From contig NZ_CP025113.1 in NCBI RefSeq assembly GCF_002831585.1, positions 2,108,001-2,172,000 on the forward strand: a stretch of DNA of 64,000 nt. The letters are read 5' to 3'. Positions within the stretch are counted from its first letter, which is position 1, and each line of letters begins with the position of its first letter. The position numbers and the translations under genes were made by a program. Positions 1 to 64,000 of this stretch are shown here, piece after piece. The DNA comes from Bradyrhizobium sp. SK17 (GTDB taxonomy: Bacteria; Pseudomonadota; Alphaproteobacteria; Rhizobiales; Xanthobacteraceae). The notes beneath the pieces were generated by a model. That model saw only the letters and a list, made by a program, of their open reading frames with translations, had not been told where the DNA came from and made no database searches.

Positions 1-10
1 CAGTCGGGCC

Positions 11-56
11 GTCGACCCTTCGAGACGCCGCTGCGCGGCTCCTCAGGGTGACGGTG
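11..56. repeat. Group A palindromic repeat, single copy
   Basis: A hairpin-forming intergenic element with arms built on CCTTCGAGACGC and CTCCTCAGGGTGACGG. The same core recurs at 7503-7604, 27706-27808 and 58125-58228, there as inverted pairs. It lies just 3' of the HPr gene end and is non-coding. Confidence 0.7.
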
Positions 57-75
57 TAGGCGTGGCGAGCCCGCC

Positions 76-402
76 CTAAGTGCCTTCCTCGTTGAACTTG
101 CTGGCGACGAGTTCGGCGATGGCGTCGAGCGCTTGCTGCGCCTCGGCGCCCTTGGCGGAGACCACGACCGTGGTGCCGGGGCCGGCGGCCAGCATCATCA
201 GGCCCATGATCGAGGTGCCGCCGACGGTCTCGCCGCCGCGCGTGACCCAGACCTCGGCATTGAAGCGTTCGACCAGCTGGACGAACTTGGCCGATGCCCG
301 CGCATGCAGGCCGCGCTTGTTGACGATCAGCAGTTCGCGGGACATGGCGCCCGTTGGCACGCCCGGGCCGGCCTGGTTATCGCCCGAGGCCCCGTCGCTC
401 AT
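76..402 (-). CDS. HPr family phosphocarrier protein
   Basis: This 108-residue protein is an HPr-fold phosphocarrier. The active-site context NKRGLHARASAKF puts the phospho-accepting histidine at about residue 33, and the C-terminal part (TSIMGLMMLAAGPGTTV) holds the regulatory-serine helix typical of HPr. The ATG overlaps the TGA of the upstream EIIA gene by four bases, supporting this start, although an internal ATG at residue 20 would give a more usual 89-residue HPr. No sugar permease or enzyme I is in the window. With HprK and an EIIA-Man protein nearby, the inferred role is regulatory (an alphaproteobacterial PTS signalling to carbon metabolism) rather than sugar uptake. Confidence 0.9.
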   Translation of the reverse strand: MSDGASGDNQAGPGVPTGAMSRELLIVNKRGLHARASAKFVQLVERFNAEVWVTRGGETVGGTSIMGLMMLAAGPGTTVVVSAKGAEAQQALDAIAELVASKFNEEGT

Positions 403-800
403 TTGCCTGCGAGCACGCGGCTGGCGATGGTGACGTATTTGCGTCCGGCTTCCTGGGCCATCGCGATCGCGTCCGGCAGCGAACGCTCCTCGCGGACCTT
501 GGCGAGCTTGACCAGCATGGGAAGATTGATCCCCGCGAGCACTTCCACCTTCGGACGGCTCATGCAGGAGATCGCAAGGTTCGACGGCGTGCCGCCAAAC
601 ATGTCGGTGAGGATCGCAACGCCGTCGCCGCTATCGACGCGATTCACCGCCTCGATGATGTCGCTTCGACAGAGATCGGAATCGTCCTCGGCACCGATCG
701 TAATTGCCTCAATTTGTTTCTGCGGACCCATTACGTGTTCGAGCGCCGCCCTGAACTCGTCGGCAAGGCGCCCATGGGTCACCAGCACTAGACCAATCAT
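399..800 (-). CDS. PTS EIIA component, mannose (EIIA-Man) type
   Basis: A 133-residue cytoplasmic EIIA-Man domain. It starts MIGLVLVTHGRLADEF, where His9 is the expected phosphorylation site, and contains the family motif TDMFGGTPSN. The ATG at 800 is chosen because GAGGAG lies just upstream; an open frame continues to 857 but lacks family similarity. No EIIB, EIIC or EIID domain is present, so it probably receives phosphate from HPr and acts as a regulator. The stop overlaps the HPr start, so the two are translationally coupled. Confidence 0.9.
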   Translation of the reverse strand: MIGLVLVTHGRLADEFRAALEHVMGPQKQIEAITIGAEDDSDLCRSDIIEAVNRVDSGDGVAILTDMFGGTPSNLAISCMSRPKVEVLAGINLPMLVKLAKVREERSLPDAIAMAQEAGRKYVTIASRVLAGK

Positions 801-887
801 CGGAAACTCCTCGCGGGCGCCCTTTGGTGCACCGCACGAACGCGCCACTTTGACCATCCAGAGGCCCTGCGCAAGAGGGCATCTTGG

Positions 888-1454
888 CTAGTCTCCCGGT
901 TCCTGGCGGTAGAGAGGGGAGGCTGCGCCGGCAAAATCCGGCGCGATTGTGGATGTGATATGGTTACCAATTCCCTCCCGGCAATTGGCCGCAAGATTAC
1001 GGGACCATGAACTTTCGGTTGTCGTCAGCGCTGCGACAACTAGCGGCAGGGGTAGGAAGTCGGCGGCGACGGGTAATCGCGGTAACAAGATACCATTGAA
1101 GCGAGACTTGAGCGCTTCCGGCGGTGGCAGCCGCTCGGCGTCGTCGGCGGCAAGGTCGACGATCAACCCGACCATGGCCTCGCTGGCGAACGGGCAGTGG
1201 CGGATTCCGAGGCCCCGGATCTCGATCAGACCGGCCAATTGGGGCGCCGGACGAACCCACAATTGTTCACCGGCTGTGTCGAGATGGACACGGTCATCCC
1301 CCACCAAAATGGCCGGCGGAAGCGCGCCGGTGCGCCCGGCGAGAATCAGATCGAAGGCGAGACGGGACTTGCCGGCGCCCGACGGGCCGCGGATCAGCAC
1401 CGCACGCTCGCCGACGAGAACGGCGGATGCGTGCACGCTTGAATTGTCGCTCAT
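888..1454 (-). CDS. hprK: HPr kinase/phosphorylase, short alphaproteobacterial form
   Basis: A 188-residue protein matching only the C-terminal catalytic domain of HprK. The P-loop GPSGAGKS lies at residues 23-30, followed by the AILVGDDRV strand and the signature IEIRGLGI. The N-terminal domain of Firmicute HprK is missing, which is normal for Alphaproteobacteria rather than a truncation. It should phosphorylate and dephosphorylate the regulatory serine of the HPr encoded downstream. Its ATG overlaps the chvG stop by four bases, so it is probably co-transcribed with the two-component genes and links envelope or acid sensing to carbon control. Confidence 0.9.
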   Translation of the reverse strand: MSDNSSVHASAVLVGERAVLIRGPSGAGKSRLAFDLILAGRTGALPPAILVGDDRVHLDTAGEQLWVRPAPQLAGLIEIRGLGIRHCPFASEAMVGLIVDLAADDAERLPPPEALKSRFNGILLPRLPVAADFLPLPLVVAALTTTESSWSRNLAANCREGIGNHITSTIAPDFAGAASPLYRQEPGD

Positions 1455-3259
1455 AGTGTTGGCAGCCTGACCACGAAGCGTGCGCCGGCGACGGTCGGCT
1501 TGCCGTCCTCGTCCGCCGGACCGGTGCGGTTCTCGGCCCAGATGCGTCCGCCATGCGCTTCGATGATCTGCTTGGAGATCGAAAGCCCGAGGCCGGAGTT
1601 CTGGCCAAAGCCCTGATGCGGCCGGTCGGTGTAGAAGCGCTCGAAGATCCGCTCCAGCGCGTCCTCGCCGATGCCGGGCCCGTCATCATCGACCACGATC
1701 TCGACCTCGCCGCGCGTGCGGCGGCAGACGATGCGCACCTTGTCGCCCGGCTTGGAGAACGATTGCGCGTTCGACAGCAGGTTCGAGATCACCTGGCCGA
1801 GCCGGGAATCATGGCCGGGCACCGAGAACGGATCGTTCGGTCCGCGACCCTCGAAGCGGGCCTCGACCGCAACGTCGTGGCCGAGCCTGGTCTCGTTGGC
1901 GACGCCGGTCAGCGTGGTCAACAGCCGCCGCAGATCGACCGGCGCCATGTCCTGGCGCTGCAATTCGGCATCGAGCCGGCTGGCATCGGAGATGTCGGAG
2001 ATCAGGCGGTCGAGCCGCCTGACGTCATGCTCGATCACCGCGAGCAGCCGGGCGCGGCTGTTCTCGTTGCGCGCCAATGGCAGCGTCTCGACCGCGGAGC
2101 GCAGCGAGGTCAGCGGGTTCTTCAGTTCATGCGCGACATCGGCGGCGAACATCTCGATCGCCTCGATGCGGCTGTAGAGCGCGTTGGTCATGTCGCGCAA
2201 CGCGCCCGAGAGATGGCCGATCTCGTCGCGGCGCCCGGTGAAGTCGGGAATCTCGACGCGGGTCTGGATGCGGTGGCGGACGCGTTCGGCGCCGTCGGCG
2301 AGCCGCCGCACCGGGCCTGCGATCGTGCTCGCCAGCAGCAGCGACAGCATGATCATGACCGCGGACGCGACGCCGCCGATCTTGAGGATGGCGAGGCGCT
2401 CGGACATCACCAGCTGGTCGATGTCGTCGCCCTGGGTGGTCAGCATCAATGCGCCGCGCACCGCACGGAAGTGCTGCACCGGAACGGCGACCGACACGAT
2501 GATCGCGCCGCGCTCCGTGACGCGCACCATGCTGCTGTTGAGGCCCTCGAGCGATTGCGCGACTTCGGAATAGCCCTTGCCGCCTTCGGGACCGAGCTCG
2601 CGGTAGATCGGCAGGTCGCCGCGGTTGAGCCAGGTCTTGATCGTGGCCTTGGTCTTCTCATAGAGCGACGGCTTCTCCGACGGCGGCGGCAGCTCCATGC
2701 GCAGCACGTCGCCGCGCGCGAACAAATTGCGGCTGTCGAGGATCAGGCCGCCATCGCGGTCGAAGATGCGGGCGCGCGTCTTGGTCGGCGCGATCAGGCG
2801 ACGCAGGATCGGCGCGACCCGCTCGGGATTGATCGGGAAATCGGCCGATTCATCCGGCTGGCCAAAACTCTCGCCGGGCTTCAGGTCGAGCAGCCGGTCG
2901 GGATCGATGGTGACGGTGTTGCCTTCGACGGTCGCGGAGGCGGCGATCGCCTCCGAGATGATCTCGGCATAGACCATCATGCTCTGGGTGCGCGCCTCGA
3001 TCAGGCCGGCGCGGAATTGCGACAGATAGAGGATGCTGGCGACCAAGGCGACGAGGCCGGCCAGGTTGAGCGAGACGATGCGGCGCGTCAGGCTCGAGAA
3101 CGACAATGCGAAGAAGAACTGGCCGGCGCGGCGCAGCCAGCCGAGCGGGCGGCGCCAGCCCTTGTCCCGCGCCACCTCGTCGGCCACGGCTTCCTGATCG
3201 AGGAGCAGTGACGCGTCCTCGGTATTCAGTCCCTGCTCGAGCTGCGTTCGATCAAGCAC
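1451..3259 (-). CDS. chvG: ChvG/ExoS family sensor histidine kinase
   Basis: A 602-residue inner-membrane kinase with transmembrane helices at about 61-80 and 292-313 enclosing a periplasmic sensor domain, then HAMP, a dimerisation domain with the phospho-accepting His at 377 (FAADVAHELKNPL), and a C-terminal ATPase domain with N, G1 (DDGPGIG) and G2 (GLGLSIS) boxes. In rhizobia ChvG senses acid or envelope conditions under repression by ExoR and phosphorylates ChvI; ExoR is not in this window. The frame opens with GTG at 3259. It lies between chvI and hprK in the order conserved across Rhizobiales. Confidence 0.93.
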   Translation of the reverse strand: MLDRTQLEQGLNTEDASLLLDQEAVADEVARDKGWRRPLGWLRRAGQFFFALSFSSLTRRIVSLNLAGLVALVASILYLSQFRAGLIEARTQSMMVYAEIISEAIAASATVEGNTVTIDPDRLLDLKPGESFGQPDESADFPINPERVAPILRRLIAPTKTRARIFDRDGGLILDSRNLFARGDVLRMELPPPSEKPSLYEKTKATIKTWLNRGDLPIYRELGPEGGKGYSEVAQSLEGLNSSMVRVTERGAIIVSVAVPVQHFRAVRGALMLTTQGDDIDQLVMSERLAILKIGGVASAVMIMLSLLLASTIAGPVRRLADGAERVRHRIQTRVEIPDFTGRRDEIGHLSGALRDMTNALYSRIEAIEMFAADVAHELKNPLTSLRSAVETLPLARNENSRARLLAVIEHDVRRLDRLISDISDASRLDAELQRQDMAPVDLRRLLTTLTGVANETRLGHDVAVEARFEGRGPNDPFSVPGHDSRLGQVISNLLSNAQSFSKPGDKVRIVCRRTRGEVEIVVDDDGPGIGEDALERIFERFYTDRPHQGFGQNSGLGLSISKQIIEAHGGRIWAENRTGPADEDGKPTVAGARFVVRLPTL

Positions 3260-3370
3260 AGGCGAAAGCTGCCGGTTGGTTTGGATGTCGTCCCGCGAAG
3301 CAGGCGGTGGCCCAAGCTTACCCCAGCCGTGCGGGCCCTGTCAGTTAACAAGCCGCCCGGGAGGCGCAGA

Positions 3371-4072
3371 TCAGGCTTCCTTGAAGCGATAGCCGACGCC
3401 GTACAGCGTCTCGATCATCTCGAAGTCGTCGTCGACCACCTTGAACTTCTTGCGCAGCCGCTTGATGTGGCTGTCGATGGTGCGGTCGTCGACATAGACC
3501 TGGTCGTCATAGGCCGCGTCCATCAGCGCGTTGCGGCTCTTCACCACGCCGGGGCGGGTGGCGAGTGCCTGTAGGATCAGGAATTCGGTCACGGTCAGCG
3601 TCACCGGCTCGTTCTTCCAGGTGCAGGTGTGGCGCTCCGGGTCCATGCGCAGCAGGCCGCGATCGAGCGCGCGTGCGTCCGGCTCCTTCGGCGCGGCGGC
3701 CGGATCCTTCGGCTGGCCGCGGCGGAGCACGGCCTTGACGCGTTCGACCAGCAGGCGCTGCGAGAACGGCTTGCGGATGAAATCGTCGGCGCCCATTTTC
3801 AGGCCGAACAATTCGTCGATCTCTTCATCCTTCGAGGTGAGGAAGATCACCGGCAGGTCCGACTTCTGGCGCAGCCGGCGCAGCGTCTCCATGCCGTCCA
3901 TGCGCGGCATCTTGATATCGAGGATCGCGAGATCGGGCGGCGACGTGCGAAATCCATCCAGCGCCGACGCACCATCCGTGTAGGTCATGATGCGATAGCC
4001 TTCGGCTTCGAGCGCGATCGACACCGAAGTGAGAATGTTGCGGTCGTCGTCGACCAAGGCGATTGTGGGCAT
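3371..4072 (-). CDS. chvI: ChvI family response regulator
   Basis: A 233-residue OmpR/PhoB-type regulator. The receiver domain has the acidic pocket near the N-terminus (LVDDD), phospho-accepting Asp52 ([11 protein letters not shown]) and Lys in the FIRKPF loop. A winged-helix domain follows from about residue 130, with the recognition region ending in TLYGVGYRF. It is the partner of the adjacent ChvG and controls envelope, exopolysaccharide, acid-response and central-carbon genes in rhizobia. The intergenic region 4073-4313 is shared with the divergent HugZ-like gene and probably carries its promoter. Confidence 0.93.
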
Positions 4073-4313
4073 GAGCTGCTTTCACAATGAGAGTGGCTTA
4101 AACGGCGGGCACTTTGGCGACGCGCCGTGGAAATGGGCTTCGAACGCGGTCAACGAGCAATGCAAGCTGGGCTGAAGTGTGACCGAGTTCCGCAAAAAAT
4201 ACGTTTCTGCGACCCACGCGATGGACCCCATATACCACCCTGAGACCATGAAAACAGGCCCTTTTTTCGTCTGGAACCGGCCCATTTCGCCCTCAAAATG
4301 ACCCGATAGGCCC

Positions 4314-5048
4314 ATGCAACCGACCGCCGACTTCGACCCCGCCCGCCTTGCCCGATCGCTGCTCCGCCGCAGCCGCCAGGGTGCGCTCGCCACGCTGATG
4401 GCCGGTTCGGGCGATCCGTATTGCTCCCTGGTCAACCTGGCCAGCCACCCCGATGGCTCCCCGATCCTGCTGATTTCGCGGCTGGCGCTGCACACCAGGA
4501 ACATCCTGGCCGACGCCAGGGTGTCGCTGATGCTGGACGAGCACGCCGAGGGCGACCCGCTGGAGGGCGCCCGGATCATGCTCGGCGGCCAGGCGGAGGA
4601 GGTCACCGAGGCAGAGCGGGAGCTGGTCCGCCGGCGCTACCTTGCTGCCCAGCCGTCGGCGGAAGCCTTTGTAGAATTTAAGGATTTTTCGTTCTTCGTG
4701 ATTCGGCCGCGCGGCACCCATCTGGTCGCCGGGTTCGGCCGCATCGTCGACCTGACGCCGGCGCAGTTGCTGACCGATCTCTCTGGCGCCGAAGCGCTGC
4801 TGGAGGCCGAGGGCGGCGCGGTGGCACATATGAATGAGGATCACCGCGACGCCATGAATCTCTACGCCACCCGCCTGCTCGGCGCGGAAAGCGCCGATTG
4901 GCTCTGCACCGGTTGCGATCCGGAGGGCATGGACCTGCAAGCCGGCCGGGACACGCTGCGGCTCACCTTCCCCGATCGTGTCAGCAACGGCACCGAGTTG
5001 CGCAAGATGCTGGTCCGGCTCGCCGGCGAGGCGCGCGCCAAGGTCTAG
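4314..5048 (+). CDS. HugZ-like pyridoxamine 5'-phosphate oxidase-fold protein with DUF2470
   Basis: A 244-residue cytoplasmic protein. The N-terminal half (about 10-150) is a split beta-barrel of the PNPOx/flavin-reductase type. The C-terminal half is DUF2470, marked by VAHMNEDHRDAMN at about 170-183. This architecture is shared with HugZ/HutZ haem-degradation proteins, in which the C-terminal domain contributes to haem binding. The exact activity here is not proven, and no haem uptake genes are adjacent. It is divergent from chvI and sits between the chv genes and pckA. Confidence 0.8.
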   Translation: MQPTADFDPARLARSLLRRSRQGALATLMAGSGDPYCSLVNLASHPDGSPILLISRLALHTRNILADARVSLMLDEHAEGDPLEGARIMLGGQAEEVTEAERELVRRRYLAAQPSAEAFVEFKDFSFFVIRPRGTHLVAGFGRIVDLTPAQLLTDLSGAEALLEAEGGAVAHMNEDHRDAMNLYATRLLGAESADWLCTGCDPEGMDLQAGRDTLRLTFPDRVSNGTELRKMLVRLAGEARAKV

Positions 5049-5800
5049 GCGCCTTCGACGAGGCATCGTGTCGCACGACCGCCGCGCTCGGTTGCCGGTA
5101 CCGGGATTGCTCTGCTTCTGACAGCGCGATCATTTGGTGTGTGTGTGCGTCATCGCTGAGTGGGCCTGAGGCGCGTGCCAGCATTTCCGGCACTGCTGCA
5201 AAGGAGAAGCGCCGGGATTGCGATCTCCGAACAATGGTGATGTGCGGGTGGCGGTTTGATTGCGTTATCATCGATTGTCAGGGCAGCGATCGTCTCGCCT
5301 GCGAACGCGCGTGGGCGTCGCGGAACATTCGTCGCCGCCGCGCATTGAAGCTGCCCGATAGCGGACGAGATGCTCGCACAGCAATGCCACATCAACTCGC
5401 GGCGGCTTATCTCAACGACACATCTTCAACGCGAAATGCATACCCGGCATTCTGTGCCTTGCGGAGCAGGGGCGCGCGTCGATCGCTGGCACTCTTTGTG
5501 CATTGCAAAGCCTTGTTCGCAGCGGGAAAGACGGCGAAACGCCGTCCGACCGTGGGGAAAACAATGCGAAAACGAAACCAAAGCGAAAGCGTTTCGCGCT
5601 GCGGTATTTGCGCCCGATGACGGACACGTCTTGGAATAAACCAAAAGCCGACCGACTGGCTTGGCAAGCCCGGCGATCCCCACTATTAGGTCGCCGGACC
5701 GGGGCCGAGAGGCTATATTCCGACGACGGTCATCACCGCGACGGGGCGCGACTAGCGACATTCGCGCGAACAAGGATACGCGGGTTCGAGGAGGTTCTTC
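5049..5800 (+). other. Intergenic region upstream of pckA, no convincing gene
   Basis: About 750 bases with only overlapping, composition-driven short frames in several registers and no good ribosome-binding site or family match. A short TG dinucleotide run is present near 5135. The last 150 bases contain a plausible promoter for pckA. An unrecognised small RNA cannot be excluded, but no specific evidence for one was seen. Confidence 0.5.
5661..5689 (+). promoter_or_regulatory. Possible sigma-70 type promoter of pckA
   Basis: TTGGCA at 5661-5666 and TATTAG at 5684-5689 are separated by 17 bases, about 110 bases upstream of the pckA GTG. This is a reasonable housekeeping promoter by spacing and sequence. 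Other candidates exist in the same region. Confidence 0.35.
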
Positions 5801-7417
<1,617 letters not shown>

Positions 7418-7441
7418 GCTGCGCAAGCGTTACGCGATTGC

Positions 7442-7472
7442 AAAAGGCGGCCCTGGTGGCCGCCTTTTTTTG
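7442..7472 (+). terminator. Intrinsic terminator of pckA
   Basis: A stem AAAAGGCGGCC paired with GGCCGCCTTTT across a five-base loop (7453-7457), running directly into a T tract to 7471. The stop codon of pckA is 25 bases upstream. Confidence 0.9.
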
Positions 7473-7502
7473 CTTCCCGCAAGAAAGCACATGCTGTGCG
7501 AC

Positions 7503-7604
7503 CGTCACCCTGAGGAGCCGCGCGAGCGGCGTCTCGAAGGGCGACAGAGCGCCACTGTGGCCGTACATCCTTCGAGACGCGCTACGCGCTCCTCAGGATG
7601 ACGG
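7503..7604. repeat. Group A palindromic repeat, inverted pair
   Basis: Two inverted copies of the CCTGAGGAGC...GTCTCGAAGG element face each other, separated by about 25 bases. The pair fills the space between the pckA terminator and the end of the convergent arginase gene. Confidence 0.8.
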
Positions 7605-7633
7605 GCAGAGAGCTGTGTGCGCTCGGCCGCTCG

Positions 7634-8611
7634 CTATTCGCCGATCTCCGGCAGCACGGCATTGCTCGGCGTCTGCCGGTCGGTGATCTGCAAGCCGAAC
7701 AGGCTGCCGATCAATTCGACCGCGACGCGCGCGGTGCGGCCGCGCTCGTCGAGGAACGGATTGAGCTCGACGATATCGAGCGAGCGCACCAATCCGGAAT
7801 CGTGCAGCAGCTCCATGATGAGATGCGCTTCGCGATAGGTCGCGCCGCCGGGCACCGTGGTGCCGACGCCGGGCGCGATGTCGGGATCGAGGAAGTCGAC
7901 ATCGAACGAGACATGCAGCACGCCGTTCTTGGCCTTGACGCGTTCGATGACGCGGCGGGTCAGCACCGCGACGCCGAACTCGTCGATCTGGCGCATATCC
8001 GCGATCGAGACGTTGCGTTGCCGCAGCAGCTTGCGCTCCAGCGGGTCGACCGACCGGGTGCCGATCAGCGCGAGCTGGTCGGATGGGATCGAGGCGCGCG
8101 GCAATCCGCCGAGCAGATCGTCCAGGCCGTCCTCGCCGCACAGGAAGGCCGCCGACATGCCGTGCATGTTGCCGGTGATGGTGGTCGCCGGCGTGTTGTA
8201 GTCGGCATGCGCATCGACCCACAGCGCGAACAGCGGCCGGCCCTTCTCCTGCCAGTAGCGCGCGACGCCGTTGATCGATCCCATCGACAGCGAATGGTCG
8301 CCGCCCATGAAGATCGGGATCGCGCCGGAATGCGCCAGCCAGTAGGCGCGCTCGGACAGCGCGCGGGTCCAGGTCTTCACCTCGTCGTAGAAGCGGGTGT
8401 TGGCCGGCACCGGGCCGTCGGCGACGACGGCCGGGATCGCCAGATTGCCGTGGTCGTCAACGTGGAAGTCGAGCTGCTCGAGCAGGCGCGCGATGCCCGC
8501 GGTGCGCAGTGCGTCCGGTCCCATCAGCGGGCCGGCCTGCGATGCGCCGATCTCGATGGGAACGCCCAGCAGCGCGATGCGCTGAGGTCTGGAATTGTCG
8601 GCTTCGGGCAT
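7634..8611 (-). CDS. Arginase
   Basis: A 325-residue ureohydrolase that should split arginine to ornithine and urea using two Mn ions. The metal-ligand motifs are present: GGDHS at about 103-107, DAHAD at about 133-137, and [10 protein letters not shown] near 240. The first glycine-rich segment ([21 protein letters not shown]) and overall length fit arginase better than agmatinase. An in-frame TTG lies five codons upstream, but the ATG at 8611 is preferred because GGGAG sits eight bases ahead of it. No ornithine catabolic gene is adjacent. Confidence 0.88.
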
Positions 8612-8744
8612 GCGGCGGACTCCCAAGGCGTGGAACAGAAGCGACGCGCCAATGTTCCCTCAACGCCCGAAATAGGCAATCCGCTGGTAACAGAGCAATG
8701 TGGATATTTGGCTACGCTTTGCCCACCCTACGCTTCGAGACGAT

Positions 8745-9563
8745 CTAGGCCTTGAAGTAGGCGATCTGCGTCGTGGTCGCGAGCAGGCGGCCGGACGACG
8801 ACCACAATTCGCCGTTCTGGTCGCCATAGCTCTTGTGAAAGGTCTTGGCGTCGGCGACCGCGAGCACGCGGGTGGTATCCTCGGTGTCGAGGTCGGCCGC
8901 GTCGACGTGGAAGTAGGTGGTCAGCGACACCGTGCCGAACGGCACCAGTTCGTGCCGGGCGTGAAACACGCGGCCGAAGAAGGCGTCCGACATCGACATC
9001 AGCGACAGCGCGTCGAGCTTGCGCGGCACGCGGTCGGCGATCCAGAGCTTCGAGTACGCGCTCGACGGCTGCTTCGCCGCGCCGCCGCCGAACTTCGGCT
9101 CGCCCTCGGCGAAGCGGAAATCGTACTGGTTGGCCCAGGTCATCGCGAGCTTCGGATAGGGCCGAAGTTGCTCGAACGGTGCGGCGCCCGGAAATTGCGC
9201 CGGCTGGTGCGACCACGAGGGGCGGCGCTCGGCGAACACGGCGGTCGCCAGCGTCGAGACCTCGCCGCCGCCTTGCGTCAGCTCGACCGACCAGTGCTGG
9301 CTGGAGCGGTTGCCGCGCACCAGGCGGACGTCGAGATCGAACACGCCCTCGGCGACCGGCGCGCAGTAATTCACGGTCAGCGCCAGCGGATCGCCCGCCC
9401 GCTGCGGATGCTGCATCAGCGCCCGCAGGATGGTCGCAGCGGTGCAGCCGCCGAACGGGCCGACGAATGCCCAGTAGTCCGGGCTGGTCCGCCCCTGCCA
9501 GCGGCTGTCGCCGGCGGTGACGGTCGTTGCTTCGTCGAACAAGTGCGGGAGCTTGGAGAGCAT
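8745..9563 (-). CDS. Acyl-CoA thioesterase, TesB-like double-hotdog family
   Basis: A 272-residue soluble protein resembling the two-hotdog thioesterase family: an N-terminal hotdog with WAFVGPFGGCTAATILRAL and a C-terminal hotdog with DAFFGRVFHARHELVPFGTVSLTTYF in which the active-site Asp/Thr region is recognisable. The likely role is hydrolysis of an acyl-CoA; the substrate cannot be read from sequence. It is monocistronic on the minus strand, flanked by a Group C repeat upstream. Confidence 0.75.
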   Translation of the reverse strand: MLSKLPHLFDEATTVTAGDSRWQGRTSPDYWAFVGPFGGCTAATILRALMQHPQRAGDPLALTVNYCAPVAEGVFDLDVRLVRGNRSSQHWSVELTQGGGEVSTLATAVFAERRPSWSHQPAQFPGAAPFEQLRPYPKLAMTWANQYDFRFAEGEPKFGGGAAKQPSSAYSKLWIADRVPRKLDALSLMSMSDAFFGRVFHARHELVPFGTVSLTTYFHVDAADLDTEDTTRVLAVADAKTFHKSYGDQNGELWSSSGRLLATTTQIAYFKA

Positions 9564-9591
9564 GCAATTCCTTGGATCGTAAAAGATGCGC

Positions 9592-9685
9592 CGCCGTCAT
9601 TGCGAGCGAAGCGAAGCAATCCAACGCGCCGCATATGCGGATGGGTGGATTGCTTCGTCGCCTCGCTCCTCGCAATGACGGCGTG
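9592..9685. repeat. Group C palindromic repeat (CATTGCGAGCGAAGCGAAGCA type)
   Basis: An inverted repeat of roughly 95 bases with arms GTCATTGCGAGCGAAG and CTCCTCGCAATGACGG around a short centre. A second copy is at 59708-59797 and a fragment lies near 62089-62107. It is intergenic between the thioesterase start and the glgP end. Confidence 0.8.
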
Positions 9686-9760
9686 ACTTCGCAACCAATA
9701 TCGCGAGCTGGCGCGTGGAATTCAATGACGTTGGACGTAATCGATTTCCGCGTCCCGGTA

Positions 9761-12271
9761 TTACCCCTTCGCCTCGCGCTGCGCACCGAGCTGCGGCGAC
9801 GCGGTTGGATGCACCGGCACGTGCCAGATGTCCTCGGCATATTCGCGGATGGTGCGGTCGGAGGAGAACCACGCCATGCGCGCCACGTTGAGGATCGAGG
9901 CGCGGGTCCAGGCCGGCGGCACCTGCCAGCGGGCATCGATGCCGCGTTGCGCGTCGTAGTAGGAATCGAAATCCGCCGAGACCATGTAGTGGTCGAGATA
10001 GCGCAGCGCGTGCCCGATCGAGGCGAAGCGCGCGGCGTCGCCCGGCGAGAATTCGCCACTCTCGATGGCGCGGATCGCGCGCTCCAATCGCGGCGATTTG
10101 CGGATTACGTCAGAGGCATCGAGCCCCTGCTTGCGGCGGACCATGACGTCGCCGGCCTCGAGGCCGAAGATCGCGATGTTCTCGGGCCCGACCGCGTCGC
10201 GGATCTCGATATTGGCGCCGTCGAGCGTGCCGATGGTCAGCGCGCCGTTCAGCGCGAGCTTCATGTTGCCGGTGCCGGAGGCTTCCATGCCAGCGGTCGA
10301 GATCTGCTCGGACAGATCGGCGGCCGGAATGATCACCTCGGCGAGGCTGACATTGTAGTCGGCCAGGAACACCACCTTCAGCTTGCCGCCGAGCGAGGCG
10401 TCATTGTTGACCATTTCGGCAACGTCGTTGATCAGTTTGATGATCAGCTTGGCGTAGCGATAGCTCGCCGCCGCCTTGCCGGCGAAGATCTTGACCCGCG
10501 GCACCCAGTTCGCGGCCGGGTCGTCCTTCATCGCGTGATAGAGCGCGATCGTCTCCAGGATGTTGAGCAGCTGCCGCTTGTATTCATGGATGCGCTTGAT
10601 CTGCACGTCGAACAGCGCCGACGGATCGACCTTGACGTTGTTGCGCTCGCCGATCAGCCGCGCCAGCGCCAGCTTGTTGTGATGCTTGACGTCGCGGAAC
10701 CGGCTCTGGAATGCGAGGTCGCTGGAATGCGCCTCGAGCCGATCGAGCAGCGAGAAGTCGTCGAGCACGGCCTCGCCGCAGGTCTCGCGCAGCAGCGCGG
10801 TCAGCCGCGGATTGGCCAGCATCAGCCAGCGGCGGAAGGTGATGCCGTTGGTCTTGTTGGTGATGCGCTGGGGATAGAGATGATGCAAGTCGTGGAACAC
10901 GGTCTCCTTCATCAAATCGGAATGCATCGCCGACACGCCGTTGATGCGATGCGAGCCGACGAAGGCGAGCTGGCCCATGCGCACGCGGCGGCCGCTCTTC
11001 TCGTCGATCAGCGAGACCGAGGCGCGATACTCGATGTCGCCGGGGAAGCGCTCCTCGGCAAGCGCCAGATGCGCCACGTTGATGCGGTAGATGATCTCGA
11101 GATGCCGCGGCAGCAGCCGCTCGAACAACTCGACCGGCCAGGTCTCGAGCGCTTCCGGCAGCAGCGTGTGGTTGGTGTAGGACAGCGTCGCGACGGTGAT
11201 CTTCCAGGCCTCGTCCCAGCGGAAATTGTGCAGGTCGACCAGGATGCGCATCAGCTCGGTGACCGCGAGGCTCGGATGGGTGTCGTTGAGCTGCACGGCC
11301 GCCTTCTGCGCGAGGTTGCGCAGGCCGCCGTCGGAGGCGAGATGCCGGTTCACCAGATCCTGCAACGAGGCCGAGACGAAGAAATACTCCTGGCGCAGCC
11401 GCAGCTCGCGGCCCGCCGCGCTCTCGTCGTTCGGGTAGAGGAATTTGCAGATCGCCTCGGCGCGCGCCTGCTCGGCGCTGGCCGAGACGTAGTCGCCTGA
11501 GTTGAAGACGTCGAGCTTGAGCGGGTCGGGCGCATGCGCCGACCACAGCCGCAGTGCGTTGACGTGCTGGCCGCGCCAGCCGACGATCGGCGTGTCGTAG
11601 GCCATCGCCTCGACGGTTTCGGAAGGATGCCAGATGGCGCGGTCGCGGCCGCGCTCGTCGACATGCTCGACGGTGCCGCCGAAATGGACGTTGTAGACCA
11701 CCTCCGGCCGCTGGAACTCCCAGGGGTTGCCGAACGCCAGCCACTCATCGGGATATTCCTGCTGCCAGCCCTGGTTCATGATCTGGCGGAACAGGCCGAA
11801 ATCGTAGCGGATGCCGTAGCCGGTGGCGGGGATCGCCAGCGTCGCCATGCTCTCCATGAAGCAGGCCGCGAGCCGCCCGAGGCCGCCATTGCCGAGCGCC
11901 GCGTCCGGCTCGCATTTGCGCAGGTCCGACAGATCGACGCCGAGGTCGCCGAGCGCGGCCTCGAACAGCGGCAGCAATCCCATATTGTTCAGCGCGTCGG
12001 TGAACAGGCGGCCGATCAGGAATTCCAGCGAGAGATAATAGACGCGCTTGGCGCCGGCGTCGTAGGTCTGCTTCTCGGCCGTCAGCCAGTGATGCACGAT
12101 GCGGTCGCGCAGCGCCAGCGCCGCCGCCTTGTACCAGTCGCGCCGGGTCGCCACGGTGGCGTCCTTGCCGATCGCAAGCCGGAGCTTGGCCAGGATCGCG
12201 CCCTTGATCTCGCTTAGCGCCAGCTCGTCAACCGGCTGATTCAAGGCCGGATAGTTTGTTTGTTCCTGCAA
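9761..12271 (-). CDS. glgP: Glycogen/alpha-glucan phosphorylase
   Basis: An 836-residue GT35 phosphorylase releasing glucose 1-phosphate from alpha-1,4-glucan. The pyridoxal-phosphate site EASGTGNMKLALNGALTIGT is intact near the C-terminal third, and the N-terminal RVYYLSLEFLIGR segment is typical. Length matches the bacterial enzyme. Translation appears to begin at TTG (12271), preceded by GGGGAT; no ATG occurs nearby in frame. No other glycogen gene (glgA, glgB, glgC, glgX) is in the window, so it is physically isolated from the usual glg operon. Confidence 0.95.
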   Translation of the reverse strand: MQEQTNYPALNQPVDELALSEIKGAILAKLRLAIGKDATVATRRDWYKAAALALRDRIVHHWLTAEKQTYDAGAKRVYYLSLEFLIGRLFTDALNNMGLLPLFEAALGDLGVDLSDLRKCEPDAALGNGGLGRLAACFMESMATLAIPATGYGIRYDFGLFRQIMNQGWQQEYPDEWLAFGNPWEFQRPEVVYNVHFGGTVEHVDERGRDRAIWHPSETVEAMAYDTPIVGWRGQHVNALRLWSAHAPDPLKLDVFNSGDYVSASAEQARAEAICKFLYPNDESAAGRELRLRQEYFFVSASLQDLVNRHLASDGGLRNLAQKAAVQLNDTHPSLAVTELMRILVDLHNFRWDEAWKITVATLSYTNHTLLPEALETWPVELFERLLPRHLEIIYRINVAHLALAEERFPGDIEYRASVSLIDEKSGRRVRMGQLAFVGSHRINGVSAMHSDLMKETVFHDLHHLYPQRITNKTNGITFRRWLMLANPRLTALLRETCGEAVLDDFSLLDRLEAHSSDLAFQSRFRDVKHHNKLALARLIGERNNVKVDPSALFDVQIKRIHEYKRQLLNILETIALYHAMKDDPAANWVPRVKIFAGKAAASYRYAKLIIKLINDVAEMVNNDASLGGKLKVVFLADYNVSLAEVIIPAADLSEQISTAGMEASGTGNMKLALNGALTIGTLDGANIEIRDAVGPENIAIFGLEAGDVMVRRKQGLDASDVIRKSPRLERAIRAIESGEFSPGDAARFASIGHALRYLDHYMVSADFDSYYDAQRGIDARWQVPPAWTRASILNVARMAWFSSDRTIREYAEDIWHVPVHPTASPQLGAQREAKG

Positions 12272-12475
12272 CGCGCCAATCCCCGCCGTTCAGACTCTAC
12301 GCAATGATACGCGCGTTGCGCTGCAATCGAAACCGTCGAGAGCCGTTGCGCACTGCACTTGCCGTGATTTTATGCAAGGACCGGGCCGATTTCAGGCATT
12401 CGAACCTGCCGCTTGCGGTGCTATCATCGGCTGCGAACGCCGAGATTTTGCGACAGTTTTTGCGGAGCAAGCGTG

Positions 12476-12709
12476 ATGAGACTGCTGATCGAGATCGCCG
12501 CCGCGGCGCTGTTCGTGATCTGCATCACCGCCACCAGTGCAGCGTTTGCCGCCGGCAAGACCGGCCGCAGCGCCGACGGCCTGACCTGCGGCTTCAGCGT
12601 TTCGCAGAATGCATCGCCGGCCGCGCGCTGCGCCGCCATCAAGCGGCAATGCGGCGGCAAGTTTGGCGCGAACGCGTGTGGCGACAAACTGCTGTCGGCC
12701 GCGAATTGA
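12476..12709 (+). CDS. Small secreted cysteine-containing protein, unknown function
   Basis: A 77-residue protein with a clear signal peptide: MRLLIEIAAAALFVICITAT followed by a likely cleavage after AAFA. The mature part is about 50 residues, basic, with four cysteines (TCGF, ARCAA, RQCGG, ACGD) spaced as if to form two disulfides. GGAG precedes the ATG at 12476; the frame also stays open upstream to 12413 but without a ribosome-binding site. It is divergent from glgP. No family is recognised. Confidence 0.55.
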   Translation: MRLLIEIAAAALFVICITATSAAFAAGKTGRSADGLTCGFSVSQNASPAARCAAIKRQCGGKFGANACGDKLLSAAN

Positions 12710-12861
12710 ACGATCGCGCAACGTGTCTTCACGCGCGCTCGGGAACACCGTGGTGATACGGATTTGCAAGGCTTAACGAGTTCTTTACAACCGCACCTGT
12801 CGCTCGTGGGGCGGGCACATTTTTGAGCTCCGACGCATTTCATTCCGAAGCAATTTTCGGC

Positions 12862-12896
12862 GGGCCGCTGACAGCGTCAGCGGCCCGTATGCTTTT
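12862..12896 (+). terminator. Strong hairpin, possible terminator
   Basis: A perfect ten-base stem GGGCCGCTGA / TCAGCGGCCC with a five-base loop is followed by GTATGCTTTT. It lies about 150 bases after the small secreted protein gene. The U tract is short and offset, so termination is plausible but not certain. Confidence 0.45.
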
Positions 12897-12957
12897 GGGG
12901 CAGATTATGCGAGCGATCAGGCGTTCCTCTTGTGGGGCGAAGGCAGTCACCGCAATT

Positions 12958-13357
12958 CGTCGCCCCGGCGCAGGCCGGGGCCCATAACCACAGCCGTCAG
13001 AGAAGATGGGACAGGTCGCTCCACTCCGGATTGTCTTGCTCGATCAGGCGAACCTTCCAGTCACGGCGCCATTCCTTCAGCGCCTTTTCGCGTGCAATCG
13101 CCTCCTGTGGTGAAGCGTAGGTCTCGACGTAAACCAGTCGCGTGACGCCGTACTTCTTGACGAACTGTGAGCCGCGTCCGGAGCGATGGAGTGTAAGCCG
13201 ATTGCGAAGATCATTGCTGACGCCGATGTAGAGCGTTCCGTGGCGGCGGCTCGCAAGGATGTAGACGTAATAGACTGCGGCATCCATTCCAGGGCACCGA
13301 TCACGTGAACTGTCCGACAGCGGTGGTTATGGGGCCCCGGCCTTCGCCGGGGCGACG
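12958..13357. mobile_element. Putative GIY-YIG nuclease unit bounded by inverted Group B palindromes
   Basis: The left end (12958-13000) and right end (13314-13357) are inverted near-copies of one 43-base element: a hairpin GTCGCCCCGGCG..GGCCGGGG followed on the inner side by CCCATAACCAC and a related CAGC/TCAG tail. Between them lies one gene, a small GIY-YIG nuclease, whose stop codon falls inside the left repeat. A 122-base copy with the same end structure but no gene is at 20487-20608. Boundaries are inferred from the repeats; no target-site duplication was identified. Confidence 0.5.
12997..13287 (-). CDS. GIY-YIG nuclease superfamily protein (UPF0213/YhbQ-like)
   Basis: A 96-residue single-domain nuclease of the small free-standing GIY-YIG family. 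YVYIL at 7-11 and LYIGVS at 19-24 form the two beta strands bearing the signature. Arg27/Arg30 follow, and Glu67 in AREKALKEWRR is the expected metal-binding residue, so the active site looks complete. The gene lies entirely between two inverted palindromic repeats and its last codons run into the left one. Small nucleases of this family are multicopy in Bradyrhizobium genomes. A role in processing or spreading the flanking palindromes is an inference. Confidence 0.88.
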   Translation of the reverse strand: MDAAVYYVYILASRRHGTLYIGVSNDLRNRLTLHRSGRGSQFVKKYGVTRLVYVETYASPQEAIAREKALKEWRRDWKVRLIEQDNPEWSDLSHLL

Positions 13358-13474
13358 CGCCGTTGATGACAATAGAACGAATTAAGAACACTTTAGCAAG
13401 TCTTTGATATATCATTATGATTCGGCGCTGTGCCGATACAATATCTAGGGTCTCCCAGCTTCCGCGAGGACTAC

Positions 13475-13906
13475 ATGTCCACCATCGCCTTCGATCAGTT
13501 CGCTCTCACCCGCATCGCGGACTTTGCCCGCTCGCTGTCGCGGCTGCATTTGGCCTCGCGCCGCCAGGCGATCGACGACGACCAGCTCGATCGCGAGTTC
13601 AACGCGGTCTGCATGTCGATCTGGGGCTACACCACGGACGATTTCAGCGACGATCTGTTCTCGCTCGAGGACCACGCCTGGCTCGACTCGCTCGACGAGG
13701 CGCATGCGCGCCTGTTCGCCGCCGAGCAGGGTTATGACCTGGTCGACGACCACGGCATGCTGACCGATTGGTGGGGCTATTGCTGGATGATCCTCGCCGA
13801 GAAGCGCGGCATCCTCAATCCGGAGAACCGTGCCGCCGCGCGCGCTGCGATCGAGGAGAAATACCTGGCGGCGCCGAACGTGATCGGCGTGATCGTGGCG
13901 CGCTGA
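13475..13906 (+). CDS. Conserved acidic tryptophan-rich protein, unknown function
   Basis: A 143-residue soluble protein with no signal peptide or membrane segment. It is acidic and has several tryptophans (MSIWGYTTDD, DHAWLDSLDE, LTDWWGYCWMILAEKRGI), suggesting a compact helical fold. The ATG at 13475 is chosen because GAGGA lies nine bases upstream; the frame is open to 13430. I do not recognise the family. It is monocistronic, between the GIY-YIG unit and the convergent DUF2865 gene. Confidence 0.6.
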   Translation: MSTIAFDQFALTRIADFARSLSRLHLASRRQAIDDDQLDREFNAVCMSIWGYTTDDFSDDLFSLEDHAWLDSLDEAHARLFAAEQGYDLVDDHGMLTDWWGYCWMILAEKRGILNPENRAAARAAIEEKYLAAPNVIGVIVAR

Positions 13907-13932
13907 CACTGCTGACGTGACGGCCTGCGCCG

Positions 13933-14772
13933 TCAGTTCGCGTCGGCCCGCTTGCCCGACTTTGCCGTGTTGCCCTTCGGCACGACGGTGGACGGCGCGA
14001 CATCGCGGCTGGTTTCCGGCAGCGGCGCATCGCCTGCGAGCTCGGCGCTGACCGGCGCGACCTTCATTTCGCCGAGCCGCGCGCGCACCGCCGCGGTCAA
14101 TCCGGGATAGGAGGCGACCGGCGTGAAATCGAACGATTGCTCATTGCCGACGCGGATGCCGGTATAGGCGACGAGGCCGTCGGTGGTCGCGATCACGTCG
14201 CCGGCTTTCAGCGAGGCATCGAGCGCGAGGTCGACCGGCGCGAGCCCGGCAGGGTCGCGGCCGTTGCAGGTGCAGTCGGCGCGCAGCGCCTTGCGATAGG
14301 CGAAGGCGTTTTCGCTGTCGGCGTAACGCTCGCCGGTGCTCGATGCGGAGCTGTCGATATGGCTGCCGTAATACACCTTGGTCGCGCTCGCCGGGCAGAA
14401 TGCCTGGCAGAGCTGCGCCGGCGTCGCGTTGCCGCGCATCGTCAGCGGAAAATACTTGCCGTCGCAGCTGCGCACGCAATAGGCCGGTCCGGAACCGGCC
14501 ACGCGGGGTGCCGAGACGGGCGCGGACGGCTGTCGTTCCGGCTGCTGGTTGAGGCCGAACGGGTCGGCGAAGAAATTGGCCTGCGGCGGAGCCTGCCGGC
14601 CCTGCTGCTTCGGGGCACCGCCAAAGAAGAAGTCGAACAGCCCTTCGGCCGAGACGGGTGCGGGGAGGACCACGACGGAACCCGCAAACGCTGCGGCGGC
14701 AAGCATCACGCGGCGCCGCATGCGCCGATCATTGAACTTTGTACGCAACGCCAACTCCACCCGACGCGCCAC
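13933..14772 (-). CDS. DUF2865 secreted protein
   Basis: A 279-residue exported protein. A signal peptide (RRRVMLAAAAFAGSVVVL..VSA) is followed by a proline/glutamine-rich linker, then a cysteine-containing domain with AYCVRSCDGKYFPL, CQAFCPA and CTCNG motifs at about 98-170, characteristic of DUF2865. A disordered, basic tail ends the protein. The frame opens with GTG at 14772; an ATG at 14721 gives a more standard signal-peptide N-terminus and may be the true start. The function of the family is unknown; the motif spacing suggests disulfides in the periplasm. Confidence 0.75.
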   Translation of the reverse strand: MARRVELALRTKFNDRRMRRRVMLAAAAFAGSVVVLPAPVSAEGLFDFFFGGAPKQQGRQAPPQANFFADPFGLNQQPERQPSAPVSAPRVAGSGPAYCVRSCDGKYFPLTMRGNATPAQLCQAFCPASATKVYYGSHIDSSASSTGERYADSENAFAYRKALRADCTCNGRDPAGLAPVDLALDASLKAGDVIATTDGLVAYTGIRVGNEQSFDFTPVASYPGLTAAVRARLGEMKVAPVSAELAGDAPLPETSRDVAPSTVVPKGNTAKSGKRADAN

Positions 14773-14883
14773 GCCGCGGCGATGAATGCCCCGGCGGTTT
14801 CACCTTAAGACGGGATGGTAAACGAGCGATTGATTGCGCGTGACCGCGTCACAAGAAGAAGTCGACGTCGCGCGGACTTCTCT

Positions 14884-14918
14884 GCACCTCGCCCCGCAAG
14901 AACGGGGCGAGGGAGACG
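14884..14918. repeat. Group E palindrome (CTCGCCCCGCAAG..GGGGCGAG)
   Basis: A short perfect hairpin of the CCCTCTCCCC-type family just downstream of the pyrE stop. It could terminate or stabilise the pyrE message. Confidence 0.6.
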
Positions 14919-14926
14919 AGAGACCG

Positions 14927-15490
14927 TCAGTCCTTCAGGAACTCGCCGGCCTTGTACAGCGCGCGGAACTGCAACCCGGCTTCGGAGAAGGTCTCGGTCG
15001 CGCCTTCCTCGCGGTCGACCATGGTGAAGACCAGCGCGATCTCGCCGCCGGCTTCGCGTACGGCTTCCGCTGCCTTCAGCGCCGAGCCGCCGGTCGTGGT
15101 GACGTCCTCGACGATCACGATCCGCTTGCCGACCAGCGTCTCGCCCTTGGCGAGCCCTTCGACCGACAATCGCGCGCCGTGCTCCTTCGGCTTCTTACGC
15201 ACGAAGAAGGCGGCGATCGGATGGCCCTTCAGCCAGGACAGCTGTGCGATCGCGCCGGCGAGCGGCACCGCGCCCATCTCGAGCCCGCCGACGAAATCGA
15301 GCCTGTCGTCCTTCAGCGCCTCATAGGTGAGCTCGGCGAGCAGCGCGGCGCCCTCGGGATCGAGCATCGTCGGCTTCAGGTTGAAATAGAAGTCGCTCTT
15401 GCGGCCCGACGCCAAGGTGATCTCGCCGCGGCCGAACGAGCGCTTGCGGATGATCTCGGCGAGGCGGGCGCGGGAGGCTGATTTGGACAA
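14927..15490 (-). CDS. pyrE: Orotate phosphoribosyltransferase
   Basis: A 187-residue enzyme joining orotate and PRPP to give OMP in pyrimidine synthesis. The PRPP-binding signature [15 protein letters not shown] and the N-terminal [13 protein letters not shown] are clear. The start is taken as TTG at 15490 (reading [14 protein letters not shown]), preceded by AAGGGA. The frame is open another 43 codons to an ATG at 15619, but that extension has no family similarity. It is divergent from the glutathione transferase gene. Confidence 0.92.
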
Positions 15491-15681
15491 AGGCTTTTTC
15501 CCTTGGGGGTTTGAGGCGGCCGGCAATCTATCGGCGGTCACCGGCACATTCCAGCGTGGAAACCGGGCCGTCAACAGTGCCTGTGCCGCGATTTCGGCGG
15601 GCACGCTTGCGAGCGGCACGGCTTGTCCGCGTCTCCGGTTCCCCCTAAAGCAGGCGCCAAATATTTGCGAGGGAAGCGGAA

Positions 15682-16308
15682 ATGACCATCGAGCTGCACA
15701 CCTGGAACACGCCCAATGGCCGCAAGATCTCGGTCGCGCTGGAGGAAATGGGGCTGCCCTACAAGGTGATCCCGGTGAACATCAGCAAGGGCGAGCAGAT
15801 GGCGCCGGCCTTCCTCGCGATCAGCCCGAACAACAAGATCCCGGCGATCGTCGATCCCGACGGCCCCGGCGGCAAGCCGGTCAGCATCTTCGAATCCGGC
15901 GCGATCCTGCTCTATCTCGGCGAGAAGACCGGCAGGTTCCTGCCGAAGCCGCTGGCCGAGCGGATCCCGGTCTATGAGTGGCTGATGTGGCAGATGGGCG
16001 GCTTCGGCCCGATGCCGGGCCAGGTGCATCATTTCATCGCGCTGGAGAACGAGCAGGACCGCGCCTACGGCCTGAAGCGTTACATGGCCGAGACGCGGCG
16101 GCTCTACGGCGTGCTGGACCGCAGGCTCGACGGCCGCGATTTCGTCGCCGGCGATCTCTCGGTGGCCGATTTCGCCATCCTCGGCTGGGCCTGGCGCCAT
16201 CCGCGCCACAAGGTCGAGCTATCAGACTTCCCCAACGTCAAGCGCTGGTACGAGGCACTGATGGCCCGCCCCGCGACCAAGCGAGGTATGGAAGCGAAGC
16301 TGGATTGA
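15682..16308 (+). CDS. Glutathione S-transferase family protein
   Basis: A 208-residue cytosolic protein with an N-terminal thioredoxin-like domain ([41 protein letters not shown]) and an all-helical C-terminal domain. The TPNG segment and the PGQVHHF region resemble the nu/Ure2p-like (YfcG, YghU) class, where Thr/Asn replaces the usual catalytic Tyr or Ser. GAGGGAAG precedes the ATG. The likely role is glutathione-dependent disulfide or peroxide reduction; the substrate is unknown. Confidence 0.85.
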
Positions 16309-16313
16309 GGGGC

Positions 16314-16472
16314 GCTCTTCCCTTCTCCCCCTGTGGGAGAAGGTGGCGCGAAGCGCCGGATGAGGGGTTGGCTCCGCTTGCGAGATTTCGCCGAGTGGAG
16401 AGAGACCCCTCACCCGGCTTCATCTCGCTCCGCTCGATTTCGCCACCCTCTCCCACAAGGGGAGAGGGTACT
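16314..16472. repeat. Group E palindrome cluster
   Basis: Inverted modules of the TTCTCCCCCTGTGGGAGAAGG and CCCTCTCCCACAAGGGGAGAGGG type enclose short secondary hairpins (GGCGCGAAGCGCC). They fill the space between the convergent GST and LysE genes. Confidence 0.75.
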
Positions 16473-16474
16473 TA

Positions 16475-17110
16475 TTAGGCCCGCCGCGCCTCCAGCGCCA
16501 TCTTCACTGCGAGCCCGGTCAGCACGGTGCCCATCAGCCAGCGCTGCACCAGCAGCCAGGTCGGGCGGGTGCCGAGGAACACGGCGATCGAGCCGGCGGC
16601 GAGCGCGATCATCGCATTGACGCTGACGCTGATCGCGATCTGGATCGAGCCCAGCGCAAGCGACTGCGTCAGCACGCTGCCGCCGGTCGGGTCGATGAAC
16701 TGCGGCAGTAGCGCCAGATAGAGCATCGCGATCTTCGGGTTCAGGAGGTTGGTGACGAAGCCCATCGCGAACAATTTGCGCGGGCCGTCGACCTTCATCG
16801 TCTTGACCTGGAACGGCGAGCGGCCGCCGGGCCTCAGGGCCTGCCACGCGAGCCAGAGGAGATAGGCCGCGCCGGCGAAGCGCAGCGCGTCATAGGCATA
16901 GGGGATCGCGAACAGCAGCGCGGTGATGCCGAACGCCGCGCACAGCATGTAGAACACGAAGCCGAGCGCGACGCCGCCGAGCGACACGATGCCGGCCGCC
17001 GGCCCCTGCGTGATCGAGCGCGAGATCAGATAGATCATGTTCGGACCCGGCGTCAGCACCATGCCAAGTGAGACGAGCGCAAAGCCGAGCAGAGCGGAGG
17101 TGTGGGGCAT
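16475..17110 (-). CDS. LysE/RhtB family amino-acid exporter
   Basis: A 211-residue inner-membrane protein with about six hydrophobic helices. The N-terminal LVSLGMVLTPGPNMIYLISRS signature and the central FVTNLLNPKIAMLYLALLPQF motif are diagnostic of the LysE superfamily. It exports an amino acid or derivative; the substrate cannot be predicted. No adjacent LysG-type regulator is present. Confidence 0.9.
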   Translation of the reverse strand: MPHTSALLGFALVSLGMVLTPGPNMIYLISRSITQGPAAGIVSLGGVALGFVFYMLCAAFGITALLFAIPYAYDALRFAGAAYLLWLAWQALRPGGRSPFQVKTMKVDGPRKLFAMGFVTNLLNPKIAMLYLALLPQFIDPTGGSVLTQSLALGSIQIAISVSVNAMIALAAGSIAVFLGTRPTWLLVQRWLMGTVLTGLAVKMALEARRA

Positions 17111-17212
17111 GATGGGTCTCGCGAGGGGATACGCACACTTTTAGCGTGTCATCCGATACGCGGCCATGCGGGAATTGCTCTCGGAGCAATGTGGTTTGCA
17201 GCTCGCTCCGGC

Positions 17213-17331
17213 CTCTCATCGTCATTCCGGGGCGTGCGTAGCACGAACCCGGAATCCATCGGGCCACATCACGTGCGGATGAATGGATTCCGGGTTCTCG
17301 CCTGCGGCGAGCCCCGGAATGACGATGAGAG
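17213..17331. repeat. Group D long inverted repeat (CGTCATTCCGGGGC type)
   Basis: A near-perfect inverted repeat of about 119 bases: ctctcatcgtcattccgggg at the left and its complement at the right, with internal hairpins. It sits between the lysE start and the polA end. A shorter relative is at 37816-37856. Confidence 0.85.
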
Positions 17332-17348
17332 ACCGGGGCGAGCGGAGT

Positions 17349-20300
17349 CTAATGCGCCTCGTCCCAATTGTTCGCGGCTCTCGCATCGACCTGCAACGGA
17401 AGCGACAGGAGCACGGCCGGGAACGGCGCGTCCTGCATCACCTTCTGCACCACCGGCAGTGTCGCCGCGACCTCGTTGTCGGGCACCTCGAAGATCAGTT
17501 CGTCATGCACCTGCAACAGCATCTGCGCCGAGAGCTTCTTCTCGGCGAGCGCGTCCTCGACCCGGATCATGGCGCGGCGGATGATGTCGGCCGCGGTGCC
17601 CTGCAAGCGCGCGTTGATCGCGGCGCGTTCGTTGAACGCGCGCACCGAGGCGTTGGAGGCCTTGATGTCGGGGTAGTACATCTTACGGCCGAACAGCGTC
17701 GTCACATAGCCGTTGCGGCGGCAGAAATCCTTGGTCTCGTCCATATAGGCGCGGATGCCGGGGAAGCGCTCGAAGTATTTCTTGATGTAGGCCGAGGCTT
17801 CCTCGCGCGCGATGCCGAGCTGGTTGGCGAGGCCGAACGCCGAGATGCCGTAGATGATGCCGAAGTTGATCGCCTTGGCGCGGCGGCGCACCTCGCTCGG
17901 CATGTCCTTGATCGGCACGCCGAACATCTCCGATGCTGTCATCGCGTGAATGTCGAGCCCGTCGCGGAACGCCTGGCGCAACACCGGCACGTCGGCGATC
18001 TCGGCGAGCAGCCGCAATTCGATCTGGGAGTAATCGGCCGACACCAGCTTGTGGCCCGGCGTCGCGATGAAGGCGCGCCGGATCTTGCGGCCATCCTCGG
18101 TGCGCACCGGGATGTTCTGCAAGTTCGGCTCGTTCGACGACAGCCGTCCCGTGGTGGTCGCGGCCAGCGCGTAGGTGGTGTGGACGCGATGGGTCTGCGG
18201 ATTGACATAGGTTGGCAGCGCATCGGTGTAGGTCGATTTCAGCTTCGAGACCTGGCGCCACTCCAGGATCTTCTTCGGGAATTCGTGGCCCTGCTCGGCG
18301 AGATCGTCGAGCACCTGTGCGGTGGTCGACCACGCGCCGGTCTTGGTCTTGGTGCCGCCGGGCAATCCCATCTTGCCGAAGATGATGTCGCCGATTTGTT
18401 TGGGGCTGCCGACATTGACCGGCTCGCCGGCGATCTCCTGGATCTCGGCCTCGACGCGCGCCGCGGTCTGCGCGAAATCGCCCGAGAGGCGCGAGAGGAC
18501 CTGGCGATCGATCGAGATGCCGCGGCGCTCCATCCGCGCCAGCACCGACACCAGCGGCCGCTCCAGCGTCTCGTAGACAGTGGTCATCCGCTCGGCGACG
18601 AGGCGGGGCTTCAGCACGCGCCACAGCCGCAGGATCACGTCGGCGCTTTCGGCGGCGTATTCGGTCGCCTTGTCGATCGTGACCTGGTCGAAGGTCAGCT
18701 TGCCCTTGCCGCTGCCGACGAGGCCGCCGTAATTGACGACGGCATGGCCGAACCAGCGTTCGGCGAGCTGTTCCAGCGCGTGCGAGCCGCGGCCGGCATC
18801 GAGCGCATAGGACATCAGCTGCGCATCGTCGATGTTGCGCAGCGTGATGCCGTGCTGCGCCAGCGTCACCGACGTGAACTTGACGTTGAAGCCGACCTTC
18901 TGGATGCCTGCGGACTCCAGCAGCGGCTTCAGCGCCGTCAGCACGTCGGCGGTCTTGATCTGGCCGGGCGCGAGGCCGGCGTCGAACAGGCCCGCGCCGC
19001 CGCCGGCCTCCCGGTGGCCGAGCGGCACGTAGCAGGCGTCGTTGGGCGCCACCGCGAGCGCCAGTCCCGCGAGCTCGGCCTGCATCGGGTCGATCGATTC
19101 CGACATCGCCTCGATCGCGAGATAGCCGGCGTCATGCGCGCGGGCGATCAAGGCGTTGAGCTGGTCGAGGCTACTGATCGCCTGATACGCCTTGCGATCG
19201 AAGCCGGTCTTGCGGATCGCTTCGCCGCGGGCCTCGGCCAGCGCGGCCGGCGTGCCCTTCAGGCTGGAGTTCTTGTCGTCGCGCGCACCGGTCGGCTTGG
19301 CTCTCGCGGCCGGTGCCGCGGCCGATGCGGGTGCATCGCCTTGTGCCGGCGTGACATCCGACGGCGGCAGCGGCGAGAACACACTGGCGCCGCTCTTGTT
19401 GCCGGGATCGGCGTCGACGTTGGCCGGGTCGATCTGCGCGTAGTCGGCGACGCGGCGGGTGAGGGTGGAGAACTCCATCGCCTTGAGGAAGGCGACCAGC
19501 TTGCGCGCGTCGGGCTCGTGCACCGCGAGGTCGTCGAGCGGCACCTCGAGGTCGACCTTGTCGTCGAGCAGCACGAGCTGGCGCGAGATGCGCGCCTTCT
19601 CGGCATTCTCCAGCAGCGCCTCGCGCCGCTTCGGCTGCTTGATCTCGCCGGCGCGGAACAGCAGTTGATCGAGGTCGCCATATTCGATGATCAGCTGTGC
19701 GGCGGTCTTGACGCCGATGCCGGGCACGCCGGGCACGTTGTCGGTGGAATCGCCGGCCAGCGCTTGCACCTCGACCACCTTCTCCGGCGGCACGCCGAAC
19801 TTCTCGATCACCTCGTCGCGGCCGATGCGGCGATCCTTCATGGTGTCGTACATCAAGACCTTGTCGGAGACGAGCTGCATCAGGTCCTTGTCGGAGGAGA
19901 CGATGGTCGTCGATGCGCCGCGCTCGCTGGCGAGCCGCGCATAGGTCGCGATCAGATCGTCGGCCTCGAAGCCGACCTGTTCGAGACAGGGCAGGTCGAA
20001 GGCGCGCACCGCCTCGCGGATCAGCGCGAATTGCGGGATCAGATCGTCCGGCGCCGGCGGCCGGTGCGCCTTGTAATCCGGATAGAGCTTGTTGCGGAAG
20101 GTGATCTCGGACTTGTCGAAGATGATCGCGAGATGAGTCGGCCGGTTGTCCTCCGGCATGTCGCGCAAGAGCTTCCACAGCATGTTGCAGAAGCCGAGCA
20201 CGGCGTTGACCTGCAAGCCGTCGGACTTGCGGTTGAGCGGCGGCAGCGCGTGATAGGCGCGGAAGATGTAGCCCGAGCCGTCGACCAGAAAGATATGGTC

Positions 20301-20411
20301 GCCCTTGGCCGCCGGCTTGCTCGCAACCGGCTTGGCAGCGGCGGGTTTGGCGGTCTTCGGAGCGGGCTTTTCAGCTGGCTTGGCGGGGTCTTTGGAGGCT
20401 GTTTTCGGCAT
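17349..20411 (-). CDS. polA: DNA polymerase I
   Basis: A 1020-residue repair and replication polymerase. After a Lys/Pro/Ala-rich N-terminal extension (about 1-35) comes the 5'-3' exonuclease (IFLVDGSGYIFRAYHALPPL onward). A 3'-5' exonuclease-like domain follows at about 410-600, then the polymerase with motif A (VSADYSQIELRLLAEI), motif B (RRAKAINFGIIYG) and motif C (QVHDELIFEVP), all intact. The proofreading residues look lost: the DxE position reads IEAMSES, the KYDR region reads KFTS, and YAAED reads YAAES. The domain is therefore probably structural only. Confidence 0.96.
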   Translation of the reverse strand: MPKTASKDPAKPAEKPAPKTAKPAAAKPVASKPAAKGDHIFLVDGSGYIFRAYHALPPLNRKSDGLQVNAVLGFCNMLWKLLRDMPEDNRPTHLAIIFDKSEITFRNKLYPDYKAHRPPAPDDLIPQFALIREAVRAFDLPCLEQVGFEADDLIATYARLASERGASTTIVSSDKDLMQLVSDKVLMYDTMKDRRIGRDEVIEKFGVPPEKVVEVQALAGDSTDNVPGVPGIGVKTAAQLIIEYGDLDQLLFRAGEIKQPKRREALLENAEKARISRQLVLLDDKVDLEVPLDDLAVHEPDARKLVAFLKAMEFSTLTRRVADYAQIDPANVDADPGNKSGASVFSPLPPSDVTPAQGDAPASAAAPAARAKPTGARDDKNSSLKGTPAALAEARGEAIRKTGFDRKAYQAISSLDQLNALIARAHDAGYLAIEAMSESIDPMQAELAGLALAVAPNDACYVPLGHREAGGGAGLFDAGLAPGQIKTADVLTALKPLLESAGIQKVGFNVKFTSVTLAQHGITLRNIDDAQLMSYALDAGRGSHALEQLAERWFGHAVVNYGGLVGSGKGKLTFDQVTIDKATEYAAESADVILRLWRVLKPRLVAERMTTVYETLERPLVSVLARMERRGISIDRQVLSRLSGDFAQTAARVEAEIQEIAGEPVNVGSPKQIGDIIFGKMGLPGGTKTKTGAWSTTAQVLDDLAEQGHEFPKKILEWRQVSKLKSTYTDALPTYVNPQTHRVHTTYALAATTTGRLSSNEPNLQNIPVRTEDGRKIRRAFIATPGHKLVSADYSQIELRLLAEIADVPVLRQAFRDGLDIHAMTASEMFGVPIKDMPSEVRRRAKAINFGIIYGISAFGLANQLGIAREEASAYIKKYFERFPGIRAYMDETKDFCRRNGYVTTLFGRKMYYPDIKASNASVRAFNERAAINARLQGTAADIIRRAMIRVEDALAEKKLSAQMLLQVHDELIFEVPDNEVAATLPVVQKVMQDAPFPAVLLSLPLQVDARAANNWDEAH

Positions 20412-20486
20412 GGCCGAAACTTAGGGATTTTTGCGCGAATTGACAGCCTGTGCGTCGTAGAATCCGCTCTTGCCACACAAGCAATT

Positions 20487-20608
20487 GTCGTCCCGGCGAA
20501 GGCCGGGACCCATAACCACAAATGATTGTTGCTTGATCTCGCTGTGGCCCCAGCCTCATCCAAACCCGCGCAGTCGTGGTTATGGGTCCCGGCCTTCGCC
20601 GGGACGAC
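20487..20608. repeat. Short gene-less Group B element (inverted palindrome pair)
   Basis: Left copy 20487-20519 and right copy 20576-20608 are perfect inverted repeats of a 33-base unit: hairpin GTCGTCCCGGCGAAGGCCGG plus CCATAACCAC pointing inward. The 56-base centre has no reading frame. The layout matches the ends of the GIY-YIG unit at 12958-13357, as expected for a non-autonomous derivative. It lies between polA and the response regulator gene. Confidence 0.8.
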
Positions 20609-20629
20609 GATCAACTCGGGACGCCGCCG

Positions 20630-21367
20630 TTACGCCTTGTCGCCGGTCGGCGAGAACAGGTAGCCGCCGCCGCGGATGGTGCGGATCACCGAGGGCTTGG
20701 TCGGATCGAACTCGATCTTGCGGCGGATGCGCATGATGCGGAGGTCGACGGCGCGGTCGAAGGCTTCGGCGTCGCGGGCATTGGCGAGTTCCAAGAGCCG
20801 CTCGCGCGACAGCACGCGCTTCGGGTTGGCCGCGAACACCTTCAGCAGGCCGAATTCGGAAGCGGTCAGCGGATGCTCGTTGCCTTCGTCGTCGCGCAGC
20901 GCCTGGGCCTCCAGATCGAGCCATTTGGTGCCGAACCGCACCAATTGCTCCTTTTCAGCCTTGCCGCTCGCCGGTTCCGTCGCGGCGGTCTTGGCCGGCC
21001 CGCTCCGCCGCAGCACCGAGCGGATCCGCGCCATCAACTCGCGCAATTCGCAGGGCTTGGCGACATAATCGTCGGCGCCGAGCTCCAGGCCGACCACCCG
21101 GTCGATCGGGCTGGCAGTAGCTGTCAGCATGATGACGGGGACGTTGATCTTGCTCTTGAGGTCGCGGATGATCGAGAGCCCGTCTTCCTCGGGCATGTTG
21201 AGGTCGAGCACCACGAGATCGGGCGTGCTGCTCTCGATCTCCTTGCGCAGGCTCTTGCCGCCGTCGCACAGCGTCACGCCGAAGCCATGCATCTTGAGAT
21301 AGTCGCCGACCATCTCGCGGGCCGGCGCCTCGTCATCGACGATGAAGATATGCGGGTTCTGGCTCAT
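20630..21367 (-). CDS. OmpR-family response regulator of the TRAP-binding-protein operon
   Basis: A 245-residue regulator: receiver domain with Asp55 as phosphate acceptor (LVVLDLNMPEEDG) and Lys in YVAKPCE, then a winged-helix DNA-binding domain ending RTIRGGGYLFSP. The ATG at 21367 overlaps the stop of the upstream hybrid kinase by four bases. A longer frame continues upstream but is antiparallel shadow of the kinase. As the last gene of a four-gene operon, it is the expected transcriptional output of the pathway. Confidence 0.92.
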   Translation of the reverse strand: MSQNPHIFIVDDEAPAREMVGDYLKMHGFGVTLCDGGKSLRKEIESSTPDLVVLDLNMPEEDGLSIIRDLKSKINVPVIMLTATASPIDRVVGLELGADDYVAKPCELRELMARIRSVLRRSGPAKTAATEPASGKAEKEQLVRFGTKWLDLEAQALRDDEGNEHPLTASEFGLLKVFAANPKRVLSRERLLELANARDAEAFDRAVDLRIMRIRRKIEFDPTKPSVIRTIRGGGYLFSPTGDKA

Positions 21368-23112
21368 GATGTCTCTGTCGCCGGCAGTGTAACCGTAAAG
21401 GTCGAGCCCTGTCCGGGGCCGGGGCTCTGGGCGGTCACATGGCCGCCATGCATGTCGATGATGCGCTTGACGATCGAAAGGCCGAGCCCGGTCGAGCTCT
21501 CGCCCGCGGTCGGCTTGGCCGACAGCCGCTGGAACCGGCCGAACAGCCGGCTGAGATCTTCCGGGCTGAGGCCGGGACCCTGGTCGGCGATGCGGATCAC
21601 GGTGTCCTCGCCCTCGTGACTGACCCCAACCGTGATCTTGCCGCCGATCGGCGAATATTTGATGGCGTTGCTGACCAGATTGTCGATCGCCTCGCGGATC
21701 CGGTCGGCGTCGCACATCGTGACGAAATGCTGCGGCCCGGAGACCGAGATGCTCTGCTGCTTGTTGACGGCCGAGGGCAGATTGGCCTCGGTGACCTCGT
21801 TGACCAAAGCTGCGACATCGACCGGCTCGCGGCGGATCGTGATGTCGAAGGCATCCGCCATCGCATCCGAGATCAAATGATCGACCATCGAGGTCAGCCG
21901 CTTGGTGGCGTCGCGGATGTGCTCGACCTGGGCGGTGACGTTCTCCTTTGGCGAGCCGGCGCCGATCAGTTCGGTCAGCATCTCGGTGCGGCCGAGGATG
22001 ACGCCGAGCGGATTCTTCAAGTCGTGGGCGACGGTGCCGAGGATCTCGTTCTTGAAGCCGTTGGCGCGCTGCAAACGCAGCCATTGCGCCGACAGCCGCC
22101 GGTTGGCCTGCATCAGCGCGCGGGTGCGCTGTACGACGCGGTCCTCGAGCTGGGTGTTGGCCTCGTGCAACTGCTGGTACAGGATCACGTTGTCGAACGC
22201 GATCGACAGCCGGCTGGAGAAGATCTCGACCAGCGCGCGGTCGGTATCGGAAAGCTGGCGCTCGGCCTGCAACAGCACCACCACCTCGCGGCCAGAGCCG
22301 GTGCGCGAATAGAGCACGCTGCGATGGTCGGCGAACTCGTTCTTGCGGCGTTGGAAGGCTTCCTCGACCATGTGGCGGAGATCGGCATCGAGCGCCCGCG
22401 ACGAGGTGGTGCCGATGAAGCGGCTGTAGCAGCCCGAGCAGGCCAGCACCGAGAAGTCGCAGGCGGCCGCGTTGCCGTCGTCGCGCAGCACCAGGATGCC
22501 GGCGCAATCGACATTGAGCAGCGAGGCGAGCTGGGTCAGCACGCCCTCGGCGAGTCGCTGCATCGACTTGAAATCGTACAGCGTCGAGGCGGCATCGATG
22601 ATGATCTCGAGCCCGCGCCTGGTCTGCACCATGCGCTCGAGCTGCTGGTAGCTGCGCAGCGCCGCGGTCAGCGAGGTGAACAGCTTGTCGGCGGTGAGCT
22701 CGGTCTTCGCCTTGTAGTCGTTGATGTCATACTGCACGATGACGCGGCGCTCCGGCGCCTGGCCGGGCTGGCCGGTGCGCAGGATGATGCGGACGGTCTC
22801 GTTCCTGATCTCGTTGCGGATGTACTCGACGAGCTCGAGGCCGGCGACGTCGGTCTCCATGATGACGTCGAGCAGCACCGCCGCGATGTCGGGATTGTCC
22901 CGCATCAGCGTGCGGCCTTCGGCCGCAGAGTAGGCCGAGAGGATCTCCAGCGTCGCACCGTTCAGGTTGTAGTCGCTGAGCGCGAAACGGGTGCCTTCAT
23001 GGACGGCGTGATCGTCGTCGATCACGGCGATCTTCCATTTTCGTACCGGCGAATCCTCCGGGGGGCTCTCGGTGTCGTCGATCAGTTGGAGGACATCGTC
23101 CTGTTCGGCCAT
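21364..23112 (-). CDS. Hybrid sensor: receiver, DUF3369, histidine kinase
   Basis: A 582-residue soluble protein. An N-terminal receiver (about 25-140) has Asp82 in LLDVIME. It is followed by a DUF3369 region (about 150-310), a coiled-coil linker (320-350), a dimerisation domain with His363 (GTVAHDLKNPL) and a C-terminal ATPase domain (ADQGPGLS; GLGLSIVKR). No transmembrane segment is visible. The receiver preceding the kinase suggests it takes phosphate or allosteric input from the membrane kinase encoded immediately upstream (31-base gene overlap) and phosphorylates the downstream regulator. Confidence 0.88.
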   Translation of the reverse strand: MAEQDDVLQLIDDTESPPEDSPVRKWKIAVIDDDHAVHEGTRFALSDYNLNGATLEILSAYSAAEGRTLMRDNPDIAAVLLDVIMETDVAGLELVEYIRNEIRNETVRIILRTGQPGQAPERRVIVQYDINDYKAKTELTADKLFTSLTAALRSYQQLERMVQTRRGLEIIIDAASTLYDFKSMQRLAEGVLTQLASLLNVDCAGILVLRDDGNAAACDFSVLACSGCYSRFIGTTSSRALDADLRHMVEEAFQRRKNEFADHRSVLYSRTGSGREVVVLLQAERQLSDTDRALVEIFSSRLSIAFDNVILYQQLHEANTQLEDRVVQRTRALMQANRRLSAQWLRLQRANGFKNEILGTVAHDLKNPLGVILGRTEMLTELIGAGSPKENVTAQVEHIRDATKRLTSMVDHLISDAMADAFDITIRREPVDVAALVNEVTEANLPSAVNKQQSISVSGPQHFVTMCDADRIREAIDNLVSNAIKYSPIGGKITVGVSHEGEDTVIRIADQGPGLSPEDLSRLFGRFQRLSAKPTAGESSTGLGLSIVKRIIDMHGGHVTAQSPGPGQGSTFTVTLPATETS

Positions 23113-25175
23113 TGACTGGTTCCGTCGGCTGCTGCGTCAGTGATCGTGGGCTCGCCCTTGGCAGCCCCCTTGGCGATCCTGGGCATGATAATGCGAAAAG
23201 TGGTGCCTTGTCCTACCCTTGACTCCAGCATCATGCGTCCGCCGAGCTGCTGGGTGACCAGGTTATAGACGATGTGGAGGCCGAGGCCCGTACCACCTTC
23301 GTTGCGGCGCGTCGTGAAGAACGGGTCGAACGCCTGCCGCTGCACGTCCGGGGTCATGCCGGCGCCGTTGTCGGCGAAGATGATCTCGACATCGTCGGCG
23401 CCGCGCCCGCGTGCCGAGATCGTGATGGTGCCGGAGCGGCCGTCGGCGAAGGCATGATTGACGGCGTTGAGGAAAAGATTGGTTAAGATCTGCCCATAGG
23501 CACCGGGATAGCCGTCGATCAGCAATCCCTCGGGCACATCGACGGCCAGCGTGATGGCGGCCCGCTTCAACACCGGGCGCAGGCTCGCCACGATCTGGTC
23601 GGTGGCTTCGCTCAGGCCGAACTGGCGGCGCTCGGCATGCGAGCGATCGACCGCGACCTGCTTGAACGACTGGATCAGCTCGCCGGCGCGTTGCAGATTG
23701 GCGACCAGCTGCTGCGAGGCGTCGCGCGAGTTGCGGACGAATTCATCGAGCTTGGAACGCCGCAGCGGCTCGGTCTTCAGGTCGCTCTCGAACATCTCGG
23801 CACGACGGGCGAAGCTCGATGCGACGGTCAGGCTGATGCCGATCGGATTGTTGACCTCGTGGGCGACGCCGGCGACCAGGCCACCGAGCGCGGCGAGGCG
23901 CTCGGCATCGATCAGGTTCTGCTGCGCGGTGTTGAGCTCGAGCAAAGCGCTCTCGGCCTTCTCCTTGGCCGCACGCAGCTCGTCCTCGGTCTTGCGCTTG
24001 GCGATCGCATTCTCGCGGAACACCTCGACCGCGCGCGCCATCGCGCCGACCTCGTCCTTGGTGGAGGTGCCCTGCACCGGCCGGTCGAGGTCTCCCGAGG
24101 TGATCGCGCGCATCGCGGCCAGGATCTGCGCCAGCGGCAGCCGGATCGACAGCGCGATCATGACGCCGGCGGACATGATGATGCCGAGGAAGATCACGGC
24201 GATCGATAGCACCCGCCGCGAGATCGACGACAGCGTCTTGTCGAAGGTCTCCTGCGCCTTCTGCTCGCGCTGGCGCATCTTCACCGAGAGATCGTCGATC
24301 GCCCCGATCGCGTCCGCCTGGCTGGCGTCGATCGAGTTGCGCAACAGGTCGGTGCGGCTGGTGAGCTGTTCGCTCAGCCTGCCGAGCCCGTCGCGCAGCT
24401 CGCCGGTCTTGACCTTGAGCCGCGCCAGCGCCATGCGCTGCAAATCGTTCTCGGCCAGATCGGTCATCACCGGGATCGTCTTCTCGATCGTATCGATGTT
24501 GCGGCGGGCTTCCTCGGCCGACGAGGAGGCCAGCGATAGATAATAGGCGTTGGCGGCGACCAGGAGCGAGGTGAACGCCTCGCGCGATTTGCCGAGCGCC
24601 GGCCAGATCAGGGCATCGCGATGCCCGGTCGCGCCCTCGATGATCGAATAGAGCCCGGCCATGTCCTTGGTCGGCGTCAGCACCTGTTCGTCATAGGTCT
24701 TGGAGATCTTGGTTTGCAGCGTGCGCAGCTCGCCGAAGCCGTCGAGGAAGCGGCTGGTGACGCGTTCCAGTTGCTCGACCGAGCCCGACAGCATCGGATC
24801 GGTCGAGGCCCGGTTGGTCAGCGTGCCGAGCACGGCCTCGCGCAGCAGCAGGATTTCCGCGAACAGGTCCGGGCTCGGCTGGTTGATGTAGCGATGGATC
24901 AGGTTTTGCAGCCGGCTGGTCTCGCTCTCGAGCCTGGCCAGGATCTTGTCGGATTCCCGCACCTGGCGGACATCGTCCCAGGCCGAGCCGAGCACTTTCG
25001 AGCCGTTCCAGATCAGCACCGCGAGCACGATCACGACCGCGGAGTTGAGCAGCGCGATCGAGAGGATGCGCCAGCGGATCGGGACTGCCCGCAGCAGCTG
25101 GACGATACGGAAACGGCCCTGCGGCCCAAGCGCCGCCGGCCGTCGCATCGTCCCGTCCTGTTGCGGTGCGGCCAA
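23082..25175 (-). CDS. Membrane sensor histidine kinase
   Basis: A 697-residue kinase with transmembrane helices at about 36-57 and 323-344. Between them is a helical periplasmic domain of about 265 residues, resembling TorS-type four-helix sensors. HAMP at 345-395, a coiled coil and a DctB/HK4-type kinase core with His439 (GVAHEVNNPIG) and ATPase boxes (DNGAGM, GGTGLGLHIVYN) follow. TTG at 25175, nine bases after GGAG, is the probable start; an ATG lies nine codons on. It starts seven bases after the TRAP-type binding protein gene, so that protein is the likely ligand-binding partner of the periplasmic domain. Confidence 0.88.
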   Translation of the reverse strand: MAAPQQDGTMRRPAALGPQGRFRIVQLLRAVPIRWRILSIALLNSAVVIVLAVLIWNGSKVLGSAWDDVRQVRESDKILARLESETSRLQNLIHRYINQPSPDLFAEILLLREAVLGTLTNRASTDPMLSGSVEQLERVTSRFLDGFGELRTLQTKISKTYDEQVLTPTKDMAGLYSIIEGATGHRDALIWPALGKSREAFTSLLVAANAYYLSLASSSAEEARRNIDTIEKTIPVMTDLAENDLQRMALARLKVKTGELRDGLGRLSEQLTSRTDLLRNSIDASQADAIGAIDDLSVKMRQREQKAQETFDKTLSSISRRVLSIAVIFLGIIMSAGVMIALSIRLPLAQILAAMRAITSGDLDRPVQGTSTKDEVGAMARAVEVFRENAIAKRKTEDELRAAKEKAESALLELNTAQQNLIDAERLAALGGLVAGVAHEVNNPIGISLTVASSFARRAEMFESDLKTEPLRRSKLDEFVRNSRDASQQLVANLQRAGELIQSFKQVAVDRSHAERRQFGLSEATDQIVASLRPVLKRAAITLAVDVPEGLLIDGYPGAYGQILTNLFLNAVNHAFADGRSGTITISARGRGADDVEIIFADNGAGMTPDVQRQAFDPFFTTRRNEGGTGLGLHIVYNLVTQQLGGRMMLESRVGQGTTFRIIMPRIAKGAAKGEPTITDAAADGTSQWPNRTMSSN

Positions 25176-25182
25176 GATCCGG

Positions 25183-26172
25183 TCACTCCATGCTGCGGAT
25201 GCGTTCGATCAGCGCGGCCATCGCGGGATCGCGCTCGGCCTTGGCATAGACGCCGGCCATCGCCGCCTCGAACGGCCTGCGATCGAAGTCGCTCACGATC
25301 GTGACGCCGGCCTGCTCCGCTTGCCGCTGCGAGCGCTCCTCGAGTTCGCGCCATCTGTCGCGCATATAGAGGCTGGAACGCTGCGCGGCCTCGCGGAAGA
25401 TGGTCTGCTCCTCCGGCGAGAGGCTCGCCCACGCCTTGCTCGACATCACCAGCACGTCCGGGCTGACGGTGTGCCGGGTCAGCGTGTAGTAGCCGGCGTG
25501 CTGGTAGTGACCGGTGGTGACGAAGGACGGCCAGTTGTTCTCCGCGCCGTCGATCAGCTTGTTGGTGAGCCCGGTCAGCACCTGGCCGTAGGGCATTTCG
25601 ACCGGCTCGGCGCCGAGCGCGCGGATCATGTCCGACATCTGTTCTGATTGCTGCACGCGCAAACGCAACCCCTTGAGGTCATCGAGCGAACGCACCGGGC
25701 GGACGCTGTTGTAGACCGAGCGGGCGCCGGAATCGTAGAAGGCCAGTCCGACGAAGCCGTGGCCCTCGAAACCGGCCAGGATCTCGCTGCCGATCGGCCC
25801 ATCCAGCACATGTTGCAGGTGTTCGCGCGATCGAAACAGGAACGGCATCGCCAGCACGTTCACGGCGGGCACCTTGGTCCCGATCAGCGCGACATTGGTC
25901 CGGTTCAGATCGATGGCACCGGCCCGGGTCTGCTCCAGCGTCTCCTTCTCCTCGCCGAGCTGGCGGGAATGGAACACCACGATCCGGTGCCGGCCGGCAG
26001 TGCGCTCGGCGATCAGGCGGCCCATGAAATCCAGCGCCTGGACGGTCGGATAGTCCTCGTTCTGGGTATCGGCGGTGCGGAATTCACGCGCAGCCGCGCC
26101 CGTCGAAACCGCTGCCCACAACAGCGCGACGGCAAGCGTCATGGTCCGCGAGAGTCCGGCGCGGCGGTACAC
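25183..26172 (-). CDS. TRAP-type DctP-family periplasmic binding protein
   Basis: A 329-residue exported protein: signal peptide to about residue 28 (TMTLAVALLWAAVSTGAAA), then a DctP fold. Family marks include LRVQQSEQM with the conserved carboxylate-binding Arg, and the GAENNWPSF region. GTG at 26172 is preceded by GGGGAA. No TRAP membrane subunits (DctQ, DctM) are nearby; instead it heads an operon of two kinases and a response regulator. The inferred role is presenting an organic-acid-type ligand to the membrane kinase rather than transport. Confidence 0.88.
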   Translation of the reverse strand: MYRRAGLSRTMTLAVALLWAAVSTGAAAREFRTADTQNEDYPTVQALDFMGRLIAERTAGRHRIVVFHSRQLGEEKETLEQTRAGAIDLNRTNVALIGTKVPAVNVLAMPFLFRSREHLQHVLDGPIGSEILAGFEGHGFVGLAFYDSGARSVYNSVRPVRSLDDLKGLRLRVQQSEQMSDMIRALGAEPVEMPYGQVLTGLTNKLIDGAENNWPSFVTTGHYQHAGYYTLTRHTVSPDVLVMSSKAWASLSPEEQTIFREAAQRSSLYMRDRWRELEERSQRQAEQAGVTIVSDFDRRPFEAAMAGVYAKAERDPAMAALIERIRSME

Positions 26173-26355
26173 AGGCTACAATTCCCCTTGTGGTTTGTGT
26201 CCAGGGCGGGCGGAAAAGGTTCAACGGTTTTTAGCAGAACCGTGCAGCTTCGCCCATCGGGCAATCGTTAAATCCGTCATGCAACCTGCGGTGTCGATTG
26301 AATCTGCGGTTGTGGCGCTTTAAGACGACGTGTTGGCATCCGGGAACGGCTGGTC

Positions 26356-27675
26356 GTGAAGTTCGGTTTGAAAGTCCTGCAACTCGCCGTCGCGGTCCTT
26401 CTGCTTGTGTCGCCTGCGCAAGCTGCGACCGAGATCATGTGGTGGCACGCGATGTCGGGCGAGCTCGGCAAGCAGCTCGAGAAGCTCGCCGCCGACTTCA
26501 ACGCCTCGCAATCCGACTACCGGATCGTGCCGGCCTACAAGGGCAACTACACCGAGACCGTGACGGCCGCGATCTTCGCCTTCCGTTCGCGCAGCCAGCC
26601 GGCAATCGTTCAGGTCAACGAGATCGCCACCGCGACCATGATGGCGGCCCGCGGCGCGATCTATCCGGTGTACGAGCTGATGCGCGATCAGTCCGAGGCG
26701 TTCACGCCGTCGGCCTATCTGCCCGCGGTGGCCGGCTACTACGCCGATGTCGACGGCAACATGCTGTCGTTTCCGTTCAATGCCTCGACCCCGATCCTCT
26801 ACTACAACAAGGATATGTTCCGGTCGGCCGGGCTCGATCCGAGCCAGCCGCCGAAGACCTGGCCGGAGCTCGGCATCGCCGCCAAGCGATTGCGTGCGGC
26901 GGGTGCGATGTGCGGCGTCACCACGTCATGGCCGTCCTGGATCAATGTCGAGAATTTCTCCGCGTTCCACAATCTGCCGCTCGCGACCAGGGCCAACGGC
27001 TTTGCCGGGCTCGACGCGCAGCTGATCTTCAACAACCCGCTGGTGGTGCGCCACATCGCGCAGCTCGCGCAATGGCAGGCCGACAAGACCTTCGATTACA
27101 GCGGTCGCGGGCAGGCGGCGGAGCCGCGCTTCCAGAAGGGCGAATGCGGCATCTTCATCGGCTCGTCGGGGACGCGCGCCGACATCAAGGCCAATTCGAA
27201 ATTCGAGGTCGGCTACGGCATGATGCCGTATGAGCCGGACGTGCAGGGCGCGCCGCAGAATTCGATCATCGGCGGCGCGACCTTGTGGGTGCTGCGCGAC
27301 CGGCCGCTGGCCGAATATGCCGGCGTCGCCAAGTTCTTCGCCTATCTGTCGCGGCCCGACGTGCAGGCCGCCTGGCACCAGAACACGGGCTATCTGCCGA
27401 TCACCCGCGCCGCGTTCGATCTGACCCGCGCGCAGGGTTTCTATGATCGCAATCCCGGCTCCGAGATTTCGATCGAGGAGGTGACGCTGAAGCCGCCGAC
27501 CGACAATTCGAAGGGCGTCCGCCTCGGCTCGTTCGTCCTGATCCGCGACGTGATCGAGGAGGAGCTCGAGCAGGTGTTCGCCGGCAAGCGCTCCGCGCAG
27601 GCCGCGATGGACAATGCCGTCGAGCGCGGCAATCGCCTGCTGCGCCAGTTCGAGCGCGCCAATCCGGACCGGTGA
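26356..27675 (+). CDS. UgpB-like ABC transporter substrate-binding protein (orphan)
   Basis: A 439-residue periplasmic protein with a signal peptide ending SPAQAA and a cluster B sugar/glycerol-phosphate binding fold. Segments such as EIMWWHAMSGELGKQLEKL, ASTPILYYNKDMF and GGATLWVL match the sn-glycerol-3-phosphate binding protein UgpB. Translation starts with GTG at 26356. The permease and ATPase genes (ugpA, ugpE, ugpC) are absent here: it is followed by a repeat and an unrelated gene. It must use membrane components encoded elsewhere, or serve in sensing with the divergent signalling operon. Confidence 0.85.
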   Translation: MKFGLKVLQLAVAVLLLVSPAQAATEIMWWHAMSGELGKQLEKLAADFNASQSDYRIVPAYKGNYTETVTAAIFAFRSRSQPAIVQVNEIATATMMAARGAIYPVYELMRDQSEAFTPSAYLPAVAGYYADVDGNMLSFPFNASTPILYYNKDMFRSAGLDPSQPPKTWPELGIAAKRLRAAGAMCGVTTSWPSWINVENFSAFHNLPLATRANGFAGLDAQLIFNNPLVVRHIAQLAQWQADKTFDYSGRGQAAEPRFQKGECGIFIGSSGTRADIKANSKFEVGYGMMPYEPDVQGAPQNSIIGGATLWVLRDRPLAEYAGVAKFFAYLSRPDVQAAWHQNTGYLPITRAAFDLTRAQGFYDRNPGSEISIEEVTLKPPTDNSKGVRLGSFVLIRDVIEEELEQVFAGKRSAQAAMDNAVERGNRLLRQFERANPDR

Positions 27676-27705
27676 TGGGCCGTCTGGTCTGCTAAACTGC
27701 TTCTC

Positions 27706-27808
27706 CGTCATCCTGAGGAGCCGCGAAGCGGCGTCTCGAAGGATCGACGGCCACCAGCGGGGCCGATTCATCCTTCGAGACGCGCTACGCGCTCCTCAGG
27801 ATGACGGG
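27706..27808. repeat. Group A palindromic repeat, inverted pair
   Basis: Two facing copies of GTCATCCTGAGGAGC / GCTCCTCAGGATGAC around a 25-base centre, 30 bases past the UgpB-like gene. Structure and length are nearly identical to 7503-7604 and 58125-58228. Confidence 0.85.
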
Positions 27809-27877
27809 GATAAATAATCGAACAACAATTGTAGCTCGGATTGCGCTTTGCTTCATCCCGGCTACAACGACCCCGAA

Positions 27878-28825
27878 ATGTCGCTTCCACCCATCACCGA
27901 TTACGACACCTACCGCGCCTGGCGCGGCGACACGTCGCGCTGGTTGCCGGTCGCGCGCGACATCGCCGACGGCCATGGCTTGTCCTGTGCCGCGCCGCAC
28001 GTGTTCTCGACCGGCACCAATCTCGTGATCGGGCTCGACGGCGACCTGATCCTGAAGCTGTTCCCGCCTTTCCTGCGACCGCAATTCGTCTCCGAGCGCG
28101 CCGCGCTGGCGGAATTGCGCGGTCGGCTCGGCGTTCCGATTCCCGATCTGGCCGCGGAAGGCGAGCGTGACGGCTGGCCCTATCTCGTCATCACGCGCCT
28201 CGCCGGCACGGTCGGTTCGGAGGTGTGGCCGTCGCTGTCGGAGGCGGAGCGGGAGCGCGTGCTCGGCGAGATCGGGGCTGTGATCGCCGAGGTGCAGCGC
28301 GTGCCGCCCGGCCGCCTGCTGGCGATCGGGCAACCCTGGGACGCGTTCATGCGCGACCAGATCGCGCAGTGCCGGGCACGGCACGAGCGGCTCGGCCTGC
28401 CCACGAAATTCCTCGCAGGGCTCGATGATCTGCTGCGCGACGCCACCGAGTTGATCCCGATGCACGCGCCGCCGGTGATCCTGACCGGCGAGTACATCCC
28501 GGAGAATTTCCTGCTCGGGCGCCGGGCCGACGGCTGGCATGTCGCCGGCCTGTTCGATTTCGGCGATGTCCGCACCGGATGGGGCGAGTATGATCTGCTC
28601 GGCCCCAGTGCCTTCATGGCTGCCGGTCATCCGCGCCTGGTGCGTAGCCTGTTCGACGGCTTCGGCATCCCGTGCAGCGAGGTGAATTTCACGCTGAAGC
28701 GGCGGTTGATGGCGCTGATGATGCTGCACTCGGCCAGCGATCCGCTCCGGCACGTCTGCATTGCCGGCTGGCCGGACCGGGTCGATGACTTCGTGCAATT
28801 GCAGGAGTTGATCTGGCCGGATTAG
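27878..28825 (+). CDS. Aminoglycoside phosphotransferase (APH) family kinase
   Basis: A 315-residue protein with the APH/choline-kinase fold: an N-lobe with VFSTGTNLVIGLDGDLILKLF (Lys for ATP), a catalytic loop near LTGEYIPENFLL (Asn retained, the usual HxD catalytic stretch altered to GEY), and the metal-binding LFDFGDVRTG. The ATG at 27878 is preferred to a TTG ten codons earlier that lies in repeat-like sequence. Small-molecule kinase activity is likely; antibiotic resistance is not implied. The altered catalytic loop makes activity uncertain. Confidence 0.7.
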   Translation: MSLPPITDYDTYRAWRGDTSRWLPVARDIADGHGLSCAAPHVFSTGTNLVIGLDGDLILKLFPPFLRPQFVSERAALAELRGRLGVPIPDLAAEGERDGWPYLVITRLAGTVGSEVWPSLSEAERERVLGEIGAVIAEVQRVPPGRLLAIGQPWDAFMRDQIAQCRARHERLGLPTKFLAGLDDLLRDATELIPMHAPPVILTGEYIPENFLLGRRADGWHVAGLFDFGDVRTGWGEYDLLGPSAFMAAGHPRLVRSLFDGFGIPCSEVNFTLKRRLMALMMLHSASDPLRHVCIAGWPDRVDDFVQLQELIWPD

Positions 28826-28878
28826 TCCTTGCGCGGCGATGTCGATCGCCGGTCAGAAAGCGGGCATCATTCGGATTG

Positions 28879-28895
28879 TGCTCATTTGTTGAGCA
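28879..28895. promoter_or_regulatory. Perfect inverted repeat, candidate enhancer-binding-protein site
   Basis: TGCTCA and TGAGCA are separated by TTTGT, centred about 130 bases upstream of the sigma-54 -24 element. Location fits an upstream activator site such as NtrC, although the sequence is not the full NtrC consensus. Confidence 0.4.
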
Positions 28896-29012
28896 GTTAG
28901 CTTCCCTTTGTATGCAATGGCGAGCGCGTCATGAACCGCCAGATCAATATACCTTCTGCGATTCTCTTCGTATTTCCATCATGTTAGTACCTCATAAGCA
29001 TTCGTTAAGGGT

Positions 29013-29027
29013 TGGCACAATCCTTGC
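29013..29027 (+). promoter_or_regulatory. Sigma-54 (RpoN) promoter
   Basis: TGGCAC-N5-TTGC, with the invariant GG (29014-29015) and GC (29026-29027) at the exact spacing required. Transcription would start near 29039, 32 bases before the ATG of the Dpp-type binding protein. The whole importer and the atz-like genes downstream are on the same strand. Confidence 0.85.
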
Positions 29028-29070
29028 GATCTGAGTTCCAAGGCCGTTCTCAAGGGCGTTGGAGCAACAG

Positions 29071-30693
29071 ATGAAGCGTCGTGATTTCCTCAAATCGGTA
29101 TCCGGACTGGCAGCGGGGGCGCTGGCGCCGACCGCGCCAGCGATCTGGTCGCCGGCCAACGCCGACGCGCGCTCCGAGACGCTGCTGATCGTCTCGGAAG
29201 GCGGTCCCAACAATCTCGATATCCACGGCATCGGCACCAACGTGCCCGGCTACGAGGTGTCGTGGAATTGCTACGACCGGCTGATCAGCCACGAGATGAA
29301 GAGCGGCCCGGGCGGCGTGCCCTATTACGACCGCGACAAGTTCAAGCCCGAGCTCGCCGAGGACTTCAACGTCGGCGACATGTCGGCGACCTTCAAGCTG
29401 CGCAAGAACGCCAAATTCCACGACGGCACGCCGGTCACGGCGAAGGACGTCAAATGGTCGCTCGACCGCGCGGTCAGCGTCGGCGGCTTCCCGACCTTCC
29501 AGATGAGCGCGGGCTCGCTGACCAAGCCCGAGCAGTTCGTGGTCGTCGACGATCATACGGTGCGGGTCGACTTCCTGACCAAGGACAGGCTGACGATGCC
29601 CGATCTCGCCGTGATCGTGCCTTGCGTCGTCAACTCCGAGCTGGTCAAGAAGAACGCCAGCGAGAAGGACCCCTGGGGTCTCGAATTCACCAAGCAGCAG
29701 ACCGCGGGCTCCGGCGCCTACAGGGTGACCAAATGGACCGCCGGCACCGAAGTCGTCATGGAGCGCAACGACGACTGGGTCTCGGGCCCGATGCCGAAGA
29801 TCAAGCGCGTGATCTGGCGCATGGTGCCGCAGGCCGGCAACCGCCGTGCGCTGCTCGAGCGCGGCGATGCCGACATCTCCTACGAACTGCCGTTCAAGGA
29901 TTTTCAGGAGATGAAGGCGAACGGCAAGCTCAACGTGGTCTCGCTGCCGTTCTCCAACGGCATCCAGTATATCGGCATGAACGTCACCAAGCCGCCGTTC
30001 GACAATCCGAAGGTGCGGCAGGCGATGGCCTATGCGATGCCGTACCAGAAGATCATGGATGCGGTGCTGTTCGGCCTCGCCAACCCGATGTTCGGCGCGG
30101 CCAAGGACAAGCCGACCGAGGTCGCCTGGCCGCAGCCGACCAAATACAACACCGACATGGAGAAGGCGAAAGCGCTGCTCGCCGAGGCCGGCTACGCCAA
30201 CGGCTTCGAGACCACGATCTCGTTCGACCTGAATTTCGCAGGGGTCAACGAGCCACTCTGCGTGCTGGTGCAGGAGAGCCTCGCGCAGCTCGGCATCAAG
30301 ACCACGATCAACAAGGTGCCCGGCGCCAACTGGCGCACCGAGCTGACCAAGAAGGAGATGCCGCTGTTCACCAACGTGTTCTCGGGCTGGCTCGATTACC
30401 CCGAGTACTTCTTCTACTGGTGCTATCACGGCAACAATTCGATCTTCAACACCATGAGCTACAAGTCGCCCGCGATGGACAAGCTCATCGACGGCGCGCG
30501 TATCGCCGCCGCCAATGGCGACACCGCGGCCTACGACGCCGACGTCAAGGGCTTCGTCGATCTCGCCTTCGCCGACATCCCGCGCATCCCGCTCTACCAG
30601 CCCTTCGTCAACGTCGCGATGCAGAAGAACATCTCCGGCTACGAATACTGGTTCCACCGCCGCCTGGATTATCGCGCGATGGCGAAGGGGTGA
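29071..30693 (+). CDS. Dpp/Opp-type ABC transporter substrate-binding protein
   Basis: A 540-residue cluster C (SBP_bac_5) periplasmic protein. It begins MKRRDFLKSVSGLAAGALAP, a twin-arginine-like signal. Family segments such as KLRKNAKFHDGTPVTAKDVKWSLDRA are clear. ATG at 29071 follows GGAG. It is the first gene behind a sigma-54 promoter and is followed, after a 546-base repeat-filled gap, by its permease genes. Given the downstream amidohydrolase genes, the ligand is probably a nitrogenous compound (ureide or amide) rather than a peptide; this is inferred from context. Confidence 0.9.
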   Translation: MKRRDFLKSVSGLAAGALAPTAPAIWSPANADARSETLLIVSEGGPNNLDIHGIGTNVPGYEVSWNCYDRLISHEMKSGPGGVPYYDRDKFKPELAEDFNVGDMSATFKLRKNAKFHDGTPVTAKDVKWSLDRAVSVGGFPTFQMSAGSLTKPEQFVVVDDHTVRVDFLTKDRLTMPDLAVIVPCVVNSELVKKNASEKDPWGLEFTKQQTAGSGAYRVTKWTAGTEVVMERNDDWVSGPMPKIKRVIWRMVPQAGNRRALLERGDADISYELPFKDFQEMKANGKLNVVSLPFSNGIQYIGMNVTKPPFDNPKVRQAMAYAMPYQKIMDAVLFGLANPMFGAAKDKPTEVAWPQPTKYNTDMEKAKALLAEAGYANGFETTISFDLNFAGVNEPLCVLVQESLAQLGIKTTINKVPGANWRTELTKKEMPLFTNVFSGWLDYPEYFFYWCYHGNNSIFNTMSYKSPAMDKLIDGARIAAANGDTAAYDADVKGFVDLAFADIPRIPLYQPFVNVAMQKNISGYEYWFHRRLDYRAMAKG

Positions 30694-30726
30694 GGGTGAT
30701 GCGGGCTCGCGATGCATGCGCGTGTG

Positions 30727-31229
30727 CAAGTGAGGTGAGCACACCCCTCAGGCTCCCTCCCCCCTTGCGGGGGAGGGTGGGGAGAGGGGTGCGCCGCATA
30801 TTCCCAGGAACGACATCACGCGAGATCGTGCCAAATCATTCGCGGCATCACGCGCGCATTGTCGGTGCGCTGCATCTGGCCTCTGAGCAAGCGGCACCCC
30901 TCTCCCCAACCCTCCCCGCAAGGGGGGAGGGAGCCCTGCCAGTCCCGTTGTGGCTTTGCATGATGCCGTGTCGGCTCTTCACCCAAGTGAGGTGAGCACA
31001 CCTCTCAGGCTCCCTCCCCCCTTGCGGGGGAGGGTGGGGAGAGGGGTAAGCCGCGAACTCGGTAGGGCGACGTCGGGTGAGATCGCGCTGAATCATTCGC
31101 GGCATCACGCGCGCATTGTCGGTGCGCTGCATCTGGCCTCTGAGCAAGCGGCACCCCTCTCCCCAACCCTCCCCCGCAAGGGGGGAGGGAGCCCTGCTGG
31201 TCCCGTTGTGGCTTTGCATGGTGCCGTTG
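30727..31229. repeat. Tandem direct duplication of a 257-base unit containing Group E palindromes
   Basis: Unit 1 begins at 30727 and unit 2 at 30984 (CAAGTGAGGTGAGCACAC...). They are alike through most of their length, including CATTCGCGGCATCACGCGCGC and the closing GTTGTGGCTTTGCAT; the first 100 bases after the palindrome diverge more. Each unit carries an inverted pair of CCTCCCCCCTTGCGGGGGAGGG-type hairpins. This fills the 546-base gap between binding protein and permease, with no gene inside. Confidence 0.85.
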
Positions 31230-31239
31230 GGAGCACACC

Positions 31240-32253
31240 ATGCTGACCCTGATCGGCAAGCGGCTCTTGTTCGCGATCCCATCGCTGATCGGCGTGGTGA
31301 TCGTGACGTTCCTGCTGACACGCGCGCTGCCGGGCGATCCGGCGGCTTACTTCGCCGGCCCGGCGGCGACCAAGGAGGCGGTCGACCAGATCAGGAAGAA
31401 GCTCGGCTTCGACAAGCCGCTGATCGAGCAATTCGTCCGCTACACCGGCGATCTCGCGCATGGCGATCTCGGCACGTCGCTGACCACGGGCCAGCCGGTG
31501 GCCGCCGAATTGCGCAACCGCCTGCCGGCCTCGGCCGAGCTGACCTTGCTCGGCCTCGTCGTCGCGATCGTGATCGCGATCCCGCTTGGCGTGCTGGCGG
31601 CGACGCGGCCGGGGTCGTGGATCGATCATCTCTGCCGCGTCACCACCACCGCGGGCGTGTCGCTGCCGGTGTTCTTCACCGGGCTGGTGCTGGTCTATGT
31701 GTTCTACTTCCGGCTCGGCTGGTCGCCGGCGCCGCTCGGCCGGCTCGACGTGTTCTATAGCGCGCCGCCGACCGTGACCGGCTTCTATCTGATCGACACG
31801 CTGATCGCGCGCGACGTCGAGGCGTTTCGTTCGGCGCTCAGCCAATTGATCCTGCCGGCGGTGACGCTCGCGATCTTCTCGCTGGCGCCGATCGCGCGGA
31901 TGACGCGCGCCTCGATGCTGGCGGTGCTGGCGTCGGATTTCGTCCGCACCGCACGGGCCAGCGGCCTGTCGCCCGGCAAGGTGACCATCACCTACGCGTT
32001 CCGCAATGCGATGCTGCCGGTCATCACCACGCTCAGCATGGTGTTCTCGTTCCTGCTCGGAGCCAATGTGCTGGTCGAGAAGGTGTTCGCCTGGCCCGGC
32101 ATCGGCTCCTACGCGGTGGAGGCGCTGATCGCGTCCGACTTCGCGCCGGTGCAGGGTTTCGTGCTGACCATGGCGGTCATGTACGTGCTGCTCAACTTGG
32201 TGATCGACATCCTCTACGGCGTGATCGATCCGCGCGTCAGGCTGGAGGGCTAG
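31240..32253 (+). CDS. DppB-type ABC transporter permease
   Basis: A 337-residue inner-membrane permease with six predicted helices. It starts MLTLIGKRLLFAIPSLIGVV and contains the ATPase-coupling EAA-type loop (FVRTARASGLSPGKV) near residues 230-245. GGGAG precedes the ATG. It is the first of the two permeases of the importer, separated from dppC-like by three bases. Confidence 0.92.
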   Translation: MLTLIGKRLLFAIPSLIGVVIVTFLLTRALPGDPAAYFAGPAATKEAVDQIRKKLGFDKPLIEQFVRYTGDLAHGDLGTSLTTGQPVAAELRNRLPASAELTLLGLVVAIVIAIPLGVLAATRPGSWIDHLCRVTTTAGVSLPVFFTGLVLVYVFYFRLGWSPAPLGRLDVFYSAPPTVTGFYLIDTLIARDVEAFRSALSQLILPAVTLAIFSLAPIARMTRASMLAVLASDFVRTARASGLSPGKVTITYAFRNAMLPVITTLSMVFSFLLGANVLVEKVFAWPGIGSYAVEALIASDFAPVQGFVLTMAVMYVLLNLVIDILYGVIDPRVRLEG

Positions 32254-32256
32254 AGC

Positions 32257-33156
32257 ATGAGCAGCGTTGCGCCGACCGTCGAACCCGCAGGACCCGCCCG
32301 CACCTCAGGACTGGCCGCGGTCATCGAGCAGACCCGCTACGTGCTGAGCGAGAACAAGGTCACTGGCTTTGCCTTCGCGCTGCTGATCCTGATCCTGTTC
32401 GCCGCATTGTTCGGGCCCTATGTGGTGCCGTATGACCCGCTCGCCTCGAACACATCAGTGGCATTGAAGCCACCGTCTGCCGCGCACTGGTTCGGCACCG
32501 ACCAGCTCGGCCGCGATATCTTCAGCCGCGTCATCGTCGCCACAAGGCTCGACACCTTCATCGCGGTCGCTTCCGTCGTGCTGGTGTTCCTGATGGGTGG
32601 GCTCGCCGGCATCGCCGCCGGCTATTTCGGCGGCTGGACCGACCGCATCGTCGGCCGCATCGCCGACACCATCATGGCGTTTCCGCTGTTCGTGCTGGCG
32701 ATGGGCATCGTCGCGGCGCTCGGCAACACCGTGCAGAACATCATCATCGCCACCGCGATCGTGAACTTCCCGCTGTATGCCCGCGTCGCGCGCGCCGAGG
32801 CCAACGTCCGTCGCAATGCCGGCTTCGTGCAGGCGGCGCGGCTGTCCGGCAATGGCGAATACCGCATCCTGCTCGGGCACATCCTGCCCAACATCATGCC
32901 GATCATGATCGTGCAGATGTCGCTGACCATGGGCTACGCGATCCTCAACGCCGCCGGCCTGTCCTTCATCGGCCTCGGCGTCCGGCCGCCGACCGCCGAG
33001 TGGGGCATCATGGTCGCCGAGGGCGCCGGCTTCATGGTCTCGGGCGAATGGTGGATCGCGCTGTTCCCGGGTCTGGCGCTGATGATCGCCGTGTTCTGCT
33101 TCAACCTGCTCGGCGACGGCCTGCGCGACATCGTCGACCCGCAGCGGAGGACGTGA
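32257..33156 (+). CDS. DppC-type ABC transporter permease
   Basis: A 299-residue inner-membrane permease of the OppC/DppC family: a cytosolic N-terminal stretch, NKVTGFAFALLILILFAALF as first helix, the conserved FGTDQLGRDIFSRVI segment, and an EAA loop at about 185-205 (RRNAGFVQAARLSGNGEYRI). It pairs with the preceding DppB-type subunit. GGAGGG precedes its ATG. Confidence 0.92.
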   Translation: MSSVAPTVEPAGPARTSGLAAVIEQTRYVLSENKVTGFAFALLILILFAALFGPYVVPYDPLASNTSVALKPPSAAHWFGTDQLGRDIFSRVIVATRLDTFIAVASVVLVFLMGGLAGIAAGYFGGWTDRIVGRIADTIMAFPLFVLAMGIVAALGNTVQNIIIATAIVNFPLYARVARAEANVRRNAGFVQAARLSGNGEYRILLGHILPNIMPIMIVQMSLTMGYAILNAAGLSFIGLGVRPPTAEWGIMVAEGAGFMVSGEWWIALFPGLALMIAVFCFNLLGDGLRDIVDPQRRT

Positions 33157-33235
33157 TGACGGTCTCCACACGGTGCCATATTACCGCTACGCTACTTTGC
33201 ATGGGGTTGTTTTCGATATTTTGTGGGAAGCGGGC

Positions 33236-34180
33236 ATGACCGCCCAGCCATTGCTCGACGTCCAGGACCTCACGGTCGAGTTCAGCACCCGCCGCGGCAT
33301 CGTCAAGGCGGTGCAGCATGTCGACATTTCGGTGGCCAAGGGCGAGACCGTCGGCATCGTCGGCGAGTCCGGCTCCGGCAAGTCGGTGACGTCATACGCT
33401 GTGATGCGCATCCTCGACCGCGCCGGCCGCATCGCCGACGGTTCGGTGATGTTCTCCGGCATCGACGTCAAGTCGGCGACCGAAAGCCAGATGCGCGACC
33501 TGCGCGGCCGCGAGGTCTCGATGATCTTCCAGAACCCGCGCGCCGCGCTCAATCCGATCCGCAAGGTCGGGCACCAGATCGAGGACGTGCTGCGCCAGCA
33601 CGTCCAGCAGGCCCAGGTCACCGACCGCGGCGAGACCGCGATCGCGGCGCTGGAGCAGGTCAAGATCGCGCGGCCGCGCGAGCGCTATCACGCCTATCCG
33701 TTCGAACTGTCCGGCGGCATGTGCCAGCGCGTCGTCATCGCGCTGGCACTGGCCTGCAACCCGCAGCTCTTGATTGCCGACGAGCCCACCACCGGGCTCG
33801 ACGTCACCACCCAGAAGGCGGTGATGGATCTGATCGTCGAGCTGACGAAGCGCCGGTCGATGTCGACGATCCTCATCACGCACGATCTCGGCCTCGCCGC
33901 CGCCTATTGCGACCGCGTCGTGGTGATGGAGAAGGGCCGCGTGGTCGAGACGGCGAAGTCCGCCGACATCTTCGCCGCGCCCCAGCACGCCTACACGAAG
34001 AAGCTGATGCGCGCGACGCCGCGGCTCGGCGTGTCGCTGCGGGACCTGCTGCCGGAGGAGGACCTTCTTGCCTCTCCCCGCTCGCGGGGAGAGGCCGACC
34101 CGCGCAGCGGGGCGGGTGAGGGGGACTCTCCACGAGCCGTGTTCGCGGATGCAGCCCCTCACCCAACCCTCTCCCCGTGA
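33236..34180 (+). CDS. DppD-type ABC transporter ATP-binding protein with repeat-derived tail
   Basis: A 314-residue ATPase: Walker A GESGSGKS, signature LSGGMCQRV, Walker B LLIADEPTTGLD, H-loop ITHD. The ATG at 33236, after GGGAAG, gives MTAQPLLDVQDLTVEF. The normal family ending is reached at about LRDLLPEED; the last roughly 35 residues (SPRSRGEADPRSGAGEGD... onward) are translation of a Group E palindrome inserted at the 3' end, which also supplies the stop codon. Confidence 0.92.
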   Translation: MTAQPLLDVQDLTVEFSTRRGIVKAVQHVDISVAKGETVGIVGESGSGKSVTSYAVMRILDRAGRIADGSVMFSGIDVKSATESQMRDLRGREVSMIFQNPRAALNPIRKVGHQIEDVLRQHVQQAQVTDRGETAIAALEQVKIARPRERYHAYPFELSGGMCQRVVIALALACNPQLLIADEPTTGLDVTTQKAVMDLIVELTKRRSMSTILITHDLGLAAAYCDRVVVMEKGRVVETAKSADIFAAPQHAYTKKLMRATPRLGVSLRDLLPEEDLLASPRSRGEADPRSGAGEGDSPRAVFADAAPHPTLSP

Positions 34181-34198
34181 AGAACGGGGAGAGGGGGC
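34068..34198. repeat. Group E palindrome inserted at the junction of two ABC ATPase genes
   Basis: Modules CTCTCCCCGCTCGCGGGGAGAG and CTCTCCCCGTGAAGAACGGGGAGAG bracket short hairpins (CCGCGCAGCGGGG). The element is read through in frame by the DppD-type gene to a TGA inside its right half, and the GTG start of the next gene overlaps that stop. Confidence 0.85.
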
Positions 34199-35040
34199 CA
34201 ATAGAGTCTCTCCTGTCGGTCGAAAAGCTCGTCAAGGAATATCCCCGCCAGGGCGCGGGCTCGGTGCTGACAAAGCTGTTCGGCCGCAAGCCGCCGGTCG
34301 AGGAAGACGTCTTCCGCGCCGTCGACGGCATCAGCTTCGAGGTCGGCCATGGCGAGAGCGTCGGGCTGGTCGGCGAATCCGGCTGCGGCAAGTCGACGAC
34401 GTCGATGATGGTGATGCGGTTGCTGGACCAGACCTCCGGGCGCATCATGTTCGACGGCGAGGACATCGGCGGCATTGTGCCGCAAGCCTTCGCGCGGCTG
34501 CCGCGGCGCAGCCAGATCCAGATGGTGTTCCAGGATCCGACCGACAGCCTCAACCCGCGCTTCACCGCGGCGCGCGCCATCGTGGACCCGATCATGCAGC
34601 TCGGCGACATCAGGGGACGCGACGCGCTGCGCGCCCGCTGCGAGGAGCTGGCGCGGCTGGTCGGCCTGCCGGTCAATCTGCTGGATCGCTTTCCGCACCA
34701 GCTCTCCGGCGGCCAGAAGGCCCGCGTCGGCATCGCGCGCGCGATCGCGCTGCAACCGAAGCTCGTCATCCTCGACGAGCCGACCGCGGCGCTCGACGTC
34801 TCGGTGCAGGCGGTGGTGCTCAATCTGCTACAGGACCTCAAGCAGTCGATGGGCATGAGCTATCTGTTCGTGTCGCACGATCTCAACGTGGTGCGCCTGC
34901 TGTGCGATCGCGTCATCGTGATGCGTGCCGGCCGCATCGTCGAGCAGGGCACGGCCGAACACGTCTTGGGCAATCCGCAGGATGCCTATACAAGGGAACT
35001 GCTGACGGCGATCCCGCATCCGCCGTTGCCGGTGTCGTGA
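34177..35040 (+). CDS. DppF-type ABC transporter ATP-binding protein with repeat-derived start
   Basis: A 287-residue ATPase: Walker A GESGCGKS, signature LSGGQKARV, Walker B LVILDEPTAALD. The first about eight residues (MKNGERGP) are encoded by the right half of a Group E palindrome; family similarity begins at LLSVEKLVKEYPRQ. The only start codon is GTG at 34177, overlapping the DppD stop as GTGA, without an evident ribosome-binding site. Translation therefore probably depends on coupling. It completes the importer. Confidence 0.9.
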   Translation: MKNGERGPIESLLSVEKLVKEYPRQGAGSVLTKLFGRKPPVEEDVFRAVDGISFEVGHGESVGLVGESGCGKSTTSMMVMRLLDQTSGRIMFDGEDIGGIVPQAFARLPRRSQIQMVFQDPTDSLNPRFTAARAIVDPIMQLGDIRGRDALRARCEELARLVGLPVNLLDRFPHQLSGGQKARVGIARAIALQPKLVILDEPTAALDVSVQAVVLNLLQDLKQSMGMSYLFVSHDLNVVRLLCDRVIVMRAGRIVEQGTAEHVLGNPQDAYTRELLTAIPHPPLPVS

Positions 35041-35059
35041 GAAACTCATTGGGAGCGAA

Positions 35060-35239
35060 ATGGCCGATCATCTCGACGACTACATGAACGCCGTCGCGCG
35101 CGCGATGGGGTTGCCGCTGGAGGACGCCTGGCGTCCCGCGGTGCGCGCCAATCTCGAGGTCTCGCTGCGGCTGGCAAGGCTGGTCGACGACTTCCCGCTG
35201 CCGGACGACGTCGTCTCGGCCGCGGTCTATTCGACCTGA
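35060..35239 (+). CDS. atzG: AtzG-like small subunit (DUF4089)
   Basis: A 59-residue helical protein, MADHLDDYMNAVARAMGLPL at the start and LVDDFPLPDDVVSAAVYST at the end. It resembles AtzG, the GatC-like partner that stabilises AtzE in 1-carboxybiuret hydrolase. GGGAG lies five bases before the ATG, and the AtzE-like gene starts seven bases after the stop, as expected for a subunit pair. Confidence 0.8.
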   Translation: MADHLDDYMNAVARAMGLPLEDAWRPAVRANLEVSLRLARLVDDFPLPDDVVSAAVYST

Positions 35240-35246
35240 GATCGCG

Positions 35247-36644
35247 ATGTCCGAAACTCCCGCTTTCATGTCGGCCGCCGACATCGCGCAGGCGGTCTCG
35301 CACCGCAAGCTCACCGCCCTTGCCGCGACCGAGGCTGCGCTCGCGCGCATCGCCGCGCACGACAAGGTGCTCAATTCCTTCACGGACGTCACCGCCGATC
35401 GCGCCCGCACCAAGGCGCGCGCGATCGACGCGGCCATCGCGGCGGGGCAACCGGTCGGCCCGCTCGCCGGCGTGCCGTTCGCGGTCAAGAACCTGTTCGA
35501 CGTGCAGGGGCTCTCGACCCGCGCTGGCTCGAAGATCAACCGCGACCTGCCGCCGTCGCCGCGCGACGCCGTGCTGATCGAGCGGCTGGAGGCGGCCGGC
35601 GCCGTGCTGGTCGGCGCGCTCAACATGGGCGAATACGCCTACGACTTCACCGGCGAGAACGTCCATGACGGCCCGTCGCGCAACCCGCACGATCCGACGC
35701 GGATGACCGGGGGCTCCTCCGGCGGCTCGGGCAGCGCCGTCGGCGGCGCGCTGGTGCCGATCGCGCTCGGCTCCGACACCAACGGCTCGATCCGGGTGCC
35801 GTCGTCGTTCTGCGGCACGTTCGGCCTGAAGCCGACCTATGGAAGGCTGTCGCGCGCGCGGTCCTATCCGTTCGTCGCGAGCCTCGATCATCTCGGCCCG
35901 CTGGCGCGCAGCGTCAAGGATCTCGCGCTGGCCTATGACGCCATGCAGGGACCTGATGGAGATGATCCGGCGTGCATCGTGCAGTCGGTCGAGCCGACCG
36001 TGCCGTTGCTCGCCCATGATGTCCGCGGGCTGCGGGTTGCGATCGCCGGCGGCTATTTCCAGCAGAACGTGTTCCCGGAGGCCGTCGAAGCGGTCGCGCG
36101 CGTCGCGAAGGCGCTCGGCGCCACGCGGACCGTGGAGCTGCCGGAAGCCGCGCGCGCCCGCGCCGCTGCCTACATCATCACCACCACCGAGGGCGCCGCG
36201 CTGCATCTCGACCGGCTGCGCAAGCGTCCCGACGATTTCGATCCGGCGGTGCGCGACCGTTTCATCGCCGGCGCGATGGTGCCGGCGGTCTATGTCGACA
36301 AGGCGCAGAAATTCCGCCGCTGGTACCGCGCCAGGGTGCTGGAGCTGTTCCAGTCGGTCGACGTGATCCTGGCGCCGGCGACACCGTGCACAGCGCCGAA
36401 GCTCGGTCAGGTCAATTTCACGCTCGATGGCGTCGAGCTTCCGGTCCGCGCCAATATCGGCATCCATACCCAGCCGATCTCGTTCATCGGCCTGCCGGTC
36501 GTGGCGGTGCCGGTGCCGCTCGAGCCGTTGCCGATCGGCGTGCAGATCATCACCGCACCCTGGCGCGAGGACATCGCGCTACGGGTCGCCTATGCATTGG
36601 AACAGATGGGCGTCGCGGTCGCGCCGGCGCCGAGAGGATTTTAG
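35247..36644 (+). CDS. atzE: AtzE-family amidohydrolase
   Basis: A 465-residue amidase-signature enzyme. The Ser-cisSer-Lys triad is visible: Lys81 (FAVKNLFDV), Ser157 ([10 protein letters not shown]) and nucleophile Ser181 ([11 protein letters not shown]). AtzE with AtzG deaminates 1-carboxybiuret in cyanuric acid catabolism; related proteins sit with HpxZ in oxalurate/ureide clusters. The adjacent AtzG-like and AtzH/HpxZ-like genes support the AtzE assignment. The precise substrate here is not proven, since cyanuric acid hydrolase is absent. Confidence 0.82.
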
Positions 36645-36646
36645 CT

Positions 36647-37039
36647 ATGGACATCGATCTTCCCGACGTGGTCGCCGAAGTGACCGCGCAGTTCCAGCGC
36701 TACGAGAAAGCGCTGGTGTCGAACGACGTCGCGGTGCTCGACGAGCTGTTTCGCGACGACAGCCGCACGCTGCGCTACGGCATCGGCGAGAACCTCTATG
36801 GCTACGCCGAGATCATGGCGTTTCGCGCCGGGCGCTCGCCGGTCGGCCTGATGCGCAGGATCGACCGCACCGTGATCACGAGCTATGGCCGCGACACCGC
36901 GATCGCCTCGACGCTGTTCTACCGGGACAACGCGCCGGGCAGGGTGGGCCGGCAGATGCAGACGTGGATTCGCTTCCCCGAGGGCTGGAGAATCGTCGCG
37001 GCCCATGTCAGCGTCATCGACGAGCCAAAGGGCGTTTGA
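36647..37039 (+). CDS. AtzH/HpxZ-like protein (DUF3225, NTF2/SnoaL fold)
   Basis: A 130-residue protein with the cystatin-like NTF2 fold; segments [19 protein letters not shown] and [20 protein letters not shown] are typical. Family members are HpxZ of oxalurate catabolism and AtzH, the amidohydrolase acting between AtzE and allophanate hydrolase in Pseudomonas ADP. GAGG precedes the ATG at 36647, two bases after the AtzE stop. Position in the cluster favours an AtzH-type role. Confidence 0.8.
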
Positions 37040-37056
37040 ACACGAGCGCTTGAACC

Positions 37057-37788
37057 ATGAGCCTGGACGATCTTCCGACCCGCGCGCCGCAGCCGACCGA
37101 GTCCGAGCCGGCGGTGCCGCGCGTCGATCGCCCGTCGTCGCTGGTCGACAAGATCACCCGCGCCGAGGAGCTGCGGCTGCAACTCGCCGACGAGATCGTG
37201 CGTGGCACGCTGCCGCCGGGTGCCGGGCTCGACGAGACCGACCTCGCGCGCCGCTTCAACGTTTCGCGCACCCCGGTGCGCGAGGCGCTGCGGCAGCTTG
37301 CGGCCAGCGGCCTGATCGATGCCCGCGCGCATCGCGGCGCGGTGGTGGCGCGGCCCTCGCTCGAAAGATTGACCGGCATGTTCGAGGCGATGGCGGAGCT
37401 GGAAGCGATGTGCGCCGGCCTTGCCGCCGAACGGATGACACCGGCGGAGCGTCACGCGCTGGAGGCGGTCCATGAGGAGCTGCGGGTGCTGAGCTACACC
37501 GGCAATCCCGAGCGTTTCCACGAGGTCAATGAGCGCTTCCACAACGCGATCTATGCCGGCTCGCAGAACGCCTATATCGCCGAGATCACCCTGGCGACGC
37601 GGGTGCGCGTGCAGCCGTTCCGTCGCGCCCAGTTCCGCAACCTCGGGCGGCTTGCAAAATCCCACGCCGAGCACGACCGCGTTGTGGTCGCCATCATGCG
37701 CGGCGACAAGCCCGGCGCGGCGGCCGCGATGCGCGACCATATCGAGCACGTCCGCGGGGAATACGAGACCTACGCGGTGTCGGTGTAG
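37057..37788 (+). CDS. GntR-family regulator with FCD ligand domain
   Basis: A 243-residue regulator: winged helix at about 35-100 (LRLQLADEIVRGTLPPGAGL, FNVSRTPVREALRQLAA) and an all-helical FCD effector domain (about 110-235) with metal/ligand residues in FHEVNERFHNAIY and H-x3-H near the end. It is the last gene of the importer/amidohydrolase run and probably senses a pathway intermediate. Confidence 0.9.
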   Translation: MSLDDLPTRAPQPTESEPAVPRVDRPSSLVDKITRAEELRLQLADEIVRGTLPPGAGLDETDLARRFNVSRTPVREALRQLAASGLIDARAHRGAVVARPSLERLTGMFEAMAELEAMCAGLAAERMTPAERHALEAVHEELRVLSYTGNPERFHEVNERFHNAIYAGSQNAYIAEITLATRVRVQPFRRAQFRNLGRLAKSHAEHDRVVVAIMRGDKPGAAAAMRDHIEHVRGEYETYAVSV

Positions 37789-37815
37789 CGTTCGCGGAAA
37801 CCCATCAGCATCTTC

Positions 37816-37856
37816 ATTCCGGGCTCGCGCCAGGAGGCGCGCCCCGGAATGACGGT
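37816..37856. repeat. Group D palindrome
   Basis: CATTCCGGGCTCGCGCC paired with GGCGCGCCCCGGAATG, a single hairpin between the convergent gntR-type and allophanate hydrolase genes, well placed to terminate both transcripts. Confidence 0.65.
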
Positions 37857-37864
37857 GGGGGCGG

Positions 37865-39649
37865 CTATGCCTTCACCTTCTCCGCCATGAACGCCCGCCA
37901 GCCGCCATAGGCCGAGATATCCTTTGCGCCGGCGATCGCAGCCGGTTCGACGATGAAACCCTTGGCCTGCCGCCCATCGGCGAGCCTGATCGTGCCGATC
38001 GCCATCGGCGGCGGGATCGCGGCGACGAATATTCCAAATGCTGAAGGCGACATCGCCCAGAGCTCCAGCTTGATCGCATGGCCCGCGCCCGCCTCGATGC
38101 GCAGCATGCCGGGCTTCGGCGGTGTGGTGTCGAGTGCGTAGAGCCTGTAGTCCGGCGCGGTGAGCGTCTCTTCCAGTAGGCGTGCATCGAGTGTCGTCAA
38201 TTCGTGGTTCAGCACCATGCCCGAGAGATGCGCGCCGACCACCGCGATGGTGATCTCGTCCTGTGCCGGAGCCGGCGTTGCGGCAAGCGGCGGCTGGGGC
38301 AGTGCGTTGGCTCCGATCGGCAATCCGGTATCGGCATGGAATACGCGGCCGATGCTGGCGAGTTCGGCGTCGCGGCCGGCCGGCGCCAGCAACGTGATGC
38401 CGAACGGCGCGCCGTCGGGCCGCATCGCCGATGGCAGCGCCAGGCCGCAGAGATCGAGCAGGTTGACGAAATTGGTATAGGTGCCGAGCCGCGAGTTGAG
38501 CTCGATCGGTTTGGCGAGCACGTCCGCTGTCGAATAGACGGTCGGCGCCGTCGGCAGCACGATCGCATCGAGGCTTGCGAAGGTGCGCGCAGCAACCCGG
38601 CGCAGTGCCTGCAAGCGATACAGCGCCGAGAAGGTGTCGGCGGCGGAGGGGCGCGCACCGCCGATGGTGATCTCGCGCGTCACCGGATGGATCGCTTCGG
38701 GTGACGAAGCCAGGAGGTCGCGGATCACCAGATAGCGTTCAGCGACCCACGGGCCCTCATAGAGCAGCTGCGCGGTCTCGTAGAACGGCTCGAGGTCGAA
38801 TTCGACGAGATCGGCGCCGAGCGCCCGCCAGCGATTCACTGCCTCGCCATAGGCCTTCTCGGCCGCGCGATCGCCGAAGAAGATCAGCTGACCGGACTTG
38901 GGAATACCGAGCTTCAGCTTCGCCGGAAACGCCGCGAGGGCGGCCAGCGGCCGGTCGCGCGAGAACGGGTCGGCGTCGTCGGGACCCGCCATGACGGCGA
39001 GCGCGGCCAGCGCATCGTCGACGGTCAGCGAGAACACCGAGATGCAGTCGAGCGTGCGGCAGGCCGGCACCAGCCCGGTATTCGGGATCAGCCCGAGGCT
39101 CGGCTTGAGCCCGACGATGTTGTTGAGCATCGCCGGCACGCGGCCGCTGCCCGCGGTGTCGGTGCCGAGCGCAAGCGGCACCAGGCCGGCGGAGACCGCC
39201 ACCGCCGAGCCCGAGCTCGATCCGCCCGGCACGAGATCGTCGCGGACTGCATTCTTCGGAATGCCATAGGGCGAGCGCACGCCGACCAGGCCGGTGGCGA
39301 ACTGGTCGAGATTGGTCTTGCCGATGATGATGGCGCCGGCCGCGCGCAGTCTGGCGACCGCAGTCGAGTCGTGGGCTGGCGTGTATGCGAAGGCCGGGCA
39401 AGCGGCGGTGGTCGGCAAGCCCGCGACGTCGATATTGTCCTTCACGGCGACCGGCACGCCATAGAGCGGCAGCGTCGGATCTGCGAGCCGCGCGGCCTCG
39501 GCAAGCGCCTCTTTCTCATCGCGCAGGCTGATGAAGATGGCGGGATCGTTGTGCTCGCGGATGCGCTGGTAGCTGCGGGCCACGGTTTGCGCCGGCGTCA
39601 TGGTCTTGATGCGGTGTGCGGCAACGATCGCGGCGACAGTTTCAGTCAC
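37865..39649 (-). CDS. atzF: Allophanate hydrolase
   Basis: A 594-residue enzyme converting allophanate to ammonia and CO2. The N-terminal amidase domain has Lys70 (VAVKDNIDV), Ser144 (PGGSSSGS) and nucleophile Ser168 (GTDTAGSGR). The C-terminal roughly 130 residues form the AtzF-type domain (GMVLNHELT, MLRIEAGAG, GWRAFM). GTG at 39649 is chosen since GAGG lies eight bases upstream; the frame is open to 39781 with an ATG at 39682. There is no urea carboxylase, so allophanate is expected from the AtzE/AtzH-like steps. It is convergent with the atz-like operon. Confidence 0.9.
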   Translation of the reverse strand: MTETVAAIVAAHRIKTMTPAQTVARSYQRIREHNDPAIFISLRDEKEALAEAARLADPTLPLYGVPVAVKDNIDVAGLPTTAACPAFAYTPAHDSTAVARLRAAGAIIIGKTNLDQFATGLVGVRSPYGIPKNAVRDDLVPGGSSSGSAVAVSAGLVPLALGTDTAGSGRVPAMLNNIVGLKPSLGLIPNTGLVPACRTLDCISVFSLTVDDALAALAVMAGPDDADPFSRDRPLAALAAFPAKLKLGIPKSGQLIFFGDRAAEKAYGEAVNRWRALGADLVEFDLEPFYETAQLLYEGPWVAERYLVIRDLLASSPEAIHPVTREITIGGARPSAADTFSALYRLQALRRVAARTFASLDAIVLPTAPTVYSTADVLAKPIELNSRLGTYTNFVNLLDLCGLALPSAMRPDGAPFGITLLAPAGRDAELASIGRVFHADTGLPIGANALPQPPLAATPAPAQDEITIAVVGAHLSGMVLNHELTTLDARLLEETLTAPDYRLYALDTTPPKPGMLRIEAGAGHAIKLELWAMSPSAFGIFVAAIPPPMAIGTIRLADGRQAKGFIVEPAAIAGAKDISAYGGWRAFMAEKVKA

Positions 39650-39886
39650 GTGGTTGGCCTCGTCTCTGGCGCGGTGAGGCATTGGATGCCGCCCGCGAGG
39701 GAATTGCAGCCTGATCGAAGCAAGCAATGTGCCATTGTGTACAATTCGCCTGCGCCGACAGTACGCCAGATTATCACACAATATCAGTTGCTTGAAACGG
39801 TCGCCAGGCGTTGGTGCGGGTTGGCCTGCGAGCGCATTTGCCTATTTTACAGGCAGGTTTGACCGAGTCGGGATCCGATCGTTGGA

Positions 39887-40417
39887 TCAGGTGAAGCAGG
39901 CGAGGATCCGCAACAATTGCTCGCGGTTGTCCTTGCCGATCTTCTCGGCGACATGCCGCTCGTGTTCGGCGGCGAGCCGCTTGAACTGCGCCAGCGCGGT
40001 CTTGCCGCGTGCGGTCAGATGCAGCGCGTGGGAGCGGCGGTCGGTGACGGAGGGGATGCGGCTGACGAAGTCGCGCTCCTCCAGGCTGTCGAGCAGATGC
40101 ACCAGCCGCGCGCGTTCGATCCCGAGCCGCTTGGCGACCGCCATCTGGCTCAGGCCCGGATTGGCCCCGATCACGGTCATCACAGAATACTGCGTCGGGC
40201 GGATATCGACCGTCGCCAGTGTCTTGATGAAGTCCTGAAAGATCCAGAGCTGGAAGCGCCGCACCGCGTAGCCGGCGTGGCCGACCAGCGCGTCGAGGCC
40301 GATCTCCTCCCCGGCGTCGCCATCGCACGTCCGGCCATTTGCCGCGCGCGTTCGGGGGCGGCGGATTGCCGCCGCTGTTCCTGCTGCCTTGCGCGACGTC
40401 TTTTGCGGGCCTGCCAT
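39887..40417 (-). CDS. MarR-family regulator of the feruloyl-CoA synthase gene
   Basis: A 176-residue winged-helix repressor with a Lys/Arg-rich N-terminal tail. The DNA-binding region (SQMAVAKRLGIERARLVHLLDSLEERDFVSR) and wing (DRRSHALHLTARG) are clear. ATG at 40417 is preferred to TTG at 40474, which would overlap a likely operator. Divergent orientation to a feruloyl-CoA synthase matches FerC/CouR-type regulators that sense hydroxycinnamoyl-CoA; ligand identity is inferred. Confidence 0.82.
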   Translation of the reverse strand: MAGPQKTSRKAAGTAAAIRRPRTRAANGRTCDGDAGEEIGLDALVGHAGYAVRRFQLWIFQDFIKTLATVDIRPTQYSVMTVIGANPGLSQMAVAKRLGIERARLVHLLDSLEERDFVSRIPSVTDRRSHALHLTARGKTALAQFKRLAAEHERHVAEKIGKDNREQLLRILACFT

Positions 40418-40454
40418 GGCCGCAAGGCTAGCGCGCCCGCGGCGGGAAGGAAAG

Positions 40455-40475
40455 ATTGTTGTTGACGACAACAAT
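40455..40475. promoter_or_regulatory. MarR operator, perfect inverted repeat
   Basis: ATTGTTGT and ACAACAAT are separated by TGACG in the divergent promoter region between the MarR gene (start 40417) and the feruloyl-CoA synthase gene (start 40550). Confidence 0.7.
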
Positions 40476-40549
40476 TGGTGTCCGCAACATTATGGCCAAT
40501 AGCCCGGCCGGGACCGCGGTCCCGAACAGACATGGGCGTGGAGGAAACC

Positions 40550-42412
40550 ATGACGATGGCCGCCGCCAGCGGAGACAATCCGAGCAAGCTGTTCGCGATG
40601 CCGGCGATCGTCGCCGACCGCCGCGACGACGGCAGCATCCTGATCCGCTCCACGACGCCCTTGAAAGCGAGTGCCCGCTGCATCGGCGACTGGCTGGAGC
40701 ACTGGGCGCGGCAGGCGCCGGATCGCATCTTCCTCGGCGAACGCGCCAGCATCGAAACGCCATGGAGCACCGTCAGCTATCGCGACGCGCGCGGCATCGT
40801 GCGGCGGGCCGCATCATGGATCCTGGCGAAGGGCCTGAGCACGGAACGGCCGCTGGTCATCCTCTCGGACAACGGCATCGACCACGCATTGCTTGCGCTC
40901 GCCGCCCAGCATGTCGGCGTGCCGTCGGCCGCGATCTCGCCGGCCTACTCGCTGATGTCGAAAGACTTCGACAAGCTGAAGAGCATGATCGCGCTGCTCG
41001 ATCCCGGCGCAATCTACGTTGCGAGCACCAAGCCGTTCGCGGCCGCGCTTGCCGCGATCGCGCCGCTGCATCGGGCGACCATCGTCAGCGGCAATCCCGA
41101 TGACGCGGACGCGCTGTCGTTCCGCACCATTGCAGCGACACCGGAATCATCAGAGGTCGCCACGGCCTTCGCCGCGGTGACGCCGGAGACGATCGCAAAA
41201 TTCCTGTTCACCTCGGGCTCGACCGGCACGCCGAAGGCCGTGATCAACACCCAGCTCATGCTGACCTCGAGCCAGCAGGCCAAGGCGCAGACCTGGACGT
41301 TCCTGGAGCAGGCTGGCGAAGAACTGATCATCCTGGACTGGCTGCCCTGGAGCCACACCTTTGGTGCCAACCACAATTTCAACCTGGTGCTGCGCAATGG
41401 CGGCACGCTTTACGTCGACGGCGGCAAGCCGGCGCCCGGCCTGTTTGCGACCTCGCTCGCCAATCTGCGCAGCGTGGTGCCGACGGTCTATTTCAACGTG
41501 CCGCGTGGCTTCGACATGCTGATCGCGGCGCTGCGCACCGACGACGAGCTGCGCCGGAAATTCTTCGAGGGGACCAAATTCGCCTTCTATGCCGGCGCGG
41601 CGCTGCCGCAGAATCTGTGGGATGCGCTGGAAGAATTGTCGCTGCAAACGGTTCGCCGCAGGCTGCCGATGGTATCGGCCTGGGGCTCGACCGAGACCTC
41701 GCCGCTGGCGACCGATTGTCATTTCCTGGCCAAGCGCTCCGGCAATATCGGGGTGCCGATTCCTGGTACCGAGCTGAAGCTGGTGCCCTCGGGCGACAAG
41801 CTCGAGGTCCGGGTGCGCGGACCCAATGTCACGCCGGGCTACTGGAAGGCGCCCGACCTGACCGCGGCGGCCTTCGATGACGAGGGCTTCTACAAGATCG
41901 GCGACGCCGTCACCTTCGCCGATCCTGACCGGCCGGAGCTTGGCCTGTTCTTCGACGGCCGTGTCGCGGAGGATTTCAAGCTCAACTCCGGCACCTGGGT
42001 CAGCGTCGGCACTTTGAGGGTTGCCGGCATCGCGGCGCTGGCGCCGCTCGCGCAGGACATCGTCATCACCGGTCATGGCCGCGACGAGGTGCGCTTCCTG
42101 GTGTTCCCGAACCTTGCCGCCTGCCGCGCGCTCGCGGGACTGGCAGACAACGCCGACGCGCGCGAGGCGATCGGCCATGCGGCGGTCCGTTCCGCGATCG
42201 GGCAGGGGCTGGCGCGGCTGAAGGCGCAAGGCGACCATTCCTCCGGCCATGCCACCCGTGCGCTGTTGCTGGCCGAGCCCGCCTCGGTCGACGGCGGCGA
42301 GATCACCGACAAGGGCTACATCAACCAGCGCGCCGTGCTGACACGCCGCGCTGCGGCAGTGGCGGTACTGGAGGACGACGGGGCGTCCGAGCCGATCGGC
42401 TGCGCGGGCTGA
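40550..42412 (+). CDS. fcs: Feruloyl-CoA synthase
   Basis: A 620-residue ANL-family ligase activating ferulate and related hydroxycinnamates. The AMP-binding motif LFTSGSTGTPKAVI, the WLPWSHTFGANHN segment and the AWGSTETSP motif are present; the long N-terminal region and SGTWVSVGTLR segment are typical of Fcs rather than 4-coumarate ligases. The ATG at 40550 follows GGAGGAAACC; an upstream ATG at 40532 is less likely. No enoyl-CoA hydratase/aldolase or vanillin dehydrogenase gene is adjacent, so the rest of the pathway lies elsewhere. Confidence 0.88.
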   Translation: MTMAAASGDNPSKLFAMPAIVADRRDDGSILIRSTTPLKASARCIGDWLEHWARQAPDRIFLGERASIETPWSTVSYRDARGIVRRAASWILAKGLSTERPLVILSDNGIDHALLALAAQHVGVPSAAISPAYSLMSKDFDKLKSMIALLDPGAIYVASTKPFAAALAAIAPLHRATIVSGNPDDADALSFRTIAATPESSEVATAFAAVTPETIAKFLFTSGSTGTPKAVINTQLMLTSSQQAKAQTWTFLEQAGEELIILDWLPWSHTFGANHNFNLVLRNGGTLYVDGGKPAPGLFATSLANLRSVVPTVYFNVPRGFDMLIAALRTDDELRRKFFEGTKFAFYAGAALPQNLWDALEELSLQTVRRRLPMVSAWGSTETSPLATDCHFLAKRSGNIGVPIPGTELKLVPSGDKLEVRVRGPNVTPGYWKAPDLTAAAFDDEGFYKIGDAVTFADPDRPELGLFFDGRVAEDFKLNSGTWVSVGTLRVAGIAALAPLAQDIVITGHGRDEVRFLVFPNLAACRALAGLADNADAREAIGHAAVRSAIGQGLARLKAQGDHSSGHATRALLLAEPASVDGGEITDKGYINQRAVLTRRAAAVAVLEDDGASEPIGCAG

Positions 42413-42862
42413 AGCGCAATAGAGCAGGCTTCAGTGAGGAAGGCGCAGATGGAAGGGTTCCCTCCCCCTTGCGGGGGAGGGTTAGGGAGAGGGGTACCGC
42501 ACGACGTGCGCTATCCGAATTCGTGTCACTCCGACGCGCTTTGCGAAGGCGATGTACGCTTCGGTCATCCCGCCCGGGACTTACCCCTCTCCCCAACCCT
42601 CCCCCGCAAGGGGGGAGGGAGCCCGAGCGGCGTGCTCACCTGACCTGAGGGCGACGTCGCTAGTCCCGGCATGGGGCCTGACGCCGCACGTGCTCGCGTT
42701 TTTAGTTGCCCTAGCAACTAAGCTGTGCGAGTTTCCGCATCCAGAGAGACAGGGCCGGTCAACGGCCTCGCATTTGGGAGGATCATGTTGCGCAGCAGCG
42801 CGCGAGCGACACGCATGGAAGACCGGACGAATACCGCGGGGACGCAGGGCGCCCCTATGCGG
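42413..42862. other. Intergenic region with repeats, no gene
   Basis: The first half is a Group E inverted pair (42454-42624). The rest (about 42640-42862) has no convincing frame, promoter or hairpin that I could support. Confidence 0.5.
42454..42624. repeat. Group E palindrome pair
   Basis: GGTTCCCTCCCCCTTGCGGG and, inverted 130 bases on, CTCTCCCCAACCCTCCCCCG face one another after the fcs stop. The arrangement resembles each unit of the tandem duplication at 30727-31229. Confidence 0.8.
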
Positions 42863-43387
42863 TCAGGTCGTGCTTTGCCCGGTCACGGCGCCGAGATTCT
42901 CGTGCAGCCGGCGCAGCAGGTCGATCAGCACCTCGCGCTCATCCTTCTTCAGGCACGACAGCAGCCGCCGCTCGCGCTCAAGCGCCGCGACGATCACCTT
43001 GTCGTGGATGGCGCGGCCGCGCGCGGTCAGCGTGATCGAATGGGTGCGGCCATCGTCCGGCGCGGTGCGGATCGTCAAGAGGCCGCGCTTTTGCAGCGCC
43101 GAGAGATTGCGGCTGACCGGGCCCTTGTCGAAGCCGATCACCTGGCAGATCCGCGAGGCCGGAATTCCCGGCTCGATCGCCAATTGCGAGATGATCCGCC
43201 ACTCGGTGACGTTGACCCCAAAATTCTTCTGGTAAAATGCGGTGGCGCTGTTCGACAGCTTGTTGCCGATGAAGGTGATGAAAGCCGGCACATAGCGGTT
43301 GAGGTCCAGCAGCGGGCCATCGATGGCATCTGCGAGATCGGCCGGTTTCGGCCGGCGGGGCTTTCGGGGGAGGGGCTGGCTGCTCAT
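42863..43387 (-). CDS. MarR-family regulator, divergent from CYP199A-type gene
   Basis: A 174-residue winged-helix protein: DNA-binding segment IPASRICQVIGFDKGPVSRNLSALQ at about 75-100 and wing DDGRTHSITLTARG. It is distinct in sequence from the other MarR nearby. Divergence from the P450 gene and a palindrome in the shared 82-base spacer suggest it represses that gene. Confidence 0.85.
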   Translation of the reverse strand: MSSQPLPRKPRRPKPADLADAIDGPLLDLNRYVPAFITFIGNKLSNSATAFYQKNFGVNVTEWRIISQLAIEPGIPASRICQVIGFDKGPVSRNLSALQKRGLLTIRTAPDDGRTHSITLTARGRAIHDKVIVAALERERRLLSCLKKDEREVLIDLLRRLHENLGAVTGQSTT

Positions 43388-43440
43388 TTCTCAAATCATC
43401 GCTGCGAAACCGTTCGGGAGCAAGTGACATGCTGCCCGTG

Positions 43441-43453
43441 TTGACAAGATCAA
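43441..43453. promoter_or_regulatory. Candidate MarR operator ahead of the P450 gene
   Basis: TTGA-CAAGA-TCAA inverted repeat 16 bases upstream of the P450 ATG, in the divergent region shared with the second MarR gene. TTGA..TCAA arms are usual for MarR proteins acting on aromatic acyl-CoA ligands. Confidence 0.45.
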
Positions 43454-43469
43454 ACCTCGGGAGGTCCCG

Positions 43470-44674
43470 ATGACTGCAACGACCGGTGCGGCTGCCGCCA
43501 CGCATCTCGACGTCGATCCGTTCGCGCTCGACTTCTTCGCCGATCCGTTCCCGACCCATGAGCGGCTGCGCGAGGCCGGGCCGGTGGTTTATCTGGACAA
43601 GTGGAATGTCTATGGCGTGGCGCGCTATGCGGAGGTGTATGCCGTCCTGAACGATCCCGCCACGTTCTGCTCCAGCCGCGGCGTCGGCCTGAGCGACTTT
43701 TCCAAGGAGAAGCCGTGGCGGCCGGCGAGCCTGATCCTGGAGGCCGATCCGCCCGCCCATACCCGGACCCGGACCGTCTTGAGCACGGTGCTGTCGGCGA
43801 CCGTGATGAAGCAGCTTCGCGGGCGGTTTGCCGCCGCGGCGGAGGCTTGTGTCGACACGCTGCTGGAGAAGCGCAGGTTCGACGCGATCACCGACCTTGC
43901 GGAAGCCTATCCGCTGTCGATCTTTCCCGATGCGCTCGGCCTGAAGCCGGAGGGCCGCGAGCACCTGCTGCCCTATGCGAGCCTGGTGTTCAACGCCTTC
44001 GGTCCGCCGAACCAGCTCCGCGAGGAGGCGATCCGGCGCTCGGCGCCGCATCAGGCCTATGTCGCCGAGCAATGCCAGCGCGACAACCTCACCCCGGTGG
44101 AATCGGCGCCTGCATCCATGCCCATGTCGATAGCGGTGCCATTACCGAGACCGAAGCGCCACTGCTGGTGCGCTCGCTGCTGTCGGCCGGCCTCGACACC
44201 ACCGTCAACGGCATCGGTGCCGCGGTCTATTGTCTGGCGCGCTTTCCCGACCAGTTCGAGAAGCTGCGCGGCGATCCGACATTGGCGCGCAATGCCTTCG
44301 AGGAGGCGGTGCGGTTCGAAAGTCCGGTCCAGACCTTCTTCCGCACCACCACCCGCGAGATCGAGCTCAGCGGCGTCACCATCCCGGAGGGCGAGAAGGT
44401 GCTGATGTTCCTCGCCGCGGCCAACCGCGACCCGCGTCGCTGGGAGGAGCCCGACAGCTACAACATCACGCGCCGCACCTCGGGCCATGTCGGTTACGGC
44501 TCGGGCATCCACATGTGCGTCGGTCAACTCGTCGCCCGCCTCGAAGGCGAGGTGATGATGGCGGCCTTGGCGCGCCGTGTCGCGAAGATCGAAATCACGG
44601 GCGAGCCGAAGCGCCTGTTCAACAACACGCTGCGCGGGCTCGAGAGCCTGCCGGTCGAAATCACGCCGGCTTGA
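43470..44674 (+). pseudogene. CYP199A-type cytochrome P450 with a single-base frameshift
   Basis: The first frame (43470 to about 44095) encodes the N-terminal half, with DPFALDFFADPFPTHERLRE and YLDKWNVYGVARYAEVYAV. The protein continues in the -1 register through I-helix SAGLDTT, K-helix EEAVRF and haem-ligand motif GYGSGIHMCVG to 44674. At the junction the expected reading is NLTPGGIGACIH, but the DNA reads acc ccg gtg gaa tcg: one G is missing in the stretch 44093-44100. Restoring it gives a full-length P450 very close to CYP199A2/A4, which demethylate 4-methoxybenzoate-type acids. It is either a real inactivation or a sequencing error. GGGAGG precedes the ATG. Confidence 0.85.
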
Positions 44675-44708
44675 CGCCGGCTGTGGAGCAACGCGAGGGA
44701 GGGACAGG

Positions 44709-45935
44709 ATGAGGGGCTTTGGGATTGGGCGATTTGGGGTTGGATTTGCGCTGGCATTGGCCTGCGCTACGGGCAGTGCGCATGCGGAGATTTCCGACAA
44801 TGTGGTGCGGGTCGGCGTGCTGAACGACATTTCCGGCATCTTCCAGGACACCAACGGCATGGGCTCGGTGGAAGCCGCGCGGATGGCGGCGGAGGATTTC
44901 AACGGCGGCGGCAAGGGCATCAAGGTCGAGATCGTCTACGCCGATCACCAGAACAAGGCCGACGTGGGCTCTGCGATCGCGCGCAAATGGCTCGACGTCG
45001 AAGGCGTCGATGCCATCGTCGACGTGCCGAACTCGGCGGTCGGCCTCGCCATCAACACCATCCTGCGCGACTCCAGGATGACATTCCTGGCCTCGTCGAC
45101 CGCAAGCTCCGACCTCACCGGCAAGGCCTGCTCGCCCAACACCATCCAGTGGGTCAACGACGCCTGGGCCACCGGCAACACCACCGCGGCCGCGATGATG
45201 CAGCGCGGCGGCAAGGACTGGTACTTCGTGACCGTCGACTATGCGCTCGGCAAGGGCATCGAAGCCGAAGCGACCAACTACATCGAGAAGCATGGCGGCA
45301 AGGTGCTGGGATCGAGCAAGCATCCGCTCGGCACCTCGGACTTCGCGTCCTTCCTGTTGCAGGCGCAGAACTCGAAAGCCAAGGTGATTGGCCTCGCCAA
45401 TGCCGGCGGCGACACCATCAATGCGGTGAAGCAGGCGGCCGAGTTCGGCATCCAGCAGAGCGGCCAGACCATGGTGGCGTTCCTGCTGTTCGTGAACGAC
45501 ATCCACGGCATGGGCCTGAAGGTGGCGCAGGGCCTGCAACTGCTGGAAGCCTTCTACTGGGACATGAATGACGATACCCGCGCCTTCGCCAAGCGTTTCG
45601 CCGCGCGCCCCGGCATGAACGGCAAGATGCCGAGCGGCAACCAGGCCGGCGTCTACGCCTCGACGCTCGCTTACCTCAACGCGGTTGCGGCAACCGGCAG
45701 CGACGACGCCAAGGTCGTGGTGCCGCAGATGAAGACCTTCAAGGGCAAGGACAGACTGTTCGGCGACACCACGATCCGCCAGGACGGCCGCGTCATCCAC
45801 CCGATGTATCTGTTCGAGGTGAAGAAGCCGGAGGAGTCGAAGTACCCCTACGACTATTACAAGCTGATCGCGACCATCCCGGCCGAGCAGGCGTTCCGCC
45901 CGCTGGCCGATGGCGGGTGTCCGCTGGTGAAGTGA
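44709..45935 (+). CDS. ABC transporter substrate-binding protein, Liv/aromatic type (orphan)
   Basis: A 408-residue periplasmic protein with a signal peptide (GVGFALALACATGSAHA) and a type I binding fold (VRVGVLNDISGIFQDTNG). It resembles binding proteins for aromatic acids and amides in the LivJ family. ATG at 44709 after GGGAGGGACAGG. It starts 34 bases after the P450 frame, so both are probably co-transcribed. No permease or ATPase follows. The aromatic context suggests capture of a phenylpropanoid or methoxybenzoate, as for CouP, but this is inferred. Confidence 0.85.
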   Translation: MRGFGIGRFGVGFALALACATGSAHAEISDNVVRVGVLNDISGIFQDTNGMGSVEAARMAAEDFNGGGKGIKVEIVYADHQNKADVGSAIARKWLDVEGVDAIVDVPNSAVGLAINTILRDSRMTFLASSTASSDLTGKACSPNTIQWVNDAWATGNTTAAAMMQRGGKDWYFVTVDYALGKGIEAEATNYIEKHGGKVLGSSKHPLGTSDFASFLLQAQNSKAKVIGLANAGGDTINAVKQAAEFGIQQSGQTMVAFLLFVNDIHGMGLKVAQGLQLLEAFYWDMNDDTRAFAKRFAARPGMNGKMPSGNQAGVYASTLAYLNAVAATGSDDAKVVVPQMKTFKGKDRLFGDTTIRQDGRVIHPMYLFEVKKPEESKYPYDYYKLIATIPAEQAFRPLADGGCPLVK

Positions 45936-45963
45936 GCAGGTTGGTTGCCACGCAGATCGCTGC

Positions 45964-45988
45964 ACCTCTCCCACAAGGGGAGAGGCGA
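45964..45988. repeat. Group E palindrome, single
   Basis: A CCTCTCCCACAAGGGGAGAGG hairpin between the convergent binding-protein and cysteine hydrolase genes. Confidence 0.7.
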
Positions 45989-46021
45989 GCCGAGTTCGTT
46001 GCGCGAGAGTTGTCCTCGTCG

Positions 46022-46687
46022 CTACGCCGCCTTCGAACTCGCCGCTCCATCACCCGCCTTCACCCGCCCCAGCATCTCGCTGGCCGTCATCACATGTGCG
46101 GTCGAGAACGCCAGGATCGTCAGCGTGGCCCGATGCACCTGCTCGGCGGACATCGCGCCCTGGCCGACATCGGGATAGTCGAACGTGCCCGTCGCGTCCG
46201 ACAGGAAGACGACCTTGTAATTGTGGAACATGGCGTCGCGCGCGGTGGCGTGGCAGCAGTTCTCGGTCGTCGTGCCCGAGATGATCACTGTCGTGATGCC
46301 CCATTCGCGCAGGATGAGGTCGAGGTCGGTGGCGAAGAACGCGCTGTAGCGGTGCTTCTTGATGACATGTTCGCCCGGCGCCGGCGCGAGGTCATTGAAG
46401 ATCTCGACGCCCGCGCTGCCGTCGACCAGCGACGAGCGGTCGGCGATCGGCCCATAGAGATCGTCGTACAGCCCCATGTCGCTGCCGTCGCGGCGATGCA
46501 CATGCGCGGTGTAGATGACGCGGATGCCCTTGTCGCGGCAGGCCTTCAGGGTCTGCGCCAGCCGGGGCACCATGGCGGCGGCCTGCGCGGAGCGCAGCTT
46601 GGCGCCCTCGGCCACGAAATCGTTCTGCATGTCGACAACGATCATGACGGTCTTGCTGGGATCGATGACGTCGCATTGATAGCCCAT
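46022..46687 (-). CDS. Cysteine hydrolase, isochorismatase family
   Basis: A 221-residue hydrolase with the family triad: Asp in VVDMQNDF (about 19), Lys in IKKHRYSAF (about 110) and nucleophilic Cys in SGTTTENCCHATARDA (about 145). GGAGAGGAG precedes the ATG. Members hydrolyse amides such as nicotinamide, N-carbamoyl compounds and biuret, or isochorismate. Biuret hydrolase activity would connect to the nearby allophanate hydrolase, but nothing in the sequence read here proves it. The AraC-type gene is divergent. Confidence 0.85.
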   Translation of the reverse strand: MGYQCDVIDPSKTVMIVVDMQNDFVAEGAKLRSAQAAAMVPRLAQTLKACRDKGIRVIYTAHVHRRDGSDMGLYDDLYGPIADRSSLVDGSAGVEIFNDLAPAPGEHVIKKHRYSAFFATDLDLILREWGITTVIISGTTTENCCHATARDAMFHNYKVVFLSDATGTFDYPDVGQGAMSAEQVHRATLTILAFSTAHVMTASEMLGRVKAGDGAASSKAA

Positions 46688-46837
46688 GTGGTGTCTCCTC
46701 TCCGGGTGGGAGGCTCTTTTTTACGCCGGTTCCTGCGGTCGTTCTTGGCTGTGCGGGCCAATCGCTGGACTCTGCTTGCCAGAACCGGGGACGGGACGCA
46801 GAATATCCCGCTGCCGGGTTGGGCGGGAGCAAGGCCA

Positions 46838-47788
46838 ATGCAGACCCCAGATCACGCAATCGTCGCGCAGACGCTCGTCGCGCCGGGTGACAGTTTCGAC
46901 CGCTGGCACCACGTCACCTGCCGCGAATTCTCGCTGACCGAATGCCGCCGCGTCGCGGACGAGGCGTTTGCCGCATCGATCTCGATCCGCCATTTCGGCC
47001 CGCTTGCGATCAACGACATCTGGTCGTCGACGCCGGCTGCCGACCGCATCCGGGTGATGCGCAGCGCGAGCGACGTGCGCCGGGATCCGCGCGACTATTT
47101 CATGTTGTGGCTGACGCTGCGCGGCGAGGTTTCTTTCGCGCAGGGCGGACGCGAGGTGCAGATGCGCCGCGGCGATCTCATGCTGCATGATCAGGCGCAG
47201 CCATTCGCGCTCGAATTCGCCCCGAGCGCGCGTTCGATCATGGTGTCGATCCCGCGGCCGCTGCTGCTCGCGCGCCTGCCGGACGCGCAACGCCTGACGG
47301 CGCGGCGGATCGGTCACGCGTCAAAAGTCGGCGCGCTGGCCGGGTCACTGATCCGGCGGTTGACGCGGCTCGATGACGAAGCCGGGCCTGCGGCAATCCG
47401 GCTCGGGGCGTCCGCGCTCGATATTTTCGCGACCATGCTCCAGACCGAGCTGACGGACGATGCGCCCCGGCACGGCGACGACCGGCTGGCGCGGGTCAAG
47501 GCCTATGTCCTGGCTCATCTCGACGATCCCGAGCTCGATCTCGATGCGATCGCCACGGCGCAGAGCATCGCGCCGCGCACGCTGAACCGCCTGTTCGCGC
47601 GCGAAGGCACCACGCCGATCCGCTGGCTGTGGCAGCAGCGCCTTGCCGGCGCCTATCAGGCGCTGGCCGAACGGCGGTTTGGCAGCGTCACCGATGTCGC
47701 GCTCAGCTTCGGCTTCAGCGACGTTTCGCATTTCAGCCGCGCCTTCAAGGCCGCGTTCGGCCGTTCACCGCATCAGGTGATGGGGTAA
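46838..47788 (+). CDS. AraC-family transcriptional regulator
   Basis: A 316-residue regulator. The N-terminal beta-barrel domain (about 20-180, AraC-binding-like, as in FeaR) includes DYFMLWLTLRGEVSFAQGGR. The C-terminal double helix-turn-helix (about 215-315) has SIAPRTLNRLFAREGTTPIRW and DVALSFGFSDVSHFSRAFK. ATG at 46838; an upstream open frame has no similarity. It is divergent from the cysteine hydrolase and convergent with the tannase-like gene, and probably controls one of these. Confidence 0.88.
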   Translation: MQTPDHAIVAQTLVAPGDSFDRWHHVTCREFSLTECRRVADEAFAASISIRHFGPLAINDIWSSTPAADRIRVMRSASDVRRDPRDYFMLWLTLRGEVSFAQGGREVQMRRGDLMLHDQAQPFALEFAPSARSIMVSIPRPLLLARLPDAQRLTARRIGHASKVGALAGSLIRRLTRLDDEAGPAAIRLGASALDIFATMLQTELTDDAPRHGDDRLARVKAYVLAHLDDPELDLDAIATAQSIAPRTLNRLFAREGTTPIRWLWQQRLAGAYQALAERRFGSVTDVALSFGFSDVSHFSRAFKAAFGRSPHQVMG

Positions 47789-47800
47789 CGCACCCTCCCG

Positions 47801-49465
47801 TCATGGCGCGCAGGCGAAGCTCGCCGCTTCAGTGACCGGCCCCGCCTTGTAATGCGGCCACGCCGGCCAGCGGCACAAGGGCAGCGCGCGGATCGTGTCG
47901 AAGCTCGGCGCCTCGGTCTTCTGCTCGCGCACCACGAGATCGCCAGGCGCCTTGCCATTCTCGACCCAGTCGACCAGCACCGCCAGCATGTCGACATTGG
48001 CCGGAGCGCCGGAGCCGACATGGTCGACGCCGGGGGCGGTGTAGAGCCTGGCGAACTCCGCGACCTTGTCCTTGCCGAGCGTCTTCTCGACAGTCTCGAA
48101 GTAGCGGATGCCGGCATAGGGGCTTTGCGCGTAGTCGGCCATGTGTTCGAGCATGACGAGCCTGCCGCCGCGGGCGTGGAAGCGGCTGAGATCCGGATTG
48201 GTGGAATCCATCAGGGCGGACACTTCCAGCACGCGCGCTCTGTGGTCCTCGGGCTTGTAGGTCGTGACGTCGAGTTTCGGATCGCGCGCGAAGACATATT
48301 GAATGCCGCCGGCACCGTAGATCCAGGCGATGCCATTGGTTGGAGCCGGCGGCTGCGCCGGCGCCGTGGTGCCGAGCCACCAGGCCTTCCAGCCGCCGGT
48401 CGGCCCGAACGCCGGCGTATTCTCGCCCGACACGCCCCAGCCCGGATAGTCGTCGAGGCCGTTGGCGAGCGGAAACGAGAATTTGTACGGCGAATGCAAG
48501 GTCTCGATCGCGGCAATCTGCTTGTCGGTCAGGCAGTCGTCGCCGCTCTGGCCCGCAGCGCAGGCCAGCGAGGCCGGCTTGAACGCGGCCTTGCAGCCGA
48601 CCGGATCCTGCACCAAGCCGTCGTCCGAGCCGTCCTGCCTGTCGCAAGCCTTGAGCACGGCGTCGGCGACGAGCATGATTTGCGCCGGCCTGATCCAGCC
48701 ATCGCCCATCGTGACGAGGCCGGATCGGGTGCCGGCATGTTGCAACCCGACCCAGTTGATCACGGGCACGCGCGCGAAGATGCCATCGAAATCGTCCGGG
48801 TAACGCTGCGCCATGGTCAGCGCCTCGCGCCCGCCTTCGGACGATCCCATGAAATACGTCTTCGCCGGCGGCTTGCCGTAGGCGCGCACCGTCAACGCCC
48901 GTGCGGCGTCGTGCACCTTCTTGTAGGCCTTGTGCGAAAAATTCTCGAACGCCTCGTCGTTGAGCGCGAACTGCTGCGGCGGCTCACCCGGCTTCTGCTC
49001 GTGGCCGGAGTCGGTGCCGACGGTGACGAAGCCGAGCGCCAGCGGCGATGCCTTGTCGAACGGATAGGCCGGCGGCAGGCCGAGGCCCGATATCAGCACT
49101 CCGTTGAAGCCGCCGCCGCCATATTGCAGCGAGCGGCCGTTCCACTCGACCGGCAAATTGACCTCGAACTTGATCGGCGGCGCCTTGGGATCGACAGGAT
49201 CAATATGCCCGAGCACTTTGCAGAAGGCCGGATTGGCCGGGACGATACGGCTGGCAGGTGTCGGCGCCTTCTCGGTAACCGACAGTGGCGTCGGCGCCTG
49301 GAGCGTGGCAGTGTCGATCTTGACCGCGCCATCGGCGGGTCCGCCAAGGCCGTTGCAGGTTGCCGCGGAATCCCCGGTCATCTGCGCCGCGGACGCCACC
49401 GAGCCGCATGACGCCAGCGTGACCAGCGAAGCCGCAAGCGCCCATGCGCGCGCATCGAACCGCAT
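47801..49465 (-). CDS. Tannase/feruloyl esterase family alpha/beta hydrolase
   Basis: A 554-residue exported hydrolase. The N-terminus has a signal with a lipobox-like LASC at 17-20, so it may be a lipoprotein, or be cleaved after VASA. The nucleophile elbow is GSSEGGREAL; the lid region contains paired cysteines, and Asp/His of the triad are near TNPDLSRF and APGVDHVG. GGGGAGGAAA precedes the ATG at 49465. Family members release gallate, ferulate or related acids from plant esters, consistent with feruloyl-CoA synthase 7 kb away. Confidence 0.88.
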   Translation of the reverse strand: MRFDARAWALAASLVTLASCGSVASAAQMTGDSAATCNGLGGPADGAVKIDTATLQAPTPLSVTEKAPTPASRIVPANPAFCKVLGHIDPVDPKAPPIKFEVNLPVEWNGRSLQYGGGGFNGVLISGLGLPPAYPFDKASPLALGFVTVGTDSGHEQKPGEPPQQFALNDEAFENFSHKAYKKVHDAARALTVRAYGKPPAKTYFMGSSEGGREALTMAQRYPDDFDGIFARVPVINWVGLQHAGTRSGLVTMGDGWIRPAQIMLVADAVLKACDRQDGSDDGLVQDPVGCKAAFKPASLACAAGQSGDDCLTDKQIAAIETLHSPYKFSFPLANGLDDYPGWGVSGENTPAFGPTGGWKAWWLGTTAPAQPPAPTNGIAWIYGAGGIQYVFARDPKLDVTTYKPEDHRARVLEVSALMDSTNPDLSRFHARGGRLVMLEHMADYAQSPYAGIRYFETVEKTLGKDKVAEFARLYTAPGVDHVGSGAPANVDMLAVLVDWVENGKAPGDLVVREQKTEAPSFDTIRALPLCRWPAWPHYKAGPVTEAASFACAP

Positions 49466-49548
49466 CGTTTCCTCCCCGGGCATTATTGTTGCTTTGGCAA
49501 GTATTTCACGCGCCGCCCTGGCGCACAAGCCGCGCCGGGCATATGCGC

Positions 49549-50823
49549 CTATTGCGCGACCTTGCTGCTGCCCTGCGTGATCAGCCGTGCGGCGCGCTGG
49601 TTGCGGGCGTGGACCCAGAGCCAGCTCAGCGCGACGCTGAGGCGGTTGCGCAGACCGATCAGGAAGTAGATGTGGGCGATGCCCCAGATCCACCAGGCGA
49701 GCGCGCCGCGCAGCTTGAACTTGCCGAAGTCGATCACCGCGAGCCGCTTGCCGATCTGGGCGAGGCTGCCGGCGTGCTTGTAGTGGAACGGCGGCAAGGT
49801 CTCGCCCTTGAGCCGCGCCTTGATCAGCGCGGCGGCGTAGCGTCCTTCCTGCTTGGCGGCCGGCGCGATGCCGGGCACCGGATTGCCGTCGGCATCCTTG
49901 ATGGTGACGGTGTCGCCGACCGCGAAGATCTCGGGATGGCCGGGCACGGTGAGATCAGGCTCGACCTGTAGCCGCTGGGCGCGATCGGCTGGTGCGTCGA
50001 GCCATTCGGCGGCGCGCGAGGCGCGCACGCCGGCGGCCCAGACGATGGTGCGCGCCGCGAGTTGTTTGCCGCCATAGACCACGCCGTCGGCGGTGCATTC
50101 GGTGACGGGCTCACCGAGTACGACCTGGACGCCGAGGCTCTCCAGCGCGCGCTGCGCATAGGCGGAGAGATCGTCGGGGAAACCTGCCAGCACGCGCGGG
50201 CCGGCCTCGATCAGCACCACGCGCGCCATCCGCGTGTCGATGTGGCGGAAGTCGCGCGGCAGCGTGTCCTTGGCGAGGTCGGCGATGGTGCCGGCCATCT
50301 CGACGCCGGTCGGACCGGCGCCGACCACGACAAAGGTCAGCAGCGCGGCGCGCGCCTCCGGATCGGTCTCGCGCTCGGCGCGCTCGAAGGCGACCAGGAT
50401 GCGCCGCCGCAGCGTGGTGGCATCTTCCAGCGTCTTCAGGCCGGGCGCGAACGGCTCCCATTCGTCATGGCCGAAATAAGCGTGCCGCGCGCCGGTGGCG
50501 AGGACCAGCGTGTCATAGGGAATGCTGCCGCCATCATCGAGTTGCACTTGCTTCGCTGCCGCGTCGACGCCGCAGACATTGGCGAACAGCGTCGTCACCT
50601 CGGGCCGGTCGCGCAACAGATAGCGGATCGGCCAGGCGATCTCGCTTGTGGCAAGCGATGCGGTTGCGACCTGGTAGAGCAGCGGCTGGAACAGATGATG
50701 GTTGCGGCGGTCGATCAGCGTGATCTCGACCGGCGCGCCCGCAAGACCGAAAGCCGCTTCCAAGCCGCCGAAGCCGGCGCCGACGATCACCACGCGATGA
50801 GGTTTGGCCGGCGCTTGCGTCAT
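49549..50823 (-). CDS. ndh: Type II NADH dehydrogenase / NAD(P)-FAD oxidoreductase
   Basis: A 424-residue flavoprotein with the FAD dinucleotide motif at the N-terminus (VIVGAGFGGLEAAF), the NHHLFQPLLYQVAT segment typical of NDH-2, and a second Rossmann fold for NADH (FVVVGAGPTGVEMAGTIADL at about 165-185). A C-terminal amphipathic region (WWIWGIAHIYFLIGLRNRL) anchors it to the membrane. It would pass electrons from NADH to quinone without proton pumping. It is monocistronic. Confidence 0.9.
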   Translation of the reverse strand: MTQAPAKPHRVVIVGAGFGGLEAAFGLAGAPVEITLIDRRNHHLFQPLLYQVATASLATSEIAWPIRYLLRDRPEVTTLFANVCGVDAAAKQVQLDDGGSIPYDTLVLATGARHAYFGHDEWEPFAPGLKTLEDATTLRRRILVAFERAERETDPEARAALLTFVVVGAGPTGVEMAGTIADLAKDTLPRDFRHIDTRMARVVLIEAGPRVLAGFPDDLSAYAQRALESLGVQVVLGEPVTECTADGVVYGGKQLAARTIVWAAGVRASRAAEWLDAPADRAQRLQVEPDLTVPGHPEIFAVGDTVTIKDADGNPVPGIAPAAKQEGRYAAALIKARLKGETLPPFHYKHAGSLAQIGKRLAVIDFGKFKLRGALAWWIWGIAHIYFLIGLRNRLSVALSWLWVHARNQRAARLITQGSSKVAQ

Positions 50824-51082
50824 CGGATGTCGCCCTCGGTTTCGAACGGCTTCGTCGTCTGATTATGTAATCATTCGTGGCCTCATTCCAAGTTGAATTG
50901 CTTGATCGCCCGATAGCAAAACCCGATCGTTGCACCTTCACGTATCGTATCGCCGACGGGCCGAGCCGAGGCTGAACATACGGCGGCCCGAATTATTTTT
51001 GCCGGACCGCATCCTTTGGCGGCGCGCGAACGTCCTTGGGGCTGACGCGGCCGGTTCAGGCCGCCGAACCAAGGAGGTTGCG

Positions 51083-51391
51083 ATGCGACGGACCCTGATC
51101 AGGTACAAGGCCAAGCCGGAGGCGGCGGAGAAGAATGCCGCGCTGGTTGCGGCTGTGTTCGCCGAGCTGAAGGCGGCGAGCCCCGACGGCGTGCGCTATC
51201 TGACCCTGCGGCTGGAGGACGACACCTTCATCCACATGGTCGAGACGGTGGCCGACGACGGCTCGAGCCCGATCCCGAAACTCGCCGCGTTCCAGGCCTT
51301 CCAGGACGGCATCCGCGATCGTTGCGCCGAACCGCCGCTGGTTCGCAGTGCCGTGATTGTCGGCAATTATCGTATGCTGGACGAACCGTGA
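51083..51391 (+). CDS. Small dimeric alpha-beta barrel (ABM-like) protein
   Basis: A 102-residue soluble protein: MRRTLIRYKAKPEAAEKNAA, LKAASPDGVRYLTLRLED and AFQAFQDGIRDRC fit an antibiotic-biosynthesis-monooxygenase-like ferredoxin fold. AAGGAGG precedes the ATG at 51083. The sigma-factor gene begins 21 bases after its stop, so the two form an operon. The function is unknown; small enzymes of this size commonly accompany SnoaL-bearing ECF sigma factors. Confidence 0.75.
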   Translation: MRRTLIRYKAKPEAAEKNAALVAAVFAELKAASPDGVRYLTLRLEDDTFIHMVETVADDGSSPIPKLAAFQAFQDGIRDRCAEPPLVRSAVIVGNYRMLDEP

Positions 51392-51411
51392 CACGATCTG
51401 GCGGAGCCGTC

Positions 51412-52302
51412 ATGACGTCACCACCCCAAGCGCCGGCCGAGGTCGACGCGCTGCTCGTGGCGATGCGGCCAAGGCTGCATCGCTACTGCGCCCGCATGGT
51501 CGGATCGGTCATCGATGGCGAGGACGTGCTGCAAGATGCGTTGATCAAGGCGGTGGAGGCCTTCGCCTCCGCGGCCCCGATCCAGAACCCGGAAGCCTGG
51601 CTGTTCCGGATCGCGCACAACACCGCGCTCGATTTCCTCAGGCGGCGTAACCGCCAGGACGCGCTCCACTCGTCGGAGGAGGTGGACATGATGGCCGGAG
51701 AGCTCGACGATGTCGGCCGCCGCGAGATCGCCGCCAGCAGCCTGCGCACCTTCATGCGCCTGCCGGTGGCGCAGCGCTCCAGCGTGATCCTGATGGATGT
51801 GCTCGGCTGCTCCTTGCAGGAGGTCTGCGGCATCATGGATTTCAGCCTGCCGGCGGTGAAGGCAGCACTGCACCGCGGGCGCACGCAACTGCGTGCGTTC
51901 GCCCGCGAGCCTGACGATGCGCCGCGGCCGGGCCTGTCGCCGGGCGATCGCGCCAGGTTGAACGCCTATGTCAGCCGCTTCAACGCCCGCGATTTCGACG
52001 CCATCCGCGCCATGATCGCCGATGACATCAGGCTCGAACTCGTCAACCGGACACGGCTGAACGGCAAGGCCGAGGTGTCACGCTATTTCGGCAACTATGC
52101 CAAGATCGATGACTGGCACCTCAAGACCGGACAAGTCGAAGGACGTCCCGCGATCCTGGTGTTCGAGCCGGGCGCACAGGATGCGCAGCCGCGATCGTTC
52201 ATGCTGCTCGACTGGACGGCGGACAAGGTTGCCGCGATCAGGGATTTCCGCCACGCGCCCTATGCGATCGACGGCGCCGAATGGGAGGTGGATCGGGGGT
52301 AG
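51412..52302 (+). CDS. ECF-type sigma factor with SnoaL-like C-terminal domain
   Basis: A 296-residue protein: region 2 (LHRYCARMVGSVIDGEDVLQDALIKA, FRIAHNTALDFLRRR) at about 15-90, region 4 (QRSSVILMDVLGCSLQEVC..LHRGRTQLR) at about 120-170, and a SnoaL/NTF2-type domain from about 180 to the end. In related groups such as ECF41 the extra domain controls the sigma factor in place of an anti-sigma protein; the WLPEP linker of ECF41 was not seen. GGAG precedes the ATG at 51412. Confidence 0.88.
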   Translation: MTSPPQAPAEVDALLVAMRPRLHRYCARMVGSVIDGEDVLQDALIKAVEAFASAAPIQNPEAWLFRIAHNTALDFLRRRNRQDALHSSEEVDMMAGELDDVGRREIAASSLRTFMRLPVAQRSSVILMDVLGCSLQEVCGIMDFSLPAVKAALHRGRTQLRAFAREPDDAPRPGLSPGDRARLNAYVSRFNARDFDAIRAMIADDIRLELVNRTRLNGKAEVSRYFGNYAKIDDWHLKTGQVEGRPAILVFEPGAQDAQPRSFMLLDWTADKVAAIRDFRHAPYAIDGAEWEVDRG

Positions 52303-52350
52303 GTGGCCGACCGTCCGTGCGTGGCGCAGTGATCGTTCCACAATCTCAGT

Positions 52351-52375
52351 GTCGTCCCGGCGAAAGCCGGGACGA
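52351..52375. repeat. Group B palindrome, solo hairpin
   Basis: GTCGTCCCGGCGAAAGCCGG followed by GACGAC, without the inward CCATAACCAC arm found at 12958 and 20487. It lies between convergent genes. Confidence 0.7.
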
Positions 52376-52393
52376 CAGCGGAGAGATTAGCCG

Positions 52394-52942
52394 CTACCGC
52401 GTCTTGCCGCCGAACTCGCCGCTGGCGATGCGCGCCATGCGGCTGCCGGCTGTGGCGGGAGTGCTGCTTCGTTCGAACATGCTGTCGCCGCCGCTCTCGC
52501 GCGGCACGGACGACGCTTCGTCGGAACGGCCGTTGCCCGGCCAGAACGTCAGGACCAGGTTCATCACGCCATTGACGACTGCGCCGACCACCGTCGTGGT
52601 GTGCTGATAGGTCAACGCGTATTCGGGAAATCGTCCTGCAACGGCCCTGTCGAGCACCATCAGGGCGATCCATGCCGCCATCACGCAGACCGGATCCCAT
52701 CCGATGTCGCGCACCCGCATCGACTGCAACATGAAGCAGATCACGAGCATGCCATAGAAGGAAAGAATCAAGGCAGGACTGTTCGCTGCCTGCGCCAGCA
52801 GCACGTCCGTCCTGCCGCTCGCCGGTGCATTGCCCGTGATGCCGTAGACCAGCATCAGGAAGCCGAGGCCGGTCACGAAGCTGCAGAAGAAGAACGCCAA
52901 CCGGCCCATCCGGGCATTGAAGCCGAAGATGTAATTCAGCAT
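52394..52942 (-). CDS. DUF805 membrane protein
   Basis: A 182-residue inner-membrane protein. The N-terminal FGFNARMGRLAFFF segment resembles the FxGRxxRxxFW start of DUF805, followed by about four hydrophobic helices and a disordered cytosolic tail from about 135. ATG at 52942 is chosen over an upstream ATG at 52993 because it gives the family start. The function of the family is unknown. Confidence 0.7.
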   Translation of the reverse strand: MLNYIFGFNARMGRLAFFFCSFVTGLGFLMLVYGITGNAPASGRTDVLLAQAANSPALILSFYGMLVICFMLQSMRVRDIGWDPVCVMAAWIALMVLDRAVAGRFPEYALTYQHTTTVVGAVVNGVMNLVLTFWPGNGRSDEASSVPRESGGDSMFERSSTPATAGSRMARIASGEFGGKTR

Positions 52943-53315
52943 GTGAAGCACCCCTTTGGCGGCAGCGTCGCCCGGTGATGCTTTCCGGACCATGAAGTCC
53001 GGCGGCGCTTGCCGGGCTGTGGTTTCCGATCGCTTTACCGAATGACTAAAGCCTGTTGCAGTGCGGCGGAGCCTGCGACAATCGTTGCCTACGCAACCGG
53101 CATTATATTTCTTGCCACGGTCGAATTGGACGAATTATGATGCAAGGTGCTGGGGTATGCGCCGAAGGTTCTAATGCAGTGCCGTCGGTTCATGCTTGCT
53201 GCGGACTTGCGATATCGCGCACAAAACACGTCACAGAACGACGCGCGCAAAGCGTGACCCCCGGGCCATTCCTGATCGGCGCCGGCGGGATCTTTGGTTG
53301 AGGAGGGGAGTGGAT
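52943..53315. other. Intergenic region upstream of the Liv-type operon
   Basis: About 370 bases between divergent genes that must carry the promoter of the aromatic/branched-chain importer. I see no gene, and no promoter element or operator strong enough to name. Confidence 0.45.
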
Positions 53316-54488
53316 ATGAAAAAGGCATTTTGGCTGGCAGGCGCCATGGCTTTGGCGCTGGCGCAGCCCGCGATCGCGGCTGACAGCGTCAAGATCGGCT
53401 TCGTCTCGACCTTCAGTGGTCCGACTGCCGTGATCGGCAACGACATGCGCAATTCGTTCGAGCTTGCGCTCGACCATCTCGGCCGCAAGATCGACGGCAA
53501 GCCGGTCGAGGTGATCTACGAGGACGACCAGCAGAAGCCTGACGTCGGCAAGCAGAAGACCGAGAAGCTGGTGCAGTCCGACAAGGTCGATTTCATCGTC
53601 GGCTACATCTGGTCGAATGTGCTGCTGGCGTCGCTGAAGACCGCGGTCGACAGCAAGACCTTCCTGATCTCGGCCAATGCCGGTCCGTCGCAGCTCGCCG
53701 GCGAATTGTGCTCGCCTTACGTGTTCTCGACCTCCTGGCAGAACGACCAGACGCCCGCCGCGATGGGCCTCTACATGAACCAGAAGGGCGTCAAGTCGGT
53801 GTTCCTGATCGGCCCGAACTACGCCGCCGGCAAGGACATGCTCGCGGGCGTGAAGAGCACCTTCAAGGGCGAGGTGGTCGGCGAGGAATACACGGTGTGG
53901 CCGAGCCAACTCGACTTCTCCGCCGAGCTGACCAAGGCACGCAATTCCAAGGCCGAGTCGATCTTCGTGTTCTATCCGGGTGCCGCCGGCGTCCAGTTCC
54001 TGAACCAGTATGCCCAGGCCGGCATCAAGGCGCAGATCCCGCTCTACACCGCATTCACGATCGACGAATTGTCGCTGCCGCTGCAGAAGGACAATGCGAT
54101 CGGCATTCCCGGCGCGCAGGAATGGGTCAACGATCTGCCGAACGCCGAGAACAAGAGGTTCGTCGAGGACTATCGCAAGAAGTATCCCGGCCTGCGCCCG
54201 ACCTATTACGGCGCCCAGGCCTATGACGCCGCCCAGCTCATCAACAGCGCCGTCGTCGCGGTGAAGGGCGACCTCACCAAGAAGGACGCCATGAAGGCCG
54301 AGATGGAGAAGGCCAACTTCAAGTCGCTGCGCGGCCCGTTCAAATACGGCAACAACCACATCCCGATCCAGAATTTCTATTTGCAGGACGTGGTCAAGGA
54401 CGCCGACGGCCAGCTCTCGCTGAAGACGGTGGCGACCATCGTCAAGGACGACCAGGACAAATTCCACGACAAGTGTTCGATGAAGTGA
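53316..54488 (+). CDS. Liv-type ABC transporter substrate-binding protein
   Basis: A 390-residue periplasmic protein: signal peptide MKKAFWLAGAMALALAQPAI with cleavage after IAA, then a type I fold (VKIGFVSTFSGPTAVIGNDM). The ATG follows a near-perfect AGGAGGGGAG. It heads a five-gene importer. Close linkage to BoxR and benzoate-CoA ligase suggests an aromatic acid such as benzoate or 4-hydroxybenzoate as ligand rather than a branched-chain amino acid. An intrinsic terminator separates it from the permease genes. Confidence 0.9.
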   Translation: MKKAFWLAGAMALALAQPAIAADSVKIGFVSTFSGPTAVIGNDMRNSFELALDHLGRKIDGKPVEVIYEDDQQKPDVGKQKTEKLVQSDKVDFIVGYIWSNVLLASLKTAVDSKTFLISANAGPSQLAGELCSPYVFSTSWQNDQTPAAMGLYMNQKGVKSVFLIGPNYAAGKDMLAGVKSTFKGEVVGEEYTVWPSQLDFSAELTKARNSKAESIFVFYPGAAGVQFLNQYAQAGIKAQIPLYTAFTIDELSLPLQKDNAIGIPGAQEWVNDLPNAENKRFVEDYRKKYPGLRPTYYGAQAYDAAQLINSAVVAVKGDLTKKDAMKAEMEKANFKSLRGPFKYGNNHIPIQNFYLQDVVKDADGQLSLKTVATIVKDDQDKFHDKCSMK

Positions 54489-54523
54489 TCGCCGGGCGCC
54501 GTTTTGGCGCGCGGCTTGCTTCT

Positions 54524-54682
54524 CTTCACCTCGCCCTGCTCTTGCGGGGAGAGGTCAATCGCGAAGCGATCGGGTGAGGGGCTCTTTCCGCGAATTCGAC
54601 TCGTTGAAAGAGCCGTTCACCCCAACCCTCTCAGGGCGAGCTTTGCTCGTCCCGGCCCTGCAAGAGCGGGGCGAGGGAGAAC
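54524..54682. repeat. Group E palindrome cluster
   Basis: Inverted modules (CTCGCCCTGCTCTTGCGGGG and CCCTGCAAGAGCGGGGCGAG) enclose shorter hairpins such as CAATCGCGAAGCGATCGGGTG and GGCGAGCTTTGCTCGTCC. They lie between the binding-protein gene and its permease genes. Confidence 0.8.
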
Positions 54683-54696
54683 ACGCAGCGAGAGAT

Positions 54697-54728
54697 GCGG
54701 CGGTGAACATGCACTGCCGCTGTTTTTT
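54697..54728 (+). terminator. Intrinsic terminator between binding protein and permease genes
   Basis: GCGGCGGTG pairs with CACTGCCGC (one G-U pair) around a six-base loop, followed by TGTTTTTTT. It is 21 bases before the livH ATG, so it can limit read-through and set a high binding-protein to permease ratio, or act as an attenuator. Confidence 0.8.
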
Positions 54729-54749
54729 TAGGGATGATGTAGCCTCACG

Positions 54750-55667
54750 ATGTACCTCGTCGTCGAACAACTGCTGAACGGCTTGCAATTCGGCCTGCTG
54801 CTCTTCCTGCTGGCGGCCGGCCTGACGCTGGTGTTCGGCATCATGGATTTCGTCAACCTGGCGCACGGCTCACTCTACATGATGGGCGCCTATTTCGCGG
54901 CGACCTTCGTGGCCTGGACCGGCAGCTTCGTGCTCGGCGCGCTGCTGGCGCTCGGCGCCACGCTGCTGCTCGGCATCGTGCTGGAATATGCCGCGCTGAG
55001 GCATCTCTATGGCCGCGACCATCTCGACCAGGTGCTGGCGACCTTCGGCCTGATCCTGTTCTTCAACGATGCGGTCCGGCTGATCTGGGGCCCGGCCGGC
55101 CTCGCGCTGCCGCTGCCGGCCTGGCTCACGGTGCCGATCCAGATCATTCCCGGCGTGTATTATCCGGCGTACCGGCTGATGATCATCGCGGTCGCGCTGG
55201 CGGTTGCCGCGATGCTCTATCTCGTCGTGATGCGCACCCGGGTCGGCATGCTGATCCGCGCCGGCGCCTCCAACCGCGAGATGATCGGGGCGCTCGGCAT
55301 CAACATCAAGCTGCTGTTCACGCTGGTGTTCGGGCTTGGCGCCGCGCTCGCCGGCCTTGCCGGGCTGATGCAGGCGCCGATCCTCACCGTGCAGATCGGC
55401 ATGGGCGAGAACATCTTGATTTTGGCCTTCGTCATCATCGTGATCGGCGGCATCGGCTCGATCCGCGGCGCCTTCATGGCGGCGCTGTTCGTCGGCATCA
55501 TCGACACGATGGGCCGCGCCTTCCTGCCCGATCTGTTGCGCAAGGTGCTGAGCGGGGCGGCGGCCTCGACCGCGGCGCCGGCGCTGTCCTCGATGCTGAT
55601 CTATCTGCTGATGGCGATCATCCTTGTGCTGCGGCCCGAGGGGCTGTTCCCGGCGGCCAAGCGATGA
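54750..55667 (+). CDS. livH: Branched-chain/aromatic ABC permease, LivH family
   Basis: A 305-residue inner-membrane protein with about eight helices; QLLNGLQFGLLLFLLAAGLT and FGIMDFVNLAHGSLYMMGAY are diagnostic of LivH, and the coupling loop is at about 180-200 (ASNREMIGALGINIKL). The ribosome-binding site is weak (AGGGAT, 14 bases away) and an intrinsic terminator lies just upstream. The stop overlaps livM by four bases. Confidence 0.92.
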   Translation: MYLVVEQLLNGLQFGLLLFLLAAGLTLVFGIMDFVNLAHGSLYMMGAYFAATFVAWTGSFVLGALLALGATLLLGIVLEYAALRHLYGRDHLDQVLATFGLILFFNDAVRLIWGPAGLALPLPAWLTVPIQIIPGVYYPAYRLMIIAVALAVAAMLYLVVMRTRVGMLIRAGASNREMIGALGINIKLLFTLVFGLGAALAGLAGLMQAPILTVQIGMGENILILAFVIIVIGGIGSIRGAFMAALFVGIIDTMGRAFLPDLLRKVLSGAAASTAAPALSSMLIYLLMAIILVLRPEGLFPAAKR

Positions 55668-56623
55668 TGCCCAGGATAACGCGAGAGCTCAATGCCTCCA
55701 ATGCGGTCGCGGCGCTGCTGTGCGTCGCCCTGATCCTGCTGCCGGCCTATTCGGCCGTCACCGGCAACATCTTCATCCTGACGCTGTTCACCCGCATCGT
55801 GATCTTCGCGCTGGCCGCCGCGAGCCTCAATCTGATCATGGGCTATGGCGGCATGATGAGCTTCGGCCATGCCGCCTATCTCGGCATCGGCGGCTATGCC
55901 GTCGGCATCCTCGCCACCGAGGGCATCGGCTCCGGCTTCATTCAGTGGCCGGTGGCGCTGGTCGTCTCGGCGCTGTTCGCACTGGTGATCGGCGCGCTGA
56001 GCCTGCGCACCCGCGGCGTCTACTTCATCATGATCACGCTCGCCTTTGCGCAGATGGCCTATTACATCGCGTCGGGCCTGTCGCGTTACGGCGGCGACGA
56101 CGGACTCACCGTCTACAAGCGCAGCGACTTCGCCGGCCTGATCAATCTGTCGGACCGCAACCAGTTCTATTATTTGTGCCTGGCTTGCCTGTTCGGCGGC
56201 CTCTATCTGATCTGGCGCATCGTCAATTCACGGTTCGGGCTCGTGGTGCAGGGCGTCCGCTCCAACGAGCAGCGCATGCAGGCGATCGGCTTCCATGCCA
56301 ACCGCTACCGGCTGGTCTGCTTCGTGATCGCAGGCACGATCTGCGGGCTCGCCGGCGCGCTGCTCGCCAACAACACCGATTTCGTCAGCCCGGCCGTGAT
56401 GTACTGGACCCGCTCCGGCGACCTGATGGTGATGGTGATCCTGGGCGGCATGGGCTCGCTGTTCGGCCCCGTCGTCGGCGCGATCGTCTATCTGCTGCTC
56501 GAGGAGCTGCTGTCGCAGTTCACCGAGTTCTCTGGCCTGATCCTCGGTCCGGTGCTGCTGTTGATCGTGCTGTTCGCGCGCGGCGGCATCATGGGCCTGC
56601 TCGGGAGGATGCGCCGTGTCTAG
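55664..56623 (+). CDS. livM: Branched-chain/aromatic ABC permease, LivM family
   Basis: A 319-residue inner-membrane protein. IVIFALAAASLNLIMGYGGM and SFGHAAYLGIGGYAVGILAT are LivM signatures; the coupling loop is near GVRSNEQRMQAIGF. It overlaps livH by four bases and livG by eight, so all four genes are translationally coupled. Confidence 0.92.
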   Translation: MMPRITRELNASNAVAALLCVALILLPAYSAVTGNIFILTLFTRIVIFALAAASLNLIMGYGGMMSFGHAAYLGIGGYAVGILATEGIGSGFIQWPVALVVSALFALVIGALSLRTRGVYFIMITLAFAQMAYYIASGLSRYGGDDGLTVYKRSDFAGLINLSDRNQFYYLCLACLFGGLYLIWRIVNSRFGLVVQGVRSNEQRMQAIGFHANRYRLVCFVIAGTICGLAGALLANNTDFVSPAVMYWTRSGDLMVMVILGGMGSLFGPVVGAIVYLLLEELLSQFTEFSGLILGPVLLLIVLFARGGIMGLLGRMRRV

Positions 56624-57395
56624 CTCTTTGCCTGATCCCTTGTTGCGCGTCGACAATCTGGTGCGCCGCTATGGCGGCATCACCGCGACCGACAATCTCT
56701 CGATGGAGGTGGTGCCGGGCGAGCTGCACGCCATCATCGGTCCGAACGGCGCCGGCAAGACCACGTTGATCAGCCAGCTCACCGGGCAGGTGATGCCGAA
56801 TTCCGGCACCATCCACTTCGCCGGCCGCGACGTCACGGGCTTGCCTTCCTACAAGCGTAGCCGGCTCGGGCTGGCGCGCTCGTTCCAGATCACCTCGCTG
56901 CTGAAAGATTTCTCCGCGATCGACAATGTCGCGCTGGCGGCGCAGGCGCATGACGGCCACTCGTTCCGGTTCTGGGGCAATGCGCGCAAGGAGACCCGCC
57001 TGCGCGAGACCGCGCACGCCGCGCTGGAGCGCGTCGGCCTCGGCAAGCGCGCCGACATCGTGGTTTCGCAATTGAGCCATGGCGAGCAGCGCGAGCTCGA
57101 GCTCGCGGTCGCGCTCGCCACCAAGCCGCAGCTCTTGCTGCTGGACGAGCCGATGGCCGGGCTCGGCGTCACCGAGTCGGCGCGGATGGTGGCGCTGCTC
57201 AAGGAGCTGCGCAAGGAAGTCACCATCGTGCTGGTCGAGCACGACATGGAGGCGGTGTTCGCGCTGGCCGACCGCGTCACGGTGCTGGTCTACGGCCGCG
57301 TCATCGCCAGCGACGTGCCCGACGCGATCCGCAAGCACGAGGAGGTCAAGCGCGCCTATCTCGGCGAACAGCATGCGGTGACGCGCCATGGCTGA
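56616..57395 (+). CDS. livG: ABC ATP-binding protein, LivG family
   Basis: A 259-residue ATPase: Walker A GPNGAGKTT, the LivG-type insertion LGLARSFQITSLLKDFS, signature LSHGEQRELELA, Walker B LLLLDEPMAGLG and H-loop VEHDM. Translation begins at GTG (56616) inside the end of livM. Confidence 0.93.
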   Translation: MSSSLPDPLLRVDNLVRRYGGITATDNLSMEVVPGELHAIIGPNGAGKTTLISQLTGQVMPNSGTIHFAGRDVTGLPSYKRSRLGLARSFQITSLLKDFSAIDNVALAAQAHDGHSFRFWGNARKETRLRETAHAALERVGLGKRADIVVSQLSHGEQRELELAVALATKPQLLLLDEPMAGLGVTESARMVALLKELRKEVTIVLVEHDMEAVFALADRVTVLVYGRVIASDVPDAIRKHEEVKRAYLGEQHAVTRHG

Positions 57396-58101
57396 GACTC
57401 TGTTGGACGTCGACGGCATCGAGACCTGCTATGGGCTGAGCCAGGTGCTGTTCGGCCTGTCGTTGCAGATCAAGGCCGGCGAGATGGTTGCGCTGATGGG
57501 CCGCAACGGCATGGGCAAGACCACGACGATCCGCTCGATCATGGGCCTGACGCCGGCGCGATCGGGCGCGATCCGTTTCGCCGGCGAGGCGGTGCGGGGT
57601 CTGCCGTCCTACAGGATCGCAAAGCTCGGCATCGGCCTGGTGCCGGAGGGACGCCAGATATTCCCGAACCTGACGGTGCGCGAAAATCTCGTCGCCGCCT
57701 CAGGCAATCGCCTCGGCGCTTCCGATCCGTGGACGCTGGACAAGATTCACGCGCTGTTTCCGCGGCTCGCCGAACGCACCGGCAATATGGGCGTCACGCT
57801 GTCCGGCGGCGAGCAGCAGATGCTGGCGATCGGCCGCGCGCTGATGACCAATCCGAGGCTGTTGATCCTCGACGAGGCGACCGAAGGCCTCGCGCCGCTG
57901 ATCCGCGACGAGATCTGGAGCTGCCTGTCGATGCTGAAGGGACGTGGCCAGTCGGTGCTGGTGATCGACAAGAACGTCGAAAATCTGGCCCGCATCGCCG
58001 ACCGCCACTACATCATCGAGCGCGGCAAGACGGTGTGGAGCGGGACGAGCGAGCAACTGATCGCCGAGCCGGATTTGCAGCACAAGTATCTGGGGATTTG
58101 A
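57388..58101 (+). CDS. livF: ABC ATP-binding protein, LivF family
   Basis: A 237-residue ATPase: Walker A GRNGMGKTT, LVPEGRQIFPNLTVRENL typical of LivF, signature LSGGEQQML, Walker B LLILDEATEGLA. The switch-region histidine appears as VIDKN rather than the usual VEQN. It overlaps livG by eight bases and ends the importer operon; a Group A repeat pair follows. Confidence 0.93.
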   Translation: MAETLLDVDGIETCYGLSQVLFGLSLQIKAGEMVALMGRNGMGKTTTIRSIMGLTPARSGAIRFAGEAVRGLPSYRIAKLGIGLVPEGRQIFPNLTVRENLVAASGNRLGASDPWTLDKIHALFPRLAERTGNMGVTLSGGEQQMLAIGRALMTNPRLLILDEATEGLAPLIRDEIWSCLSMLKGRGQSVLVIDKNVENLARIADRHYIIERGKTVWSGTSEQLIAEPDLQHKYLGI

Positions 58102-58124
58102 GGCAGCACGCATTGCTGTATCAC

Positions 58125-58228
58125 CGTCATCCTGAGGAGCCTGGGCAGCAGGCGTCTCGAAGGATTGGCGGCCCGACTGGTGGCCGTGCATCCTTCGAGA
58201 CGCGCTACGCGCTCCTCAGGATGACGGG
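58125..58228. repeat. Group A palindromic repeat, inverted pair
   Basis: Facing copies GTCATCCTGAGGAGC and GCTCCTCAGGATGACGG lie between the convergent livF and glutamine-synthetase-like genes. The right half is nearly identical to those at 7565-7604 and 27768-27808. Confidence 0.85.
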
Positions 58229-58252
58229 TTTGGACCACGCGCAACCTCTCAA

Positions 58253-59689
58253 TCAAAACATCTCGAAATATTCGCGGTGCTCCCAGTCCGACACCTCGGC
58301 CTGGAAGCGTTCGATCTCGGCGTTCTTGATGAACACGTAATAGTCGACGAACTCCGGTCCCAGCGCGCCGCGGAAGAACGGATCGTCTTGCAGCGCGAAC
58401 ACCGCTTCGCGCAGCGACTTCGGCAGCAGCGCAGCCTTGGTCTCGTAGGGCGTGTCGGCGGAAGGGCCGGGATCGAGCTTGCGGTCGACGCCGTCGAGGC
58501 CGGAGAGGATTTGCGACGCCATGTAGAGGTAGGGATTGGCGGCGGGCTCGCCGATCCGGTTCTCCAGCCGCGTCGCCGGATCGCCGGCGCCGCCGAGCAC
58601 GCGGATCATCACGCCGCGGTTGTCGCGGCCCCAGATCGCGCGGTCCGGCGCCAGCGAGTAGGAGCGGTAGCGCTTGTAGCCGTTGATGGTCGGCGTCGTG
58701 AACACGGTCGAGGCCCGGGCGTGCTCGATCAGGCCGGCGAGCCAGGCGCGGCCGAGCGGGCTCAAAGGCTCGCCGGTCTCCTTCGCCATGAAGGCGTTCT
58801 CGCCATTGCCACGCGACACCAGCGACTGATGCAGATGCCAGCCGCTGGCGAAAATGTTCGGCAGCTTCGGCCGGCACATGAAGGTGGCGTGATAGCCGTG
58901 GCGGCGCGCGATCTGCTTCACCGCGGAGCGAAACAGCACCATGGTGTCGGCCGGCACGAGGCCTGTCGTCGGCGCGAAGGTGAATTCGCACTGGCTCGGG
59001 CCGAACTCGACCTCGACCGAGCGCAGCGGCAGGTCGAGCGCGAGGATGTCGCGGCGGATGATCTCGAGCGCCGGCTCCATCTGATCGTAGCGCTGCTCGG
59101 TGAGATATTGATAGCCGTGCGAGAGCAGGCTGACCGATGGCGGCCTCCCGGGCTGGCCGGCATCCTCCGGCGCCATGTGGGCGTCGTCGAGCTTGAACAG
59201 GTGGAATTCGACCTCGAGCCCGGCGACGAAATCGTAACCGCGGCCTGCGAGCTGATCGAGCACCTTGCGATAGAGGTTGCGGGTCGCGAACGGCACCGGT
59301 CGGCCGTCGCTGAAATGGAGATCGCACAGCAGCCAGCCGGTGTTCTCCGCCCAGGGCAGCACGCGGAACGTGGCGGGGTCGGCGACCATCAGCACGTCGG
59401 CCGCGCCTTCCATCTCCTTCATGCCGAAGCCGCCGCCTGATGTGAACACCGGAAACACCGTCTTGTGCGAGGTGTCCTTGGCGAGCATCGTCGTGGTAAT
59501 CGAGCAGCCGCCCTCCAGCGAGCGCACCGCTTCGGCTGCGATCAGCGTCTTGCCGCGCAGGATGCCGTGCTGGTCGGGAAACGACAGGCGGATGACTTCG
59601 AGATTCTTCTCCTCGACGATGCGGCGGAGGCGCTGCGCGGCCTCCTTCTGCTCGTCCGACCACAGGCCGTGACGCTCGACAAAGCTCAA
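58253..59689 (-). CDS. Glutamine synthetase family protein (gamma-glutamyl ligase-like)
   Basis: A 478-residue protein of the GS/guanido-kinase fold. It has an N-terminal beta-grasp (VIRLSFPDQHGILRGK) and a catalytic domain with metal-ligand segment GLEVEFHLF, VEVEFGPSQCEFTF, the SGWHLHQSL stretch and NRGVMIRV...ATRLENRI. It is more like PuuA/GlnT-type ligases than assimilatory GlnA. TTG at 59689 with GGAGAGG upstream is the likely start. It lies 129 bases downstream of the Rieske oxygenase gene on the same strand, an association that recalls aniline catabolism, where a GS homologue makes gamma-glutamylanilide. Confidence 0.82.
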   Translation of the reverse strand: MSFVERHGLWSDEQKEAAQRLRRIVEEKNLEVIRLSFPDQHGILRGKTLIAAEAVRSLEGGCSITTTMLAKDTSHKTVFPVFTSGGGFGMKEMEGAADVLMVADPATFRVLPWAENTGWLLCDLHFSDGRPVPFATRNLYRKVLDQLAGRGYDFVAGLEVEFHLFKLDDAHMAPEDAGQPGRPPSVSLLSHGYQYLTEQRYDQMEPALEIIRRDILALDLPLRSVEVEFGPSQCEFTFAPTTGLVPADTMVLFRSAVKQIARRHGYHATFMCRPKLPNIFASGWHLHQSLVSRGNGENAFMAKETGEPLSPLGRAWLAGLIEHARASTVFTTPTINGYKRYRSYSLAPDRAIWGRDNRGVMIRVLGGAGDPATRLENRIGEPAANPYLYMASQILSGLDGVDRKLDPGPSADTPYETKAALLPKSLREAVFALQDDPFFRGALGPEFVDYYVFIKNAEIERFQAEVSDWEHREYFEMF

Positions 59690-59707
59690 GGTTTCACCTC
59701 TCCAAGG

Positions 59708-59797
59708 GCGTCATTGCGAGCGAAGCGAAGCAATCCATCGTACCGCATGCGCGGCAGTATGGATTGCCTCGTCGCTGCGCTCCTCGCAATGATGGCG
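59708..59797. repeat. Group C palindromic repeat
   Basis: An inverted repeat of GCGTCATTGCGAGCGAAGCG and CTGCGCTCCTCGCAATGATG, matching 9592-9685, placed between the Rieske oxygenase and GS-like genes. Confidence 0.8.
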
Positions 59798-59817
59798 GGC
59801 AACAGGCGCATGTTATG

Positions 59818-61176
59818 TCACTCCGCCGCCGTCAGATGGTGCACCTTGCCGGCGATCTCGCGCGGTACGGGCGCGGCCCACGGTGCGCCACGGCGGCGCT
59901 TGACGTCGACTTCCATCCAGTAGAGCTCCCAGCCCAGCGTCGGCCCGATGCCGTCCATCGTCGCCGGGCCCTGGATGCTGCGCGCGGAGGCGTCGTCGAG
60001 GAACAGCATCGGTGTCTGCCCGCCCTCCACCTTCTCGATCTCCTGCCGCAACAGCCGGCGATACTGCACGATCGCCTTGTCGCTCTGGCCGAGATGCTCG
60101 TTGGTGCGATCCTGGATCGCGCCCATCGATTCCACAGCCCACTGGTCGTGGACGTTGATGTCGCTGCCCATGCCGGTATAGGTCGCGGTCGCCTGCTCGT
60201 GCGGATCGAAGCCGTAATCGTTGCTGCGGTTCTTCCGCGACTTGTAGTCGGGCAGCGTATAGAGCTCGTGCCGTTGGTCGCGCATCTTTGGCTTGTCGAC
60301 CGGCGCCGCATAGCTGGTGAAGATCGCGTACCAGTAGCAATTCTCGTCATCGACCGGCACGTGCCACTGCGTGATCGTCATCTCGGTCGACATCGGAATC
60401 ACGAAGCCGTGCGGGAAGAGCTGATTGGTGACCCGCACATGGGTACGCTCACTGTCGAGCTCGCGCAGCGCGATCAGGCGCAGGCCGTATTCGGTGTGCT
60501 CGACATTGATGATCGGCCGGTCGTATTCGCGCAGGATCTTGGTCATCGGCATGTCGCTGCCGGCCGACGCGCCGCGGAACTGCTTGCCATAGGCCGCCGA
60601 GGTGTCCTCGTCCTCGAAGAAGCGATGCAGGAAGGAGGCGTGCGCCGGATCGATGCCGACCTCGAGCGCCTGCAACCAGTTGCAGTTCATGTGGCCCTTG
60701 AACGCAAACGTATGGCTTCCGGGCGCGACGAAGCAGTCGAGCTCGGGGAATGCAGGCGGGGCGCCTTCGCCGAGATAGGCCCACAGGATGCCGCTCTTCT
60801 CGACCACCGGATAGGAGCGCTGCTTGATGCCCTTGCAGAGCTGCGAACCGGCGGGCTCGGCCGGCGTCTCGATGCATTGACCCGTCGTGTTGAACAGCCA
60901 TCCATGGAAGGCGCAGCGCAGCCCGCCATTCTCCAGCCGGCCGAAGGCGAGGTCGGCGCCGCGATGCGCACAGTGGCGATCGATCAGCCCGTAGCCGCCG
61001 TCCTCGCCGCGAAACAGCACCAAATTTTCGCCGAGCAGACGCACCGGCCGCACCGGGCGCGGGCCTTCCAGTTCGTCGACCAGCGCCGCCGGCTGCCAGT
61101 ACATCCGCATCAGCTTTCCGCAGGGGTCCTTGCGGCCCGTGCGGGTGATCAGATCGTTCGCTTCCTGGCTCATCAT
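59818..61176 (-). CDS. Rieske non-haem iron aromatic oxygenase, alpha subunit
   Basis: A 452-residue single-component-type oxygenase (phthalate 4,5-dioxygenase/LigX-like class). The Rieske cluster ligands are Cys69, His71, Cys88 and His91 (CAHRG; CAFHGWLF). The mononuclear iron region is GIDPAHASFLH with bridging Asp176, His179 and His184. The C-terminal half is the substrate domain. No ferredoxin or reductase gene is adjacent. GGGAG precedes the first of two ATG codons. It is divergent from an IclR regulator of the PcaR/PobR type, its likely controller. Confidence 0.9.
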   Translation of the reverse strand: MMSQEANDLITRTGRKDPCGKLMRMYWQPAALVDELEGPRPVRPVRLLGENLVLFRGEDGGYGLIDRHCAHRGADLAFGRLENGGLRCAFHGWLFNTTGQCIETPAEPAGSQLCKGIKQRSYPVVEKSGILWAYLGEGAPPAFPELDCFVAPGSHTFAFKGHMNCNWLQALEVGIDPAHASFLHRFFEDEDTSAAYGKQFRGASAGSDMPMTKILREYDRPIINVEHTEYGLRLIALRELDSERTHVRVTNQLFPHGFVIPMSTEMTITQWHVPVDDENCYWYAIFTSYAAPVDKPKMRDQRHELYTLPDYKSRKNRSNDYGFDPHEQATATYTGMGSDINVHDQWAVESMGAIQDRTNEHLGQSDKAIVQYRRLLRQEIEKVEGGQTPMLFLDDASARSIQGPATMDGIGPTLGWELYWMEVDVKRRRGAPWAAPVPREIAGKVHHLTAAE

Positions 61177-61202
61177 GGCGGCGTCTCCCGGACTTGGATT
61201 TG

Positions 61203-61219
61203 TTCGCCTATTGAACGAA
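61203..61219. promoter_or_regulatory. Possible IclR-type operator
   Basis: TTCG-N9-CGAA inverted repeat in the 124-base divergent spacer between the Rieske oxygenase and IclR genes, partly repeated a few bases on (TGCGAA). Arms are short, so support is weak. Confidence 0.3.
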
Positions 61220-61300
61220 TGTGCGAATTATGCCATGTCTGGTTCCGACAGCAAGCGCAATTTTTGAACCGTTCAAAGCTCGCCACCCAAAGCAGCATCC

Positions 61301-62086
61301 ATGCCCAAGCTGAAGCGGACCGACCAGGATGAGCGCGCCACCGACTTCGTCGAGGCGCTCGATCGCGGGCTGCGCCTGTTGCAGGTGTTCGGCACCGTCA
61401 CGGGTCCCGCGACGTTGAGCGATCTCGCCCGCGCCGCCGACCTGCCACGTGCCACCGCGCGCCGCATCCTGTTCACGCTGGCGCATGGCGGGTTCGTTTC
61501 GACCGACGGCAGGCTGTTCACGCTGACGCCGCATGTGCTGACCTTGGCGGGCTCCTTCCTGCAATCCAACCAGGTGGTGACGGTGCTGCAACCGGTGCTC
61601 GATCGCATCGCCACATCAGCGCAGGAGATCGCCTCGCTGGCGCTGCTCGACGGCGACGATGTCGTGTTCGTGGCGCGCTCCAGCCCGACGCGGGTGTTCT
61701 CCGCCGGTCTCGACATCGGCTACCGGTTGCCGGCGTTCTGCACCTCGGTCGGCCGCGCCATGCTCGGCCGGCTCGATGATGCCGAGCTCGCAGCGCGGCT
61801 GAAGGCGATGCGCCGCGATGCCGTCACGCCGCAGACCGTGACCGATCCGAAGAGGCTGCTCGCGACTGTTATCGCCGATCGCGCGCAGGGCTACTCGCTG
61901 GTCGATCGCGAGGCCGAGCCGCATTTCCGCTCGATCTCGGTGCCGGTGCGCCGCTACGACGGCACCATCGTCGCCGCCATCAACATGGGCGCGCATGTCG
62001 ACCGGGTGCCGGCCAAGGAATTGATCGAGCGCTTCCTGCCGCTGTTGCGCGAGGGCGCGGAGGATGTGAAGAGCCGGCTGTTGTAG
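61301..62086 (+). CDS. IclR-family regulator, PcaR/PobR-like
   Basis: A 261-residue regulator: winged helix at about 18-80 (FVEALDRGLRLLQVF, TLSDLARAADLPRATARRIL) and an IclR ligand domain at about 85-255 (IGYRLPAFCTSVGRAML, QGYSLVDREAEPHFRSISVP). The pattern fits regulators of aromatic-acid catabolism. It is divergent from the Rieske oxygenase gene and convergent with boxR. Confidence 0.92.
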   Translation: MPKLKRTDQDERATDFVEALDRGLRLLQVFGTVTGPATLSDLARAADLPRATARRILFTLAHGGFVSTDGRLFTLTPHVLTLAGSFLQSNQVVTVLQPVLDRIATSAQEIASLALLDGDDVVFVARSSPTRVFSAGLDIGYRLPAFCTSVGRAMLGRLDDAELAARLKAMRRDAVTPQTVTDPKRLLATVIADRAQGYSLVDREAEPHFRSISVPVRRYDGTIVAAINMGAHVDRVPAKELIERFLPLLREGAEDVKSRLL

Positions 62087-62124
62087 ATTTCGCTCGCAAT
62101 GACGGGGATAGCTTGCGCCGAAGG

Positions 62125-63033
62125 CTACAGCGCGACGCTGCGCAGCCCAAAACTGCGCGCCTCGTTCTGAAGCACCGGCCGCACCGACTCGATCAGCCGC
62201 GCGGCAGCGGCGTCGACCGATAGCCCGGCCGTATCCACCACCGCGGAGGCGCGGGCGTAGAGCGGCTCGCGGCTGACCAGGATGTTGCGCAATTCGGCCA
62301 TCGCCGAGCGGTCGTCGGCCATCGGCCGCAGATCGCCCTGGCGGCGGACGCGGGCCATGTGCTCTTCCGGCTCGGCCTTCAACCAGATCGTGTAGAACGA
62401 CGACAGGATCAGGTCGAAGGTCAAAGCCTCCGAGACGATGCCGCCGCCGGTCGCCAGCACCATCAATTCCTTGCGCGCCAAGAGTTGCGTCAGCGCGGCC
62501 TGCTCCATGCGGCGAAAGCCTTCCTGACCGTAGAGCGCGATGATCTCGGCGACCGAGAGGCCGTTCTGCGCCTCGATCTCCTTGTTGAGCTCGACGAAGC
62601 TCCAGCCGATCTTCTTCGCCAGCATCCGCCCGAGCGTGGTCTTGCCGGCGCCGCGCAGGCCGATCAGCGCGATGCCGGAGAATGAGGCGCGGCGCGGCGC
62701 CAGCGGGCTGCTGCCGGCCAGCATGTCCTTGGCTTGCGCGATCTGGCTCGGCGACGCCTTGCGCAGCAGATCGCGGATCACGGCCCAATCGGGCACCGGC
62801 TCGCTGGAGGGGATCAGGTCCTCGAGATGCGCGCCCATCGCGCCTGCGACACGGCGCAGCAGCACGATCGAGACATTGCCTTTGCCGCTTTCGAGCTGGG
62901 CGATGTAGCGTTCGGAAATGCCGGAAACCTTGGCGAGCACCTTGCGCGACATGCCGCGCAAGGCGCGCATCGTGCGCACGCGCTGGCCAAGTTGTTCGAG
63001 GAAGTCGGTTTCCGGATCGTTGGCTGCGGTCAT
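62125..63033 (-). CDS. boxR: BoxR: helix-turn-helix regulator with shikimate-kinase-like domain
   Basis: A 302-residue repressor of the aerobic benzoyl-CoA (box) pathway. The N-terminal XRE helix-turn-helix is at about 15-75 (MRALRGMSRKVLAKVSGISE), and the C-terminal domain resembles shikimate kinase with P-loop GLRGAGKT at 125-132, which in BoxR binds benzoyl-CoA rather than acting as an enzyme. ATG at 63033 gives the family N-terminus; the open frame continues upstream without similarity. It is divergent from benzoate-CoA ligase. Confidence 0.92.
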   Translation of the reverse strand: MTAANDPETDFLEQLGQRVRTMRALRGMSRKVLAKVSGISERYIAQLESGKGNVSIVLLRRVAGAMGAHLEDLIPSSEPVPDWAVIRDLLRKASPSQIAQAKDMLAGSSPLAPRRASFSGIALIGLRGAGKTTLGRMLAKKIGWSFVELNKEIEAQNGLSVAEIIALYGQEGFRRMEQAALTQLLARKELMVLATGGGIVSEALTFDLILSSFYTIWLKAEPEEHMARVRRQGDLRPMADDRSAMAELRNILVSREPLYARASAVVDTAGLSVDAAAARLIESVRPVLQNEARSFGLRSVAL

Positions 63034-63110
63034 GATCCCTGCGCGACACGAGTTTTCGGAAACATAATGCCGATAAGGATTGACAGCAAGCCGAGCAAGT
63101 GGCTTTGTAT

Positions 63111-63122
63111 GAATTATAATTC
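63111..63122. promoter_or_regulatory. Palindromic operator overlapping a -10 box ahead of benzoate-CoA ligase
   Basis: GAATTATAATTC is a perfect 12-base palindrome and contains TATAAT at 63115-63120, about 55 bases before the ligase ATG. Binding there by BoxR would block transcription. A TTGACA at 63080 is too far from TATAAT for a normal spacer, so the -35 is unresolved. Confidence 0.5.
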
Positions 63123-63174
63123 TTAAATTCACAGGAGAGGGAAGCGTGGCACGTCTGGGTCCGAGGAGCGTGGC

Positions 63175-64000
63175 ATGACTTATAACGCAGTCTCCTGGCT
63201 GCTCGACCGCAACGTCGATGAGGGCCGCGGCGACAAGGTCGTGTTCGACGACACGGTGTCGCAAATCACCTACGGCCAGTTGCAGCAGCAGACCCGGCGG
63301 GTCGGCAACATGCTGCGCCGGCTCGGCATCCGCCGCGAGGAGCGGGTCGCGATGATCATGCTCGACACGGTCGACTTCCCGATCGTGTTCCTGGGCGCGA
63401 TCCGCGCCGGCGTGGTGCCGGTGCCGCTCAACACGCTGCTGACCGCGGAACAATACGCCTACATCCTCAGTGATTGCCGCGCCCGCGTGCTGTTCGTCTC
63501 CGAGGCGCTGCTGCCGGTCGTCAAGGACATCATCGCGCGGATGCCGGACCTCGCGCATGTCGTGGTCTCCGGCAAGGACGCGCACGGCCACAAGAGGCTG
63601 TCGGACGAGATCGCGCGCGAGGGCGACGTATTCGAGACTGCGCCGACCCATGCCGACGAGCCGGCGTTCTGGCTCTATTCATCGGGCTCGACCGGGATGC
63701 CGAAGGGCGTGCGCCATCTGCATTGCAATCTCGCCGCGACCGCGGAGACCTACGCCAAGCAGGTGCTCGGCATCCGCGAAGACGATGTCGGCCTCTCGGC
63801 GGCAAAGCTGTTCTTCGCCTACGGCCTCGGCAATGCGTTGACCTTCCCGATGTCGGTCGGTGCCACCACGATCCTCAATTCGGAGCGGCCGACGCCGGCG
63901 GTGATGTTCGCGCTGATGAACAAGTATCACCCCAGCATCTTCTTCGGCGTGCCGACGCTGTTCGCGGCGATGCTCAACGACGAGGCGACCAAGGCGCAGG
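63175..64000 (+). CDS. bclA: Benzoate-CoA ligase, 5' part (runs off the window)
   Basis: The first 275 codons are present and the gene continues beyond 64000. It starts MTYNAVSWLLDRNVDEGRGD, with GAGGAG ahead of the ATG at 63175. The ANL-family AMP-binding motif WLYSSGSTGMPKGVRH and the following LHCNLAATAETYAKQVLGI are typical of benzoate-CoA ligase (BclA/BadA). It activates benzoate to benzoyl-CoA, substrate of the BoxABC epoxidase pathway. It is divergent from boxR, and box genes are expected just past the window edge. Confidence 0.9.
   Translation, partial: MTYNAVSWLLDRNVDEGRGDKVVFDDTVSQITYGQLQQQTRRVGNMLRRLGIRREERVAMIMLDTVDFPIVFLGAIRAGVVPVPLNTLLTAEQYAYILSDCRARVLFVSEALLPVVKDIIARMPDLAHVVVSGKDAHGHKRLSDEIAREGDVFETAPTHADEPAFWLYSSGSTGMPKGVRHLHCNLAATAETYAKQVLGIREDDVGLSAAKLFFAYGLGNALTFPMSVGATTILNSERPTPAVMFALMNKYHPSIFFGVPTLFAAMLNDEATKAQ

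Follow-up and report, generated by a model that had tools for sequence, protein, structure and literature searches.

The GIY-YIG Gene and Its Framing Repeats

The window, i.e., the whole 64,000-nucleotide stretch of Bradyrhizobium sp. SK17 DNA analyzed here, contains a 96-codon GIY-YIG nuclease gene on the minus strand at 12997-13287, called as an open reading frame with a PF01541 match. To its left lies a carbohydrate phosphorylase gene (9761-12271, minus strand; PF00343, 1033 bits), which we take to be glgP, and to its right lies an ORF of 143 aa (13475-13906, plus strand) that has no Pfam match and is present in 59 of 60 genomes of the genus. These two neighbors mark a fixed locus, referred to below as the glgP locus. 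The 96-aa nuclease scored 59.2 bits against PF01541 in the Pfam profile search (cut-off 22.6), and this was its sole matching domain; neither the HUH motif nor the IS200/IS605-type catalytic tyrosine of RAYT enzymes was found, and the same search revealed no transposase domain in the gene unit. In the NCBIfam search of the protein, no family exceeded its cut-off, TIGR01453 giving 16 bits where 56 were required. The nearest solved structures by sequence were 1zg2 (E = 1.7e-9) and 1ywl (E = 2.9e-5), which are UPF0213-like small GIY-YIG proteins. Residues Y9, Y20, G22, R30, H34, E67, and N86 were 98-100% conserved among 215-218 proteins of the family, a set that includes some duplicated loci, and they are presumably the catalytic residues of the GIY-YIG literature. 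Internal stops were observed in 12 of 230 family copies, and dN/dS was 0.05-0.14 in nine of the ten gene pairs tested; the only high value, 0.41, came from the pair G058/G009 (G numbers denote genomes), to which a G058 copy with an internal stop belongs. A phage origin of the gene was set aside, with two weak matches among 50,697 records.

The preliminary description of this DNA had proposed that the gene is enclosed by inverted repeats, and the open reading frame, the domain match, and the repeat alignment all confirmed this arrangement. Repeat searches and folding placed one CGTC-tagged REP downstream of the gene on the left (12958-12991, plus strand) and another, inverted relative to the first, upstream of the gene on the right (13323-13357, minus strand). 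According to the fold, the core REP spans about 34 bases: the CGTC tag is unpaired, the stem has 8 bp, the loop has 4 nt, and the tail, also unpaired, contains CCATAACCAC; in both framing copies, the tag points outward and the tail points inward to the gene. When the longer segment 12958-13002 was aligned with the reverse complement of 13313-13357, 40 positions out of 46 matched, gaps included, and "near-identical 43 bases" was therefore a fair wording for these repeats. The stop codon (12997-12999) had been placed inside the left repeat, which is barely true: it lies 5 bases past the core tail and is reached only by the outer part of the 45-base match. An Rfam RNA near the locus was set aside, with no match in 12000-21500, and no intron or intein was noticed around the gene.

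Two gene-less elements of related structure were delimited in the same window. A REPIN-like REP dimer, which recurs in relatives, lies at 20484-20611 and was defined by repeat search and folding; its arms (20484-20524 and 20571-20611) are 41 nt each and 93% complementary, fold into a single long hairpin, and carry the same tails facing inward. It corresponds to the gene-less element noted earlier near 20487-20608 and is a related unit. The second element is a solo hairpin at 52350-52377, whose arms (52350-52361 and 52366-52377) form a perfect 12-bp pairing without the tail motif. Where the window has this bare hairpin, G044, G004, and G010 have a dimer of 107-109 bp, so the hairpin is best read as the remnant of a collapsed dimer with its inner part missing, in agreement with the earlier suggestion of a solo remnant near 52351.

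Repeat Counts and Spacing in the Genome

With at most one mismatch allowed, CCCATAACCAC occurred 4 times in the window compared with 0.18 expected; over the whole genome (8.29 Mb) it occurred 104 times, and the reversed pattern once. Pair spacing was analyzed for 100 of these 104 tail-motif sites. There were 14 inward-facing neighbor pairs within 2 kb, of which 13 were spaced 63-67 bases apart, as in the 20484-20611 dimer, and one was spaced 342 bases apart; no outward-facing pair within 2 kb occurred among the 100 sites. The 342-base pair is the only gene-sized close pair among the sites listed, and thus the one such pair formed by the exact motif encloses the GIY-YIG gene. In this genome, the exact motif is present mostly as dimers and singles, the dimers of about 124 bp being dispersed with their tails inward. 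In the syntenic blocks of G000, G044, G004, and G010, other CGTC-tagged paired palindromes, CGTCATCCTGAGG.. and CGTCATTGCGAG.., alternate at the same intergenic places, and no GIY-YIG partner of either palindrome was seen in these blocks.

Recurrence of the Framing in Bradyrhizobium

At least one match to the gene at 1e-6 was present in 59 of 60 genomes of the genus. The genome under study holds two further genes of this kind (L001 and L002; L numbers denote loci); L002 lies between perfect 47-base inverted repeats that have a different stem and the same CCATAACCAC tail, and L001 has palindromes ending in CCAGTA on either side. With a score of at least 18 between the two 250-base flanks taken as framing, an inverted repeat was shared by both flanks in 62 of the 73 distinct genus genes fetched (63 of 74 rows, in which the window gene was counted twice, as L003 and L006), and the paired repeat was below threshold in the other 11. 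The sample comprised 40 matches among those listed together with other loci already located, the total number of matches being larger. In the shifted-interval control at the same loci, none of 147 intervals was framed and the best score was 13, and of 29 UPF0213-like GIY-YIG genes from these genomes one was framed (300-base flanks; 1 of 30 dropped as too short). These results indicate that the framing goes beyond chance, and both controls speak against the possibility, raised in the preliminary description, that palindromes flank GIY-YIG genes no more often than other genes. A separate UPF0213-like GIY-YIG gene, L004 (G000:C1:1228700), has a tRNA-like stretch and the inverted repeat CAGCCTTCGCTCGCTTCGC just upstream.

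The class of the repeat was found to track the clade of the protein (clade A, 39/41; clade B, 16/16; clade C, 15/15), where the class patterns were drawn up after the flanks had been inspected, many loci represent the same place in related species, and 15 of the 72 classified loci also fit a second, looser class pattern. Repeat abundance was also associated with the presence of the gene. Of the 16 genomes that have the gene at the glgP locus, 12 held at least 5 A1 REPs, compared with 6 of the 43 that lack it there (p = 2e-5, kinship ignored), and the corresponding values for the A2 REPs were 11/16 and 2/43 (p = 1e-6, kinship ignored). G008 has 48 copies of CCATAACCAC despite yielding no gene match at 1e-6, and G014 has 19 A1 REPs with no gene found at the glgP locus.

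A palindrome published for Bradyrhizobium japonicum, Br-REP1 (CCGGAATCTCGAGATTCCGG; PMC5082802), was found, itself or as a close variant, in the flanks of the GIY-YIG genes at L052, L061, L193, L221, and L232, which belong to one subclade. Br-REP1 also resembles the junction of two REP tails, and from both observations it may have a GIY-YIG partner as well.

Recurrence Beyond the Genus

The gene was detected at 1e-10 in 92 of 299 Pseudomonadota genomes. Framing inverted repeats (score at least 16) were found at 41 of 62 loci outside Bradyrhizobium, and the remaining 21 were below the threshold for a paired repeat; L128 (score 43.5) and L129 (9.5), both from other genera, are not among the 62. 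None of the 284 shifted controls for the whole 150-locus set was framed, and as that set overlaps the genus set, we rely on the 62 outside loci. In a permuted-flank control, 34 of 400 reached a score of at least 16 because the loci share repeats, and it is the shifted control that bears on framing. Of the 112 framing repeats above the threshold, 108 carried the tag GTC[AG][TC]. Because the framing recurs in many bacteria, the enzyme is strongly favored as the candidate partner that the widespread CGTC-REP family had seemed to lack.

Counts were also obtained with a generic CGTC-REP pattern, which spans only part of the CGTC families. It reached at least 5 copies in 38 of the 92 genomes with the gene and in 18 of the 207 without it (p = 2e-10, kinship ignored), leaving 54 of the 92 with fewer than 5 copies, and after removal of the own genus the proportions were 31/85 and 17/206 (p = 3e-8, kinship again ignored).

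The homologue in Neisseria gonorrhoeae (L274), which may be SsnA, shares 58% identity with the paralogue L001 over 87% of the query and sits among GTCATTCCCGCG..GGGAATC repeats. Genes 60-62% identical to the query were also present in records of distant organisms, titled Frankia (L208) and Kordia (L226); the repeats at L208 look rhizobial, so contamination is possible. In Sinorhizobium meliloti Ak57 (L275, hflX-mazG), several successive copies of a longer repeat with inward palindrome pairs, tagged CCTC and not CGTC, adjoin the GIY-YIG gene.

Fixed Locus, Exchanged Cassettes, and Movable Dimers

Among the 59 genomes having the 143-aa ORF, 16 carry the gene between this ORF and the glgP-like phosphorylase in one orientation, the copy with the internal stop (G058) being one of the 16, and in a seventeenth genome, G053, the gene adjoins glgP only. 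Twenty other loci were fetched, of which 3 have gene remnants and 17 have no trace; 4 of these 17 also lack glgP nearby, and for those four the comparison is not clean. Being kept at one place with mostly low dN/dS, the gene behaves like a retained enzyme, and the phrase "minimal mobile unit", as originally worded, is not supported for it.

It is worthy of note that the glgP locus holds two diverged cassettes, type 1 with the tail CCCATAACCAC and type 2 with the tail CCCATTACCCC and the stem CCTGGCGAAAGCCAGG; the G009 cassette has a variant tail. Seven species with flanking genes 90-97% alike carry both cassette types, which are only 66-71% alike, and each type also occurs in a second species clade. 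The gene tree and the flank tree were mutually rejected (delta logL 341 and 350; AU p = 4e-6 and 4e-43). The first clade includes three type-2 species; their sequence ceases to resemble the window flanks about 60 bases to the left of the REP tags and resembles them again from about 12 bases to the right. The tree conflict and the flank breakpoints around the REPs indicate that the gene and both REPs change together: the locus is fixed, and what is exchanged there is the whole cassette, whether through recombination, through copying of a homing-like kind, or because an old tandem pair was sorted. Both repeat families are present in genomes of either type, and the A1:A2 ratio does not follow the resident cassette (p = 0.23); the A1 count alone gave p = 0.035 against cassette type. 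In two of the three type-2 species mentioned above, G049 (L016) and G042 (L020), about 250 extra bases separate the right REP from the shared flank, and these are absent from G010 and the type-1 relatives.

A related unit was found at a new place in Azospirillum lipoferum 4B, where a related gene on plasmid p3 lies between sufB and sufC and is itself enclosed by two REP dimers. This unit was present in 1 of the 12 Azospirillum records listed (23 matched), and the 11 others (H29-H39) align on both sides without it; the sufB-sufC gap is 55-129 bases in the four inspected records without the unit, whose borders were not placed to the base. The dimers also vary in their occurrence. Four close species, compared over a block of 60-140 kb, differ in which dimers they have, most dimers being 118-128 bp, and the 20484 site is occupied by a dimer in G044 and G010 and by other sequence in G042, G004, and G003. 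Neither the 20484 dimer, nor the glgP locus, nor seven more sites in the syntenic blocks that have a dimer or a hairpin gave an empty site precise to the base; insertion borders are readable to within tens of bases because the species differ by several percent and the intergenic spacers are rearranged, and at this resolution no target duplication was seen. The expectation of occupied and empty sites was thus borne out in part: sites differ between close species, both for dimers and for the Azospirillum gene unit, but no empty site precise to the base was found.

Comparison With Known Systems

CGTC-tagged REPs have been reported in five phyla, and Bradyrhizobium is a listed host (Di Nocera et al., 2013; PMC3733652). 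They are defined by a stem of 8-9 bp, a loop of 4-5 nt, and a tail that is mostly CCA, and their stems begin "almost invariably" with complementary A-T, which is worded as a tendency (PMC3733652). The framing REPs correspond to this definition in the unpaired tag, the 8-bp stem, the 4-nt loop, the CCA in the tail, the high copy number, and the occurrence of dimers. They differ from the published elements in that they frame a GIY-YIG gene and in that the base of the stem is G-C, not A-T; many of the relatives' repeats have GTCAT.... With no dedicated enzyme found, the 2013 survey left the origin of the CGTC REPs open, and the word GIY does not occur in it (PMC3733652).

The arrangement is similar to that of RAYT (TnpA-REP) genes and REPINs, in which a small nuclease gene lies between inverted palindromes and stays mostly in place, accompanied by dispersed dimers and solo remnants (PMC3733652; PMC8266576). 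As in RAYT and REPtron loci, the gene studied here is located between inverted REPs of a family that is dispersed elsewhere in the genome. RAYT enzymes bind and cut single-stranded GTAG REPs (PMC8266576). However, RAYTs are HUH-tyrosine enzymes with GTAG-tagged REPs, whereas the window combines a GIY-YIG protein with repeats that carry CGTC and not the GTAG tag of RAYT/REPtron REPs. The RAYT-like relation of a GIY-YIG gene to dimer-dispersed palindromes, as suggested in the preliminary description, is supported by the framing counts, the dimers, and the pair spacing.

The nearest relative is probably the Ssn family, which stands beside the RAYT enzymes as the nearest characterized system. Ssn nucleases are small GIY-YIG proteins whose target sequence is repeated in the genome, and according to a Nature Communications paper of 2025 those of Neisseria reportedly cleave single-stranded DNA at such a repeat and influence transformation. 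The window protein is likewise a small GIY-YIG protein (96 aa, PF01541). In the partial literature searched (titles and abstract starts of the matches listed), no publication linking GIY-YIG genes to REPs was found; the Ssn paper may hold such a link. The CGTC-1 elements of Neisseria are equated with dRS3 and form large clusters there (PMC3733652). The Neisseria homologue lies among repeats of the dRS3 form, but dRS3/NIME elements have a stem and tail unlike those of the window repeat and are clustered, whereas the window family occurs mostly as dimers and singles. The UPF0213-like proteins have the same fold family and size as the window protein, but the separate gene of that type in the same genomes, L004 being the copy in the genome under study, was framed by such repeats in 1 of 29 cases. 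GIY-YIG homing endonucleases have the catalytic domain in common with the window protein, and replacement of a cassette at a single locus would be homing-like, but the TIGR01453 score sets the protein apart from them.

Probable Role of the Nuclease and Alternative Explanations

Taken together, it is rather probable that the gene encodes a small GIY-YIG nuclease that recognizes the CGTC-tagged REPs framing it, in a RAYT/REPIN-like relationship with the dimers as the mobile part. The framing with its orientation, its recurrence in Pseudomonadota, the agreement of repeat class with protein clade, the dimer dispersal, and the cassette exchange are observations, and recognition, cleavage, and copying or mobilization of the REPs are putative functions. 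Most probably the protein would bind its REP as folded or single-stranded DNA during replication, uptake, or repair and nick it there or nearby, in the hairpin or its tail, and recombination at the cut would then copy dimers to new intergenic sites and occasionally replace or move the gene cassette. Such a system would work in a RAYT/REPIN-like manner with GIY-YIG chemistry in place of HUH-tyrosine chemistry, the enzyme being mostly inherited in place and the dimers being mobile.

A less likely explanation, although one to be taken seriously, is that the nuclease is of the Ssn type and cuts single-stranded DNA at REPs to tune uptake or recombination, in which case something else would spread the repeats, and the copies around the gene would serve the gene itself, for instance through self-regulation or protection of the locus. 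The repeats surrounding the Neisseria gonorrhoeae homologue, the reported cutting of single-stranded DNA at a repeated sequence by Ssn with its effect on transformation, and the stable position of the gene across many species are consistent with this explanation. Against it, the dimers differ between close species, one cassette has replaced another at the glgP locus, and the sufB-sufC gap has taken up a related unit, so something moves these units, and the enzyme is a candidate mover. It is very unlikely that the framing repeats are ordinary REPs of the 3'-end or terminator-like kind that stand beside a small gene by coincidence, the intergenic DNA being rich in REPs. REPs are located mainly downstream of genes (PMC3733652), and the intergenic regions in question have many dimers, but the present repeats are inverted on both sides of the gene with one of them upstream of its start, their class follows the protein clade, and the controls were unframed in the genus, in the 150-locus set, and, with one exception, among the UPF0213-like genes, the shifted intervals partly standing in for size-matched genes of other families. 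A role as terminators only was set aside on the shifted-interval and UPF0213-like controls. Least probable of all is a classical transposon or homing element hopping as an autonomous unit with MITE-like derivatives, for although the inverted ends, the gene-less and solo derivatives in one window, the Azospirillum unit, and the cassette exchange at one locus are what such an element might leave, the gene keeps its place and orientation beside the phosphorylase in 16 of 59 genomes, the unit has PF01541 without a transposase domain, and no target duplication was seen at borders read to within tens of bases.

Implications for the CGTC-REP Family

The reading of the gene as a nuclease that recognizes its own framing REPs can be extended, tentatively, to the whole superfamily: small GIY-YIG nucleases may be the missing dedicated enzymes of CGTC REPs, spreading dimers by a cut-and-recombine route that would use neither a transposase nor HUH chemistry, and their cassettes would compete as exchangeable, homing-like alleles at shared loci. 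If this were so, two unrelated nuclease folds would have converged on a palindrome-dispersing life style. The strength of the association between gene and repeat points to a candidate enzyme for the CGTC REPs, and a single protein with short oligonucleotides is enough to put the question to the test. Should the enzyme prove to spread the repeats, REP dispersal would have arisen with each of two unrelated nuclease folds. It would also yield many nucleases that are site-specific and have flanks that reveal their targets.
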